NCBI GenBank assembly: GCA_024636755.1
Contig: JAGXGL010000006.1
Coordinates: forward strand, 1 to 55,449
DNA: 55,449 nucleotides
From: Guyparkeria sp.
GTDB taxonomy: Bacteria; Pseudomonadota; Gammaproteobacteria; Halothiobacillales; Halothiobacillaceae
Direction of reading: 5' to 3'
Shown here: positions 1 through 55,449 of the stretch, in pieces
Layout: each line of letters starts with the position of its first letter
Numbering within the stretch: the stretch's first letter is position 1
Notes under the pieces: generated by a model
The model's database searches: none
What the model saw: the letters and a program-made list of their open reading frames with translations, nothing else
What the model was told of the DNA's origin: nothing
Program-made: the position numbers and the translations under genes

Positions 1-19
1 ACGGTGAAAGCCCTTCGAT

Positions 20-96
20 GGTGACTGTAGCTCAGTTGGTAGAGCCCCGGATTGTGATTCCGGTGGTCGTGGGTTCGAATCCCATCAGTCACCCCA
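20..96 (+). tRNA. tRNA-His (anticodon GTG)
   Basis: Cloverleaf seen directly: acceptor arm GTGACTG (21-27) pairs with CAGTCAC (86-92), the T-arm contains GGGTTCGAATCCC, and the anticodon loop TTGTGAT reads GTG (His). The G at position 20 can pair with discriminator C93, the extra G-1 typical of tRNA-His, so I start the gene there. The 3' CCA (94-96) is encoded. A terminator follows at once, so this is the end of a transcript whose upstream part lies outside the window. Confidence 0.95.
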
Positions 97-107
97 CCAT
101 AGCGTCG

Positions 108-138
108 AAAAAACCCGCCTGAGATGGCGGGTTTTTTC
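108..138. terminator. Intrinsic terminator, bidirectional
   Basis: A perfect stem (AAAAAACCCGCC with GGCGGGTTTTTT, six-base loop) is flanked by A-runs and T-runs, so it can work in both directions. It ends the tRNA-His transcript on the + strand and lies about 65 bases downstream of the reverse-strand FlhB-like gene. Confidence 0.9.
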
Positions 139-201
139 GTGTCTGACAACTTGTCAGAGTCAGCGGCGGTCCATCCGTGATCCCGGCGTTCCGAACGCCG
201 A

Positions 202-549
202 TCAGCGGTCGTTCTCGTCGCCCTGTTCACGGGCGCGGCGTAGCACGTCCTCGTGCCGGTCGTTGACGTAGAGCGCATAACTCAAGACCTCGGCCACGGC
301 GCGGAACAGCGCTTCGGGGATGTGGTCGCCCAGGTCGATCTCGGCCAGCGCACGGGCGAGCATCGGGTCTTCGACGGCCGGCACCCCGGATTCCCGTGCC
401 ACCTCGATGATGCGGCGGGCCAGTTCGTCCTGGCCGGTGGCCACCACCTGGGGCACGTCCGTGCCGTCGTAGGACAGGGCAATCGCTCGGCGTGGACCGT
501 TGGTTGGGCGACGCTGCTTGCCTGTGCCACTTTTGCCTGGGTCGCTCAT
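202..549 (-). CDS. FlhB C-terminal-domain-like protein (type III export switch family)
   Basis: This 115-residue protein resembles only the cytoplasmic C-terminal domain of FlhB/YscU export-switch proteins. Visible parts are AIALSYDG near residue 23, then QDELARRIIEVARESGVP, a PMLARAL segment, and IPEALFRAVAEVLSY near the end. Full-length FlhB is about 350-380 residues with four membrane helices, and none are present here. The NPTH self-cleavage motif that normally precedes AVAL in FlhB is replaced by NGPRR, so autocleavage is not expected. Its ATG overlaps the stop of the upstream FliK-like gene (ATGA), suggesting translational coupling. Stand-alone FlhB-like proteins are known in flagellated bacteria, but their role is unclear. 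An accessory part in flagellar export or hook-length control is inferred. Confidence 0.85.
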   Translation of the reverse strand: MSDPGKSGTGKQRRPTNGPRRAIALSYDGTDVPQVVATGQDELARRIIEVARESGVPAVEDPMLARALAEIDLGDHIPEALFRAVAEVLSYALYVNDRHEDVLRRAREQGDENDR

Positions 550-2084
550 GCCTGCTCGCTCAAAAAGCCCTGCGGGGCGGAATCGCCGGCGGCCGAGGCG
601 GTGTCGGGTTCGAGCCGGGCCTGCGCGCTGACCGGTGGTGGGCCGGGATGTGCGGCCAGGCGCCCGGGGGTGAATCCGGCATCGGCCAATCCACGGGCCA
701 ATGTGGGCCGCGTGGTCTCCAGTACGCTCACCGTCTCCGGTTGGTCGGCGAAGAGATCGACATCAATCCGTTCTCCCCGCATGACCAGGGCGGCATGCAG
801 GGGTCCGAGCCGCGGCCACTCCATCGCCAGATCGATGCGCCAGCGACCGCCACCGCTTTGTGCCTCGCCCGAGTCATCTTCCTCCCGAATCGACAGCCGC
901 AGTGTATGTGCCTCGTTGGCCAGTTGCATCGGGATTTCCAGCAGCCAGGTGGGCTGGTTGGGCCCGGTCTGCGTGCCGGCCGCCGCGCCCGCCGCCCCCT
1001 GGGAGAGGGCGGTGGCAAGCTGGCTGCGCTCGACCTGCTCGCCGAGCCGCTGCATGAATTCGAGCGTGGCCTGTCGAGTGGCCGGGTCGCGCGGGGCCAG
1101 ATCTGGCTGGCTGCGCAGGCTGCGGGCGGCTTGTTGGAGCATGGTGCCCAGCGGGGTTTCCATGAATCCTTGTCCCTGGCCGCCGGGCGCCGGCATGGGC
1201 CCGCCCACGCCGGCAAGCGGGTTGGGTTGTTTGGCGGGATTGGCCGGCGTGGCCAGCCAGCCGGCGACCAGCCCCTGGATGAGCCGCGGCTCGCGCAGTG
1301 CCGAGAGCAGTGGCAACAGCCCGTTGAGTCCCGGGGGAATGGTCTGCGCTGGTGCCGTTGGCGCGGCCTGCCCTGAGGTCGGGGTGTTCGCCTGGGTCAT
1401 CGGCTGGCTTGCCGATGTGCTCGCCCGGGCGAGCGCGGCGCGCATCACCGATTCCGTGGACCCTGCCGTGCCACTCGACTGGGCCGCCTGTAACACCGAG
1501 GCCGGGATTGATGGCTGAGACGCGCCCGTCTGGCGATGCGTGCCCGGCGGGTTTGCCGGCTGGGTTGATTGAGCGGGCGGCATCGCGTTCTGGCCATTGG
1601 TCGCCAACGAGCCGCCGGGGGCCCGAGTTGGAGCGCCCGCGTTGCCCGTCGCATTACCCGTACCGGTGCCCGCGCCGGGCGGGACGGCGGGTGGCGGCGT
1701 CCCCATGCCGGTGACGGCCGGTGGGGCTCCGGCCTGCGGGGCGGCCGTGCCAGTCGCGCCACTGGGAGGCAGGCGAGCGAGGGCCTGGAGCAGGTTGCGG
1801 GTCAATTGTGCCTGGTCGAGTTGGCGAGGGTCGGGCGGGGGGGCAAGCGGGCGCAAATGGACCTGCTCGCCGAGCCGAGTGACCACCAGGTCGATGGCCT
1901 GGCCTGCTTTCAACGGGTGCTGCGTGGTGACCTGAAGCTGCCCGCCGGCCACCGACAGCATGGCGCGCTCCCCGGGGCGTGCGTCCGACAGCGAAATGGC
2001 CGCTAGACGCTGACCCGTCTCCAGGCGGAGGACCGGCCCGGTGGTGGTCGTCTGGCCGGGTTGTTCGACCTTGAGAATCTTCAT
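546..2084 (-). CDS. FliK-like flagellar hook-length control protein (first copy)
   Basis: This 512-residue protein has a basic, ordered N-terminus, a long low-complexity middle rich in Pro, Ala, Gly, Gln and Thr (about residues 120-270), and a C-terminal region resembling the FliK Flg_hook domain (about residues 395-470, with WRIDLAMEWPRLGPLHAALV and a following RIDVDLFA strand). FliK-family proteins measure hook length and interact with FlhB. The start has a GGAGA ribosome site five bases upstream. The next gene is the FlhB-like protein, overlapping by four bases, and the pair diverges from fleQ. A second FliK lies in the main operon at 9827-11509, so one of the two probably has a specialised or modified role. 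The low-complexity middle is normal for the family. Confidence 0.8.
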   Translation of the reverse strand: MKILKVEQPGQTTTTGPVLRLETGQRLAAISLSDARPGERAMLSVAGGQLQVTTQHPLKAGQAIDLVVTRLGEQVHLRPLAPPPDPRQLDQAQLTRNLLQALARLPPSGATGTAAPQAGAPPAVTGMGTPPPAVPPGAGTGTGNATGNAGAPTRAPGGSLATNGQNAMPPAQSTQPANPPGTHRQTGASQPSIPASVLQAAQSSGTAGSTESVMRAALARASTSASQPMTQANTPTSGQAAPTAPAQTIPPGLNGLLPLLSALREPRLIQGLVAGWLATPANPAKQPNPLAGVGGPMPAPGGQGQGFMETPLGTMLQQAARSLRSQPDLAPRDPATRQATLEFMQRLGEQVERSQLATALSQGAAGAAAGTQTGPNQPTWLLEIPMQLANEAHTLRLSIREEDDSGEAQSGGGRWRIDLAMEWPRLGPLHAALVMRGERIDVDLFADQPETVSVLETTRPTLARGLADAGFTPGRLAAHPGPPPVSAQARLEPDTASAAGDSAPQGFLSEQA

Positions 2085-2403
2085 GCGGTCTCCGGTCGCG
2101 GACAGTGGCCGGGTGGGTAAGCGGGGGTGCTTGCCGATGGTAGGACGGCCCAGTGTCGCTCACAAGCCACAGGGGGTCTCACGGGATTTCCCTGCGAGTG
2201 ACAATGTTTTGACATGTCGCGAGGCTCACGCTAATTTCGTGTGAACTTTTGATTCCTTGTGAACTTTCCTGCTCCTCTGCTGTCCGGCGCGCCCTGGTTC
2301 CTGCCGGGCGGTGAGCGCAGGAGCGCAACAGTTTGCTCGGAAAGATAAATAAAAAACAACAAGAATCGGCGGCGATCGACCGCCGAGCACCCAGGAGAAG
2401 AGC
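2085..2403. other. Divergent control region between the FliK-like gene and fleQ
   Basis: This 319-base non-coding interval separates two divergent flagellar genes. It contains a candidate sigma-70 promoter toward fleQ, a direct repeat of TGTGAACTTT (2240-2249 and 2258-2267), an AT-rich patch (about 2341-2362) and a hairpin, TCGGCGG/CCGCCGA (2366-2386), just before the fleQ ribosome site AGGAG (2393-2397). I found no convincing promoter reading toward the FliK-like gene. Confidence 0.6.
2209..2237 (+). promoter_or_regulatory. Candidate sigma-70 promoter for fleQ
   Basis: A perfect -35 box TTGACA (2209-2214) is followed by a 17-base spacer and TAATTT (2232-2237), a weak -10 box. It would give a leader of about 160 bases. 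The perfect palindrome GACATGTC (2211-2218) overlaps the -35 box. The weak -10 lowers confidence. Confidence 0.4.
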
Positions 2404-3828
2404 ATGCCGCTGCCTCAACCCCTTTGCTGGATCGACAGCAAGGCGCCCGAGGCGTCGTTACTCAACGAGCAATTGACGCTGCTCGGTTTCCATACCTGCA
2501 CTGGTTCGCCGCAGTCCGTGCCCGATGAGCCGTTGTGCCGCCTGACATTCGCCGCCGATGGCGCGGTCGAGGCGGCCAATTCCAGCAGCCAGTCCCCGTG
2601 GGTGGTGCTGGGCCAGCTTGACGGCACCCCGCCCGTTCCGCCGTTGGCCCAGTTGCCCTGGCCGGTGCCACTGGACACGCTGCAGGCCGTGCTCGCGCCG
2701 ATGAAGAGCCGCTGGCGCGGTGAGCGACTGCGTCATGAAAATCGTGGCCTCATCGGCAACAGCCCGGCACTCGAGGGCGTGCGTCACGAGGTTGCCCAGG
2801 TCGCCCCGACGGATGCCACCGTGCTGATTCTGGGCGAAACCGGCACCGGCAAGGAAGTGGTCGCACGGATGATCCACATGCTCTCCGAGCGGGCCGACAA
2901 GCCCTTCGTGCCGGTCAACTGCGGGGCCATTCCCGGCGAGTTGCTCGAATCGGAGCTGTTCGGTCACGAGAAGGGGGCCTTCACCGGTGCGATCACCCAG
3001 CGCAAGGGACGTTTCGAACTGGCGCAGGGCGGCACCATCTTTCTCGACGAGATCGGTGACATGCCGTTCTCCATGCAGGTCAAGATCCTGCGGGTGCTGC
3101 AGGAGCGCAAGTTCGAGCGCGTCGGCGGCAGTGCCTCGTTCGATGCCGACGTGCGCATCGTGGCGGCGACGCACCGTGATTTGCTCTCGATGGTCGACGA
3201 GGGCAAGTTCCGCCAGGATCTCTATTACCGTCTCAACGTCTTCCCCATCCAGACGCAGCCGTTGCGCGCCCTGCGCGACGATCTGCCGGAGATCGCCTCG
3301 GCACTGATCGAGCGTCTGCACCGCGACGGGCGCCCGGCGCCAACCCTGACCGAGGCCGTGATCTCGGTGCTCAAGCAACACGACTGGCCCGGCAATGTGC
3401 GTGAGCTGGCCAACGTGCTCGAACGGATGGGCATCCTCGCGGCGGACCGTCCGGCGCGGGTCGCCGATCTCCCCGCGCACCTGCAGCATCTCAGCCCGTC
3501 GGTGCCCGAGTCCGAGTCCGACCGCAGGGCGTCGCCGGTCACGGATCACCCGACAGCCGAACGACTTGATCCTGACCCGCGCAGCATCTGGTCGCTGACC
3601 GAGAACCTTGGTCCGCGATTGCCGCTGACCCCGGAGGAGGTCGAAGACTGCGATCTGACGCTACCGGAGGAAGGCATCTCGCTGAAGGCACAGCTCGAGG
3701 CGATCGAGCAGGCCTGGATCCAGGCGGCGTTGACACAGGCCGAGGCGGTGGTTGCCCGGGCCGCCCGGTTGCTGGGTATCCGTCGAACCACCCTGGTCGA
3801 GAAGATGCGGAAGTACCAGATCGGTTGA
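2404..3828 (+). CDS. fleQ: Sigma-54-dependent flagellar master regulator FleQ
   Basis: This 474-residue enhancer-binding protein has a FleQ-like N-terminal receiver-type domain (about 1-115) without an obvious phospho-acceptor pocket, an AAA+ domain (about 115-355) and a C-terminal Fis-type helix-turn-helix (about 430-474). Walker A GETGTGKE is near residue 144, the sigma-54 contact motif GAFTGA near 191, and Walker B FLDEIGD near 213. GAFTGA is intact, so it should activate RNA polymerase with sigma-54. In Pseudomonas and Vibrio relatives (FleQ/FlrA) it turns on early flagellar operons and may respond to FleN and cyclic-di-GMP. A sigma-54 promoter lies just downstream before fliE, which supports the call. 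The fleS-fleR pair often found after fleQ is absent here. Confidence 0.9.
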
Positions 3829-3847
3829 TTACCCGCCTTTGCCTGAA

Positions 3848-3865
3848 CTGGCACGTGTCCTGCTA
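3848..3865 (+). promoter_or_regulatory. Sigma-54 promoter of the fliE operon
   Basis: The sequence CTGGCACGTGTCCTGCTA matches the -24/-12 consensus (TGGCACG, four bases, TTGCW) with one change in the -12 element. The GG at 3850-3851 and GC at 3862-3863 have the required 12-base phase. Transcription should start near 3875, about 35 bases before the fliE ATG. FleQ, encoded immediately upstream, is the obvious activator. Confidence 0.85.
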
Positions 3866-3909
3866 GAGACTGACGCAAGTCAATCCGCGACAGTCAACGA
3901 GGTGGGTCC

Positions 3910-4254
3910 ATGAGCGGCAACGACATGTCAGTCGATCAGATCCTTTCCCAGATGCAGCAACTGCGCACCGCGGCCACCCAGCGCCCGGAGGCCATCAATC
4001 CGGCTGCGCAGGGCGTCAATGAAGTCGAGCGCAGCAATTTCGCCGACGCGCTGACCCAGGCGGTCGGGCAGGTCAACGAGGCGCAGCAGACCACCGGTGA
4101 TCTCAAGAACCGCCTGCAGGCGGGTGACGATCAGGTGACGCTCACCGAGGTCATGCTCGCTTCGCAACGATCCTCCGTGGCCTTCGAGGCAACCCTCCAG
4201 GTGCGCAATCGACTGGTTCAGGCCTATGAAAAGGTCATGAACATGCCGTTGTAA
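3910..4254 (+). CDS. fliE: Flagellar hook-basal body protein FliE
   Basis: This 114-residue protein of usual FliE length ends in the family-typical helix (SQRSSVAFEATLQVRNRLVQAYEKVMNMPL). FliE links the MS-ring (FliF) to the proximal rod and is exported by the flagellar type III apparatus. It is the first gene after the sigma-54 promoter and is followed by fliF, as in most bacteria. The start has an AGGTGGG ribosome site; an internal ATG five codons later is possible but less well placed. Confidence 0.95.
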   Translation: MSGNDMSVDQILSQMQQLRTAATQRPEAINPAAQGVNEVERSNFADALTQAVGQVNEAQQTTGDLKNRLQAGDDQVTLTEVMLASQRSSVAFEATLQVRNRLVQAYEKVMNMPL

Positions 4255-4304
4255 TGCCTCGTTTTATTCCGTCACCCGCTTTCTCCTGATTCGGACACCA
4301 CGTC

Positions 4305-6089
4305 ATGGCCCAAGGTTCTGCTATCACCACCACCCCGACCGGCAGCGGCGAAAGCCCGCGCTGGATCCGGCAAATGGATGCGTTCACGCAGTCGTCAAGT
4401 TTCCGTCAGCTGTTGCTGCTGATCGCGTTGGCGGCGGTGATCTCGTTCATGGTCGGCTTCTTCTTCTGGGGGAGCGGCAAGTCGATGGTGCCCCTGTACC
4501 AGTCGCTGGATGCCCAGTCCTCCGCCGAAGTGGTCGACGCGCTCAAGGCCGCGGGCGAGCCCTACGAGTTGGCGAACGATGGCACGGTGATGGTGGGCAC
4601 CGATCGCCTGCCCGAGGTTCGCATGCTGATGGCCCAGCAGGGCCTGCCGGGCGGCGATGGCGTCGGGCTGGAGATGCTCAACCAGGACCAGTCGCTCGGC
4701 ACCAGTCAATTTATTGAGCAGGCGCGTTACCGGCGTGCAATCGAAACCGAGCTGGCCCGCTCGATCCAGACGATCGGCGCGATCCGCGCCGCCCGCGTGC
4801 ACCTGGCCCAGCCCGAGAAATCGGTATTCGTGCGCGATCGAAAGACGCCGACCGCGTCGGTCGTGGTCGATATCAAGGGCGGCAGCAGCCTGGGTCGGGG
4901 GCAGGTCAACGGTATCGTTCACCTGGTCGCCTCCAGCGTCAACGATCTTTCCCCCGAGAACGTCAGCGTGGTCGATCAAGGCGGCAACCTGCTGACCAAC
5001 GAGGGCGACGATGCCGCCGGCATGGGACTGACCAGCCGCCAGTTCCAATACCGTCAGAATCTTGAACAGGCCTACGCGCGACGGATCGAGTCACTGCTCG
5101 CACCGATCGTCGGGTCGGATCGCGTCCGGGCCCAGGTGTCCGCGGATATCGATTTCTCCCGTCGCGAAGGCACCAGCCAGACGTATGGCCCCGGTGAAGG
5201 CGTCCTGCTCAGTGAGCAGCTCAACGAGACCGTTCGCTCGCTGGGCCGTGGCGAGGGTGTCGTCGGGGTGCCGGGCGCGATAGCCAACCAGCCGCCGGGC
5301 GGTGGTGAGGTCAATCCGGGGGGCGGCGACGGTGGCTTGGCCGCGCCGCAGGACCTGACCGTCGAGGAATTCCAGACCCTGGTGCAGACCCCGATCGATA
5401 GCGATCGCAACGAGACGCGCAACTACAACGTCGATCGCAATATCGAGCACATCCAGTTCGCCAGTGGGCAGATCGAAAAGCTCAGCGTCGCCGTCTTGCT
5501 CGACGAGAACGCCACTGCCGGCGGGGCGGCGGCCGATGCCGAGGACCAGGCGGCCGCCGAGGCCGCGGCCCAGGCCCGCACCGAGCGTCTGGAACAGATG
5601 CGTGCGCTGGTGGCCCAGTCCGTCGGCATCGACGAGGCTCGTGGCGATCAGGTCACATTGAGTACCTTCGCGTTCGTCGACCAGGACATCGAGCCGGTTA
5701 CCACGCCGATGTGGGAGCAGGGCTGGTTCTGGTCCACCTTGAAGAATGCCGGCATTGGCCTGGCCATGCTGCTGGTGTTCCTGTTGGTCGCCCGGCCGTT
5801 GCTGAAGATGCTCGCCGAGAGTCGTCGTGAGCGCGTGGCCACGTCGAGCGAGCTGACCGATCAGTCCGGACAACAGGGGCCGCAGTACACTATGCCGACC
5901 CAGTACCCGGACGAGCGTCGGGCGCAGACCGAGGAAGAGGGATACGACGAGGACGATCTCTCCAACGTGCCCGAGCTGATCGGCAACGCGAGCTACACCG
6001 ACAAGCTGCGCCAGCTGCGCAAGAGCGTCAACCACGATCCCAAGGCGGTCGCTGCTGTCATCAAGCAGTGGACCCACGAGGAGCACTGA
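4305..6089 (+). CDS. fliF: Flagellar MS-ring protein FliF
   Basis: This 594-residue inner-membrane ring protein has a first membrane helix at about 33-53, the periplasmic YscJ/FliF ring-building region and FliF C region, and a second membrane helix at about 483-499, followed by a cytoplasmic tail that binds FliG. The periplasmic part has a Gly/Pro/Ala-rich stretch (about 325-350) and an Ala-rich stretch near 405-425, common in this family. The tail ends with a conserved LRQLRKSVNHDPKAVAAVIKQW segment typical of the FliG-binding end. The ribosome site is weak (only GGA upstream), unlike its neighbours. fliG follows after six bases. Confidence 0.97.
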   Translation: MAQGSAITTTPTGSGESPRWIRQMDAFTQSSSFRQLLLLIALAAVISFMVGFFFWGSGKSMVPLYQSLDAQSSAEVVDALKAAGEPYELANDGTVMVGTDRLPEVRMLMAQQGLPGGDGVGLEMLNQDQSLGTSQFIEQARYRRAIETELARSIQTIGAIRAARVHLAQPEKSVFVRDRKTPTASVVVDIKGGSSLGRGQVNGIVHLVASSVNDLSPENVSVVDQGGNLLTNEGDDAAGMGLTSRQFQYRQNLEQAYARRIESLLAPIVGSDRVRAQVSADIDFSRREGTSQTYGPGEGVLLSEQLNETVRSLGRGEGVVGVPGAIANQPPGGGEVNPGGGDGGLAAPQDLTVEEFQTLVQTPIDSDRNETRNYNVDRNIEHIQFASGQIEKLSVAVLLDENATAGGAAADAEDQAAAEAAAQARTERLEQMRALVAQSVGIDEARGDQVTLSTFAFVDQDIEPVTTPMWEQGWFWSTLKNAGIGLAMLLVFLLVARPLLKMLAESRRERVATSSELTDQSGQQGPQYTMPTQYPDERRAQTEEEGYDEDDLSNVPELIGNASYTDKLRQLRKSVNHDPKAVAAVIKQWTHEEH

Positions 6090-6095
6090 TTTCCC

Positions 6096-7136
6096 ATGGC
6101 CCAGGCACCCGAAGCGAATTTCCCGAAGGAAACCCCCCTCATCGGCCTCAAAGGGCCGGAAAAGGCGGCCATTCTGATGATGGCGCTGGGTGAGGAGTCT
6201 GCCGCGCAAATCTTCGGGCAGCTCGACCCGCGCGAGGTGCAGAAGATCGGCCAGGCCATGGCGGTCCTGAAGAACGTCACCCGCCCGCAGATCCAGGCGG
6301 CACTCGACGAGTTCTCCGACGATTTGGAAAACCAGACCGGTCTTGCCTTGGGGTCGGACGACTACATCCGCAACGTGTTGACTCGAGCGTTGGGCGAGGA
6401 CAAGGCCGCTGGCCTGCTCGAACGGATCTCGTCGCAGGGCAACCGGCGTAATCTGGAATTTCTCAAGTGGATGGACGCGCGGTCGATCGCCGAGATCATC
6501 CGCTACGAGCATCCCCAGATCATCGCGATCGTGCTCTCACACCTGGAAAGCGACCAGGCCGCCGAGATCCTGCAGATGTTGCCGGAGAACACCCGTACCG
6601 ACATCGTCCTGCGCATCGCTCACCTCGAGGGGGTTTCACCGCAGGCCCTCGAGGAACTCGACGACATCATGGAGCGTCAGGCTTCTGGCACCCAGGGCGG
6701 CAAGTCCTCCAAGGTCGGCGGCGTGAAGATCGCCGCCGGCATCATGAACTTCCTCGAATCCAACGTGGAAGAGGAGTTGATGGGGCGCGTCAAGGAGACC
6801 GACGAGGAACTGGGCGTCCAGATCGAGGACCTGATGTTCGTCTTCGCCAACCTGGTCGAAGTCGAGGACCGCAGCCTGCAGGTGCTGCTGCGCGAGGTTC
6901 CGGCCGACAAGCTTCTGCTGGCGATGAAGGGCGCCGATTCCGAGCTCAAGGAAAAGATCTTCGGCAACATGTCGCGTCGCGCCGCCGAGATGATGCGCGA
7001 CGATCTCGAAACCCTCGGCCCGACTCGCCTGGCCGACGTGGAGGCCGCGCAGAAGGAAGTCCTGCAGGTTGCCCGTCAACTCTCCGATGAAGGCAAGATA
7101 GCCCTGGGTGGCGGTGGTGGCGATGAGTTCATCTGA
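6096..7136 (+). CDS. fliG: Flagellar motor switch protein FliG
   Basis: This 346-residue protein has the three FliG parts in order: an N-terminal FliF-binding domain, a middle domain with the conserved EHPQ motif (about residues 137-140) and a C-terminal domain carrying the charged torque helix (about 275-310, with the RSLQVLLREVP and KLLLAMKGAD segments). FliG forms the rotor C-ring top and transmits torque from stator units. Length matches the family. Its last bases overlap the start of fliH. Confidence 0.97.
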   Translation: MAQAPEANFPKETPLIGLKGPEKAAILMMALGEESAAQIFGQLDPREVQKIGQAMAVLKNVTRPQIQAALDEFSDDLENQTGLALGSDDYIRNVLTRALGEDKAAGLLERISSQGNRRNLEFLKWMDARSIAEIIRYEHPQIIAIVLSHLESDQAAEILQMLPENTRTDIVLRIAHLEGVSPQALEELDDIMERQASGTQGGKSSKVGGVKIAAGIMNFLESNVEEELMGRVKETDEELGVQIEDLMFVFANLVEVEDRSLQVLLREVPADKLLLAMKGADSELKEKIFGNMSRRAAEMMRDDLETLGPTRLADVEAAQKEVLQVARQLSDEGKIALGGGGGDEFI

Positions 7137-8004
7137 CGTCGCGCCGGCCCTCACCCGGCCCCTGGAAGCCTCCGACTGGCAGGATCTGGTCGGGGCCTGG
7201 GAGCTGCCGGATTTCAGCAACCCGCCGGCCGAGGAAACCCCCGACGAGCCCGACCCGGCCACGGCCGAGGAGCATGCCGAGGCGCGTGCCGAGGCCGAAA
7301 AGCGCGGTTACGAGGCGGGCCTGCAGAAAGGTCGCGATGCCGGCTATCAGGAAGGAATGGCCGCCGCCCGGGAGCAGATCGAAAGCGTCGAGAATCGCCT
7401 GCGTGGCTGGCTGTCGCATCTGGAGCGGCCGCTGGCCCTGCTCGACGACGAGGTCACCGAGCAGCTCACGGCGCTGGCAACCCAGATCGCGCGCGTCATG
7501 GTGGCCCGCGAGGTCCAGGCCGACAACAGCGGACTGCCGTCGATCGCCCGCGAGGCGCTCGCGGCCCTGCCGGTGTCCGTGCGAACGGTGACCCTGCGTT
7601 GCTCGCCTGATGACCAGGCGGCGCTGCGCGAGCTGATTGAGGATCCGCGCTTTGAGACACTCGATCTGCGGCCCGATCCGACGGTCAGTGCCGGTGGCGT
7701 GATTGTGGAATCGGGCGATGCCCGCGTGGATGCCAGTCTGGCCAATCGCTGGGCGGCCACGCTCGATCACCTGATCGGTCGGGTCTATCCCGGCCCGGAC
7801 CAGCCGGTTCCCGAGGCCGCCGCGACGACGTCGGGAACGGATCGGTCTGATGAGGCCGCCGAGCCGGCGGAGCAATCCATCGAAACGGAGGCGGCCGGGA
7901 CGGATGGCCCGGCCGCCGATCCAGTCCCTGACGCCGAGGAGGCGTCGCAGGCCGATGAGCCCCAGTCGGAGGAGCGCCGCGATGACCGATCCCGGACTGC
8001 GTGA
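7123..8004 (+). CDS. fliH: Flagellar export ATPase regulator FliH
   Basis: This 293-residue protein has an acidic N-terminus, the hallmark run of spaced Gly/Ala residues in a coiled region (EKRGYEAGLQKGRDAGYQEG, about residues 62-80), and the conserved C-terminal FliH domain (about 100-220). After it comes a long Glu/Ala/Pro-rich tail (about 230-293) beyond the usual FliH end. FliH dimers bind FliI and tether it to the export gate. I chose ATG 7123, which overlaps the fliG stop by 14 bases; GTG 7108 is a longer alternative. The coding region overlaps fliI by 23 bases, consistent with coupling. Confidence 0.9.
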   Translation: MSSSDVAPALTRPLEASDWQDLVGAWELPDFSNPPAEETPDEPDPATAEEHAEARAEAEKRGYEAGLQKGRDAGYQEGMAAAREQIESVENRLRGWLSHLERPLALLDDEVTEQLTALATQIARVMVAREVQADNSGLPSIAREALAALPVSVRTVTLRCSPDDQAALRELIEDPRFETLDLRPDPTVSAGGVIVESGDARVDASLANRWAATLDHLIGRVYPGPDQPVPEAAATTSGTDRSDEAAEPAEQSIETEAAGTDGPAADPVPDAEEASQADEPQSEERRDDRSRTA

Positions 8005-9346
8005 TCCCAGCGCCGATATCTCGCTGAACTGGGCCAGACGCCTGATGGGCACGACCGCGCGGGTGGACGCCCCGGCGGCGGCCTCCGAGGGGCGGATCGT
8101 CCGGGTGGTCGGGCTGGCGCTGGAGGCGCGCGGGCTGTCGGCGCTGATCGGGGATCAATGCGAGGTGACCGACCCGCAAGGGAGGCGCTTCGAGGCGGAG
8201 GTGGTCGGTTTCGCCGAGGAGGCGACCTACCTGATGCCATTGGAGACCACCCAGGGCGTGGGCCCGGGCTGCCGGGTGAAGAACCTCGGAACGGCCAGCC
8301 GCGTACCGATGGGCGAACAACTGCTCGGCCGGGTGCTCGATGCCCGTGGTCGTCCGATCGACGACGGCGAGCGGCTGACCGGCGATTCGTCGGTCAATCT
8401 GCATGGTCGATCGATCAACCCCCTGAAACGTCGCGAGATCACCGAACCGCTGGATGTGGGCGTACGGGCGATCAACGCCCTGATGACGGTCGGCCGCGGT
8501 CAGCGCATGGGCATCTTTGCCGGCTCGGGCGTGGGCAAGAGCGTGTTGCTCGGCATGATGACCCGTTACACCCGTGCACAGATCATCGTGGTCGGCCTGG
8601 TCGGCGAACGGGGCCGCGAGGTCGCGGAGTTCGTCCATGAAATTCTTGATGACGAGGCACGCCAACGCGCGGTCGTTGTGGCAGCCCCGGCAGACAGTTC
8701 CGCGTTGATGCGCCTGCACGGGGCGAATCTGGCCAGCTCGATCGCCGAGCATTTTCGCGATCAGGGGTTCGACGTACTGCTGCTGATGGACTCGCTCACC
8801 CGCTACGCCCAGGCGCAGCGGGAGATCGGTCTGGCGATTGGCGAGCCGCCGGCGACCAAGGGGTATCCGCCCTCGGTGTTCGCCCACCTGCCCAGGCTGG
8901 TCGAGCGGGCCGGCAACAGTGAAAGCCGCCAGGGAAGCCTGACGGCCTTCTATACCGTGTTGGTCGAGGGGGACGATCTCAACGATCCGGTCGCCGATGC
9001 CGCCCGCGCGATATTGGACGGTCACATCGTGTTGTCACGCGAGGTGGCCGAGCGTGGGCGCTTCCCGGCGATCGATGTCGAGGCCTCCATTTCCCGACTG
9101 ATGCCCAAGCTGGTTGACCCGGATCATCTATCCTTGATGAGGCGATTCAAGGAGTTGGCGGCCACTTACCGTGAAAACCGTGACCTGATCGCCGTGGGTG
9201 CCTATCGCCGTGGTCAGGACGCGCGGCTCGACCGGGTGATCGACATCCAGCCCGACCTCGAAGCGTTCCTGTCGCAGCCCATGGACGAGCCGGCGGACAT
9301 GGCCTCGAGCATCGAGGCGTTGGTCGACCTGTTGCATTCCGATTGA
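7982..9346 (+). CDS. fliI: Flagellum-specific ATPase FliI
   Basis: This 454-residue protein of the F1-beta-like ATPase family has an N-terminal beta-barrel domain, then Walker A GSGVGKS at about residues 181-187, the VGERGREV segment just after, Walker B LLLMDSLTRYA near 267, and a C-terminal helical domain. It hydrolyses ATP to help unfold and dock export substrates with FliH and FliJ. The ATG at 7982 gives the usual FliI N-terminus; the open frame upstream is only the shadow of fliH. Confidence 0.97.
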   Translation: MTDPGLRDPSADISLNWARRLMGTTARVDAPAAASEGRIVRVVGLALEARGLSALIGDQCEVTDPQGRRFEAEVVGFAEEATYLMPLETTQGVGPGCRVKNLGTASRVPMGEQLLGRVLDARGRPIDDGERLTGDSSVNLHGRSINPLKRREITEPLDVGVRAINALMTVGRGQRMGIFAGSGVGKSVLLGMMTRYTRAQIIVVGLVGERGREVAEFVHEILDDEARQRAVVVAAPADSSALMRLHGANLASSIAEHFRDQGFDVLLLMDSLTRYAQAQREIGLAIGEPPATKGYPPSVFAHLPRLVERAGNSESRQGSLTAFYTVLVEGDDLNDPVADAARAILDGHIVLSREVAERGRFPAIDVEASISRLMPKLVDPDHLSLMRRFKELAATYRENRDLIAVGAYRRGQDARLDRVIDIQPDLEAFLSQPMDEPADMASSIEALVDLLHSD

Positions 9347-9362
9347 CGTGGGGTAGCCGAGA

Positions 9363-9830
9363 ATGAGTGACACACAGCGACTCAAGTCTCTGGGCAATGC
9401 CGGTCGGGTGATGGGTCACCAGGCCGACCTGGCCAGTCGTCGCCGCCGCGAGGCACAGCGTGAGCTCGACGCGCAACGCCAGCGCCTGGCCGACCTGGAA
9501 GGTTATTTCACCGAATACACCAACAATCTGGGATTCGCCGCCGAGGGACGTAACCGGGCCTTCGCGCTGCAGAATTACCGTCAGTTCATGGCCCGGATCG
9601 AGGACACCATCGAGCATCAACGCAAGGTGGTCCTCGACCTGGAAGAGCAACTGAGTAAGCGGGCGAATGATGCCCGTGACGCGCATGTGCGCAACGAATC
9701 CGTCGATCGGCTCAGCCAGCGATATCGTGACTCGATCCGCCGGCGCGACGCCCGGGCCGAGCAACAGGTGATGGATCAGCACGGGGCGGCCAAGGCCGCG
9801 CACGGTGGCGGAACAGGGGGAATGCAATGA
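9363..9830 (+). CDS. fliJ: Flagellar export protein FliJ
   Basis: This 155-residue protein is almost entirely helical and charged, consistent with the two-helix coiled coil of FliJ, which sits inside the FliI hexamer and acts as escort for export chaperones. Identification rests on helical makeup, length (E. coli 147) and position between fliI and fliK. The stop overlaps the fliK ATG (ATGA). Confidence 0.9.
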   Translation: MSDTQRLKSLGNAGRVMGHQADLASRRRREAQRELDAQRQRLADLEGYFTEYTNNLGFAAEGRNRAFALQNYRQFMARIEDTIEHQRKVVLDLEEQLSKRANDARDAHVRNESVDRLSQRYRDSIRRRDARAEQQVMDQHGAAKAAHGGGTGGMQ

Positions 9831-11509
9831 GTCAGATTGGTGAAGGCAAGACAACGATCGAGGCGCTCGGTCGCCTGCTGGGCAGTGCCGACGGCAAGGC
9901 CGGTCGCTTGGCGGCCGGGTTGAGCAGTGGCGGGCGCGAGGAGTTCGCGCGTCTGATGGCCTCGGCGCAGGGGCGCCTCAAGTTGGGTGGCGAGGGCGGC
10001 TCGCCACGCAGTGCCTCCCTGTCGTCGGAGAGCGGGCCCGCGGCCGGTCAAGGTATTGGCGGTAGCAATGATTTCGATCAGGCGCTCGCGGGCTTGGCCG
10101 ATCAATTGGCGCAGTTGCGCGAGGCGCTTGCCGGTCGGTCGGCGGGTGCGACCCAGCCGGGCGAGAACGCCGCAATGCGTAGCGGGCCCGAAATCCAGTC
10201 GGCACTGGACGAGTTGGCCGCCTTGCTCGATGGCCGGGGCGCCCGCCTGAACAGCGCGTCGGGAGAGAGTGGGTCGCTGGGCCAGCCTGATGGTTCAGGT
10301 AATGGTCTGGGTAATGGCCCGGGCGCCGATTGGTTTGGGGGCGACGGCTCCGCCGGTGGTTTGGCTCGGAACCCGTCGGCCGCTGCCGATGGCATGCCGG
10401 ATGGCCTCATGGGCGGGCTGGGTGACCAGGTGAAGGAACTGGCGGATGCCCTCGCCCGGTTTAGGCAGTCGATCGACAGCGCCGACTCGCAACCGGCAGC
10501 GGCGCTGGAGGGATTGATGGAGCGCCTGGCCAGCCTGCGTGAGGGATTGGCCGACGCCCGGTCCGAGGGCGAATCAATGGCGCCGGGCCTGCTGGGACAG
10601 TTGCAGGCGCTGGGAAACGCCTTGCGTCGTGCCGAGTCGGCCGCGGCGAGCGAGGCCCGAGTCGCCCAGGGCATGACGAGCCCTCGCGGTGAGGGCCAGT
10701 CAGCATGGGACGGGGGCTGGCGCTTTGCCGAGAATGGACGCCGGGCGGCCGGTGGGAGCGAGTCGACCCGGCTGGGCGGTGGGGCCGGCGGTGAAGCGGC
10801 CCGTGATGGCGACTGGTCCGGTGGGCCGGTAAGTGCCGCGCTGGGGCTGAGCGGTCGCGAGTCGGTCCCGATGGAGCGTGAGCGAGCGTCTTTGACCCGC
10901 TGGTCGGCGCTCAATGGTCTGGAAGGTCATCAGGGACGCGCCGAGGCGGAGCTTGCCTCGGGCAGCAGCCAGGCCAACTCGACCGGCCTGGGGGGGAACC
11001 CCGCGTCGATGTTGTCCGGTGGCAGCCCCGCCGGCGGGGTCTTCACCGGACAGGCCGCAGCCGGGACGCCCAATCCACAAATGCCGGCGCAACTGGGCCA
11101 GCAGATCCAATGGATGGTCGGCAAGGGAGTCTCCAAGGCCAGTATCGAGTTGCGCCCCGCGGATCTGGGGCCACTGAAGATCGCCATCGAGACCCAGGGA
11201 GACGAGACCCGCATCGCCCTGACAGCGACCAACGCCACCGCCCAGGGCCTGCTCGAGCAGCAGCTGCCGCGGCTGAAGGAGTGGTTGCAGGAGGCCGGGC
11301 TGGCCAATAGCGAGGTCGAGGTCGGCCTGGGTCAGGAAAGCGATTTCGGTCAGCAGTTGGCCGATGCCGATGATCAGGGTGGTGCCGGTAGCCAGTCCGG
11401 TGACGGCTCCCAGGGCGGCCAAATGGAGTTGGGCGCCGGCGACGGAGCGGACGGACCTGGCGAAGAGGAATGGGCCCAGGGGCGCTTGGTTCTCGATCTC
11501 TTTGCCTGA
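9827..11509 (+). CDS. fliK: Flagellar hook-length control protein FliK (second copy)
   Basis: This 560-residue protein has a long Gly/Ser/Ala-rich, low-complexity N-terminal part (about 1-420) and a clear C-terminal Flg_hook domain (about 425-510, with SKASIELRPADLGPLKIAI and the following strand-helix pattern). FliK is exported as a molecular ruler and switches FlhB specificity when the hook is long enough. Its place after fliJ is the canonical fliK position, so I give this copy the gene name. A Gln/Gly/Asp-rich tail follows the domain. It is the last gene of the operon; a terminator lies about 130 bases downstream. Confidence 0.92.
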   Translation: MSQIGEGKTTIEALGRLLGSADGKAGRLAAGLSSGGREEFARLMASAQGRLKLGGEGGSPRSASLSSESGPAAGQGIGGSNDFDQALAGLADQLAQLREALAGRSAGATQPGENAAMRSGPEIQSALDELAALLDGRGARLNSASGESGSLGQPDGSGNGLGNGPGADWFGGDGSAGGLARNPSAAADGMPDGLMGGLGDQVKELADALARFRQSIDSADSQPAAALEGLMERLASLREGLADARSEGESMAPGLLGQLQALGNALRRAESAAASEARVAQGMTSPRGEGQSAWDGGWRFAENGRRAAGGSESTRLGGGAGGEAARDGDWSGGPVSAALGLSGRESVPMERERASLTRWSALNGLEGHQGRAEAELASGSSQANSTGLGGNPASMLSGGSPAGGVFTGQAAAGTPNPQMPAQLGQQIQWMVGKGVSKASIELRPADLGPLKIAIETQGDETRIALTATNATAQGLLEQQLPRLKEWLQEAGLANSEVEVGLGQESDFGQQLADADDQGGAGSQSGDGSQGGQMELGAGDGADGPGEEEWAQGRLVLDLFA

Positions 11510-11642
11510 GCGCACGTTAATCGTCAGGGGAGGGGCGTGCGGTGGTTGATCCCATTCGCGACCTGCCGTCGTCGCGCGGCTGGCATCGCAGTCCGACATG
11601 GCCGGCCGGGTGACACTGGGATAAGACAGACAGTCTCTTTTG

Positions 11643-11670
11643 AAAAGGGGTCGCTTCGCGACCCCTTTTT
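11643..11670 (+). terminator. Terminator of the fliE-fliK operon
   Basis: An 11-bp stem, AAAAGGGGTCG paired with CGACCCCTTTT, has a short CTTCG loop and is followed by further T residues. It is about 130 bases after fliK, with no intervening gene. Confidence 0.92.
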
Positions 11671-11852
11671 GCTATCGGGTGGGAGCGCCCTTCATTCATT
11701 TTGTCGTGCAGTCGTTGTCAGGACAGAAAACGAGTGGCAGGCCGTTTTCCGTGTTTTCGATGCAGAAACGATTTCGAGGCGATCTTTCGGGTAGTCGTCA
11801 GCTTTTGCGGGAATGTGTTGATGACTTGGTCGGTGTTATGACTCGGTAGGCG

Positions 11853-11881
11853 TTGACCTGTTTGTTTTAATGGGCTAGATT
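11853..11881 (+). promoter_or_regulatory. Sigma-70 promoter for hns
   Basis: TTGACC (11853-11858), a 17-base spacer, then TAGATT (11876-11881). The predicted start near 11888 gives a leader of about 100 bases. Confidence 0.6.
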
Positions 11882-11987
11882 CCCGAGGTATTGGGCCGGG
11901 CCATGGAAAGCGCGGTTTTCTCCGGAAAGAATGCCGATTCGAGTGAATCCCATTCCGCCCGTTAATTTTTCAGGGGTACCTATCCAG

Positions 11988-12311
11988 ATGAGTCAATTCG
12001 ACGTAAAAAACCTTTCTGCCGATGAACTGAAGAAACTGGTCAATGATGCCGAGCAGGCCCTGCGCGAGCGCAGCAAGCAGCGCGTCATGGAGTTGCGCCG
12101 CGAGGCCGAGGCACTGGCCAGCGAGCTCAATACCAGCGTGGCCGACATCTTCGGCCTCGAAAAGGGCAGCAAGCAGGCAGGCAAGAAGTTGCCGGCCAAG
12201 TACATGAACCCGGCCAACCCGTCGCAGACCTGGTCGGGGCGCGGCAAGCGCCCCAACTGGCTGGTCGATGAGCTCAATAAGGGCAAGAAGCTCGAGGACT
12301 TCCGCATCTGA
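11988..12311 (+). CDS. hns: H-NS family nucleoid-associated protein
   Basis: This 107-residue protein has an N-terminal coiled-coil oligomerisation region (about 1-60, ELKKLVNDAEQALRERSKQR) and a C-terminal DNA-binding domain with the family signature (YMNPANPSQTWSGRGKRPNW, about 72-91). H-NS proteins bind AT-rich DNA and silence acquired genes, and they often influence flagellar expression. ATG 11988 has an AGGGG site upstream and gives the usual N-terminus; an in-frame ATG at 11931 would add 19 residues and is less likely. It is transcribed alone from its own promoter to its own terminator. Confidence 0.92.
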   Translation: MSQFDVKNLSADELKKLVNDAEQALRERSKQRVMELRREAEALASELNTSVADIFGLEKGSKQAGKKLPAKYMNPANPSQTWSGRGKRPNWLVDELNKGKKLEDFRI

Positions 12312-12374
12312 ATCACCGGCCCCGGTGTTTGATCGGAGTGTTGCGAATTGATCGATGAGTCGGTCGAAAAGAAC

Positions 12375-12402
12375 AGGCCCTGCCAAACGGCAGGGCCTTT
12401 TT
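12375..12402 (+). terminator. Terminator of hns
   Basis: A 10-bp perfect stem AGGCCCTGCC/GGCAGGGCCT with an AAAC loop is followed by five T residues. It also separates hns from the opposing TPR-like gene. Confidence 0.92.
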
Positions 12403-12415
12403 ATATGCGCTCCGA

Positions 12416-13591
12416 TTAGCCTGCTTGCTTGATATGGCTAATGAGCCATTCGGGCGGTCGGTCGATATTGTCGAGGCAGTGCTGGGTGGCGCGTTCGATC
12501 ACGCCATGTTCGTGATAAAGCCCTTCCTTCTCGGCCCATTCGCGTACTTCCTCTTCGAGGATGCCGTGGTGTTTTGCCACGCTGATTAGCTGGACCACGC
12601 CGTCACGGTGCCATTTCGCCTGGGCCTGGCTTTTGTCGTCGTGGCTTTCGGCGACGGCTACCGAGGCGGCGGCAATGAGTGGTGCGCTTTCGCCTTGACG
12701 GGCCGAATCGCTTCCCAGCAGTCGCGCGGCCAGCGGGCAGGTGACTTCGGCGGGGGCGTGCAGCGACAGGGCGGCCGTGAACGCCAACAGCAGTTGTTGG
12801 GGGTCGTTGCCGGCCTGGTCGACGAGCCGGTTGAGTGCCGTGCGGTAGTCGCCGGCGCGGACCATCAGAGCCATGCCGCGCTCGCGCAGGTCCGGGTCGA
12901 GTTGGTTGCCGAGTCGGTTGAGGACCCGCTGCCAAAGGCCCAGGCGGTGGTCGTCGAGCCCGGGCGAGAGGTAGGGGGAGAGAATCTCCACGGCCTCCTC
13001 GGCGCCGCCCTGTTCCACCAGTTGTTCGATCAGCATGTCGGCGGCCTGCTCCAGCCAGGCTGGATCGTCGCAGCGTGCGGCGGTTTCCACCGCCTGGGTC
13101 AGGGGACGGATCGCCTTGAACAGGCTGCCTTGACGGCGGAGCAGGGTGGCCAGGTCGAGGTGAGCCTGGGTCGCGATTTCCGGCGGCAGGGCCGCGAATT
13201 GAGGGTGATCGACCAGATCGCGAAGCCGGGTGATCGCCCCGGCCACGTCGCCCCGCGCGGCGAGGGCGAGGGCCAGGGTATGCGTCAATCCCGCATCCCA
13301 GGCCTCGCTTAGCAACCCCTCGGCCAGGTCGCTGGCTTCCTGGAGTCGGCCCTCGCCGATCAGGGTCACGGCCAGGCCGTCCCCGATCTCGAATCGACGT
13401 GGGTCGTGGCAGTGGCGCATCCAGTCGAGCAGCCACGGCAGTTCGTCGCGATCGATGCGATCGGTCTGCCAGGCCTGTTCGTAGTACCAGTCGATCACGC
13501 TCGCGGCCTGATCGCAGTCCACGGCACGGGCGGCAGGTTCGGTCATTTGGGCGCGCAGGGTATCGAGACGCGCGGGGAACGATTCGGGCAT
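12416..13591 (-). CDS. Helical-repeat (TPR-like) protein of unknown function
   Basis: I do not recognise a named family. The 391-residue protein is almost all helix, with repeated pairs of short helices built around Ala, Leu and Gly in TPR-like spacing (for example LTHTLALALAARGDVAGAITRLRDL, about 100-125, and HLDLATLLRRQGSLFKAIRPL, about 145-165). There is no signal peptide, membrane helix or catalytic motif, so it is probably a cytoplasmic scaffold or adaptor. It is monocistronic, convergent with hns and divergent from rnpB. A TAGAAT box on its strand (13640-13645) could be its -10, with no clear -35. Codon use looks like that of its neighbours. Confidence 0.75.
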   Translation of the reverse strand: MPESFPARLDTLRAQMTEPAARAVDCDQAASVIDWYYEQAWQTDRIDRDELPWLLDWMRHCHDPRRFEIGDGLAVTLIGEGRLQEASDLAEGLLSEAWDAGLTHTLALALAARGDVAGAITRLRDLVDHPQFAALPPEIATQAHLDLATLLRRQGSLFKAIRPLTQAVETAARCDDPAWLEQAADMLIEQLVEQGGAEEAVEILSPYLSPGLDDHRLGLWQRVLNRLGNQLDPDLRERGMALMVRAGDYRTALNRLVDQAGNDPQQLLLAFTAALSLHAPAEVTCPLAARLLGSDSARQGESAPLIAAASVAVAESHDDKSQAQAKWHRDGVVQLISVAKHHGILEEEVREWAEKEGLYHEHGVIERATQHCLDNIDRPPEWLISHIKQAG

Positions 13592-13686
13592 GGTTCAGGC
13601 TCGAGGGAAGGGTGTGATCGGATCGATGGCGGGGTTCGAATTCTACCCGACTCCCCGTGGATGACGGCGTTGGGATGACACTCGCC

Positions 13687-13714
13687 TCGACACCGCCTGC
13701 GGTTTCTTTATACT
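13687..13714 (+). promoter_or_regulatory. Sigma-70 promoter of rnpB
   Basis: TCGACA (13687-13692), a 16-base spacer and TATACT (13709-13714) each match the consensus at five of six positions. The predicted start near 13721 coincides with the first base of RNase P RNA helix P1. Confidence 0.85.
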
Positions 13715-13720
13715 CCGCCG

Positions 13721-14080
<360 letters not shown>

Positions 14081-14273
14081 TTTTGTGTGTACCGGCGGAA
14101 CGGCCTCGTTCCCGCCGGCGGATGCGGCTTCGCCGCGTCGCCACTCGTCCTGATCGCTTTTCCCCGAGCGCCCCAGGCAAATCGTTTTCTTCCCGCTTTC
14201 CCCCACCGGCACTTCGGTGCGCCGGGATGCGGCCCCATGCATCCTCGTGCGCTTTATTACCTATGCGTGGTAA

Positions 14274-14301
14274 CCCCCTGTTTTTATCTGGAAACAGGGG
14301 G
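14274..14301. repeat. Perfect 10-bp inverted repeat
   Basis: CCCCCTGTTT and AAACAGGGGG are separated by eight bases. There is no T-run, so it is not a standard terminator. It lies about 60 bases upstream of the -35 box of the mra promoter. Confidence 0.6.
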
Positions 14302-14362
14302 TGGCCTTGCTCCCCTTTGTTGGCTAACTCCTTGTGGTCAAAAGAAAAACACCGCCATTTGC

Positions 14363-14391
14363 TTGATAGCCCTGTTGGCTGGGGCTATAGT
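14363..14391 (+). promoter_or_regulatory. Pmra: sigma-70 promoter of the division/wall cluster
   Basis: TTGATA (14363-14368), an exact 17-base spacer and TATAGT (14386-14391). The start is predicted near 14398, giving a short leader of about 32 bases before mraZ. Confidence 0.85.
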
Positions 14392-14400
14392 GCGCACAGG

Positions 14401-14434
14401 TGTAGAAAAGTGGGAAAAAGTGGGAAAAAGTGTT
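14401..14434 (+). promoter_or_regulatory. MraZ-binding-type decamer repeats
   Basis: Two identical decamers TGGGAAAAAG (14411-14420 and 14421-14430) sit between degenerate copies starting TGTAG (14401) and TGTTC (14431), all in a 10-base period. MraZ is known to bind TGGGN repeats with 5-base spacing upstream of its own gene, and this is exactly that pattern. The second decamer also supplies the GGGA ribosome site and the first base of the GTG start codon, so bound MraZ would sit on the translation start region. Confidence 0.85.
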
Positions 14435-14882
14435 CCGAGGCATCACCAACCTGAATCTCGACGCCAAAGGTCGCCTGGCCATGCCCACGCGTCACCGGGA
14501 GGCGTTTGCGCAGGATGAGAACCAGCTGATCCTCACTATCGATACCCAGGAACACTGCCTCCTTATCTACCCGCTGGCGACCTGGCTGGAAATCGAGAAA
14601 CAGATCGACGCCCTGCCGTCCTTCAACAAGACCGCCAACCGCATCAAGCGGATGCTGATCGGTCACGCCACCCAGGTGGAGTTCGACTCGGCCGGTCGCA
14701 TCGTCATCCCCCCCGCGCTGCGCGCCCACGCGAAGCTGGAAAAGCCGGCCGTGCTCGTCGGGCAGGGCAAGAAGCTCGAGCTCTGGTCGCAGACACTCTG
14801 GAATCAGATGACCGAGGAGTTCCTCGACCAGTCGGACGAGGACGACCAATTGCCCACGGCCTTGGAGACCCTGTCGCTATGA
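14430..14882 (+). CDS. mraZ: Transcriptional regulator MraZ
   Basis: This 150-residue protein has two SpoVT/AbrB-like MraZ halves. Each carries a DAKGR or DSAGR motif: LDAKGRLAMP at about residues 9-18 and FDSAGRIVIPP at about 88-98. MraZ forms ring oligomers and autoregulates the division cluster. The start is GTG with a GGGA ribosome site embedded in the binding repeats. The stop overlaps the rsmH ATG (ATGA). Confidence 0.96.
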   Translation: MFRGITNLNLDAKGRLAMPTRHREAFAQDENQLILTIDTQEHCLLIYPLATWLEIEKQIDALPSFNKTANRIKRMLIGHATQVEFDSAGRIVIPPALRAHAKLEKPAVLVGQGKKLELWSQTLWNQMTEEFLDQSDEDDQLPTALETLSL

Positions 14883-15802
14883 CCGTCGATACCAGCCACG
14901 ACACCGTGCTGCGCGACGAGGCGATCGAGTCCCTGGTCACCGATCCGGCCGGCACGTACGTGGATGGCACCTTCGGTCGCGGCGGTCACAGCCGCGCCAT
15001 CCTGACGAAACTGTCCGCGAACGGCCAGCTGATCGGTTTCGATCGCGATGCCGAGGCGGCGGAGAGCGCGGCCCGACTGGCCGACGAGGATGCGCGCTTT
15101 TCGTTTATCCGGGCCTCCTTTTCCGGTTGGGGCGAGGCCCTGGCCGAGCATGGCATCGACCAGCCGGTGGATGGCGTGATGTTCGATCTGGGCGTGTCCT
15201 CCCCGCAGCTCGATCAGGCCGAACGCGGTTTTTCGTTCCGCTTCGACGGCCCGCTGGACATGCGCATGGACCAGAGCCACGGGCCGTCCGCCGCCGACTG
15301 GCTGGCGGTCGCCGAGGAAGAGGAAATCCGCGACGTGCTGTTTCGCCTCGGTGAGGAACGTTTCGCTCGTCGGATTGCGGCCGGCATCGTCGCCCGGCGC
15401 GAACAGGCGCCGCTGACCCGCACGACCGATCTGGTCGATTGCGTCGTCGACGCCATTCCGAGGCGCGATCCCAACAAGCATCCGGCCACCCGCACGTTTC
15501 AGGCCATCCGGCTTTATATCAACAAGGAACTCGACGAGATCACCCAGGCCCTCGAGCAGGCGCTCGAACACCTCGCGCCGGGTGGTCGGTTGGTCGTGAT
15601 CAGCTTCCATTCGCTCGAGGATCGCATCGTCAAGCGTTTCATCCGCGATCACAGCACCGCCGGCAAGGATTTCTTCGGCAATCCGGTCGGCGAGGTGGCG
15701 CTCAAGAAGCTCGGCAAGGCCGTTCGGGCCGGCCGCGAGGAAACCGCCAGGAATCCGCGTGCACGCAGCGCAATCATGCGGGTTGCGGAGCGGGCGTCAT
15801 GA
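14879..15802 (+). CDS. rsmH: 16S rRNA (cytosine-1402-N4)-methyltransferase RsmH
   Basis: This 307-residue SAM-dependent enzyme methylates N4 of C1402 in 16S rRNA, tuning the ribosomal P site. The SAM-binding stretch YVDGTFGRGGHSRAIL is at about residues 22-37, FDLGVSSPQLD near 101, and VISFHSLEDRIVKRF near 239. Length is typical (E. coli 313). Four-base overlaps with mraZ and ftsL suggest coupled translation. Confidence 0.97.
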   Translation: MTVDTSHDTVLRDEAIESLVTDPAGTYVDGTFGRGGHSRAILTKLSANGQLIGFDRDAEAAESAARLADEDARFSFIRASFSGWGEALAEHGIDQPVDGVMFDLGVSSPQLDQAERGFSFRFDGPLDMRMDQSHGPSAADWLAVAEEEEIRDVLFRLGEERFARRIAAGIVARREQAPLTRTTDLVDCVVDAIPRRDPNKHPATRTFQAIRLYINKELDEITQALEQALEHLAPGGRLVVISFHSLEDRIVKRFIRDHSTAGKDFFGNPVGEVALKKLGKAVRAGREETARNPRARSAIMRVAERAS

Positions 15803-16059
15803 GAGCCATTAACCTCTTTTTGCTGGTGCTGGTCGTCGCGAGCGCGCTCGCGGTGGTGGTGCTGGTGGCCGAGGATCGGCGCCTGACCCAGCAGATTGCT
15901 GTCGCGCGGGACGGTATCGAGCGTCTCGAAGGCACCTACGCCGAGCTGCAGCTTGAAGAGGGCACGTTGACCGCCCAGGGGCGGATCGAACGTATCGCGA
16001 CCGAGGAACTCGGCATGCGTCCGCCGGCGGAAGATCAGATCACGGTGGTGTTCCGATGA
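15799..16059 (+). CDS. ftsL: Cell division protein FtsL
   Basis: A small bitopic protein of 86 residues: a single N-terminal membrane helix (about 5-23) and a periplasmic coiled coil (about 28-60) with an FtsL/DivIC-like end (RIERIATEELGMRPP). FtsL bridges FtsQ and FtsB to the FtsW-FtsI synthase. E. coli FtsL is longer (121). The ATG overlaps the rsmH stop, and its own stop overlaps ftsI. Confidence 0.92.
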   Translation: MRAINLFLLVLVVASALAVVVLVAEDRRLTQQIAVARDGIERLEGTYAELQLEEGTLTAQGRIERIATEELGMRPPAEDQITVVFR

Positions 16060-17825
16060 ACGCGGCCTGGGCATTCATTACCCATTGGGCCGCCTGGCTG
16101 GGCGTGCGCTGGCGTGCGGGCATCGTGCTGATGGTGTTCGCATTCGCGGCCGTGATGCTGCTCGGCCGGGCGGTACAGTTGCAGGTGACCGAACGGGATT
16201 TCTATGCCGAGCAGGGTGGGGATCGCCAGCAGCGCGTCCAGACCATCGCGGCCCATCGCGGCATGATCACCGATCGCCACGGCGAGCCGCTGGCGATCAG
16301 CGTGGCCATGCACGCGGTCTGGATTGACCCCAAGGTGATCGGCGCCCACCCCGAGGCGGTCAATCGGCTGGCGGCAATGCTCGACCAGCCTGCCGCCGAG
16401 TTGCAGCATCGGGTGCGCGAATACGGCTCGCGTCGCTTCCTCTACGTCGCTCGCCAGGTGCGCCCGAGTCTGGCCGAGACGGTGCGCGCGGCCAAGTTGC
16501 CGGGCGTGGGCCTCAAGCGCGAGTACAAGCGTTTCTACCCGACCGCGGATGTCACCGCACCGCTGCTCGGCTTTGCCAACATCGACGACGAGGGCCTGGC
16601 CGGCATCGAACTGAGTTTTGATCAGCTGCTTGCCGGCACGCCGGGCAAGCGGCGCATCCTCAAGGATGGCGATGGTCGCGAGATTGTCGACCTGGGCGTG
16701 GTCCAGGCCGCGCGGCCGGGTCAGGATCTCGCGCTGTCCATCGATCGGCGGCTGCAATACCTCGCCTATCGTGAGCTGTCGCGTGCGGTCGAGGAGCACG
16801 AGGCGCTGGCCGGTTCGGCCACCCTGATGAACGTGGCCACCGGCGAGGTGCTGGCCATGGCCAGTGCGCCGTCGTTCAATCCGAACAACCGCGCCACGAT
16901 CGATCCGTCGCTTACCCGTAACCACGCGATCGTCGACCAGTTCGAACCGGGATCGGCGGTCAAGCCCTTTACCATGGCCGCCGCGCTGGCCAGCGGCCGT
17001 TGGCAGCCGTCCGATACCGTCGATACCGCCCCCGGCTACCGTCGGGTGGGTGGCTTTACCATCCACGATCACCGTAATTACGGCACGCTGGACATGACCG
17101 GCCTGCTGGAGAAGTCCAGCAACGTCGGTGCGAGCATGCTGGCCGAGGATATCGGGGCCCAGGCCATCTGGGACAGCTATCGTGGACTGGGCTTCGGACA
17201 GGTCACCGGGGTGGGCTTCCCGGGCGAGGCCTCCGGCTCACTCAGCCTGTGGCGCGACTGGCGGGTGGCGGACACGGCCGCCCACAGCTACGGCTATGGC
17301 CTGGCGGTCACGCCGTTGCAACTCACCTCGGCCTATGTCGCCCTGGCCAATGGCGGTCAGTTCGTGGCGCCCAGCCTGTTACGTCTTGACGACCCACCTC
17401 AGAGCCGGCCGGTGTACAAGCCCGAGGTGGCCGACCGCGTGGTCGGCATGTTGCGTTCTGTGGTCTCGCCGACCGGGACGGCACCCAAGGCCGCCGTGAC
17501 CGGCTTCCAGGTCGCCGGCAAGACCGGCACCGTGCGCCGACTCGACGAGGGCGGCTACTCCCGTACCGACTACAACACCGTCTTTGCCGGTGTTGCCCCG
17601 GCGAGTGATCCGCGGCTGGCCCTGGTCGTGGTGTTGCACCGCCCCAGTGCCGGCCAGGTCTATGCCGGTGATGTCGCCGCCCCCGCGTTTCAGCGGGTGA
17701 TGAGCGGTGCGCTGCGCATGCTCAACATCCGCCCGGACAACCTGCCAGAGCTGCCCGCCGGGCAGATCGCCGGGGACCTGCCGTCCGTGGTGGCCGACTC
17801 CACTCGATCCGGGGAGGCTGGCTGA
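16056..17825 (+). CDS. ftsI: Peptidoglycan D,D-transpeptidase FtsI (PBP3)
   Basis: This 589-residue septal class B penicillin-binding protein has one N-terminal membrane helix (about 22-44), a pedestal domain and a transpeptidase domain. Active-site motifs are intact: SAVK with nucleophile Ser near 300, SSN near 354, and KTGT near 489. It crosslinks septal peptidoglycan with FtsW and is activated through FtsQLB. Length matches E. coli FtsI (588). murE begins two bases after the stop. Confidence 0.97.
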   Translation: MNAAWAFITHWAAWLGVRWRAGIVLMVFAFAAVMLLGRAVQLQVTERDFYAEQGGDRQQRVQTIAAHRGMITDRHGEPLAISVAMHAVWIDPKVIGAHPEAVNRLAAMLDQPAAELQHRVREYGSRRFLYVARQVRPSLAETVRAAKLPGVGLKREYKRFYPTADVTAPLLGFANIDDEGLAGIELSFDQLLAGTPGKRRILKDGDGREIVDLGVVQAARPGQDLALSIDRRLQYLAYRELSRAVEEHEALAGSATLMNVATGEVLAMASAPSFNPNNRATIDPSLTRNHAIVDQFEPGSAVKPFTMAAALASGRWQPSDTVDTAPGYRRVGGFTIHDHRNYGTLDMTGLLEKSSNVGASMLAEDIGAQAIWDSYRGLGFGQVTGVGFPGEASGSLSLWRDWRVADTAAHSYGYGLAVTPLQLTSAYVALANGGQFVAPSLLRLDDPPQSRPVYKPEVADRVVGMLRSVVSPTGTAPKAAVTGFQVAGKTGTVRRLDEGGYSRTDYNTVFAGVAPASDPRLALVVVLHRPSAGQVYAGDVAAPAFQRVMSGALRMLNIRPDNLPELPAGQIAGDLPSVVADSTRSGEAG

Positions 17826-17826
17826 C

Positions 17827-19344
17827 ATGGCGCGCGTGGCATTCCCCGAAATCGGCCTGCGAGAAATCACGATGCTGCGGCGCGCCGGTGCCCCGGATCG
17901 TCGCGTGCGCGCGATCAGCGACGACAGCCGTGATCTTGATGCCGGCACGCTGTTCTACGCCCGCGAAACCCAGTCGCACGATGCCGATCGGTTTGTCGCG
18001 GATGCCTTGGCACGCGGGGCGGCCGGGGTCATTGGTGCCGGCCTGACGCCGGCGGAGGGCGTGGTGCTCGTCGACCGCCCGGCGGAGGCGATCGCCGAAC
18101 TGGTCATTCAGGCCAATGGCTGGAACCACGAGGCGGTGGCGATTACCGCGGTCACCGGGACCAATGGCAAGACTACCGTCTGCCATCTAATTGCCGGGTT
18201 GATCGGCCTCGACGGCGAGCCGGTCGGCGTGATCGGCACGTTGGGTTGGGGGCTGTGGTCGCCGCGAGCGGAATACCAGGCCACGACCAACACCACGCCG
18301 GGTCTGATCGAGAACTGGCGCCTGATCGGCGAGCTGGTCCGTGAGGGCGCGCGCGCGATCGTCATGGAGGTGTCGTCCCATGCCCTGACCCAGGGTCGGG
18401 TGGACGGCCTTCCCATCCGCACCGGCGTGTTCACCAACCTCGGTCGGGATCATTTCGACTATCACGGCGACATCGAGGCCTACCTCGGTGCCAAGGCCCG
18501 GCTGTTCGCCTTGCCGAGCCTGCGCCAGGCGGTACTCAATGCCGACCAATCGGCGACGCAACGCATGCTCGAGACGCTCGCGGCTCGAGAGGACGTCCCA
18601 CGCCAGTTGTGCTTTTCGCTTGCTCCGGCTACCGGACTGACCGGTTGCCACCCGTGCCTGACCGGCGTGCTTGAGGCGCCGGAATCGGGGCGGATGCGAT
18701 TGGCGGTCAGCGGCTTCGGCGAGCGGGCCGAACTCGAGGCCGCACTGGCCGGACGGTTCAATGCGGAAAACCTGCTCGCCGCGCTGGCCGCGCGCCTGGT
18801 GGTGGGCGAGACGCTCGACACCCTCTCGCACTACGTGGGACGCCTCAAGACCCCGCCGGGCCGAATGGAGACCTTTGCGGTCGGTAGCGGCATGACCGCG
18901 GTGGTCGACTACGCCCATACCAGCGATGCCCTGGAAAACGTGCTCACCAGCCTGCGTGACGGGCTGCCTGATGGCGCGCGCCTGGGCGTGATCTTCGGTT
19001 GCGGTGGCGATCGCGATACGGGCAAGCGCCCGCTGATGGGCGCGGTGGCCGAGCGACTGGCCGATTGGGTGATCGTCACCAGCGACAACCCGCGCAGCGA
19101 GCCGCCCGAGGCGATCATCGACGCCATCGTGGCCGGCATGAACAAACCCGAGGGGGTCGAGCGTCTCGTCGATCGGCACGAAGCGATCGCGATCGGCATC
19201 CGGCGGCTGGCCGAGGGGCGGCCGGGCGATTGTCTGCTGGTGGCCGGCAAGGGCCACGAAACCGGCCAGGAGATCGGTGACGAAATGCGGCCGTTCGATG
19301 ACCGCCTGGTGGTGCGTGAACAGGCGCGGGAGGTGGCGGCATGA
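17827..19344 (+). CDS. murE: UDP-MurNAc-L-Ala-D-Glu:meso-DAP ligase MurE
   Basis: This 505-residue Mur ligase adds the third residue of the stem peptide. The ATP loop TGTNGKTT is at about residues 110-117, and the DNPRSEP motif near 420 is the signature of meso-diaminopimelate-specific MurE, so the wall is DAP-type as expected for a Gram-negative. ATG 17827, directly after the ftsI stop, gives the normal length; the longer upstream frame is the ftsI shadow. The stop overlaps the murF ATG. Confidence 0.97.
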   Translation: MARVAFPEIGLREITMLRRAGAPDRRVRAISDDSRDLDAGTLFYARETQSHDADRFVADALARGAAGVIGAGLTPAEGVVLVDRPAEAIAELVIQANGWNHEAVAITAVTGTNGKTTVCHLIAGLIGLDGEPVGVIGTLGWGLWSPRAEYQATTNTTPGLIENWRLIGELVREGARAIVMEVSSHALTQGRVDGLPIRTGVFTNLGRDHFDYHGDIEAYLGAKARLFALPSLRQAVLNADQSATQRMLETLAAREDVPRQLCFSLAPATGLTGCHPCLTGVLEAPESGRMRLAVSGFGERAELEAALAGRFNAENLLAALAARLVVGETLDTLSHYVGRLKTPPGRMETFAVGSGMTAVVDYAHTSDALENVLTSLRDGLPDGARLGVIFGCGGDRDTGKRPLMGAVAERLADWVIVTSDNPRSEPPEAIIDAIVAGMNKPEGVERLVDRHEAIAIGIRRLAEGRPGDCLLVAGKGHETGQEIGDEMRPFDDRLVVREQAREVAA

Positions 19345-20795
19345 TCCGGACCACACTCGAGCAGATCGCCCGCTGGGCCGATGGACGGTTGGCGACGAAC
19401 GCCGACGGGGCACTGCCGATTGCCGGCGTGGGGACCGATACCCGCACCAACCTGGGCGGTCGCCTGTTCGTTGCCCTGAAAGGCCCGAACTTCGACGCGC
19501 ACGGCTTTATCGACCAGGCGGCCCAACAGGGGGCGGTTGCCGTGCTGGTTGAACAGGAACAACCGGATTGCGCCCTGCCACAGGTGATCGTCGACGACAC
19601 GCTCGCCGCCCTGGGTCGATTGGCGCGGGGCTGGCGCGAGGCGGTCGATCCGACCGTGATCGGGATCACCGGTAGCAGCGGCAAGACCACCGTCAAGGAA
19701 TTGCTCGCCGCCATGCTGGGTCAGATCGGCGCCACGGCGGCCACCCGCGGCAATCTCAACAACGATATCGGTGTGCCGCTGACCCTGCTCGACTGGGCGC
19801 CCGAAACGCAGTACGCGGTGGTCGAGATGGGTGCCAACCACGTCGGCGAGATTGCCCGGCTGACCGAGTTGGCTGCCCCGAACATCGTCGTCGTGACCAT
19901 GGCCGGGCGGGCCCACGTAGGCGAATTCGGCTCGGTCGAACGGATCATCCAGGCGAAGGGCGAGATTTATCGTCACCGGCCCAGCGCGGCGCGTGCCCTG
20001 ATCAACCTCGACTCGGCAGGCGCGGATCGATGGCTGATCGACGCGCCGACCGCCGAGACGTTCACGCTCGATCCCAGCCACCACAAATGGGCGACCTGGA
20101 CCGGTGAATACGATGCGACCGCCCATCAGCTGTCGGTCACCGAGCGCGGCCAATGGCTGTTCGAACGCCTTGCCGTGCCCATGCCCGGTGCGCACAACGC
20201 GGCCAACCTGCTCGCCGCGATCGCCCTGGCACGTCTGGCGGGCGCCTCGGTCGAGGCGATCAGGACGGGGTTGGCTGCCTTCTGCCCACCGGCGGGCCGG
20301 ATGGACGTGATCACGCTGGCCAATGGCTGGCAATTGATCGACGACAGTTACAACGCCAACCCCGAATCGATGCGAGCGGCGCTCGGCTACCTGGCCGGCC
20401 AGCCGGGGTCGCGGTTTGCCGTGCTCGGCAGCATGGGGGAACTCGGTTCAGAGGCCGAGGCGTTGCATCGCCAATTGGGCGCATTCGCCGCGGGCCAAGA
20501 ACTCCAGGGCGTGATCGCGGCCGGCCCGGGCGCCACGGCGCTCGCCGCGGGTTTCGAGGCCGCCGGTGGCGCCGCCGGCACGCTCGACGTGGTCGATGAC
20601 AGCGAGGCGGCGACCCAGGTATTGCGACAACGTCTGGCCGACGAGGACCAGACGGCGGTAACCGTGCTGCTCAAGGGCTCACGTTTCATGCACATCGAAC
20701 GGGTCCGCGAGGCCTTCGAGCGGGAGATCGGCATGGCGCCGGGGACCGGCAAGGAATCCACAGGGAGGGGGCGAGATGCTGCTCTGGTTGACTGA
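19341..20795 (+). CDS. murF: UDP-MurNAc-tripeptide:D-Ala-D-Ala ligase MurF
   Basis: This 484-residue Mur ligase adds D-Ala-D-Ala to complete the UDP-MurNAc-pentapeptide. The ATP loop GSSGKTT is at about residues 111-117, and [15 protein letters not shown] near 334-348 is a MurF signature. The extreme C-terminus (about seven codons) overlaps the start of mraY by 20 bases, the largest overlap among the Mur genes here. Confidence 0.97.
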
Positions 20796-21858
20796 ATGGC
20801 TGACCCAGTACGCCAGCTTCTTTGGCGTATTCGAATACCTGACGTTCCGGGCCATGCTGGGCGTGGCCACGGCGCTGCTGATCTCGCTGGCTATCGGCCC
20901 GTTCGTCATCCGCTGGCTGCAGAGCGTCAAGGCCGGCCAGCCGATCCGCGAACTCGGCCCGCAGACCCATCTGGCCAAGGCGGGCACGCCCACCATGGGC
21001 GGGGCACTGATCCTGATCGCGATCGCGGTCTCGATGCTGCTCTGGGGAAATCTCGGCAATGTCTATGTCTGGGTCGCGCTGCTGACGACCATAGGCTTCG
21101 GCCTGATCGGCGGCTGGGACGACTACCTCAAGCTCTCGCGCCGCCACAGCGACGGGCTGGCCGCGCGCTGGAAGTACCTGGGCCAGTCGGTGATCGCGCT
21201 GATCGCCGCCGTCTTCCTGTTCATCATCGCCGAGACGCCCGCCGAGACCAGCCTGCTGATCCCGCTGGTCCGGGATGCCCTAATCCCGCTGGGCTTCGGC
21301 TTCGTGATCCTCACCTATTTCGTGGTGGTCGGCAGCTCGAATGCCGTCAATCTCACCGACGGGCTCGATGGCCTGGCGATCATGCCGACCGTGCTGGTCG
21401 CGGGCGGGCTGGGCGCATTCGCTTATGTCACCGGCCATTACGAGTTCGCCAATTACCTGGGACTGCCGTTCATCGCCGGGGTGGGCGAACTGGTGGTCTT
21501 TTGCGCCGCGATCGTCGGGGCAGGGCTCGGCTTTCTCTGGTTCAACAGCTATCCCGCCCAGGTATTCATGGGCGACGTCGGCGCCCTGGCCCTCGGGGCG
21601 GCGTTGGGCATCGTCGCAGTGATGGTCCGCCAGGAGATCGTGCTGTTCATCATGGGCGGGATCTTCGTGCTCGAGACCGTCTCAGTGATGCTTCAGGTCG
21701 CCTCGTTCCGCCTGACTGGCAAGCGGATCTTTCGCATGGCGCCGATCCATCACCACTTCGAGCTCAAGGGCTGGCCGGAGCCGAAGGTGATCGTGCGCTT
21801 CTGGATCATCACCGTGATCCTGGTGTTGGTCGGCCTGGCAACGATGAAGGTGCGCTGA
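20776..21858 (+). CDS. mraY: Phospho-MurNAc-pentapeptide transferase MraY
   Basis: This 360-residue membrane enzyme of about ten helices makes lipid I from UDP-MurNAc-pentapeptide and undecaprenyl phosphate. It shows [12 protein letters not shown] (about 72-83), [10 protein letters not shown] (about 191-200) and the metal and substrate site HHHFELKGW near 325-333. Length equals E. coli MraY (360). A strong AGGGAGGGGG ribosome site lies inside the end of murF. Confidence 0.98.
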
Positions 21859-23324
21859 TGAAACTGATTGTCGGCATGGGACAGACCGGATTCTCCGCGG
21901 GGCGCTTCTTCGCCCGTCGCGGCGAGCCCTTCGTCGCCGCCGACACCCGTGGTGCCAGCGCCCCGCACGCTGCCTGGCAGGCGGCGTTCGGCGCCGGGAC
22001 GGTCTTCGACGGGGACTTCGGCGCGGGCATGCTCGACGCCGCCGAACTCCGGGCGCTTGAAGGCATCGTGGTGAGCCCGGGGCTCGACCCCGCGGTTGAA
22101 CCGCTGGCGGGCCTGCTGGTCGAGGCTCGTCGCCGTGGCATCCCGGTGGAGAGCGACATTGCCGTCGCCCTGCGCCACGCCCCGGTGCCCTATGTCCTGG
22201 TCACCGGCTCGAACGGCAAGAGCACGGTCACGGCCCTGACCGCCGAACTGCTCACCGCCGCGGGTTACCGGGTGGGCATCGGGGGCAACTACGGCACCCC
22301 AGCCTTCGATCTGCTGGCCGAATCGTTGGATGTCCTCGTCCTCGAGGTGTCGAGCTTTCAACTGGAGGCCTGCGATGCGGCGGCCATCCGCGCACGTGCC
22401 GCGACCGTGCTCAATATCAGCGCCGATCACCTCGACCGGCACGGCTCGATCGCGGCCTACGCCGCACTCAAACAAAAGATCCTTGTGCAGGCCGACACGG
22501 CGGTGATCAATGCCGACGATGCCCGGGTGTGCGCGATGGCGGCCGACTGCGAGGGTCAGCTCGTGACGTTTTCCGCGGCCACGAACGACGATTCGCTTGC
22601 CGCCAGGCATCGCTATTACCTCGATGCCGACGGCGAGTCCCTCTGCCGTGACGACCAGCGGCTGTTTGCCGGAGACGATCTTGCGTTGCCGGGGGCCCAC
22701 AACCGCATGAACGCGCTGGCGGCCTTGGCGCTGGTCGAGGCGGTCGCCGGGCGGGCGGCGTTCGATGGCAAGCCCCTGCGCGCGGCGCTGGCGGCGTTTA
22801 CCGGACTGCCGCATCGCATGCAGGTGGTCTGCCGCTGGCCGATCAATGGCGGCGAGGTGCGATTTATCAACGACTCCAAGGCCACCAACGTCGGTGCTGC
22901 CGTGGCCGCGATCGACGGGTTGGCCGTCGGCGGGGCCGCCGGCCAGGTGGTGATCGTTGGTGGGCAGGCCAAGGGGCAGTCCTTCGATGAGTTGGCCGCG
23001 GCCCTCAAGGCCCATGCCCTGGGCGTGGCGCTGATTGGCGTCGATGCCGCCCGGATCGAGTCGGTACTCGCCTCGGTGGCCGGGGACACATTACCCATCG
23101 CACGCTGCGAGTCGCTCGAGGCGGCCGTGGCGTGGTCAGCCGATCAGGCGTCTGCCCGGGTATCGGCTGGCCGGCAAGTGGTTGTCCTGCTGTCGCCGGC
23201 CTGCGCGAGCTTCGATCAGTTCAGCGGCTATGCCGATCGCGGTGAGCACTTCGCACGTGCGGCCGAAGCGGTCTGTGACACACGTGACGTGTCGCCGCCG
23301 GTTTCCGCGGAGGTGGCCTCATGA
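21858..23324 (+). CDS. murD: UDP-MurNAc-L-Ala:D-Glu ligase MurD
   Basis: This 488-residue Mur ligase adds D-glutamate. It has an N-terminal Rossmann-like domain (GMGQTGFSAGRFF), the ATP loop TGSNGKST at about 116-123, and RFINDSKATNVGA near 335. It is somewhat longer than E. coli MurD (438), mainly in loops of the central and C-terminal domains. The start shares a base with the mraY stop (TGATG); a much longer frame through mraY is a shadow. Confidence 0.95.
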   Translation: MKLIVGMGQTGFSAGRFFARRGEPFVAADTRGASAPHAAWQAAFGAGTVFDGDFGAGMLDAAELRALEGIVVSPGLDPAVEPLAGLLVEARRRGIPVESDIAVALRHAPVPYVLVTGSNGKSTVTALTAELLTAAGYRVGIGGNYGTPAFDLLAESLDVLVLEVSSFQLEACDAAAIRARAATVLNISADHLDRHGSIAAYAALKQKILVQADTAVINADDARVCAMAADCEGQLVTFSAATNDDSLAARHRYYLDADGESLCRDDQRLFAGDDLALPGAHNRMNALAALALVEAVAGRAAFDGKPLRAALAAFTGLPHRMQVVCRWPINGGEVRFINDSKATNVGAAVAAIDGLAVGGAAGQVVIVGGQAKGQSFDELAAALKAHALGVALIGVDAARIESVLASVAGDTLPIARCESLEAAVAWSADQASARVSAGRQVVVLLSPACASFDQFSGYADRGEHFARAAEAVCDTRDVSPPVSAEVAS

Positions 23325-24577
23325 GCCTGTGGCAACTCAACGCCCGCGGTTGGCAATCCCTGGGACGCTTCGGCAGTCGGGGTCTGCAATGGCTCGCCGA
23401 TCGCAATGTGGTCGACGGGGCGAAAGATGCCACCAGCGGCATCTCCCTGGACCGGTCGTTCCTCATTGCCCTGCTGGCGCTGTTGTCGATTGGTCTGGTG
23501 ATGGTCGCTTCGGCCACGCTCGGCATGGGGGATTCCGCGTCGGTCGGCCGTGGCCTGCTGATTCGCCAGTCCGGCGCGGTGGTTGTCGGTTTGATCGCGA
23601 TGGCGGTGCTGCTGATGGTGCCGTTGCGCCACTTCGTGGCCCTGCGAAACGTGATCCTGATCGGCTCGATCCTGTCGTTGGCCGTGCTGTTCATTCCGGG
23701 TGTGGCGCATACCGTCAACGGGGCGACGCGCTGGATCGATCTGGGCTTCGTGCGGGTGCAGGTGAGCGAGTTTGCCCGGCTGGGCATGATCGTCTGGATG
23801 GCCGCCTACCTCGGTGTGCATCTGGAAAAGGTGCAAACGCGTATCCGCGGCATGGCCGCCCCGGTGGGCGTGATCATGCTCGCCTCGACACTCCTGCTGC
23901 TGCAGCCGGACTACGGCAACACCCTGGTGCTCGGCGCGACGCTCTTTGCCATGGCCTGGCTGATGCGCGCCCAGCTGCAGACGATGCTGATGCTGATGGT
24001 CGCCGGCGGGGCATTGGCCGTCGTCGGCGTGTTCTCGGCCCAGTATCGGGTCGATCGTCTGCTGTCGTTTTCCAATCCGTTCGCCGATCCGTTCGGCGAT
24101 GGCTACCAGCTGGTCAATGCGCTGATCGCCATCGGCACCGGCGGGCTGTTCGGCCGCGGCCTGGGCGAGGGCGTGCAGAAACTGGCCTACCTGCCCGAGG
24201 CCCACACCGACTTCATCTTCGCGGTCTACGCTGAGGAGTTCGGCCTGTTTGGCGTCATCGCGTTGCTGGGGCTCTACAGCGTGTTGGTCTGGCGTGGCTT
24301 CGTGATTGCGCGGATGGCCTGGGTGGTGAAGCACTACACCGGCGCGGCACTGGCCTGGGGCATCAGCACCTGGATCGGCATGCAGACGCTGATCAACATG
24401 GGCGTGAACATGGGGCTCCTGCCCACCAAGGGCCTGACCCTGCCGCTGATCAGTTACGGCGGTTCGGCGATGGTCGCGACCTTGCTCGCCATGGGGTTGA
24501 TCCTGCGTGTGCATCACGAGGCGAGCCGATCCCTCGCCGATGCCGGCATCGAGGATGTGCGCGAGGTGAACCGATGA
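23321..24577 (+). CDS. ftsW: Septal peptidoglycan polymerase FtsW
   Basis: This 418-residue SEDS-family glycosyltransferase has about ten membrane helices and pairs with FtsI. Features include SATRW-like GATRWIDLGFVRVQVSEFARLG (about 135-157), an extracytoplasmic loop with LPEAHTDFIFAVYAEEFG (about 289-306), and the end motif GLLPTKGLTLPLISYGGSA (about 366-384). The N-terminus is a hydrophilic extension of about 45 residues before the first helix. Overlaps both murD and murG by four bases. Confidence 0.95.
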   Translation: MSLWQLNARGWQSLGRFGSRGLQWLADRNVVDGAKDATSGISLDRSFLIALLALLSIGLVMVASATLGMGDSASVGRGLLIRQSGAVVVGLIAMAVLLMVPLRHFVALRNVILIGSILSLAVLFIPGVAHTVNGATRWIDLGFVRVQVSEFARLGMIVWMAAYLGVHLEKVQTRIRGMAAPVGVIMLASTLLLLQPDYGNTLVLGATLFAMAWLMRAQLQTMLMLMVAGGALAVVGVFSAQYRVDRLLSFSNPFADPFGDGYQLVNALIAIGTGGLFGRGLGEGVQKLAYLPEAHTDFIFAVYAEEFGLFGVIALLGLYSVLVWRGFVIARMAWVVKHYTGAALAWGISTWIGMQTLINMGVNMGLLPTKGLTLPLISYGGSAMVATLLAMGLILRVHHEASRSLADAGIEDVREVNR

Positions 24578-25704
24578 GCCGCGCGGTGATCTACGTCATG
24601 GCTGGCGGGACCGGCGGGCACGTGGTGCCGGCCCTGGCCGTGGCCGATGCGCTGGCCGAGCGCGGCTACGCCATCCGCTGGATGGGCACCGAGCGGGGCA
24701 TCGAGTCCCGCCTGGTGCCCCAGGCCGGCTACCCGATCGACTACCTCGCCATTGGCGGCCTGCGCGGCAAGGGGCTGGGCACTCGCCTGGCCGCCCCCTT
24801 CCGTATGCTGCATGCCGTCTGGCAGGCCGGGCGACTACTGCGACGCCATCGACCCGCGCTGGTCATCGGCATGGGCGGTTTTGCCGCCGGCCCGGGAGGG
24901 CTGGCTGCGTGGCTGGCGCGCCGCCCGCTGGTGATCCACGAACAGAACGCCATTGCCGGGCTGACCAACCGCGTCCTCGCCCGCCTGACCCGCGTGACGC
25001 TGGCCGCCTATCCGAAGGCCTTCGGCCGCGCCCTGCCGTCAAGCTGCGTGGTGGGTAACCCGGTGCGATCGGCCATCGCGGCCCTGCCGGACCCGGCGAC
25101 CCGTTTCGCGGGCCGCGAGGCGCCGGTGCGCGTGCTGGTCCTCGGCGGCAGTTTGGGCGCCCAGGCGCTGAATGAGGCCGTGCCCCAGGCCCTGGCGCGC
25201 ATCAGCCAGCGCACCGACCTGGCCGTTCGTCACCAGGCGGGCCCACGCCACCTGGAGCAGGCGAGAGTCCATTACGAGGCGGCCGACTGGGGCGCCGACA
25301 GCCGTCACGAGGTATCGGGCTATATCGATGACATGGCCGAGGCCTTCGGTTGGGCGGATTTCGTCATCGCCCGGGCGGGCGCCATGACCGTCGCCGAGAT
25401 CGCCGCTGCCGGTGTCGGCGCGCTGTTCGTGCCGTTCCCGCATGCCGTCGACGATCACCAGCGATTCAACGCCGCCTGGCTGGTGGATCAGGGCGCGGCG
25501 CGGTTGCTCAACCAGCGCGAGGCGGACGTTGACACCCTGGCACGTCTGCTCGGTCCCTTGCTGGCCGACCGAGCGGCGCTGCTCGACATGGCGAGCCGTG
25601 CCCGCGCGGCGGCCGTGCCGGATAGCACCGCTCGGATCGCCGCGATTTGCGAGGACGTGATCGCCGAGCGGACCAAGAATAAACAACCTGGGGAGGGCCG
25701 GTAA
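24574..25704 (+). CDS. murG: Lipid II synthase MurG (GlcNAc transferase)
   Basis: This 376-residue peripheral membrane GT-B glycosyltransferase transfers GlcNAc to lipid I. The N-terminal GGTGGHV is at about 11-17, HEQNAIAGLTNR near 123, and the UDP-binding segment with ARAGAMTVAEIAAAG near 267-281. It follows ftsW by an ATGA overlap, and its stop shares a base with murC (TAATG). Confidence 0.97.
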   Translation: MSRAVIYVMAGGTGGHVVPALAVADALAERGYAIRWMGTERGIESRLVPQAGYPIDYLAIGGLRGKGLGTRLAAPFRMLHAVWQAGRLLRRHRPALVIGMGGFAAGPGGLAAWLARRPLVIHEQNAIAGLTNRVLARLTRVTLAAYPKAFGRALPSSCVVGNPVRSAIAALPDPATRFAGREAPVRVLVLGGSLGAQALNEAVPQALARISQRTDLAVRHQAGPRHLEQARVHYEAADWGADSRHEVSGYIDDMAEAFGWADFVIARAGAMTVAEIAAAGVGALFVPFPHAVDDHQRFNAAWLVDQGAARLLNQREADVDTLARLLGPLLADRAALLDMASRARAAAVPDSTARIAAICEDVIAERTKNKQPGEGR

Positions 25705-27140
25705 TGGAAGCAATCACAGCCGATTTTGCCCCGGTCGCGCAGGTGCGCATGCGCAAGGTGCGCCACCTGCACTTCGTCGGCATCGGCGGGGCGGGCATGA
25801 GCGGTATCGCCGAGGTACTGCACACCCTGGGCTTCGTGGTGTCCGGCTCGGACATGAACGAATCGCCGGTCGTCCAGCATCTGCGCGAGCTGGGCATCGA
25901 GGTGTTCATCGGGCACGCCGCGGCGAACCTCGCCGGGTCCGACGTGCTGGTGGTCTCGACCGCTATTGCTGCGGACAATCCGGAACTGGTCGCCGCGCAC
26001 GAACGCCGGCTGCCGGTGGTGCGTCGCGCCGAGATGCTGGCCGAGATCATGCGTTTCCGGATCGGTCTGGCCGTCGCCGGCACCCACGGCAAGACCACTA
26101 CCACCTCGCTGCTCGCCGCGATCATGGCCGAGGCCGGTCTCGATCCGACCTACGTGATCGGCGGCAAGTTGCTTTCCAGCGCCTCGAACGCGCGTCTCGG
26201 ACGGGGTGAATACCTGCTGGCCGAGGCCGACGAGTCGGATGCCTCGTTCCTGCACCTGCAGCCGCACGTCGCGGTGGTCACCAACATCGATGCCGATCAT
26301 CTCGAGACCTACGACAACGATTTCTCGCGACTGCTGGATCATTTCGTCGAATTCCTGCACAACCTGCCGTTCTACGGCCTGGCGGTGCTCTGCGCCGATG
26401 ATCACCACACGATGGGCATCGTCGAACGGGTGGGGCGTCAGGTGCTGACCTACGGCATCGATGAGCCGGCCGACGTGCGCGCCACGGCCATCCAGAGCGA
26501 TGGTTTTGAATCGAGATTCGACGTCAGTCTGCCGGGCGGCGAGTCGTGGCATTGCCGATTGGCGATGCCGGGCCGGCACAACATCCTCAACGCGCTGGCG
26601 GCGATCACGGTGGCCCATGACCTCGGGATCGACGGCAAGGCGATCGTGCGGGCACTGGCCGGGTTCAAGGGCGTCGGTCGTCGCCTCGAACGCCGTGGCT
26701 CGCTCGCCTTCACCCAAGGCCGCCGGATGCTGCTTGATGACTATGGCCATCACCCGCGCGAGGTCGCTGCGACCCTGGCCGCGGTGCGCGATGCCTGGCC
26801 GGATGAGCCGCTGCTCTTGATCTTCCAGCCGCATCGATACACCCGGACGCGTGACCTGTTCGAGGACTTCGTCGAGGTGCTCTCGCAGGTCGACCAGCTG
26901 ATCCTGATGGAGGTCTACGCCGCCGGCCAGCAGCCGATCGCGGGTGCCGACGGTCGCAGCCTGGCACGAGCGATTCGCGCCCGCGGCCAGGTCGACCCGG
27001 TCTTCGTTTCCGAGCCCGCCCAGGTGGTCGAGGTGATCGACGACATGGTGGGGGACAACGGCATCGTGTTGACGCTGGGTGCCGGCAATGTCGGCAGCCT
27101 GCCGGGTCTGTTGCTGGAGCACTGGGGGGACCGGTCATGA
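25704..27140 (+). CDS. murC: UDP-MurNAc:L-alanine ligase MurC
   Basis: This 478-residue Mur ligase adds the first amino acid of the stem peptide. It has GIGGAGMSGIAE at about 28-39, the ATP loop GTHGKTTT near 126, and the DDYGHHPREV motif near 347. There is no murB after it. Length is typical (E. coli 491). Confidence 0.97.
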   Translation: MEAITADFAPVAQVRMRKVRHLHFVGIGGAGMSGIAEVLHTLGFVVSGSDMNESPVVQHLRELGIEVFIGHAAANLAGSDVLVVSTAIAADNPELVAAHERRLPVVRRAEMLAEIMRFRIGLAVAGTHGKTTTTSLLAAIMAEAGLDPTYVIGGKLLSSASNARLGRGEYLLAEADESDASFLHLQPHVAVVTNIDADHLETYDNDFSRLLDHFVEFLHNLPFYGLAVLCADDHHTMGIVERVGRQVLTYGIDEPADVRATAIQSDGFESRFDVSLPGGESWHCRLAMPGRHNILNALAAITVAHDLGIDGKAIVRALAGFKGVGRRLERRGSLAFTQGRRMLLDDYGHHPREVAATLAAVRDAWPDEPLLLIFQPHRYTRTRDLFEDFVEVLSQVDQLILMEVYAAGQQPIAGADGRSLARAIRARGQVDPVFVSEPAQVVEVIDDMVGDNGIVLTLGAGNVGSLPGLLLEHWGDRS

Positions 27141-28138
27141 GCGAGCGGACACAGGCCCTTGGTCGCGTGATGGTGCTGATGGGCGGTTGGTCGGCCGAGC
27201 GTGACGTTTCGCTGGCCAGCGGTCGGGCCGTCCACGAGGCATTGCTCTCCGCTGGGGTGGATGCGATCGGCGTCGATCTCGATCGCGCCGCTGCCCAGGA
27301 ACTGGGCCATCGCCTGGTGGCCGAGCGGATCGACCGGGTCTTTATCGCCTTGCACGGTCGTGGTGGCGAGGACGGTCAGGTCCAGGCATTGCTGGAACTG
27401 GCCGAGGTGCCCTACACCGGCAGCGGCATGGCCGCCTCGGCGGTCGGCATGGACAAGGTGATGTGCAAGCGCATCTGGCAGGGCGCGGGTCTGGACACGC
27501 CCGCCTTCTCCGTGGTCGACAGCCTGGCCGCGGCCCGCGAAGCCGCCGAGTCGATGGGCTGGCCGGTGATCATCAAGCCGACGGCAGACGGCTCGAGCGT
27601 GGGCGTGAGCAAGGTCGATGAACCGGCGGGCGTCGAACAGGCGTTCCGCGAGGCCGCCCTCCACGGCGAGGTGATGGTCGAGCAGTTCATCGCGGGGGGC
27701 GAGTACACCGTCGCGATCCTCGGTGAGCAGAGCCTTCCGGCGATCCGTATCGAGGCGAGCGCCGAGCATGCCTTCTACGACTACCAGGCCAAGTACGAGG
27801 CCGAGGACACCGGCTACCGGATCCCCTGTGGCCTCCCGGACGAGGAAGAGGCCCGGCTGGCCGAGGTCGCCCGGACGGCCTTTGGCCTGATCGGCGCCCG
27901 TGGTTGGGGCCGAGTGGATTTCATGCACGACGCCGAGGGGCGTCACTGGTTGATCGAGGTGAACACGGTCCCCGGGATGACCAGTCATTCGCTCGTGCCC
28001 ATGGCCGCCCGTGCGGTAGGCGTGGACTTTCCGGGGCTGTGTGTCGCGATTCTCGAACAGACCCTGGTCAACCCCGCCAACCTAGTCAACCCGGATGAGG
28101 CGTCCACGGGAGGTGAGTCGGCTGATGGAGCGATTTGA
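27137..28138 (+). CDS. ddlB: D-alanine:D-alanine ligase DdlB
   Basis: This 333-residue ATP-grasp enzyme makes the D-Ala-D-Ala dipeptide used by MurF. It has the GGWSAERDVSLASG start, HGRGGEDGQVQ near 74, IIKPTADGSSVGVSKV near 148-163, and a C-terminal ADP-grasp region with WLIEVNTVPGMTSHSLVP near 273-290. About 15-20 extra residues follow the usual end. ATGA overlaps join it to murC and ftsQ. Confidence 0.96.
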   Translation: MSERTQALGRVMVLMGGWSAERDVSLASGRAVHEALLSAGVDAIGVDLDRAAAQELGHRLVAERIDRVFIALHGRGGEDGQVQALLELAEVPYTGSGMAASAVGMDKVMCKRIWQGAGLDTPAFSVVDSLAAAREAAESMGWPVIIKPTADGSSVGVSKVDEPAGVEQAFREAALHGEVMVEQFIAGGEYTVAILGEQSLPAIRIEASAEHAFYDYQAKYEAEDTGYRIPCGLPDEEEARLAEVARTAFGLIGARGWGRVDFMHDAEGRHWLIEVNTVPGMTSHSLVPMAARAVGVDFPGLCVAILEQTLVNPANLVNPDEASTGGESADGAI

Positions 28139-28947
28139 TGACAACGCGACGAGCCTCCCGAGTACGGCCCCGCGGACCGAGCTGGCACGACCGCTGGACT
28201 GTATTCGTCACTGGCCTGCGGGTGGCGTTGCGCTGGGCCTGGCGGATCGGCCTGTGGCTGGCCTTTGTCGCCGCAGTGGCGCTGGTCTCGCAACGGGTCT
28301 GGCTCAAGCTCCAGTCGCCGGTGGCGGCACTGGAGATCGACGGAACCAACCGTTTTGTCACCGAAGAGCAGGTGCGACAGGAACTCTGGCCGGCTCTCGG
28401 GCAGGGCATCTGGGCGGTGGATATCACGGCGTTGCGCGAGCGACTGCTGAACGACGGCTGGCTTACCGAGGTGCGTATCACCCGGCAATGGCCGGACCGA
28501 CTGTTGGTGAGCCTGCAGACCCATCAGCCGATCGCCGCCTGGAACGAGGAGCGACTGCTGAGTGCGGCGGGTGTGGTGTTCGCGCCGCAGCGGCGTCCGG
28601 TCGATCTACGCTTGCCGAGGCTGGCCGGTCCCACCGGCAGCCAGTGGACCGTCTGGGAGCGCTACACGAGCCTCAAGCCGGTGCTTGCCGGCGTAGGGAT
28701 GGAGCTGACCGGCGTGGCCATGAGCCCGCGCGGCTCGTTGAGTCTGTCGCTCGCCTCCGGGGCGGTGATCCAGACCGGGCAGGAATCGCTGGAGGCGCGC
28801 CTGCAGCGACTTCTCGACGTCTATCCGGACACGCTCGCGGGGAAGATGGATCAGGTCGAGCGGATCGACCTGCGCTACAGCAACGGTTTTGCCGTGGCGT
28901 GGCGCAACACGGACGACGAAACAAACAACAAGACAACACAAAACTGA
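28135..28947 (+). CDS. ftsQ: Cell division protein FtsQ
   Basis: This 270-residue bitopic divisome protein has a basic cytoplasmic N-terminus (about 1-38), one membrane helix (about 40-58), a periplasmic POTRA domain starting ALEIDGTNRFVTEEQV (about 70), and a beta domain ending LRYSNGFAVAWR. An unusual polar tail (TDDETNNKTTQN) follows, encoded by a run of A/C-rich codons unlike the rest of the gene. FtsQ recruits FtsL and FtsB. The usual tight junction to ftsA is broken here by a 331-base gap. Confidence 0.93.
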   Translation: MMTTRRASRVRPRGPSWHDRWTVFVTGLRVALRWAWRIGLWLAFVAAVALVSQRVWLKLQSPVAALEIDGTNRFVTEEQVRQELWPALGQGIWAVDITALRERLLNDGWLTEVRITRQWPDRLLVSLQTHQPIAAWNEERLLSAAGVVFAPQRRPVDLRLPRLAGPTGSQWTVWERYTSLKPVLAGVGMELTGVAMSPRGSLSLSLASGAVIQTGQESLEARLQRLLDVYPDTLAGKMDQVERIDLRYSNGFAVAWRNTDDETNNKTTQN

Positions 28948-29278
28948 CAACAGGGATGGTAGGGGAGTTCTGCACGATTCGATGGCGCCTCTGGCTCGCG
29001 GATTTGTTCGCCAAGACGCCGTGTCGAAGGCGGGCTCATTGCCCGGCGAGGGGCGGCAACGTCGAGTGCGGGCAAATCCGCGAGCCCCATCGGGGCGGGC
29101 CGCCAAGGACCCATTTGCGGCGTTGCAGTCCTTGTAAAGGACCACCGTCATTCACGGCGGACTGCGCCTTGCAACTGGGCCCTTGGCGGTCCCGCAGAGG
29201 CACTATCGAATCGTGCAGAGTTCCCCTCGGGAGCCAGGAACGATCGGAAACCATGGCAATCAAGGGCAGAAACAGAGC
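28948..29278. other. Intercistronic gap between ftsQ and ftsA
   Basis: This 331-base gap interrupts a cluster in which other junctions are four-base overlaps or nearly so. Several open frames cross it, but none has a ribosome site or recognisable product. Most of the gap is the self-complementary element at 28961-29227; the remainder is an A/C-rich left flank and a short leader containing a nine-codon frame before ftsA. Confidence 0.8.
28961..29227. repeat. Large self-complementary element (MITE-like or structured RNA)
   Basis: Terminal inverted repeats of 33 bases (28961-28993 and 29195-29227, cores starting AGGGG and ending CCCCT) match at 29 of 33 positions. In coding-sense RNA three of the four differences are G-U pairs, leaving one C-A mismatch. 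Inside are two further arms: a perfect 14-bp pair, 28993-29006 with 29073-29086 (CTCGCGGATTTG core), and a 16-bp pair, 29097-29113 with 29176-29192, with one mismatch and one G-U. The second arm contains smaller hairpins such as GTCCTT-GTA-AAGGAC (29128-29142). It encodes no transposase, and I see no clear target-site duplication. Confidence 0.8.
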
Positions 29279-29282
29279 ATGA
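29253..29282 (+). CDS. Possible nine-residue leader peptide before ftsA
   Basis: ATG at 29253 opens a frame encoding MAIKGRNRA whose TGA (29280-29282) overlaps the ftsA ATG as ATGA. A GGAAA stretch sits just upstream. It may supply translational coupling to ftsA now that ftsQ is 331 bases away. So short a frame can easily arise by chance. Confidence 0.25.
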   Translation: MAIKGRNRA

Positions 29283-30523
29283 GCGCGTTGAGAAAAGGAG
29301 AGCGGGAGTTCGTTGTCGGACTCGACATCGGCACCAGCAAGGTGGCGGCCCTCGTTGGCGAATGCGACGGCGACGGGCGGTTGAGCCTGATCGGCTATGG
29401 CTCGCATCCGACCAACAAGGGGCTGCGGCGGGGCTCGGTGGTCGATATCGAATCCACGTCGATGGCGATCCGCCGCGCGATCGACGGGGCGAGCGCCTTG
29501 TCGGACTGTGAGATCGGCTCGGCCTGGGTGGGTGTAGCCGGCGATCACGTGCGCAGCATGGATTCGCAGGGGATGACTGGCACCGGTGGGCGAGAGATCA
29601 CCGACGCCGACGTCAAGCAGGTGATCCAGTCGGCCCGGGCGGTCAAGATCCCCGACGGCCAGCAGATCCTGCACTGCGAGCCGCAGGAATTCCGTATCGA
29701 CGGTCAGGACGGTATCCGCAAACCGCAGGGCATGAGCGGCCATCGGCTCGAGGCGAACGTGCACATTGTCACCTCGGCGGCAAACAACGTGCAGAACGTG
29801 ATCAAGTGCGTCGAGCGCTGTGACGTGCATGTCGAGGGCACCATCCTCGAGCCGATAGCCGCCGCCCGCGCCGTGCTCAACGACGATGAGCGCGAACTCG
29901 GGGTGGTGCTGATCGACATCGGCGGTGGCACTACGGATATCGCCATCTACACGGGTGGGGCGCTGCGCTACGCCGCCGTGCTGCCGATTGCCGGCGAGCA
30001 GATCACCAACGATCTGTCCTACGGCCTGACCACGCCGCCGACCGAGGCGGAAAAGATCAAGATCAACCACGCCAACCTGGGCGCACTGGACGAGCGTGAG
30101 GCCTCGCGCGCCATCGAGGTGCCGGGGGTTTCCGGCCGGCCGCCGCGGCGTATCCCGCAGGAGACGATGATGCGCATCGTCCGCCCGCGGGTGGAGGAGC
30201 TCCTCTCCTATGTGCAGGAGGAGATCCGCCAGTCGGGCTGCCAGAACCTGGTGAATGCCGGCGTGGTGCTGACCGGCGGCACGGCGCAGATGCCGGGCTT
30301 TGTCGAATTGGCCGAAGACTTTCTGCAGATGCCGGCCCGACTGGGCACGCCCCAGGGCGTGGTCGGCAATCTGGATGCCTTGGGAGACCCGGCGAACGCC
30401 GCCGGGATCGGCTTGATGCTGCACGGGCTGGAACAGGCCCGCGAACAAACGGCCCATGGACCGTCAATGGCCCATGGAAATGTTCTGGAACGGCTCAAGG
30501 GCTGGTTCCGTGATCACCTTTGA
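29279..30523 (+). CDS. ftsA: Cell division protein FtsA
   Basis: This 414-residue actin-like ATPase tethers FtsZ to the membrane. It shows GLDIGTSKVAALVGE (about 14-28), the SHS2/1C domain, the phosphate-2 loop VVLIDIGGGTTDIAIY (about 208-223), GGTAQMPGF near 336, and a C-terminal amphipathic membrane-targeting helix (VLERLKGWFRDHL). ATG 29279 gives the family-typical N-terminus. The ribosome site is weak (GGGC 14 bases upstream), so coupling with the short upstream frame is conceivable. Confidence 0.96.
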   Translation: MSALRKGEREFVVGLDIGTSKVAALVGECDGDGRLSLIGYGSHPTNKGLRRGSVVDIESTSMAIRRAIDGASALSDCEIGSAWVGVAGDHVRSMDSQGMTGTGGREITDADVKQVIQSARAVKIPDGQQILHCEPQEFRIDGQDGIRKPQGMSGHRLEANVHIVTSAANNVQNVIKCVERCDVHVEGTILEPIAAARAVLNDDERELGVVLIDIGGGTTDIAIYTGGALRYAAVLPIAGEQITNDLSYGLTTPPTEAEKIKINHANLGALDEREASRAIEVPGVSGRPPRRIPQETMMRIVRPRVEELLSYVQEEIRQSGCQNLVNAGVVLTGGTAQMPGFVELAEDFLQMPARLGTPQGVVGNLDALGDPANAAGIGLMLHGLEQAREQTAHGPSMAHGNVLERLKGWFRDHL

Positions 30524-30569
30524 TTTACACCACTTATCTGAACGCCACGCGAGAGAAGGAGACGACATC

Positions 30570-31727
30570 ATGAGCAACTGGACAATGGCCGAAATGCAGA
30601 CCGAAAGCGCTAAGATCAAGGTCATCGGCGTTGGTGGGGGCGGCGGTAACGCCGTGGCCCACATGGTCATGCAACACATCGAGGGTATCGAGTACATCAG
30701 TGCCAACACCGATGCCCAGGCGCTTGTGAAGAGCAACGCGCCGTCGCAACTGCAGATCGGGGCGAACATCACCAAGGGTCTGGGTGCGGGTGCCGACCCG
30801 GAACTGGGCCGCCAGGCCGCCCTCGAGGACCGCGAGCAGATCCAGGAGGCGATCAGTGATGCCAACATGCTGTTCATCACCACCGGCATGGGTGGTGGCA
30901 CCGGCACCGGTGCAGCGCCGGTGATCGCGCAGATCGCTCGTGACATGAACATCCTCACCGTGGCGGTGGTCACCCGGCCGTTCTCCTTCGAGGGCAAGAA
31001 GCGCACGAGCGTGGCCATGGAGGGCATTCAGGAGCTCGAGGACAACGTCGACTCGCTGATCGTGATCCCCAACGACCAGCTCACCGCGGTGATGGGCAAG
31101 CAGGCCGCTCTGCGTGATGCCTTTGCCGCCGCTAACGAGGTGCTGTTCACCGCCGTGGCCGGCATCTCCGAGCTGATCACCCGTCCGGGCGAGATCAACC
31201 TCGATTTTGCCGACGTGCGCGCGATCATGACCGAGAAGGGCACCGCGATGATGGGCACCGGTGTCGGTACCGGCGACAACCGTGCCGCCGAGGCCGCCGA
31301 GGCGGCCATCCACAGCCCGCTGCTGGACGACATCAACCTCACCGGCGCCGAGGGCATCCTGGTGAACGTGACGTCCAACGGCGATCTGTCGATCGGCGAG
31401 TTCATGGAGATCGGCGAGATGGTCCAGTCGCTGGCCGGCGACGAGGCCGTGGTCAAGGTGGGCACGGCGGTCGACGACGAGCTCGACGGGCAGCTGCGGG
31501 TCACGCTGGTGGCTACCGGGCTGTCACGCAACAAGAACGTGACCGCCGAGTCGCGCAAGCCGCGTGTGGTGATCGACAACGCTCGCCGCGAGGAACCGAA
31601 CGAGCCCAGCGAGCCGCCGCGTGCCGAGGCCCAACAGGCCTACGCCGGCACGGCGCATCGCGGCAACACCGCGATCAACCTCGATACCATCGACATCCCG
31701 TCGTTCCTGCGCCACCAGGCGGACTGA
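30570..31727 (+). CDS. ftsZ: Cell division protein FtsZ
   Basis: This 385-residue tubulin-like GTPase forms the Z ring. It has the GGGGGNAV nucleotide contact near 21, the tubulin signature GGGTGTG near 108-114, and the T7 loop NLDFADVRAIM near 210. It ends in the canonical C-terminal peptide (LDTIDIPSFLR) that binds FtsA and ZipA. A strong GAGAAGGAGA ribosome site precedes ATG 30570. The gene is last in the cluster and is followed by a terminator rather than lpxC. Confidence 0.98.
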   Translation: MSNWTMAEMQTESAKIKVIGVGGGGGNAVAHMVMQHIEGIEYISANTDAQALVKSNAPSQLQIGANITKGLGAGADPELGRQAALEDREQIQEAISDANMLFITTGMGGGTGTGAAPVIAQIARDMNILTVAVVTRPFSFEGKKRTSVAMEGIQELEDNVDSLIVIPNDQLTAVMGKQAALRDAFAAANEVLFTAVAGISELITRPGEINLDFADVRAIMTEKGTAMMGTGVGTGDNRAAEAAEAAIHSPLLDDINLTGAEGILVNVTSNGDLSIGEFMEIGEMVQSLAGDEAVVKVGTAVDDELDGQLRVTLVATGLSRNKNVTAESRKPRVVIDNARREEPNEPSEPPRAEAQQAYAGTAHRGNTAINLDTIDIPSFLRHQAD

Positions 31728-31774
31728 ATGACGGCCCGGTCGAGAGACCGGGGTGGCAACTCGCGAGGTGCCCT

Positions 31775-31807
31775 AAAGGCCCCAGGACTTACGTCCGGGG
31801 CCTTTTG
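31775..31807 (+). terminator. Terminator of the division/wall cluster
   Basis: AAAGGCCCC pairs with GGGGCCTTT around an AGGACTTACGTCC loop that can form its own small GGAC/GTCC stem; TTTT follows. It separates ftsZ from the convergent RDD gene. Confidence 0.85.
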
Positions 31808-31829
31808 CTTTGGTCGGGTTCTGATTGCC

Positions 31830-32300
31830 TCAGCCGTTGGGCAGTAACTGGACGACCCGCATCGACAGGTGCTGGTCGATCCAACTGCGTCGCTGCGGAT
31901 CGAATTGCGCGGTGAAGAACAGCAGGCCGAGTGTCGCCAGACTGAGCACGCCGAAGCCAAAGCGCGCCAGCATCGGCGCAACACAGTTGCCATCGTGCTC
32001 GCGTATCAGCAGCAGGCGCCAGACCTTCATGCCGGGGGTCTGTCCGAACCGACACCAGAAAAACAGGAAGTAGGCCGCGATCCACGCCAGCAGGTAGAGC
32101 CGAAACAGCCACTGGATCGGTCCTTCCGGCGGGACGGGCTCCCCGCCGGTGAACACCAGTGCGATGAACGTGGCCAGGATCACCACGGCGATGACGAACA
32201 GCGTGTCGTAGAACAGCGCCGCGGCCCGTCGCCACAGCGGGGCGGTTCGGGCGGGGCGCCCGGGTGGCTTGGGCGTGTCGTGTGCGCTGGAGTCGGTCAT
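31830..32300 (-). CDS. RDD-family membrane protein
   Basis: This 156-residue membrane protein has three probable helices (about 28-52, 65-82 and 112-130). The family features are visible: RRAAALFYDTLFV near residue 25-37 (the Arg and Asp of the first helix) and GQTPGMKVWRL near 86-96. RDD proteins are poorly characterised; some act in ion transport. It is downstream of mfd on the same strand, with a four-base overlap (ATGA), so the two are probably co-transcribed. Confidence 0.88.
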   Translation of the reverse strand: MTDSSAHDTPKPPGRPARTAPLWRRAAALFYDTLFVIAVVILATFIALVFTGGEPVPPEGPIQWLFRLYLLAWIAAYFLFFWCRFGQTPGMKVWRLLLIREHDGNCVAPMLARFGFGVLSLATLGLLFFTAQFDPQRRSWIDQHLSMRVVQLLPNG

Positions 32301-35300
32301 TTGTTCGCCTTGGCGGCCTCGGGCAGGGCGATGTCCTGCAGGATGGCGTCGATCGTGTGCAGCCGGTCCGACAGGCTCGGCATGTCCCGGTTAAAGCGCA
32401 GGGTATCGGCCGACAGTCGATAGGTGTCCGGGGCGGCCTGCACGGCGGCGACCAGCTTGGCCGGATCGACGCGGGCATTCTCGCCGAAGATCAGGCGGCC
32501 GCCGCGCGCCGTGAGCTCCGCCTTGATGATGCCGAGTCGTCGGGCGCGGATGCGCAGCCGGTGGGTTTCGACCAGGGCGACCACCGGCTCGGGCAGCAGC
32601 CCGAAGCGGTCGATGAGCTCCACCTTGAGCTCGTCGAGCGCCTCGTTGTCCGTCGCTGTCGACAGGCGCTTGTAGAGCGTTAGGCGGGTGTGGACGTCGT
32701 TGACGAAGTCCTCGGGGATCAGCGCGGGCTCGCCAAGGTCGACCTCGGTGTTCACGTTTTGCATCGGGGCGTCGAGTGCCGGTTCGCGGCCCTGGCGTAT
32801 GGCGGCGACTGCCCGGTCGAGCAGCTGCATGTAGTAGCGGTAGCCGACCTCGTGCATCTGCCCGGACTGCCCCGAGCCCAGCAGCTCGCCGGCGCCGCGG
32901 ATCTCGAGATCGTGGGTGGAGAGCGTGAAGCCCACGCCCAGGTCCTCGAGTGCGGCGATGGCCTCGAGCCGCTTCTGCGCATCCGGGGTCAGTTGCCCCG
33001 GCTCCGGGGTGATCAGGTAGGCGTAGGCCCGGTGATGCGAACGGCCCACCCGGCCGCGTAGCTGGTGGAGCTGGGCCAGGCCGAACTTGTCGGCGCGGTG
33101 GATCAGGATGGTGTTGGCCGTGGGGATGTCGATCCCCGACTCGATGATGGTGGTCGACACCAGCACATTGAATCGCTGGTGGTAGAAGTCCGACATCACC
33201 TGCTCCAGCCCGCGCTCGCCCATCTGCCCGTGCGCCACGCCGATCCGTGCCTCCGGGACGATCTCCTCGACCAGGCGGGCCATGCGATCGATGCTCTTGA
33301 CCTCGTTGTGCAGGAAGTACACCTGCCCGCCGCGCTTGAGTTCCCGCTGGATCGCCTCGCGGATCTGCACCTCGTCCCAGCGCAGGATCACGGTCTTGAC
33401 CGCCAGGCGCTCGCGCGGCGGGGTGGCGATGATCGAGAGATCCCGGATCCCCGAAAGCGCCATGTTGAGGGTGCGCGGGATGGGCGTGGCGGTCAGTGTC
33501 AGCAGGTCGACCTCGGCGCGCAGGGCCTTGAGGCGTTCCTTGTCGCGCACGCCGAAGCGTTGCTCCTCGTCGATGATGACCAGCCCGAGGTTGGCGAACT
33601 CGGGCGAATCGCGCAGCAGCTTGTGCGTACCGATGACGATATCGATCTTGCCGGCCTTGATTCGCTCGCGCAGCTCCGCGGTCTTCTTGCCGCCCGACAG
33701 GCGCGACAGGCTCTCGATGGTCACCGGCCAGTTGGCGAAGCGGTCGCGGAAGTTGCGCAGGTGCTGCTCGGCCAACAGCGTGGTGGGGACCAGCACCGCG
33801 ACCTGGGTGTGGTTTTCGACCGCGACGAAGGCCGCGCGCATCGCCACCTCGGTCTTGCCGAAGCCCACATCGCCGCAGACGACGCGGTCCATCGGCTGGC
33901 CGGCCGCCATGTCGATCAGGACCTGCTCGATGACCAGCCGCTGGTCATCGGTCGGCTCGAAGGCGAATTCCTCGGCGAACTGGTGATAGTCGGCCTCGTC
34001 GGCCTTGAGCGAGGTGCCCTTGCGCGCCGCCCGGCGGGCGTGGACGTCCAGCAGCTCGGCGGCGACGTCGTGCACCTGTTGGGCGGCGCGCCTTTTCGCC
34101 TTCTCCCATTGCCCGGAGCCTAGCCGGTGCAGCGGGGCGGTGTCCTCGGCGCCGCCGGTGTAGCGCGAGATCCGCTCGAGGCTGGAGACCGGCACGTAGA
34201 GCTTGTCGTCGTCGGCGTAGGTCAGCAGCAGGTATTCCTGCGGCTGGTCGTTCATCTCCAGCGTGATCAGCCCCTGGAAGCGGCCCACGCCATGATCCTC
34301 ATGGACGACCGGCGCGCCGATGGCGAGATCGTCGAGGTTCTGGATGATCGCATCGGCGTCCCGGCCGCGGCGCGACTTGGCGCGTCGTTGTGCGACCCGC
34401 TCGGCGAACAGGTTGGTCTCGCTGATTACCGCCACCGGCCGGTCGGCGGTCGGCAGGATCGCGCCATGCTCGAGTTCGGCCACCGCGATGGTCACCGGCG
34501 CCTTGTCGGCCTCGTCCCAACCCTGGATGCCGAGCGGTTTCAGGCCGGCGGCGTTCGTCTGCTCGACCAGGGCCTGTCGACGACCGCTGCTCTCGGCGAC
34601 CAGCAGGGTGTGGCCGTCGAACGCGCGCACGAATTCGGCCAGCCGCTCGATCACGGCCGGTTGGGCGGCACTGCCGGCCGTCAGGTCGGGCAGCGGTCGG
34701 TCGCCGATGTCGGCGGCTTGAGGGAAACGATCGTCCGAGCCGGCCACCAGCTGCCAGCGGGGCAGGCGTTTGATCTTCTCGCCGAACTCGTCCGGTGTCT
34801 GGTAGAGCGCCTCGGGGGCAAGGATGGGGTGATCGATGTCACCGGAACGCTGGGCGAAGCGCTCGCTGGTCTCGTCGACGAAGCCCTCGATCGCCTGTTC
34901 GACCCCGTCGAACAGCAGCAGCCGTGCCGAGTCCGGCAGGAAGTCGAACAGCGTCGCGGTCGAGTCGAAGAACAGCGGCAGGTAGCTCTCGATGCCGGCC
35001 GGCACCAGCCCTTCCGAGACCTGCCGGTAGATCGGGGCGCTGGTCGGGTCGCCGTGAAAGGTATTGCGCCAGTTCTGGCGGAAGGTGGCGATGCCCTTGT
35101 CGGTCAGTGGGTATTCGCGGGCCGGCAGCAGGGTGATGGCATCGACCGTTTCGGTGGAGCGCTGCGATTCCGGGTCGAAATGGCGCAGGGTCTCGATCTC
35201 GTCGTCGAACAGATCGATGCGCACCGGCTCGTCGGCGCCCATCGGAAAGACATCGATCAGTCCGCCGCGCAGGGCGTATTCGCCGTGTTGCTCGACGGTT

Positions 35301-35761
35301 GAGACCAGGCTGTAGCCGGCCGCTGTTAGCTGGTGGCGGTAGGCCTCGCGGTCCAGGCGCTGCCCGACCTCCAGCACCATGCCCTGGCCGGTGACGAAGG
35401 CCGGTGGCGGCAGGCGCTGGAGCAGGGTGGGCGCGGCGATCAGGGTCAGTCCCCGGGATTCGCCGGGGAGTCGCCACAGCCGCGAGAGCCGGTCGGAGAT
35501 CAGATCCTGGTGCGGCGAGAAGCGATCATAGGGCAGGACTTCCCAGTCGGGGAAGACGCTCGACTCGACGCCCAGAAATGCCAGCGCGGCGCGGGTGTCG
35601 TTGACCGCCCGACTGTCGGGCAACACGGCGAGTACCGGCCGGTCCGCGGCGACGGTCGCCAGACGCGTGGCCAGCGCACGGCCGAGTTCGGTGTGCACGC
35701 GCAGGTAGATCGGGTCGCGGTGATCGGCGGGCTGGGCGATGGACTGCTTGGCGTCGCTCAT
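32297..35761 (-). CDS. mfd: Transcription-repair coupling factor Mfd
   Basis: This 1154-residue DNA translocase removes RNA polymerase stalled at lesions and recruits UvrA. In order: a UvrB-like N-terminal region (about 1-350), an RNA-polymerase-interacting CarD-like domain (about 470-550, HEDHGVGRFQGL), a RecG-type translocase with Walker A GDVGFGKTE near 627 and Walker B IIDEEQRFG near 728, then the TRCF C-terminal domain. I start at ATG 35761 (MSDAKQ), close to E. coli length (1148); the frame remains open for 30 more codons upstream, and no strong ribosome site decides the matter. Confidence 0.95.
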   Translation of the reverse strand: MSDAKQSIAQPADHRDPIYLRVHTELGRALATRLATVAADRPVLAVLPDSRAVNDTRAALAFLGVESSVFPDWEVLPYDRFSPHQDLISDRLSRLWRLPGESRGLTLIAAPTLLQRLPPPAFVTGQGMVLEVGQRLDREAYRHQLTAAGYSLVSTVEQHGEYALRGGLIDVFPMGADEPVRIDLFDDEIETLRHFDPESQRSTETVDAITLLPAREYPLTDKGIATFRQNWRNTFHGDPTSAPIYRQVSEGLVPAGIESYLPLFFDSTATLFDFLPDSARLLLFDGVEQAIEGFVDETSERFAQRSGDIDHPILAPEALYQTPDEFGEKIKRLPRWQLVAGSDDRFPQAADIGDRPLPDLTAGSAAQPAVIERLAEFVRAFDGHTLLVAESSGRRQALVEQTNAAGLKPLGIQGWDEADKAPVTIAVAELEHGAILPTADRPVAVISETNLFAERVAQRRAKSRRGRDADAIIQNLDDLAIGAPVVHEDHGVGRFQGLITLEMNDQPQEYLLLTYADDDKLYVPVSSLERISRYTGGAEDTAPLHRLGSGQWEKAKRRAAQQVHDVAAELLDVHARRAARKGTSLKADEADYHQFAEEFAFEPTDDQRLVIEQVLIDMAAGQPMDRVVCGDVGFGKTEVAMRAAFVAVENHTQVAVLVPTTLLAEQHLRNFRDRFANWPVTIESLSRLSGGKKTAELRERIKAGKIDIVIGTHKLLRDSPEFANLGLVIIDEEQRFGVRDKERLKALRAEVDLLTLTATPIPRTLNMALSGIRDLSIIATPPRERLAVKTVILRWDEVQIREAIQRELKRGGQVYFLHNEVKSIDRMARLVEEIVPEARIGVAHGQMGERGLEQVMSDFYHQRFNVLVSTTIIESGIDIPTANTILIHRADKFGLAQLHQLRGRVGRSHHRAYAYLITPEPGQLTPDAQKRLEAIAALEDLGVGFTLSTHDLEIRGAGELLGSGQSGQMHEVGYRYYMQLLDRAVAAIRQGREPALDAPMQNVNTEVDLGEPALIPEDFVNDVHTRLTLYKRLSTATDNEALDELKVELIDRFGLLPEPVVALVETHRLRIRARRLGIIKAELTARGGRLIFGENARVDPAKLVAAVQAAPDTYRLSADTLRFNRDMPSLSDRLHTIDAILQDIALPEAAKANK

Positions 35762-35907
35762 TGAATTGGCTGCGGATCGTGGTCGAGGCGGACCCTGCTG
35801 GGGCCAGCGTGTATCGATGTGGTCGATTTGGGAGGCGCGATTGTCACCCATTTGCCGCGCGCCTGCACGATTGCCGACGGTAGCGGCGGGGGTAAGGGTT
35901 ACGGAAA

Positions 35908-35935
35908 CAAAAAAATGCGGGCCGGAGCCCGCATT
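35908..35935 (-). terminator. Terminator of the small orphan gene
   Basis: A perfect 9-bp stem AATGCGGGC/GCCCGCATT with a four-base loop is followed on the reverse strand by a run of seven T residues. It sits about 45 bases after the stop of the 77-residue gene. Confidence 0.9.
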
Positions 35936-35977
35936 CCTTGGCAGCGTGGCCGCTGCCTCGCACCGATCCCGATCGGA

Positions 35978-36211
35978 TCAGGCGCGTACGTCAATCATGC
36001 TGCCAGGACCGCCATCCTGCTGATCGTCCCCGGCACGGTTCTGTGCCGCAGCCGTCGGCTCGCCGCCGTTGACTCGGTTCTCCACGGGGTTCTCGACCGG
36101 CGTGTTGCGCGTCTGAGCGCTCGGGTTGGCCGTCTGCTGATTCGACGGTGTCGAGAGCATGCCGTCGGCTGCCGCGATATTGCTGTAGCCGCTGTCCACA
36201 TTGCCCATCAT
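35978..36211 (-). CDS. Small hydrophilic protein, function unknown
   Basis: I do not recognise this 77-residue protein. It is polar and probably disordered, rich in Asn, Gln, Pro, Ala and Gly, with a short N-terminal MMGNVDSGYSNIAA and a C-terminal GSMIDVRA. There is no signal peptide, Cys or membrane helix. Evidence that it is real: a strong GGGGAGG ribosome site about nine bases before the ATG and a perfect intrinsic terminator just downstream, so it looks like a one-gene transcript. Its short C-terminal motif faintly recalls small motility-associated proteins ending in G-x-x-I/V-D-x-x-A, but that is a guess. A weak sigma-28-like pair upstream (about 36244-36270) would fit this. Confidence 0.7.
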   Translation of the reverse strand: MMGNVDSGYSNIAAADGMLSTPSNQQTANPSAQTRNTPVENPVENRVNGGEPTAAAQNRAGDDQQDGGPGSMIDVRA

Positions 36212-36224
36212 GTCGCTTGCCTCC

Positions 36225-36242
36225 CCTGATATCGGGATCAGG
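36225..36242. promoter_or_regulatory. Inverted repeat upstream of the small orphan gene
   Basis: CCTGAT and ATCAGG are separated by six bases (ATCGGG), next to the ribosome site of the small reverse-strand gene. It could be an operator or a hairpin in the leader. Confidence 0.35.
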
Positions 36243-36308
36243 TATCTGTCATCCGTCGTTCCATCTTAGTGAAATTCCGGCACATTTCCAATGTTGTCCG
36301 CTCGACTG

Positions 36309-38306
36309 TCAGTCAGACCGGCCGGTCAGTAGCAGTTGTTCGGCGGTGTCGAGGGTTTCCGGGGAGCCGTACAGGGTCAGCACGTCGCCTTCCTGGAGCT
36401 CGACATCCTCGCTGGGGCTCTCGCCGCGGATGCCGTGGCGATTGATGGCGTCGACCACGACGTTGTCGTGATCGGTCAGCAGGGCGCCGAGCCGCTTGCC
36501 GATCGCTGCTGCCCCCGGTACCAGCGCGACGTTCTTGAGGGTGCGCGGCGCGAGCAGGGTGAAATCGTTCTCGTCCCGGGCGCGGTCACCGTGGAAGGTG
36601 TGGCGTAGTGGGGCGTAATCGGCCTGACGGATTTCCTGGATCTGGCGGAGGATCTTTGCCAGCGGCACGTTGAGCGTGCGCAGCACGTGACCACCCAGCG
36701 CGAGGCTCATCTCGTAGACCGAGGCGACCACCTCGGTGGCCCCGGCCGCATAGATGCGGTCGAGGTGCTCGTCGGTGCGGGTGCGCACGATCACCGGGAT
36801 GTCGCGGTTGTGGCCGCGGATCACCTCGATGGTCTTGATGGTGGAGGCATCGTCGAGGTGGCTCATTACCACGGCGCGCGCACGGTCAAGGCCGGCCGAC
36901 TGCAGGATATCCAGGTGGGTGGAGTTGCCGAAATACACCCGCAGCGCCGCCTCGTTGGCCTGCTGGACGATGTCGGGATCGACCTCGATCGCGGTGTAGT
37001 CGATGCCTTCGCTCTCGAGCAGGCGGGCGACGTTCTGGCCGACCCGGCCGAAACCGCAGATGAGCACGTGCTGGGAGACGTCGCTGGCATCGGCGCGCAC
37101 CTCGATGTTGTGCTCGCGCCGGCTTTTCGCATAACCCGGTACCAGCCGCTTGGCGATCGCGCCGTTGTACTTGACCAGGATCGGCGTGAGCACCATCGAG
37201 AAGATCACCGTGCCCAGCACGATCTGGTGCTCCATGTCGGTCATCAGGTCGGGGCTGGCGATCGAGAGCATGGCAAAGCCGAACTCACCCCCCTGGGCCA
37301 GGACCAGCCCCGAGCGCAGGGCCACACCGGGTGCCTCCCCCATCGCCCGGCCGATCAGGAAGATGATCGCCAACTTGGCGAAGATCAGCAGGGCCAGGAA
37401 CATCAGTACCCAGTGGCCGATCTCGCCCAGGCCGCCGACGTCGAGCATCATGCCGATGGTGATGAAGAACAGCCCCAGCAGCACGTCGCGGAACGGACGG
37501 ATGTCGGCCTCGATCTGGTGCTTGTACTGGGTCTCGGACAGGGCGATGCCGGCCAGGAATGCGCCCAGTTCCCAGGACAGGCCCGCGGTGTTGGTCAGCC
37601 AGCCGGCGCCCAGCACGGTCAGTAGCACCGCCAGGGTGAACAGTTCGGCCGAGCGGGACTTGGCGATCTCGCGAAATAGCGGCCGCAGTACCCAGCGGCC
37701 GCCGAAGAACAGGATGATGGCGGCGAGTACGCCCGCGGCCAGTGTCAGCGTGATCTCGAGGGTCAGGTTGCCCGCGTCGCCCGCCGGTCCGGACACGCCC
37801 AGTACCGGGATGACGATCAGGAAGGGGATGACCGCGATGTCCTGGAACAGCAAGATGCCGACGGCATTGTTGCCGTGTCGGGAATTGACCTCCAGTTGCT
37901 CGCCCAGCTGGCGGATGACGATCGCCGTCGAGGAGACGGTCATCACCCCGGCCAGCGTGAAGGCCGCGGCCGGGGAAAAGCCCATCAGCAACGCCGTCCC
38001 GCCGGTGATCACGGCGGTGAGCAGCACCTGTGCCCCGCCCATGCCGACGACCGCCCGGCGCATCGCGATCAGTCGCGACAGCGAGAATTCCAGCCCGAGC
38101 ATGAACAGCAGGAACACCACGCCGAACTCGGCGATCAGGTGGATGTCGTGAATGTCCTTGACTAGCCCGAGTGCGTGCGGTCCCGCGACCATGCCAACGG
38201 CGAGAAAGCCGAGGATCGCCGGCAGGTTCAGACGGCGCAGGGCGACCACGGCGACGACCGAGATCAGCAACAGTGTCAGCAGGATGCCCATGGTGTCGAC
38301 TGGCAT
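36309..38306 (-). CDS. CPA2-type cation:proton antiporter with RCK domains (KefB/KefC-like)
   Basis: This 665-residue protein has an N-terminal membrane domain of about 12-13 helices (about 1-390), beginning with LNLPAILGFLAVGMVAGPH typical of the Kef/NhaP-like exchanger fold, followed by a cytosolic RCK N-domain (about 417-535; HVLICGFGRVGQNVARLLE is a nucleotide-binding Rossmann start) and an RCK C-domain (about 580-660). Such proteins exchange K+ or Na+ for protons. The ion cannot be told from sequence alone. I start at ATG 38306 with an AAGGA site upstream; the frame is open further but starts poorly. The KefB/KefC/YbaL subtype is not resolved. Confidence 0.88.
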   Translation of the reverse strand: MPVDTMGILLTLLLISVVAVVALRRLNLPAILGFLAVGMVAGPHALGLVKDIHDIHLIAEFGVVFLLFMLGLEFSLSRLIAMRRAVVGMGGAQVLLTAVITGGTALLMGFSPAAAFTLAGVMTVSSTAIVIRQLGEQLEVNSRHGNNAVGILLFQDIAVIPFLIVIPVLGVSGPAGDAGNLTLEITLTLAAGVLAAIILFFGGRWVLRPLFREIAKSRSAELFTLAVLLTVLGAGWLTNTAGLSWELGAFLAGIALSETQYKHQIEADIRPFRDVLLGLFFITIGMMLDVGGLGEIGHWVLMFLALLIFAKLAIIFLIGRAMGEAPGVALRSGLVLAQGGEFGFAMLSIASPDLMTDMEHQIVLGTVIFSMVLTPILVKYNGAIAKRLVPGYAKSRREHNIEVRADASDVSQHVLICGFGRVGQNVARLLESEGIDYTAIEVDPDIVQQANEAALRVYFGNSTHLDILQSAGLDRARAVVMSHLDDASTIKTIEVIRGHNRDIPVIVRTRTDEHLDRIYAAGATEVVASVYEMSLALGGHVLRTLNVPLAKILRQIQEIRQADYAPLRHTFHGDRARDENDFTLLAPRTLKNVALVPGAAAIGKRLGALLTDHDNVVVDAINRHGIRGESPSEDVELQEGDVLTLYGSPETLDTAEQLLLTGRSD

Positions 38307-38394
38307 GGGGTGTCTCGTTCCTTGAAATGGGCGGGGTGGCGCGGCGGCGCTCGCGGCGTGAACGATCAGCGAGCTAACAGGCGCCCATGTTTTA

Positions 38395-39093
38395 TCACAA
38401 CTTGTTCGGCAACTCGCTTGGCGACTCGCTCGGGCGGTTCGCACCGGCCGCTTCGTCGAGCCAGCGCGTGAATACCGAGCGCGGATATTCCTCGGCTCCC
38501 AGTCCGAGCAGGTGCTCGGTGGTGAACTGGGCGTCGAGAAACTCGATCGGACCCCAGGCGCCGTCGACCAGGATGGCGGCCAGCGCGAACTTCGAGGCGT
38601 TGGGCGCGCGGCTGAACATGGACTCGCCGAAGGCTGCCCGGCCGATGCGACTGCCGAACAGACCGCCTACCAGGGTGTCTCCCTGCCAGACCTCCACCGA
38701 GTGGGCGATGCCGGCGGCATGCAGGTCGATGAAGGCCTGACGCATCGCCGACACGATCCAGGTGCCGGGGTCGCCGCGTCGTGGTCCGGCGCAGCCGTCG
38801 ACCACCTCGGTGAACGCCGTGTCGACCGTGACCTGGTAGCGCTGCTGACGGCGCCACTTGGCCAGGCTGCGCGAGACGTGAAAGTGCTCGGGGGTGAGCA
38901 GCGTGCGCGGATCGGGGCTCCACCAGAGGATCGGGTCACCTTCGGAATACCACGGGAAGATGCCGCGGCGGTAGGCCGCCGCCAGTCGCTCGACCGACAG
39001 ATCGCCCCCGGCGGCCAGCAAGCCGTTGGGTTCTGTCAGGGCACTGGTGACCGGCGGGAACGCCCACGGATCCGGCCCGAGCAGTGGGATCAT
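38395..39093 (-). CDS. aat: Leucyl/phenylalanyl-tRNA--protein transferase
   Basis: This 232-residue enzyme of the N-end rule adds Leu or Phe to proteins with N-terminal Arg or Lys, marking them for ClpS-ClpAP. It shows the Aat pattern: GLLAAGGDLSVERLAAAYRRGIFPWY (about 24-49), then PILWWSPDPRTLL (about 53-65) and the conserved SVEVWQGDTLVGGLFG near 132-147. Length is normal (E. coli 234). Its ATG overlaps the yhbY stop. Confidence 0.96.
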   Translation of the reverse strand: MIPLLGPDPWAFPPVTSALTEPNGLLAAGGDLSVERLAAAYRRGIFPWYSEGDPILWWSPDPRTLLTPEHFHVSRSLAKWRRQQRYQVTVDTAFTEVVDGCAGPRRGDPGTWIVSAMRQAFIDLHAAGIAHSVEVWQGDTLVGGLFGSRIGRAAFGESMFSRAPNASKFALAAILVDGAWGPIEFLDAQFTTEHLLGLGAEEYPRSVFTRWLDEAAGANRPSESPSELPNKL

Positions 39094-39407
39094 CGCTGGG
39101 GAGCTTTCCCCGGTTTGGGCAGGTTGAAGTCAGAGTAGCTGGCCCGCGGACGGAACAGCACGGCGATGTGACCGACTGTCTGCACCAGGGTCGCCTTGGT
39201 CGCCTCGGTGATCGCGTCGATGATCTCGCGCTTCTCGTCGCGCTCGACCCCCGGGACCCGAACCTTGATCAGCTCGTGGATCTCGAGTGCCTGCTCGATT
39301 TCCAGGAGTACTGCCTCGGTCAGGCCGTTCTGGCCGAGGAGTACCACGGGTTTCAGGTGGTGTGCTTCGGCACGAAGATACTGTCGCTGGCGGGCGGTAA
39401 GGTCCAT
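39090..39407 (-). CDS. yhbY: CRM-domain RNA-binding protein YhbY
   Basis: This 105-residue protein is essentially one CRM domain: LTARQRQYLRAEAHHLKPVV, then the GxxG-type loop (GQNGLTE, about 26-32) and EIHELIKVRV. YhbY associates with pre-50S ribosomal particles. In E. coli it lies near rlmE and ftsH; here it lies nearby but divergent from the Sco gene. It has a C-terminal basic extension of about ten residues. Confidence 0.95.
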   Translation of the reverse strand: MDLTARQRQYLRAEAHHLKPVVLLGQNGLTEAVLLEIEQALEIHELIKVRVPGVERDEKREIIDAITEATKATLVQTVGHIAVLFRPRASYSDFNLPKPGKAPQR

Positions 39408-39441
39408 GTCGTCGGGGTTCTCCGGGAATCAGGGAGGCGGC

Positions 39442-39457
39442 TGTGTGAAATCACACA
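39442..39457. promoter_or_regulatory. Perfect palindrome in the yhbY/Sco divergent region
   Basis: TGTGTGA-AA-TCACACA is a perfect 7-bp inverted repeat in a 103-base divergent interval. The half-sites resemble CRP-like TGTGA/TCACA, but the two-base gap is wrong for CRP. It is a candidate operator for the copper-chaperone pair. Confidence 0.45.
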
Positions 39458-39510
39458 TTGCAACGCCGTGGATGACCCGGCAGTTTACCGCTCTGGACAC
39501 TCACGGACCA

Positions 39511-40170
39511 ATGACCGACACCATGTTGCTGCGCGTACTGCCTCTGCCCTTCGTCCTCGTTTGGTTGCTCGTCGGTTGTCAGCCGGCTGTCGAGAACGCC
39601 GAAACCAATCCGCTTGCCGGCTACGAGAGCCCCGCGCCACTGGTGCTGCGTGCGCCCGAGGCGCCCATGCCCGTGCCCGGGGTGGTGCTCGAAGGTGTGG
39701 ACGGCCCCGTGGATACCTCGGCGCTGTTTGCCGGGCGCTGGACCCTGCTCTACGTGGGCTACAGTTTTTGCCCCGACATCTGCCCGACCGAACTGGGTCA
39801 GCTATCCCGAATCCTGCCGGCGTTGCAGGAGCGTTTGCCTGAATTTGACTGGCAGGTGGTGTTTCTCTCGGTCGACCCGGAGCGCGACACGCCCGCCCAC
39901 CTGGCGAAGTACACCGCGTTCTTCTCCGAGGAGTTCGTGCCGGTGACCGGATCGCGCGAGGGGATCGACGCGGTCACCGCCGCGGTGAAGGCGGGTTATC
40001 GCATCGGTGAGCATGCACCGGGCGAACGACGCTACAGTGTCGATCACGACACCGGTTTTCGCCTGATCGACCCGCAGGGACGCATGCTTGCCCTGTTGCC
40101 CGGCCCGCATCACTCCGACCGGGTCGTCACGATGATCCAATCATTCCTAGCTGAGGTACGCCCCGAATGA
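39511..40170 (+). CDS. Sco1/SenC-family copper chaperone lipoprotein
   Basis: This 219-residue protein has a lipoprotein signal peptide (LLVGC, Cys near 23), so it is anchored to a membrane facing the periplasm. The thioredoxin-like fold carries the Sco metal motif CPDIC (Cys near 87 and 91) and the distal His in SVDHDTGF (near 179), the three copper ligands. Sco proteins deliver copper to, or reduce, the CuA site of cytochrome oxidases. ATG 39511 is the natural start. The next gene, a PCu(A)C chaperone, overlaps by ATGA, reinforcing the copper role. Confidence 0.93.
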   Translation: MTDTMLLRVLPLPFVLVWLLVGCQPAVENAETNPLAGYESPAPLVLRAPEAPMPVPGVVLEGVDGPVDTSALFAGRWTLLYVGYSFCPDICPTELGQLSRILPALQERLPEFDWQVVFLSVDPERDTPAHLAKYTAFFSEEFVPVTGSREGIDAVTAAVKAGYRIGEHAPGERRYSVDHDTGFRLIDPQGRMLALLPGPHHSDRVVTMIQSFLAEVRPE

Positions 40171-40646
40171 AACGTCTTTCCTTCCTGATCGCCGCCGCGT
40201 TCGCCGCCGTGGTGACGCTCCCGGCCTCGGCTGCCGAACTGGAGGTGCGTGAGCCAACGGTGGTGCTGGCCCCGCCGGGTGCCTACGCCACGGCCGCGTT
40301 CATGGAGCTGCGTAACGCCAGCGAGGCGCCCGTGAACGTGGTCGGGGCCGACGCGCCCGGCTTCGAGACGGTGGAGCTGCATCGATCGTTCAATGAGGAC
40401 GGCATGCATCGGATGGTGCGCCAGGAGCGCATCCAGGTGCCAGCCGGCGAGTCGGTTTCGCTTGCGCCCGGTGGGCTCCACATCATGCTGATCGGTCCCG
40501 AGCAGGCACCAACCGAAGGTCAGCGCATCCCCATCGAATTGCGCTTCGATGATGGCAGCAGGCAGACGGTCGATGCCGTGGTGCGCCCGCGAGAGGCGCG
40601 GCCCGCCGGGCATGACCACGGCGACGGCGGCCATCACTCTCATTGA
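40167..40646 (+). CDS. Periplasmic copper chaperone PCu(A)C
   Basis: This 159-residue secreted protein has a signal peptide (about 1-22, ending ASA). The PCu(A)C pattern of His and Met ligands is visible: ELHRSFNEDGMHRM (about 71-84) and GGLHIMLIGP (about 104-113). A His-rich tail (HDHGDGGHHSH) ends the protein and could bind additional metal. It probably cooperates with the upstream Sco protein in assembling a CuA-containing oxidase. Confidence 0.93.
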   Translation: MKRLSFLIAAAFAAVVTLPASAAELEVREPTVVLAPPGAYATAAFMELRNASEAPVNVVGADAPGFETVELHRSFNEDGMHRMVRQERIQVPAGESVSLAPGGLHIMLIGPEQAPTEGQRIPIELRFDDGSRQTVDAVVRPREARPAGHDHGDGGHHSH

Positions 40647-40745
40647 GGCCGGGCTAAGGCCAAGCTCACCCCGTCGGCTATCCGATCGACGTTCGTTGCG
40701 GCGTGGCGGCTTCGTGAACCTGGCCGACCGTTCGATAGCCGTGAT

Positions 40746-40774
40746 TTGGGTCGCCGGGGGCGATAGGGGATAAT
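40746..40774 (+). promoter_or_regulatory. Candidate promoter for rlmE-ftsH
   Basis: TTGGGT (40746-40751), a 17-base spacer and GATAAT (40769-40774), giving a start near 40781 and a short leader before rlmE at 40809. Confidence 0.5.
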
Positions 40775-40808
40775 CCCGCTCCCTTGTAACGTCCTACCCG
40801 GAGGCCTC

Positions 40809-41432
40809 ATGGCGCGGTCGGTCAGCAGCAAACGATGGCTCACCGAGCATTTTCGCGACGAGTTCGTGCAGAAGGCCCAGCGCGAGGGCTGGCGTTCGCG
40901 CGCCGTCTACAAGCTGATCGAGCTTAACGAGCGCGACCGCTTCCTGCGTCCGGGCATGACGGTGGTCGACCTGGGCGCCGCGCCGGGCGGCTGGACCCAG
41001 TACGCCGCCCAGATAGTCGGGAGTAAGGGACACGTCTTTGCCCTCGACCTGTTGCCGATGGATCAATTTGCCGATGCCACGGTGTTACAGGGCGATTTCT
41101 CCGAGGACGCCGTCTTGCACGAATTGGAGGCGGCCTTGGGCGAGAGCGACGTTGATCTTGTGCTTTCCGACATGGCCCCCAACATGAGTGGGGTGGACTC
41201 GGTCGACATTCCCCGCTCGATGTATCTCGCGGAACTTGCACTGGATTTCTGTGATCGAATGCTCAGGCCGAAAGGCGCGTTCGTCACCAAGCTGTTCCAG
41301 GGCGAGGGGTTCGACGAGTACGTCAAGGAGGCGCGTCAGCACTTCGATCGCGTGGTGGTGCGCAAGCCAAAGGCCTCTCGGCCACGCTCGCGAGAGGTCT
41401 ATCTGGTGGCAACCGGCAAGCGCGTGAGATAA
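40809..41432 (+). CDS. rlmE: 23S rRNA 2'-O-methyltransferase RlmE (FtsJ)
   Basis: This 207-residue SAM-dependent enzyme methylates the 2'-OH of U2552 in 23S rRNA, a late step of 50S assembly. It has the basic [11 protein letters not shown] helix (about 31-41), the SAM loop [13 protein letters not shown] (about 53-65), and VLSDMAPN near 117 with the catalytic Asp. Length equals E. coli RlmE (209). ftsH follows, the classic gammaproteobacterial order. Confidence 0.96.
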
Positions 41433-41525
41433 GGTTGTCGGAACAATATTCGATTCATTGATTTGCCAGGGCAGGCGGGCATCGAGGGTGTCCGCCTGTT
41501 TGCGGCTGTACGCAGAGGTGTTGCG

Positions 41526-43541
41526 TTGAACGATTTGACCAAGAACATCCTGATCTGGGTGGTAATCGCGATCGTGCTGATGACAGTGTTCAACAGCTTC
41601 GATCAACGCGCGACCACCACGAGTGCGGTGCCGTACTCACAGTTCATTCAGGACGTGAAGAGCGGGCGCGTCGACTCGGTCACCATCGAAGGTCAGACCA
41701 TCAAGGGCACCTCCGGCACGGGCACTCGCTTCGAGACCTACAGCCCGGAAACGGACAACCGTGCCCTGGTCGGTGACCTGCTCAACAACAACGTGGCGAT
41801 CAACGCCAAGCCGCCGGAGAAGCCGTCGCTGCTGATGACGATCTTCATCCAGTGGTTCCCGTTCATCCTGCTGATCGCGATCTGGATCTTCTTCATGCGC
41901 CAGATGCAGGGCGGCGGTGGCCGCGGGGCGATGAGCTTCGGCAAGTCCAAGGCCAAGCTGATGAGCGAGGACCAGGTCAAGGTCACCTTCGGTGATGTGG
42001 CCGGTGCCGACGAGGCCAAGGAAGAGGTGGTCGAGCTGGTCGACTTCCTCAAGGATCCGGGCAAGTTCCAGCGCCTGGGTGGCAGCATCCCGCGCGGCGT
42101 GCTGATGGTCGGCCCGCCGGGCACCGGCAAGACCCTGCTGGCCAAGGCCGTTGCCGGCGAGGCCAAGGTGCCGTTCTTCTCGATCTCCGGTTCGGATTTC
42201 GTCGAGATGTTCGTCGGCGTGGGTGCCTCGCGCGTTCGTGACATGTTCGAGCAGGCGAAGAAGCAAGCGCCCTGCATCATCTTTATCGACGAGATCGACG
42301 CGGTCGGTCGTCATCGCGGCTCCGGGATGGGCGGTGGTCACGACGAGCGCGAGCAGACCCTCAACCAGTTGTTGGTCGAGATGGACGGCTTCGACGGCAA
42401 CGAGGGCGTGATCGTGGTCGCGGCGACCAACCGCGCCGACGTGCTCGACAAGGCGTTGCTGCGTCCCGGTCGTTTCGACCGCCAGGTGGTGGTCGGCCTG
42501 CCGGATGTGCGCGGCCGTGAACAGATCCTCAACGTCCACCTGCGCAAGGTGCCGGCGGCCAAGGACGTCGAACCGTCACTGATCGCCCGCGGCACGCCGG
42601 GCTTCTCGGGCGCGGATCTCGCCAACCTGGTCAACGAGGCCGCGTTGTTCGCGGCACGGTCGAACAAGTCGGACGTGACCATGGCCGACCTCGAACGCGC
42701 CAAGGACAAGATCATCATGGGCGCCGAAAGGAAGTCCATGGTGATGAGCGAGGACGAGAAGAAACTGACTGCCTACCACGAGGCGGGTCACGCGATCGTC
42801 GGTCGCCTGGTGCCGGAACACGATCCGGTCTATAAGGTCTCGATCATCCCGCGCGGTCGGGCCTTGGGCATCACCATGTTCCTGCCCGATCAGGACCGCT
42901 ACAGCTATTCCAAGCGCAAGCTCGAGTCGAACATCTCCAGCCTGTTTGGCGGGCGTATTGCCGAGGAGTTGATCTTCGGTGACGAGGCGGTGACCACCGG
43001 GGCCTCCAACGACATCGAGCGCGCCACGGAACTCGCGCGCAACATGGTCACCAAGTGGGGCATGTCCGACAAGCTCGGCACGCTCTACTACTCCGAGGAC
43101 GATGGCGACCCGTTCATGGGGCGTCAGGCCTCGGGCGGCCATTTCTCCGACGAGACCAAGGAAGTAATCGACGTCGAGATCAAGGACGTGATCGACCGCA
43201 ACTTCCAGCGTTGCCGCCAGATTCTGGTCGAGAACATGGACATACTGCACGCCATGTCCGAGGCGTTGATGACGTACGAGACGATCGATGCCGGCCAGAT
43301 CGACGACCTGATGGAGCGTCGTCCGGTGCGTGAACCCGAGGACTGGGGCGAGCGTGGCTCCGGTACGGGTAACCAGCCGCCGAGCTCGGGCACCCACATC
43401 GACACCACCGATGACGAGATCGAGGACGACGAGCCCGCTCGCGACGAGGGCGGGTCGGATGACGACGAGCATCCCGAGTCCGATGATGACGGCAAGCGCA
43501 CGCCCAGTGGCGATCCGCTGGGAGGCCCGCGCGGCGGATGA
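41526..43541 (+). CDS. ftsH: Membrane AAA+ zinc protease FtsH
   Basis: This 671-residue protein has two N-terminal membrane helices (about 6-24 and 100-120) flanking a periplasmic domain, an AAA+ domain with GPPGTGKT near 196 and [10 protein letters not shown] near 253, and a protease domain with the zinc motif HEAGH at about 418-422. It degrades misassembled membrane proteins and, in relatives, LpxC and sigma-32. I use TTG 41526, which has an AGAGGTG site and yields the usual FtsH N-terminus; the in-frame TTG at 41463 gives a 21-residue extension without family support. The C-terminal 70 residues are acidic and low-complexity. Confidence 0.96.
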
Positions 43542-44371
43542 CGGGGGCCCCGCGCGCCTGTCCGGACTGGCGGCAGACGGGACGCCCGCTGATCATGGGC
43601 ATCCTCAATGCCACGCCGGACTCGTTTTCCGATGGGGGTCGTTTCGATACCGTCGAACGGGCGGTCGAGGCGGCACAGGCAATGATCGAGGCGGGTGCCG
43701 ACCTGATCGACGTGGGCGGTGAGTCGACGCGCCCCGGCGCCTCGCCGGTTGCCGAAGAGGAGGAGCTGGCCCGCGTCATTCCCGTGATCGAAGCCCTGGC
43801 GTCGCGTTTCGATTGCCCCTTGTCGGTGGACACCAGTTCCCCGGTGGTGATGAGTCGCGCGGTCGAGGCGGGCGCCTGCCTGATCAACGATGTGCGGGCG
43901 CTGACCCGGCCGGGTGCCGTCGAGGCCGCCGCCGCGAGTGGTGCCACCGTGTGCGTAATGCACATGCGCGGCGAGCCCGGCGACATGGCGGCACACACGG
44001 ACTACGGCGACGTGGTGACCGAGGTGATCGACTACCTCTCCGAGCGAATGGGTTGCCTGCGTGCAGCGGGGATCCCGGCCGACCGTATCGTGGTGGATCC
44101 GGGGTTCGGGTTTGCCAAGACCCACGAGCAGAATTTTGCCTTGCTGCGTCGCCTTGAAGAACTTGCGCGACTGGACGCGCCGATCCTGGTGGGCATGTCG
44201 CGCAAGCGCATGATTGGCGAGGCCACCGGGCAGTCGGTCGAACGGCGTGCCGTTGGCAGTGCGGCGGCGGCCCTGCTGGCCGCGGAACGCGGGGCCGCGG
44301 TGCTCCGCGTTCACGATGTCGAGGCCACGCGTGACGCGTTGTCGGTTTGGCGGGCCATGCGCGTGGCATGA
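43538..44371 (+). CDS. folP: Dihydropteroate synthase FolP
   Basis: This 277-residue TIM-barrel enzyme condenses p-aminobenzoate with hydroxymethyl-dihydropterin diphosphate and is the sulfonamide target. It has [17 protein letters not shown] (about 20-36), [12 protein letters not shown] (about 61-72) and [10 protein letters not shown] (about 185-194), with SRKRMIG near 220. The ATG overlaps the ftsH stop (ATGA), the usual ftsH-folP junction. Confidence 0.96.
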
Positions 44372-44426
44372 CTCGGGCCGTCGCAAATGCACAAAGCCTG
44401 GCTTTTAAGCCATAAAAGCGTTTGCC

Positions 44427-44456
44427 TTGGAACGAATTAGGATTTTCTGATATTTT
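44427..44456 (+). promoter_or_regulatory. Candidate promoter for the diheme cytochrome gene
   Basis: TTGGAA (44427-44432), an 18-base spacer, then TATTTT (44451-44456), inside an AT-rich patch (about 44401-44480). It is weak but the best match in the 216-base gap after folP. Confidence 0.3.
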
Positions 44457-44587
44457 GCCCGGCGGGGTTAATTTGGTTGACTTGAAATCACCGCCAATCC
44501 GCCGGACCGCCGTTTTCCGATGTCGCTGACATCGTGGTGTTTTCTGCCCGGCGGATGCCGCGGGGTGCAACAGTTGAGAGAAGAATC

Positions 44588-45298
44588 ATGAAACAGATGC
44601 GTCGTTCACTTATTGCTCTTGCCGCCAGTAGTGCCCTTGCGGCCCCGATGCTGGCTCACGCCGCCGGCGATGTCGCCGCGGGCAAGGAAAAGTACGCCTC
44701 CTGCGCGGCCTGTCACGGTGCCGACGGCGGCGGTCAGGGCGGGGCATTCCCGAAACTGACCGGCCTGGGTCAGGACGAGACGGCCAAGAAGCTGGCCGCC
44801 TACCGCGACGGTGATCAGGACTACCTCAAGAGCGTTGACCTGGGTGACCGTTTCGGCACCATGGCGCCTAACGCCTCCGGCTTGTCCGATGACGATATCG
44901 CCGACCTGGCCGCCTTCATCGCCGACGAGTTCGGTGGTGGCGACGGTGGCGAGGGCGACCAAGCCGCGCAAGCAGAGAGTGGCGACAAGGGCGAGGACAA
45001 GGCTGAGGGTGGTCTTGCCAAGGCCGACGTCGAGCGTGGTGGGGCCCTGTATTCCTCTTGCGCCATCTGCCACGGCGAGCAGGGTGAAGGTGGTCACCTG
45101 ATGAACGCGCCCAAGCTCAAGGGGATGCCGGCTTCCCAGGTTGTCTCCTTGCTGAAGGTGTATCGCAAGGGCACCGAAATGGGGCAGTACTCCTACGCGA
45201 TGATCCCGCAGGCAACCCACCTGTCCGACGCGGATATCAACAACATCTCTGCCTACGTCGCCACCATCGGCGAAGATCAGGTCATCGAGCAGGAGTGA
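44588..45298 (+). CDS. Diheme cytochrome c (cytochrome c4-like)
   Basis: This 236-residue periplasmic protein has a Sec signal peptide (about 1-26, cleaved after AHA). There are two c-type heme domains: CAACH near 39-43 with Met ligand in TMAPNA near 95, and CAICH near 158-162 with likely Met in SYAMIPQA near 203. A Gly/Glu/Asp/Lys-rich linker (about 117-145) joins them. c4-type cytochromes carry electrons to terminal oxidases. The gene has its own AT-rich upstream region and terminator and sits between folP and glmM, which are usually adjacent. Low sequence complexity is limited to the linker. Confidence 0.93.
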   Translation: MKQMRRSLIALAASSALAAPMLAHAAGDVAAGKEKYASCAACHGADGGGQGGAFPKLTGLGQDETAKKLAAYRDGDQDYLKSVDLGDRFGTMAPNASGLSDDDIADLAAFIADEFGGGDGGEGDQAAQAESGDKGEDKAEGGLAKADVERGGALYSSCAICHGEQGEGGHLMNAPKLKGMPASQVVSLLKVYRKGTEMGQYSYAMIPQATHLSDADINNISAYVATIGEDQVIEQE

Positions 45299-45353
45299 AT
45301 CGTCGCCTGAGTCTGGTCGGGTGATCCGGTCGGGCAGAGGGAGCGAATCTTGG

Positions 45354-45379
45354 ACGCCGGCCATGATGCCGGCGTTTTT
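45354..45379 (+). terminator. Terminator of the cytochrome gene
   Basis: ACGCCGGC/GCCGGCGT, an 8-bp perfect stem with loop CATGAT, is followed by TTTT. It isolates the cytochrome gene from glmM. Confidence 0.88.
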
Positions 45380-45434
45380 GTGTTTGCACGCGGGTTGTTG
45401 ATGTGACCCGGTTGATGATGGCGAGGAGAAAAGA

Positions 45435-46766
45435 GTGACCAGGGTATTCGGAACCGATGGAGTGCGCGGGGCGGTCGGACAGTGGCCCATGACCCCGGAG
45501 TTCGTGCTCAAGCTGGGCTGGGCCGCCGGCAAGGTGCTGGGTGGTCATGGTCGGCGCCGGGTGTTGATCGGCAAGGACACCCGCGTGTCGGGCTACATGT
45601 TCGAGTCGGCCCTGGAGTCAGGCTTTTCCGCCGCCGGCGTTGACGTGCGCCTGCTTGGGCCCATGCCGACGCCGGCGATCGCCTATCTGACCCGCACCTT
45701 GCGGGCGTCCGCCGGGGTCGTGATCAGCGCGTCCCACAATCCGTTCGACGACAACGGCGTGAAGTTCTTTTCCGCCCATGGGGAGAAGCTGGCGGACGCG
45801 GTCGAAGAAGAGATTCAGGCGATGCTCGACCGGGACCTGGAGGTGATCGACAGCCGCCAGTTGGGCAAGGCCGATCGCATCAGCGATGCCGCCGGTCGTT
45901 ATATCGAGTTCTGCAAGAGCACGGTGCCGATCGGCATGAGCCTCGCGGGTCTGCGCATCGTCGTTGATTGCGCGCACGGGGCGACCTACCAAGTCGCCCC
46001 GCGGGTGTTCTCCGAACTGGGCGCGGAGGTCGAGGTCATCGGCGCGACGCCTGACGGGTTCAACATCAACGAAGGGTTCGGCTCGACCCACCCCGAGGCG
46101 CTGCAGACTGCCGTACGCGAGACGGGTGCGGACCTCGGCATCGCCTTCGATGGCGATGGCGATCGGGTGGTGATGGTGGATGCCGATGGCATGATCCGGG
46201 ATGGTGACGAACTGTTGTACGTCATCGCCGCGGGTCGAATCGAGCAGGGCTATGCCGGCGGGGTGGTCGGCACCCTGATGAGCAACCTGGGGCTCGAGCA
46301 GGCGATCGAGGAGCTGAACCGGCCGTTCCTGCGTGCCAAGGTGGGCGATCGCCATGTCCATGAGACGCTCCGGCGCGAGCAGTGGTTGTTGGGTGGTGAG
46401 TCCTCCGGTCATTTGCTGTGCCTGGATCGCCACACGACGGGCGATGGTATCGTCGCCGCGTTGCAAGTGTTGGCCGAGATGGCGCGTCGCGAGCGATCAC
46501 TGACCGAGCTGCTCGAACCGATGACCGTGTTGCCGCAGACGCTGGTCAACGTGCGCATCGAGCGCCCGCTGTCGCTGGAAGACCCGGTGGTTGTCGAGGC
46601 CGTGGCCGCAGCCGAGCGCGAACTTGCCGGGCGTGGTCGCGTGTTGCTGCGTCCGTCGGGGACCGAGCCCTTGATTCGTGTGATGGTCGAGGGGGACTCC
46701 CGAGAGCAGGTGCGTGAGGTCGCCGAGGGCCTGGCCGACGTCGTGCGGCGTTACGCGGCGGTCTGA
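45435..46766 (+). CDS. glmM: Phosphoglucosamine mutase GlmM
   Basis: This 443-residue enzyme converts glucosamine-6-phosphate to glucosamine-1-phosphate for UDP-GlcNAc. The active phosphoserine motif ISASHNP places Ser near 100, the metal loop DGDGDR near 240, the sugar loop GGESSGH near 321-327, and the phosphate-binding loop [12 protein letters not shown] near 400-411. The start is GTG with a GAGGAG site. It feeds the Mur pathway encoded earlier in the window. Confidence 0.97.
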
Positions 46767-46840
46767 CGGGCTGCCCACAACGAGTCGTCCTGTTCTTGGC
46801 CCGGTCGAATGCGGCGGTTCCGTCTCGGGGCGTTCTCCCG

Positions 46841-46846
46841 TATAAT
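46841..46846 (+). promoter_or_regulatory. -10 box of the rpsB promoter
   Basis: A perfect TATAAT. The matching -35 region (TTCCGT at 46818-46823, 17-base spacer) is poor, as in some strong growth-linked promoters. It starts a leader of about 140 bases. Confidence 0.7.
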
Positions 46847-46852
46847 CCGCGC

Positions 46853-46993
46853 GCCGGGGCCGTGACTTGATCACGCTGTCCCGGAAATTCCACACGCCCA
46901 TCAAGATGGCAGCGCGGGGTGCCCAACGGTTCGGCCGGGGTTGCGCTGTCAGATGTGGCGGAGGCCTAACCCAATATAATCAGGTAGTTACCA
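46853..46993 (+). promoter_or_regulatory. rpsB leader, possible S2 autoregulatory site
   Basis: A leader of about 140 bases precedes rpsB. In gammaproteobacteria S2 represses its own operon through a conserved structured leader; the length and position fit, but I could not verify the conserved structure by eye. The ribosome site before ATG 46994 is weak (AGG). Confidence 0.45.
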
Positions 46994-47734
46994 ATGGCTA
47001 AAATTACGATGCGTCAGATGATCGAGGCCGGTGTCCACTTCGGTCACCAGACTCGATACTGGAACCCGGGCATGGCGCCCTACATCTTCGGTCAGCGCAA
47101 CCGGATCCACATCGTCAACCTGGAAAAGACGCTGCCGATGTTCGAGGACGCCTTGAACTACGTCGGCAAGCTGGCGGGTAACGGTGGCAAGATCATGTTC
47201 GTCGGCACCAAGCGTTCGGCCCGTGACCTGATCGAGCAGGAAGCCAAGCGCTGCGGCATGCCGTACGTCAATCACCGCTGGCTCGGCGGCATGATGACCA
47301 ACTTCCGCACCGTTCGTGCCTCCATCCGTCGCCTCAAGACGCTGCAGCAGATGGAAGAGGACGGCAGTCTGGCCAAGCTGGTCAAGAAAGAAGCCCTCGA
47401 GACGACCCGTGAGCGCGCCAAGCTGGAGCGCTCGATCGGTGGTATCCAGGACATGGAGCGCCTCCCGGACGCCCTGTTCGTCATCGACGTCGGTCACGAA
47501 GACATCGCCATCAAGGAAGCCAAGAAGCTGGGCATCCCGGTCGTGGCCGTGGTCGATACCAACAACAGCGCTCAGGGCGTCGACTACGTCATCCCGGGTA
47601 ACGATGACGCCATCCGCGCCATCCAGTTGTACACCGGCGCCGTTGCCGACGCGGTGCTGGACGCCAAGGGTGCGACCAGCGTCAGCGAATCGGATTTCGT
47701 CGAAGTCGCTGACGAGGAAGAAGCGGCCAAGTAA
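46994..47734 (+). CDS. rpsB: 30S ribosomal protein S2
   Basis: This 246-residue S2 protein, close to E. coli length (241), starts [19 protein letters not shown] and carries the S2 signature [14 protein letters not shown] near residue 99. It binds the head-body junction of the small subunit and needs S1. tsf follows after a hairpin terminator, the usual rpsB-tsf operon. Confidence 0.98.
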
Positions 47735-47786
47735 TCGCCGCTTGGAGCGGGGTGGCCGATTTGGTCGCTCCGCTGCAGATTTCTGA

Positions 47787-47815
47787 ACAACGGGTCGCCT
47801 GACCCGTTGTTTTTG
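47787..47815 (+). terminator. Terminator or attenuator between rpsB and tsf
   Basis: ACAACGGGTC pairs with GACCCGTTGT (loop GCCT), followed by TTTTG. As tsf is normally co-transcribed with rpsB, it probably stops only some polymerases, adjusting the rpsB:tsf ratio. Confidence 0.85.
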
Positions 47816-47844
47816 TACTAGACAGTTTCGGGAGAAGACAGCTC

Positions 47845-48720
47845 ATGGCAATTACTGCCTCTCTGGTCAAAGAACTCCGCGAGCGCACCGGCTCGGGGAT
47901 GATGGAGTGCAAGAAGGCACTGGTCGAGACCGACGGCGACATCGAGGCCGCGATCGAGCAGATGCGCAAGAGCGGTCTGGCCAAGGCTGACAAGAAGGCC
48001 GGCCGCGTTGCCGCCGAAGGCCAGGTCGCCATCGCGCTGAGCGACGACCGCAAGTCGGCCGCGATGGTCGAAATCAATTCCGAGACCGATTTCGTCTCCA
48101 AGGGCGATGATTTCACCGGCTTTGCCAGTGCGGTTGCCGAGCGTGTCCTGGCCGACGACCCGGCCGACATGGACGCCGTCAATGCCCTCGAGGTCGATGG
48201 CGAGAAGGCCGACGATCGCCGCAAGGCCCTGGTTGCCAAGCTGGGCGAGAACATCCAGATGCGTCGTTTCGTGCGCTTGGCGACCAGCGGCGTCATCGGC
48301 GCCTACCGTCACGGCGAGCGCATCGGCGTATTGGTCGAACTCGAGGGTGGCAGCGAGGAGCTGGCGCGCGATCTCGCCATGCACGTGGCGGCGACCAAGC
48401 CGAGCTGTGTCGATGAGTCGCAGGTCGACGAGGACACCGTCGAGAAGGAGCGCGAGATCTTCCGCGCCCAGGCAGCCGAATCCGGCAAGCCGCCGGAGAT
48501 TGTCGAGAAGATGATCGACGGTCGGATCCGCAAGTTCCTCGCGGAGATCACCCTCGTCGGTCAGCCGTTCGTCAAGGACCCCGACCAGACCGTCGGTCAA
48601 CTCCTCAAGAAGGAGGGCGCCAAGGTGGTTCGCTTCGAGCGCATGGAGGTCGGCGAAGGCATCGAGAAAGCGGAAGGCGACTTCGCCGCCGAAGTGATGG
48701 CGCAGGTCAAGGGGGGCTGA
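47845..48720 (+). CDS. tsf: Elongation factor Ts
   Basis: This 291-residue nucleotide exchange factor for EF-Tu starts with the signature [16 protein letters not shown] (about 10-25), followed by the [22 protein letters not shown] region and the [12 protein letters not shown] motif (about 78-90). A GGGAGAAG site precedes ATG 47845. Length is typical (E. coli 283). Confidence 0.98.
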
Positions 48721-48731
48721 TCCCCTCGCCG

Positions 48732-48760
48732 AAAAGCCGGGCATGCCCCGGCTTTTTTTT
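48732..48760 (+). terminator. Terminator of tsf
   Basis: AAAAGCCGGG/CCCGGCTTTT, a 10-bp stem with a CATGC loop, followed by more T residues; very strong. Confidence 0.95.
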
Positions 48761-48783
48761 GAATCGCGGAATTTCCGCCTAAG

Positions 48784-48826
48784 CCCCGTCGTCCGGTTCC
48801 ACGCGAGTGGGCGTCACTCGACGGGG
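48784..48826 (+). promoter_or_regulatory. Stem-loop in the pyrH leader
   Basis: CCCCGTCG (48784-48791) can pair with CGACGGGG (48819-48826), and CGAGTG (48804-48809) with CACTCG (48815-48820), giving alternative or nested folds. A further GC-rich hairpin (CCGC/GCGG around 48852-48873) precedes pyrH. No T-run follows. Confidence 0.4.
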
Positions 48827-48910
48827 TTTACGCAGGAATATCCGAGAAGCCGCCGCGCCCCGGCGCGAGCGGCCTGTCCCACGCAAGCTCACAGCCCACA
48901 GGTGAACGAA

Positions 48911-49654
48911 ATGCAAGCTGCCGGCTCTCCCCGTTATCGACGTGTTCTGCTCAAACTCAGCGGCGAGGCGCTGATGGGTGACCAGTCATTCGGGATCGAC
49001 CCGGCGGTGATCAGTCGCCTCGGTGCAGATATCCAGTCACTCAAGGATCAGGGGGTCGAGGTGGCCGTGGTCGTCGGCGGTGGCAACATCTTCCGTGGCG
49101 AAGGCCTGGCCGGCGGCGGCATGGATCGCGTGACCGGCGACCAGATGGGCATGCTGGCGACCGTGATGAACGGCCTGGCGATGCAGGACGTGCTCGAGCA
49201 GCTTGGGCTCAAGGTGCGTGTCATGTCGGCCGTGTCGATTCACGCGGTGTGCGAGGACTACATTCGTCGTCGTGCGATTCGTCATCTGGAAAAAGGACGG
49301 GTGGTCGTTCTGGTCGGCGGGACGGGCAATCCGTTCTTCACTACCGACTCCGGCGCCAGTCTGCGGGCAGCGGAAATCAATGCCGATCTGATGATCAAGG
49401 CGACCAAGGTGGACGGAGTCTACAGTGCCGACCCGACCCTGGATGCCAATGCGGAACGCTACGATCATTTGACGTACAATGCCGTGCTCGACCAGCGGCT
49501 GGGCGTCATGGACGCTACCGCGATCGTGATGTGCCGCGATCAGCAGATGCCGCTGATGGTCGTTGACATCAATGAGCCGGGGAACCTGGTGCGCGCCGTC
49601 GCCGGCGAAGCCGTGGGGACCCTGGTGACAGCGGAGAACGAAAAGAATGATTGA
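48911..49654 (+). CDS. pyrH: UMP kinase PyrH
   Basis: This 247-residue hexameric kinase converts UMP to UDP, upstream of all UDP-sugar and CTP synthesis. It begins [13 protein letters not shown], with GGGNIFRG near 56-63 and [11 protein letters not shown] near 138-148. ATG 48911 with an AGGTGA site gives the family start; the frame is open upstream without support. It overlaps frr by eight bases. Confidence 0.97.
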
Positions 49655-50204
49655 CGACATCGTCAAAGACGCCCGCTCGCGCATGAACAAGAGCATCGAG
49701 GCGCTCAAGGGCGAGCTTTCCAAGATCCGCACCGGGCGGGCGCATATCAGCGTGCTCGATCATATCCACGTGGAGTACTACGGCAGCGACGTGCCGCTTT
49801 CCCAGGTCGCCAGGCTGTCGGCCGAGGATTCGCGCACCTTGGCGGTCACCCCGTGGGAGAAGGACATGGTGGGCAAGATCGAGAAGGCGATCATGACCTC
49901 CGATCTGGGCTTCAACCCGTCGACCGCGGGTACCGTGATCCGTATTCCGATGCCGCCGCTTACCGAAGAGCGTCGTCGCGACCTGGGCAAGGTGGTCCGC
50001 AACGAGGGCGAGAACGCCAAGATCGCCATTCGCAATGTCCGTCGCGATGCCAACAACGATCTCAAGGGCTTTCTCAAGGAGAAGGACATCTCCGAGGATG
50101 ACGAGCGCCGCGGTCAGGACATCATCCAGAAGGTGACCGACGAACGGGTCGCCGAAGTGGACCAGCTCGTGGCGGATAAAGAAAAAGAGCTGATGGAAGT
50201 CTGA
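49647..50204 (+). CDS. frr: Ribosome recycling factor
   Basis: This 185-residue protein, the exact family length, splits the post-termination ribosome with EF-G. It shows the three-helix bundle pattern with [19 protein letters not shown] (about 13-31) and the C-terminal [13 protein letters not shown] segment (about 106-118). Confidence 0.98.
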
Positions 50205-50210
50205 GGCGAC

Positions 50211-50984
50211 GTGCGGGCGGGTAGCCACGACCACGACACGGCGCCGGAGATCGATCCGGCGCGCCTGCCGCGCCACGTCGCAATCGTCATGGACGGGAAT
50301 GGACGCTGGGCCCGGGCGCGTCACCTGCCGCGCACCGTCGGTCATCAACGGGGGCGGCGCGCGGTGCGCGCCACCATCCGCGCGGCCATGCGCCGCGGGG
50401 TGCCGCTCCTCACCCTGTTTGCCTTCTCCTCCGAGAACTGGAAACGTCCGGTTGATGAGGTCGATGCGTTGATGAAGCTGTTCATCAACGCGCTCGAGAA
50501 GGAGCTCGACGAACTTGACGAGAATGGCGTACGCCTGACCTTCATCGGTGAGCGTTCGCGCCTGGATGCCTCGGTGCGAAGGCTCATGGAGGCCGCCGAG
50601 GCGCGCACGGCTGGCAACGATCGTCTCCAGCTGCAGATTGCCGTGAGCTACGGCGGCCAGTGGGACATCCTGCAGGCCGCTCGGCAGCTGGCCGAACGTC
50701 ACGCCCGGTCCCCGCTGGCGCTCGACGACCCCGAGACGCTGCACTCGGCCTTCGAGACCGGGCTGGCCACGGCCGGCCAACCGCCGGTCGACCTGTTCAT
50801 CCGCACCGGCGGGGAACGCCGGCTGAGCAATTTCCTCCTCTGGCAGGCCGCCTACGCCGAGCTCTATTTCATCGACGTGCTCTGGCCGCTATTCGACGAG
50901 AGCGAATTCGATCGCGCCTTGACCTGGTTCGCCGGGCGGGAGCGTCGCTTTGGTCGCGTCGACTCCAACGAGGCAAACCAATGA
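50211..50984 (+). CDS. uppS: Undecaprenyl diphosphate synthase UppS
   Basis: This 257-residue cis-prenyltransferase makes the C55 carrier used by MraY. It has VAIVMDGNGRWA (about 24-35; Asp is catalytic), FAFSSENWKRP near 71-81, and the C-terminal RTGGERRLSNFLLWQ near 198-212. The start is GTG with a GAGG site; the N-terminus is about 15 residues longer than in E. coli. Confidence 0.96.
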   Translation: MRAGSHDHDTAPEIDPARLPRHVAIVMDGNGRWARARHLPRTVGHQRGRRAVRATIRAAMRRGVPLLTLFAFSSENWKRPVDEVDALMKLFINALEKELDELDENGVRLTFIGERSRLDASVRRLMEAAEARTAGNDRLQLQIAVSYGGQWDILQAARQLAERHARSPLALDDPETLHSAFETGLATAGQPPVDLFIRTGGERRLSNFLLWQAAYAELYFIDVLWPLFDESEFDRALTWFAGRERRFGRVDSNEANQ

Positions 50985-51805
50985 CCGGCACACCGTTGCG
51001 TCTGCTTACCGGGACGATCGCCGGCCTGGTCTCGCTGGCCGTCATCCTTCTCGCCCCCGAACGCGTGTTTGCCGGCCTGACCCTGGTCTTACTGGGCTGG
51101 GCGGCCGTCGAATGGTTTCGGCTCTGCGGTCTTGCTCCCTGTCAGATCTGGCCCTGGGTGCTGGTGACCGTTGCCCTGGCGGTGGGGTGGCAGTGGGGCT
51201 GGCCTGCCGATCAACGGGTGTGGCTGATGCTCGCCGCCGCGCTCGTCTGGACAGTCCTGTTCGCGGCACAACTGCGTTATCGCCGCCGGCAGCCCCCGAC
51301 GCGGCCGTTCTGGCAACGCCGTTTGACGGGGTTGCTGATCCTGCCCCTGTTCTGGGTGGCGCTGGTGGACGTGCATGCCGCTCCGCATGGCGAGTGGTTG
51401 CTGGTGTTCGGGATCCTCGTGGTCGTCGTGGCCGATTCGCTGGCGTATTTCGCCGGGCGGGCCTTCGGCCGGCACAAGCTCGCGCCGATGATCAGTCCGG
51501 GCAAATCCATCGAGGGTGCGGTCGGCGGGGTGGCCGGCGTGGCCGTGCTTGCCGCGATCGGGGCGTTATTGCCGCTGTTTGCGGCCACGCCGAGCTGGCT
51601 TCTGGCCGTCTGGTGCGTGCTGGTCGCGCTGGCATCGGTGGGCGGGGATCTGGAGGAATCGCGTCTCAAGCGCGAGGCGGGGGTCAAGGACAGCGGTCAC
51701 GTACTGCCGGGTCACGGCGGGGCGCTCGACCGGCTCGACGGCCAGTTTGCTGCCATGCCCCTGTGGTGGCTGGGGCTGTGGCAGATGCAGTTGCTGGGAG
51801 GCTGA
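50981..51805 (+). CDS. cdsA: Phosphatidate cytidylyltransferase CdsA
   Basis: This 274-residue membrane enzyme of about eight helices makes CDP-diacylglycerol, the precursor of all phospholipids. The C-terminal signature is complete: GGDLEESRLKREAGVKDSG then LPGHGGALDRLDG (about 222-255). ATG 50981 overlaps the uppS stop (ATGA). Confidence 0.96.
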   Translation: MTGTPLRLLTGTIAGLVSLAVILLAPERVFAGLTLVLLGWAAVEWFRLCGLAPCQIWPWVLVTVALAVGWQWGWPADQRVWLMLAAALVWTVLFAAQLRYRRRQPPTRPFWQRRLTGLLILPLFWVALVDVHAAPHGEWLLVFGILVVVVADSLAYFAGRAFGRHKLAPMISPGKSIEGAVGGVAGVAVLAAIGALLPLFAATPSWLLAVWCVLVALASVGGDLEESRLKREAGVKDSGHVLPGHGGALDRLDGQFAAMPLWWLGLWQMQLLGG

Positions 51806-51806
51806 C

Positions 51807-53051
51807 ATGGTGCAGACCCGCATCGGTATCTTCGGCTCGACCGGCAGCATCGGTACGAGCACCCTGGACGTGCTCGCCCGTCACCCGGAACGATTCTCCG
51901 TCGACGTGCTCGTGGCCCACTCGCGAGTCGACACCCTGTTCGAACAGATCAAGCGATTTCGTCCGGCGACGGTCGGGTTGGTCGATGCCGACCGGCGCGC
52001 GGCGCTCGAAGAGCGGCTCGCCGGTCTGCCCGTCGCGCAGCGACCGATTGTGGTGGTTGGGCAGGCGGCCGTGGACGAGTTGGCCGGCGACGCGTCGCTC
52101 GATACGGTCGTGGCGGCCGTCGTCGGGACCGCGGGTCTGGGTTCGACCTGGAATGCACTGGCCGCCGGCAAGCGGGTGCTGCTGGCGAACAAGGAATCCC
52201 TGGTCGCCGCCGGCGAGCTGATGCTCGACGTGGCGCGCCGTGCCGGGGCGACGCTGCTGCCGATCGACAGCGAGCACAACGCCATCTTCCAGTGCCTGCC
52301 GGCCGACCAGGCCGCCGTGGTGGGGCGTGCCGGGCTGGTGGGTGACGGCGATGAAATCGAGCGGCTGGTGTTGACCGCCTCCGGCGGGCCATTCCGCGAG
52401 CGGCCGCTGGCCGACTTCGCAGCGATCACCCCCGAGCAGGCCTGCGCGCACCCGAACTGGTCGATGGGCCGCAAGATCTCGGTCGACTCGGCCACCATGA
52501 TGAACAAGGGGCTCGAGGTGATCGAGGCGGCGCGGCTGTTCGGGGTCTCCGCCGATCGCATCGAGGTGCTGGTGCATCCCGAATCGGTGATCCACTCGAT
52601 GGTACGCTTCGTCGACGGCTCGGTGATCGCCGAGCTGGGCGAGCCGGACATGCGCACCCCCATTGCCCACGCGCTGGCCTGGCCGGAGCGTATCGAATCG
52701 GGGGTCGCGCCGCTGGATTTCGGTGCGCTGGCCGGGCTGCATTTCGAAGCGCCGGATCCCGAACGCTTTCCCGCCCTGCGCCTGGCCTTCGAGGCCCTGG
52801 CCGCCGGTGGGGCCATGCCCCTGGTCATGAATGCCGCCAACGAGGTCGCCGTCGCCGCCTTCCTCGAGCGTCGAATCGGCTTTATGGACATCCCGGCCGC
52901 GCTCCAGGCTGCCATGACGCACTTTGCCGGCGATGCCACCTCCGGTCCGCCCGAAAGCATCGAAGCGGTGTTGGCCGCGGATCGGGAGGTGCGGACATGG
53001 GCCGCGTCATGGTGCCGGACGCGCGCTAGCGGCGCGGCGGGTGGGGACTGA
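51807..53051 (+). CDS. dxr: 1-deoxy-D-xylulose 5-phosphate reductoisomerase Dxr (IspC)
   Basis: This 414-residue enzyme forms MEP, the committed step of non-mevalonate isoprenoid synthesis, which supplies UppS. It has the NADPH loop GIFGSTGSIGTSTL (about 7-20), LLANKESLV near 127, SEHNAIFQCL near 152, and the ligand-binding NWSMGRKISVDSATMMNKG near 215-233. One base separates it from cdsA. Confidence 0.97.
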   Translation: MVQTRIGIFGSTGSIGTSTLDVLARHPERFSVDVLVAHSRVDTLFEQIKRFRPATVGLVDADRRAALEERLAGLPVAQRPIVVVGQAAVDELAGDASLDTVVAAVVGTAGLGSTWNALAAGKRVLLANKESLVAAGELMLDVARRAGATLLPIDSEHNAIFQCLPADQAAVVGRAGLVGDGDEIERLVLTASGGPFRERPLADFAAITPEQACAHPNWSMGRKISVDSATMMNKGLEVIEAARLFGVSADRIEVLVHPESVIHSMVRFVDGSVIAELGEPDMRTPIAHALAWPERIESGVAPLDFGALAGLHFEAPDPERFPALRLAFEALAAGGAMPLVMNAANEVAVAAFLERRIGFMDIPAALQAAMTHFAGDATSGPPESIEAVLAADREVRTWAASWCRTRASGAAGGD

Positions 53052-53054
53052 ACG

Positions 53055-54437
53055 ATGGAAATTCTTCTCAGCGTGGTCGGTTTTCTGCTGACCATCGGCA
53101 TCCTGGTCGCCTTCCACGAGTACGGCCATTTCTGGGTGGCACGCCGCCTGGGTGTGCGGGTGCTCACCTATTCGCTGGGCTTCGGGCGGGCGATTTTCTC
53201 CACCCGTCGTGGCCCGGAATCGATCGAGTACCGCGTCGGTCTGTTCCCGCTGGGTGGCTACGTGCGCATGCTCGACGAGCGGGAAGGGCCGGTCGATCCA
53301 GCCGAGCGCCACCGCGCCTTCAATCGCCAGTCGTTGAAGGTGCGGGCCGCTGTCGTGGCCGCCGGCCCGGCGGCCAACGTGGTGCTTGCGCTGGTGTTCT
53401 GGTGGCTGATGTTCATGGTGGGCACCCAGGGCGTGTTGCCCAAGGTCGGCGATCTGGGTGACGAGTCGCGCCTTGCCGCGGCGGGGCTGCAGGAGGGCGA
53501 CATCATCCGTGCCGTGGACGACGACCCGGTGATCACCCTCTCGGATCTGCGTTTGTCGCTGCTCAACGGCGCGATCGAGCAGCAACAGTTGCCGATCACC
53601 ATCGAACGCGATGGTGGCCGCCAGGAGGTGACGCTCGATCTGCGCGAACTCGACCCGTTGGGCGGGGAGATCGGCCGACAGCCCACCGATATCCTCGAGC
53701 GGGTGGGTTTCGCGCTCTGGCGAGCGCCGGCTCATGCCGAGATTGCCGAGGTTCAGCCCGATTCGCCTGCCATGGCCGCTGGGCTTGAGGTCGGTTCACG
53801 GATTGTTGCGATCGACGGGCGCGAATACCGTGACCCCTGGGCGTTGATCGAGGTGATTAGTGCCCGAGCGGGCGAATCGACCCGATTGACCATCGAGACG
53901 GATGCCGGCCGTGACGACGTGGTTGTCACGCCGCGGCCCACGGAGGTGAAAGGCGAAACCGTCGGGCGGATCGGCGTCGCATTGGCCGCGCGCCCGCTCG
54001 ACCCCAAGGCGTCCGAGTCGATGTTCCTGCTGGAACGCGCCGGGCCGGTCGAGGCCATGGGGCTTGCCGTCGAGCGCAGCTGGGAGATGACCACGTTGAC
54101 GCTGTCGGTATTCCACCGGTTGCTGACGGGCGAGGCGAGCATCGCCAACCTGTCCGGGCCGGTCGCCATCGCCGAGTATGCCGGCAAGAGCCTGTTGCTG
54201 GGGTTGTCGACCTTCCTCGGTTTTCTCGCCCTGGTCAGTCTTTCGCTGGCCATTCTCAACCTGCTGCCGATTCCGATGCTCGATGGCGGGCACCTGCTTC
54301 TCTATGCCATCGAGGCGATCAAGGGCGGGCCGGTTGGCGCCGCTTTCGAGGAAGCCTTCGCCCGCCTGGGCATTCTGTTGCTCGGGCTACTGATGGTGGT
54401 GGTCTTCTACAACGACATTGCGCGGTTGATGCACTAG
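53055..54437 (+). CDS. rseP: Intramembrane site-2 protease RseP
   Basis: This 460-residue protein has a zinc motif HEYGH at about 21-25 in the first membrane helix, two PDZ domains (about 125-290), and the distal LPIPMLDGGHLL near 404-415 supplying the third zinc ligand. RseP cuts anti-sigma factors such as RseA and clears signal peptide remnants. Its place just before bamA is standard. Length is close to E. coli RseP (450). Confidence 0.97.
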   Translation: MEILLSVVGFLLTIGILVAFHEYGHFWVARRLGVRVLTYSLGFGRAIFSTRRGPESIEYRVGLFPLGGYVRMLDEREGPVDPAERHRAFNRQSLKVRAAVVAAGPAANVVLALVFWWLMFMVGTQGVLPKVGDLGDESRLAAAGLQEGDIIRAVDDDPVITLSDLRLSLLNGAIEQQQLPITIERDGGRQEVTLDLRELDPLGGEIGRQPTDILERVGFALWRAPAHAEIAEVQPDSPAMAAGLEVGSRIVAIDGREYRDPWALIEVISARAGESTRLTIETDAGRDDVVVTPRPTEVKGETVGRIGVALAARPLDPKASESMFLLERAGPVEAMGLAVERSWEMTTLTLSVFHRLLTGEASIANLSGPVAIAEYAGKSLLLGLSTFLGFLALVSLSLAILNLLPIPMLDGGHLLLYAIEAIKGGPVGAAFEEAFARLGILLLGLLMVVVFYNDIARLMH

Positions 54438-54485
54438 CCCCGCTTGGGCCACAATACCCCGGCTTTACCCTTGTGCCGGGTCGGC

Positions 54486-54511
54486 GAGTCGGCCGCGCCG
54501 CGGCCGGACTC
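54486..54511 (+). promoter_or_regulatory. GC-rich stem-loop between rseP and bamA
   Basis: GAGTCGGCCG pairs with CGGCCGGACTC around a five-base loop with one bulged G. There is no T-run. It could slow polymerase or protect the bamA mRNA end. Confidence 0.4.
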
Positions 54512-54553
54512 CCGAGTTCCAATCCATCCGCCTGACCAGGAAAGCCTTTCGGC

Positions 54554-55449
54554 ATGACCATCACCCAACGCTGCACCTCCCTGGCGCTTGCCGCGCTGCT
54601 TCTCTTGCCAACGCTGGCACAGGCATTCGAAATCACCGACATCCGCGTCGAGGGTCTGCGGACCATCTCCCCGGGCACGGTGTTCACCTACATCCCGTAC
54701 GAGGTCGGCGACGACTTCCAGGCCGGCGACAGTACGCGCGTGGTCGAGGCGTTGTACGACACCGGCTTTTTCAAGGACGTCCAAGTGGGACGGGCCCCGG
54801 ACGACGCGCTGTTGATCCGGTTGCAAGAACGCCCGACTATCACGGCGCTGGAAGTCAACGGCAATGACAAGGTCGAGACCGAAAAGCTGCAGGAAGCCTT
54901 GAAGTCGATCGGGCTGGTCCAAGGGCGGGTGCTTGACCAGCGGGCGCTGGACAAGATGCAGACCGAACTGCAGCGCGTCTATTACAGCCTGGGTCAGTAC
55001 GGTGTGCAGATTGAGACCGAGGTCGAGGAGCTCGAGGACAATCGCGTCTTCGTCAATATCGAGATCTACGAGGGCAAGCCGGCCTCCATCCGGCGCGTGC
55101 GGATCATCGGCAATGAGGACTTCGACGAGGATGAACTGCTCGGGGAGTTCGAGATCGGCCCGGTGTCCTGGTGGCGTTTCTGGTCGAATGCCGACCAGTA
55201 TTCCAAGCAGAAGCTGTCGGCGGACCTCGAGCGTCTGCGTTCGTTCTACCTTGACCGTGGCTACCTCAAGTTCGCGGTGGACTCCACCCAGGTGACCATC
55301 ACGCCGGACAAGAAGGACATCGAGGTGGTGGTCAACATCACCGAAGGTGAGCGCTACACCGTCACGGACGTGACCTACAGCGGCAATATGCTACTCAACG
55401 AGGAGACCCTCGAGGAGTTGACGCAAGTCGAGGTGGGCGAGTACTTCAA
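54554..55449 (+). CDS. bamA: Outer-membrane assembly factor BamA (cut by window end)
   Basis: Only the first 298 codons are present. A Sec signal peptide (about 1-24, ending AQA) is followed by EITDIRVEGLRTISPGTVFTYI and successive POTRA domains; residues to about 298 cover roughly POTRA1-3 and the start of POTRA4. The beta-barrel lies beyond the window. BamA inserts outer-membrane proteins and is essential. The gene follows rseP after a 116-base gap, the normal order. Confidence 0.96.
   Translation, partial: MTITQRCTSLALAALLLLPTLAQAFEITDIRVEGLRTISPGTVFTYIPYEVGDDFQAGDSTRVVEALYDTGFFKDVQVGRAPDDALLIRLQERPTITALEVNGNDKVETEKLQEALKSIGLVQGRVLDQRALDKMQTELQRVYYSLGQYGVQIETEVEELEDNRVFVNIEIYEGKPASIRRVRIIGNEDFDEDELLGEFEIGPVSWWRFWSNADQYSKQKLSADLERLRSFYLDRGYLKFAVDSTQVTITPDKKDIEVVVNITEGERYTVTDVTYSGNMLLNEETLEELTQVEVGEYF

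Follow-up and report, generated by a model that had tools for sequence, protein, structure and literature searches.

The window analysed here is a stretch of 55,449 nt from Guyparkeria sp. (contig JAGXGL010000006.1), in which ftsQ is separated from ftsA by a long self-complementary sequence. An earlier note on this DNA had offered two explanations: a MITE-like insertion, or a structured RNA between the cistrons by which FtsQ is decoupled from FtsA/FtsZ, perhaps through RNase III or partial termination. Is this a mobile element that lies in a cell-division operon, or a regulator of that operon? We conclude, with a probability of about 0.82, that the whole is a MITE-like insertion with a conserved, covarying core, probably mobilised in Guyparkeria by an IS5-family enzyme, in which ends have been exchanged between lineages and a role as RNA is weakly indicated. 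Mobility and the conservation of the core are well supported.

The outer inverted repeat that had been described (28961–28993 with 29195–29227; 33 nt, 29 of 33 identical) was confirmed, and a pairing check placed both arms at the reported positions, including a perfect 14-bp stem. The element is indeed self-complementary, but its limits had been drawn too wide, at 267 nt (28961–29227); removal of the target duplication left 263 bp as the best estimate (Table 1). The arm 1 stem, which includes the perfect 14 bp, pairs 28993–29011 with 29068–29086 (19 nt, 89% paired identity), and the arm 2 stem pairs 29097–29118 with 29171–29192 (22 nt, 86%). The plan is TIR, hairpin (sense), hinge, hairpin (antisense) and TIR', forming a dyad-symmetric three-way junction. 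The + strand folded at −180.2 kcal/mol, compared to −113.1 ± 5.3 for dinucleotide shuffles (z = −12.6), and none of 200 shuffles gave an equally stable fold; the value for the − strand was −168.8 kcal/mol (z = −12.2). Reading frames run through the element by chance.

Table 1. Coordinates of the element between ftsQ and ftsA, its parts and its neighbours (positions in the window).
Feature	Position	Strand	Basis or remark
Whole element, MITE-like, 263 bp; Guyparkeria family A	28963–29225	+	Dispersed copies in own genome; genus-wide copies; orthologous site empty in 8 congeners
ftsQ, upstream neighbour	28135–28947	+	Stop codon 15 nt 5' of the element; identity from position and sequence
ftsA, downstream neighbour	29279–30523	+	Start codon 53 nt 3' of the element
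Target site, left copy (GTAG), degraded duplication	28959–28962	.	Empty sites of congeners; 4-bp duplications of the family
Target site, right copy (CTCG)	29226–29229	.	3 of 4 positions as in the TTCG empty site
Left terminal inverted repeat, with GGRANNTCTGCACGAWT as its IS5-type outer 17 nt	28963–28993	+	
Right terminal inverted repeat	29195–29225	-	Repeat pairing
Arm 1, hairpin module in sense	28993–29086	+	Covariance model R1 match at 28999–29080, E = 5.7e-10
Arm 1 conserved internal-loop bases, 5' side	29012–29019	+	CAAGACGC; consensus CAAGGCGC
Arm 1 conserved internal-loop bases, 3' side	29056–29062	+	GCAACGT; consensus GCAACGC
Hinge separating the arms	29087–29096	.	~20 nt between model matches in nearly every genus examined
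Arm 2, same hairpin module on the opposite strand	29097–29192	-	Covariance model R1 match at 29102–29187, E = 3.5e-23
CAAGGCGC of arm 2	29164–29171	-	GCGCCTTG when read on the + strand
GCAACGC of arm 2	29120–29126	-	GCGTTGC when read on the + strand

The element was searched against the host genome and its relatives, as the earlier note had proposed. The host genome (1.78 Mb) gave 31 matches, corresponding to ~18 separate copies, and matches at E ≤ 0.001 were present in 15 of 57 related genomes and in four of the genera among them. Contigs of Guyparkeria/Halothiobacillaceae, including Halothiobacillus MAGs, contained 84 stretches with the element, and congeneric Guyparkeria genomes had dozens of copies each. 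Copies in Guyparkeria were mostly 264–266 bp long and formed two sequence families, A (90 copies, including that of the window) and B (38 copies), which have a common plan and differ in most stem sequences. Several family A copies (L007, L008, L094, L098 and L142) are split in arm 2, at much the same point, by additional GC-rich palindromic sequence, and therefore match in two pieces.

The ftsQ–ftsA junction lacked the element in all eight congeners in which it could be read. There it reads ...CAGGGATG TTCG/TTCC GGAGCC..., or a diverged equivalent, giving empty sites of the form GATG-TTCG-GGAGCC or GATG-TTCC-GGAGCC, and the two genes lie about 65 nt apart rather than touching, as had been taken to be the norm. 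The 4-mers that flank the window copy differ from each other, and are probably a degraded 4-bp target duplication. A clean duplication was seen elsewhere (L142/L174), where CCAG stands on both sides of the element and the empty site has a single CGAG. Identical flanking 4-mers were found in 30 of 97 near-full copies, versus 7.0 expected by shuffling, and the favoured target is CTAG/YTAR-like. A TA duplication of the IS630 kind, considered from the TA at the ends, was ruled out, since alignment of the flanks at 4 bp gave 51–55% matches per position, with lower values at other lengths, and the empty sites fit 4 bp. These comparisons show that 28963–29225 is a MITE-like insertion in an otherwise uninterrupted ftsQ–ftsA gap and that, among the congeners examined, the insertion there is specific to the species of the window. 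The element is short, multi-copy and dispersed, has terminal inverted repeats, and comes with target duplications and empty sites; since the mobile features tested agree, it is of the MITE kind, and the first of the two explanations offered earlier is borne out.

Two further observations concern copies elsewhere in the genus. One genomic site with the same flanks carries the element in opposite orientations in two species (L035 in G006 and L036 in G005), through either in-place inversion across the TIRs or two hot-spot insertions. Guyparkeria also has many much shorter TIR pairs (about 45–200 bp; for example, G009:C1:2138276–2138330 and G003:C7:57390–57457), which either derive from internal deletion or make up a second size class.

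The outer end of the element, GGRANNTCTGCACGAAT, resembles IS5-family ends. An IS from Halothiobacillaceae (L178) has GGAAGGTCTGATCAAT at its ends, is flanked by TTAA duplications and encodes a transposase that matches the IS5-family model NF033581 of NCBIfam (E = 6.7e-89), while another IS5-type element (L340) has GGAACCTCTGATCAAT ends and CTAG flanks. G172, which belongs to another family of the class, has a broken DUF772 IS5-family transposase remnant (L337) next to CTAG followed by GGAACCTCTGCACGAACCGATAGTG, an end that differs from the common Guyparkeria ends at 1 of 25 positions. Guyparkeria elements thus have IS5-type ends and a 4-bp YTAR-like target, and we infer, on strong grounds, that an IS5-family transposase has mobilised them in trans, recognising GGRANNTCTGCACGAA and producing the 4-bp duplications at YTAR-like targets. 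A search for partners with the same TIR yielded only the G172 remnant, plus IS5 elements whose TIRs are related. Guyparkeria gave no intact IS5 element with exactly this TIR, and PF01609 transposases are almost absent from the genus, so the partner may have been lost. A PF01609 IS in G002 (L143) was rejected as a partner due to its different TIR, as was the transposase of G233 (L361), which has no matching TIR. A search of ten genomes for autonomous partners of the remaining TIR types yielded none beyond the match in G172; among the loci examined in the other nine, no host IS with the same TIR was found.

The two ends of a Guyparkeria element evolve in concert: at the free TIR positions 5–6 they agree in 96 of 109 copies (29 expected), yet vary between copies. 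It had been pointed out that, of the four outer mismatches, the coding strand has G-T at three and C-A at the fourth, and that this would fit selection on coding-sense folding, though a single copy could not prove it. The count is correct, but the excess is due to chance, as TIR mismatches in all Guyparkeria copies comprise 116 G-T versus 104 A-C.

The interior behaves differently from the TIRs in this respect. Arm 1, and arm 2 once reverse-complemented, form the same ~86-nt hairpin with conserved internal-loop bases, in the order stem P1, CAAGGCG, P2, P3, CAAG, P2', GCAACGC and P1'. The two hairpins are placed head-to-head across a hinge of about 10–20 nt, so that a sense copy comes first on either strand. 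When 28 arms were aligned with MAFFT, blind to structure, 89% of the cells were paired, compared to 35–48% after sliding the partners, and two-sided changes were seen in 24 of 27 pairs. A larger alignment of 90 arms from 47 loci, which was made to the covariance model and, unlike the first, leans towards it, gave 92% paired cells and two-sided changes in 27 of 27 pairs. Outside Guyparkeria, the hairpin had G-U in 167 cases against A-C in 21 (8:1); 75 arms were G-U-rich and none showed the reverse. The inner helices have frequent conserved U-G wobbles, and there was no G-U bias in the outer seven P1 pairs or in the TIRs. Four loci from several genera (L324, L327, L329 and L317) have GCCTAG or GCCTAA instead of the consensus GCCTTG in the second arm, resembling the YTAR target.

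Judged from the aligned sequences, the hairpin is maintained as a folded single strand in the sense orientation, given the strong covariation and the 8:1 ratio of G-U to A-C. It probably folds as RNA, although tolerance of G-U also fits single-stranded DNA. A different process, perhaps DNA-level palindrome correction, may operate at the outer P1 pairs and the TIRs, and part of the pairing may be kept in this way, since these positions have no G-U bias. The suggestion of RNA folding in the earlier note thus fails for the TIRs and holds for the inner hairpins, where the changes seen across ~45 genomes are compensatory and strongly biased to G-U. Dispersed copies with duplications and compensatory changes had been presented as alternatives; in this element, both are true.

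A covariance model of the hairpin found matches in 114 of 369 gammaproteobacterial genomes (about 31%) and 89 of 271 genera, with E-values down to 1e-25, and in 85 of 398 genomes of a phylum sample that included other Pseudomonadota classes. Most loci examined had a + arm, a hinge and a − arm; in one exception to this dyad plan (L306:12–200), both hairpins have the same orientation (+,+). The element in L001 had no match in Rfam 15 at E ≤ 5, and relatives in L043 and L123 had only far sub-threshold matches to miRNA models over the element. The only gathering-level Rfam matches in the window were RNase P RNA class A (13723–14078) and a tRNA (21–93). No description was found in the full-text literature searched, where the P. 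fluorescens R-repeats and the Coxiella QMITEs came closest.

The TIRs do not seem to have travelled with the core. We compared 26 elements from different genomes, taken as genus representatives, all 260–271 bp long and all with TIRs. Mean identity was 0.71 in the core (0.52 for random sequence) and 0.49 in the TIRs (0.46 for random sequence), and the TIRs fell into 20 clusters. Nucleotide searches gave no match in plasmids or phages with the window copy, and none in plasmids with cores from two other genera (L295 and L313). When a Pseudomonas-like core was used in blastn, Halomonas, Pseudomonas aeruginosa and Azotobacter plasmids were matched over the core only and not at the ends, which are of a further type, GGGYCTGTTGACGTTT. 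These plasmid copies are unannotated where gene tables exist. One of them, on the P. aeruginosa PA83 plasmid (NZ_CP017294.1, 8543–8847; L363), lies between acyl-CoA dehydrogenase and CoA-transferase genes that run in one direction, and is likely to be another intra-operon insertion. The comparison strongly suggests that ends have been exchanged, and gives moderate support to the core being a separately conserved module that acquires new ends in each lineage and hitch-hikes on different transposases. The flanks are CTAG-like in most of the differently-ended elements; the carriers may therefore all be IS5-type enzymes, which is supported for the Guyparkeria type only.

The position of the copies bears on what the core does for its host. 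Neighbouring genes were tandem, divergent and convergent in 90, 39 and 28 cases, versus 89, 37 and 31 expected from intergenic DNA (chi-square p = 0.80, from crude gene calls made for this analysis), and no orientation bias relative to genes was found. The P. fluorescens repeats, by comparison, avoid operons and are biased to convergent gene pairs, which their authors ascribe to termination (PMC2718517). It is very improbable that the host has selected the element as an intercistronic regulator, decoupling FtsQ from FtsA/FtsZ via RNase III or partial termination. The insertion does lie along the direction of transcription of a presumed operon, a stable 263-nt fold would enter the mRNA, and RNase III is on record as cutting the transcripts of Correia elements at their TIRs (reviewed in PMC10969869). 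An effect on ftsA expression is possible; nothing indicates selection for such an effect. However, conservation at ftsQ–ftsA, as expected of a terminator or an ftsQA-specific regulator, was not seen, the element being absent from this junction in the eight congeners. Our analysis of the window and its relatives found no evidence for host regulation of ftsQA, and copies track the length of intergenic DNA. Moreover, the same element recurs dozens of times per genome, flanked by unrelated genes and with no bias in arrangement or orientation, so the locus-specific function proposed for it earlier is not supported. The presence of the folded core in about a third of the gammaproteobacterial genomes sampled, with different outer ends in each lineage, points to a structured genetic parasite that is widespread and undescribed, and not to a regulator of cell division.

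A neutral insertion context would also be shown by an internally deleted IS5 with a functionless passenger interior, in which pairing reflects TIR palindromy and template-switch correction of imperfect palindromes at replication. The concerted TIR positions (96/109) and the equally rare G-T and A-C mismatches are what DNA-level correction would give. The core, on the other hand, keeps its unpaired bases (CAAGGCG and GCAACGC) and a constant plan and length across many genera, has the 8:1 bias to G-U, and remains recognisable next to unrelated TIRs, as passenger DNA would not. This explanation is therefore improbable overall: it is largely refuted for the core, and viable for the TIR stem and the outer arm stems. 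The main rival, which we consider rather unlikely, is that the hairpins act as single-stranded DNA, for example at replication forks, recruiting a host or transposase factor in the manner of attC or REP, with RNA irrelevant. DNA hairpins tolerate G-T pairs, the symmetric layout presents one sense hairpin per DNA strand, the outer stem is strictly Watson–Crick, and the element is a DNA transposon. Against this, conserved U-G wobbles at the frequency seen in the inner helices are more usual for RNA. In IS5-type DDE transposition the ends are double-stranded, and folding of the interior DNA is not known to be required. If the core does act as single-stranded DNA, it would point to an unrecognised step in IS5-type mobilisation.

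The absence of avoidance, the sense hairpin offered from either side and the RNA-like conservation suggest instead a role at the transcript level that keeps insertions tolerable. Our best guess, a tentative one drawn from sequence comparison, is that the core acts as an RNA that protects the insertion or passes transcription through it. An IS5-family transposase would mobilise the Guyparkeria element in trans, and the core would pick up fresh TIRs in different lineages and so travel on different transposases. Either strand would offer the sense hairpin first, and transcription would be protected or passed through the insertion. The cost of inserting into transcribed DNA would thereby be lowered, and insertion into operons would be near-neutral for the host, leaving the element heritable. 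It is conceivable, at less than even odds, that mobile elements of this kind form a class apart, in which a structured RNA module with dyad symmetry persists across Pseudomonadota via the TIRs of locally active IS and offers RNA polymerase a sense hairpin whichever side it arrives from, so that its own insertions are transcriptionally silent or a conserved host factor is recruited. Such a class of its own would be deserved if both the end exchange and the RNA role are confirmed; a core that suppresses polarity would amount to a portable transcription module, independent of orientation. The ~190-nt covarying core, which has no Rfam entry, would rank among the more widespread undescribed structured elements of bacteria. 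The role of a MITE interior becomes a testable question here, where conservation across genera is higher in the interior than in the mobilising ends, and strong covariation in an operon gap need not imply host regulation.

Several known systems resemble the element in part. Bacterial IS-derived MITEs (Correia/NEMIS, RUP, P. fluorescens R0/R2) share its small size, long IS-like TIRs, lack of a transposase gene, short target duplications and many intergenic copies, but each is tied to one TIR and one IS and has a narrow host range, and none of those reviewed here has a conserved folded core that occurs across genera on different TIRs (PMC10969869, PMC2817692, PMC2718517). Members of the IS5 family (in the ISfinder sense; NF033581) have the same 4-bp duplication at YTAR-like sites and a TIR start of GGAANNTCTG, as in L178, L340 and L337, whereas the present 263-bp element has no transposase gene and its interior is not IS sequence. 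Coxiella QMITE1 and QMITE2 are likewise structured gammaproteobacterial MITEs able to yield small RNAs; they are set apart by their descriptions, QMITE1 having 300–400 bp and 2–3-nt repeats, and QMITE2 150–190 bp, 7–11-nt repeats and a GTAG REP (PMC5896051). REP/BIME palindromes, which move with RAYT transposases, are also intergenic, paired in opposite orientation and conserved in their hairpin features. They are defined by a 20–40-bp palindrome with a GTAG-type foot, dependence on RAYT and no target duplication, while the present element combines TIRs and IS5-type ends with a 4-bp duplication and has an ~86-nt hairpin with internal loops. Among eukaryotes, SINEs with a highly conserved domain, such as the V-SINE HCD, provide a case of a conserved non-coding module that survives on different mobile carriers; the HCD is reported to have been carried later by the DNA transposon MER6 (PMC6887750). 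The likeness is one of analogy only, since sequence and mechanism are unrelated.

The junction downstream of the element contains one further small feature. A 9-codon ORF (MAIKGRNRA) at 29253–29282 ends in an ATGA that overlaps the ftsA start, and a counterpart precedes ftsA in six congeners; in L149 and L152 its ATG is missing.
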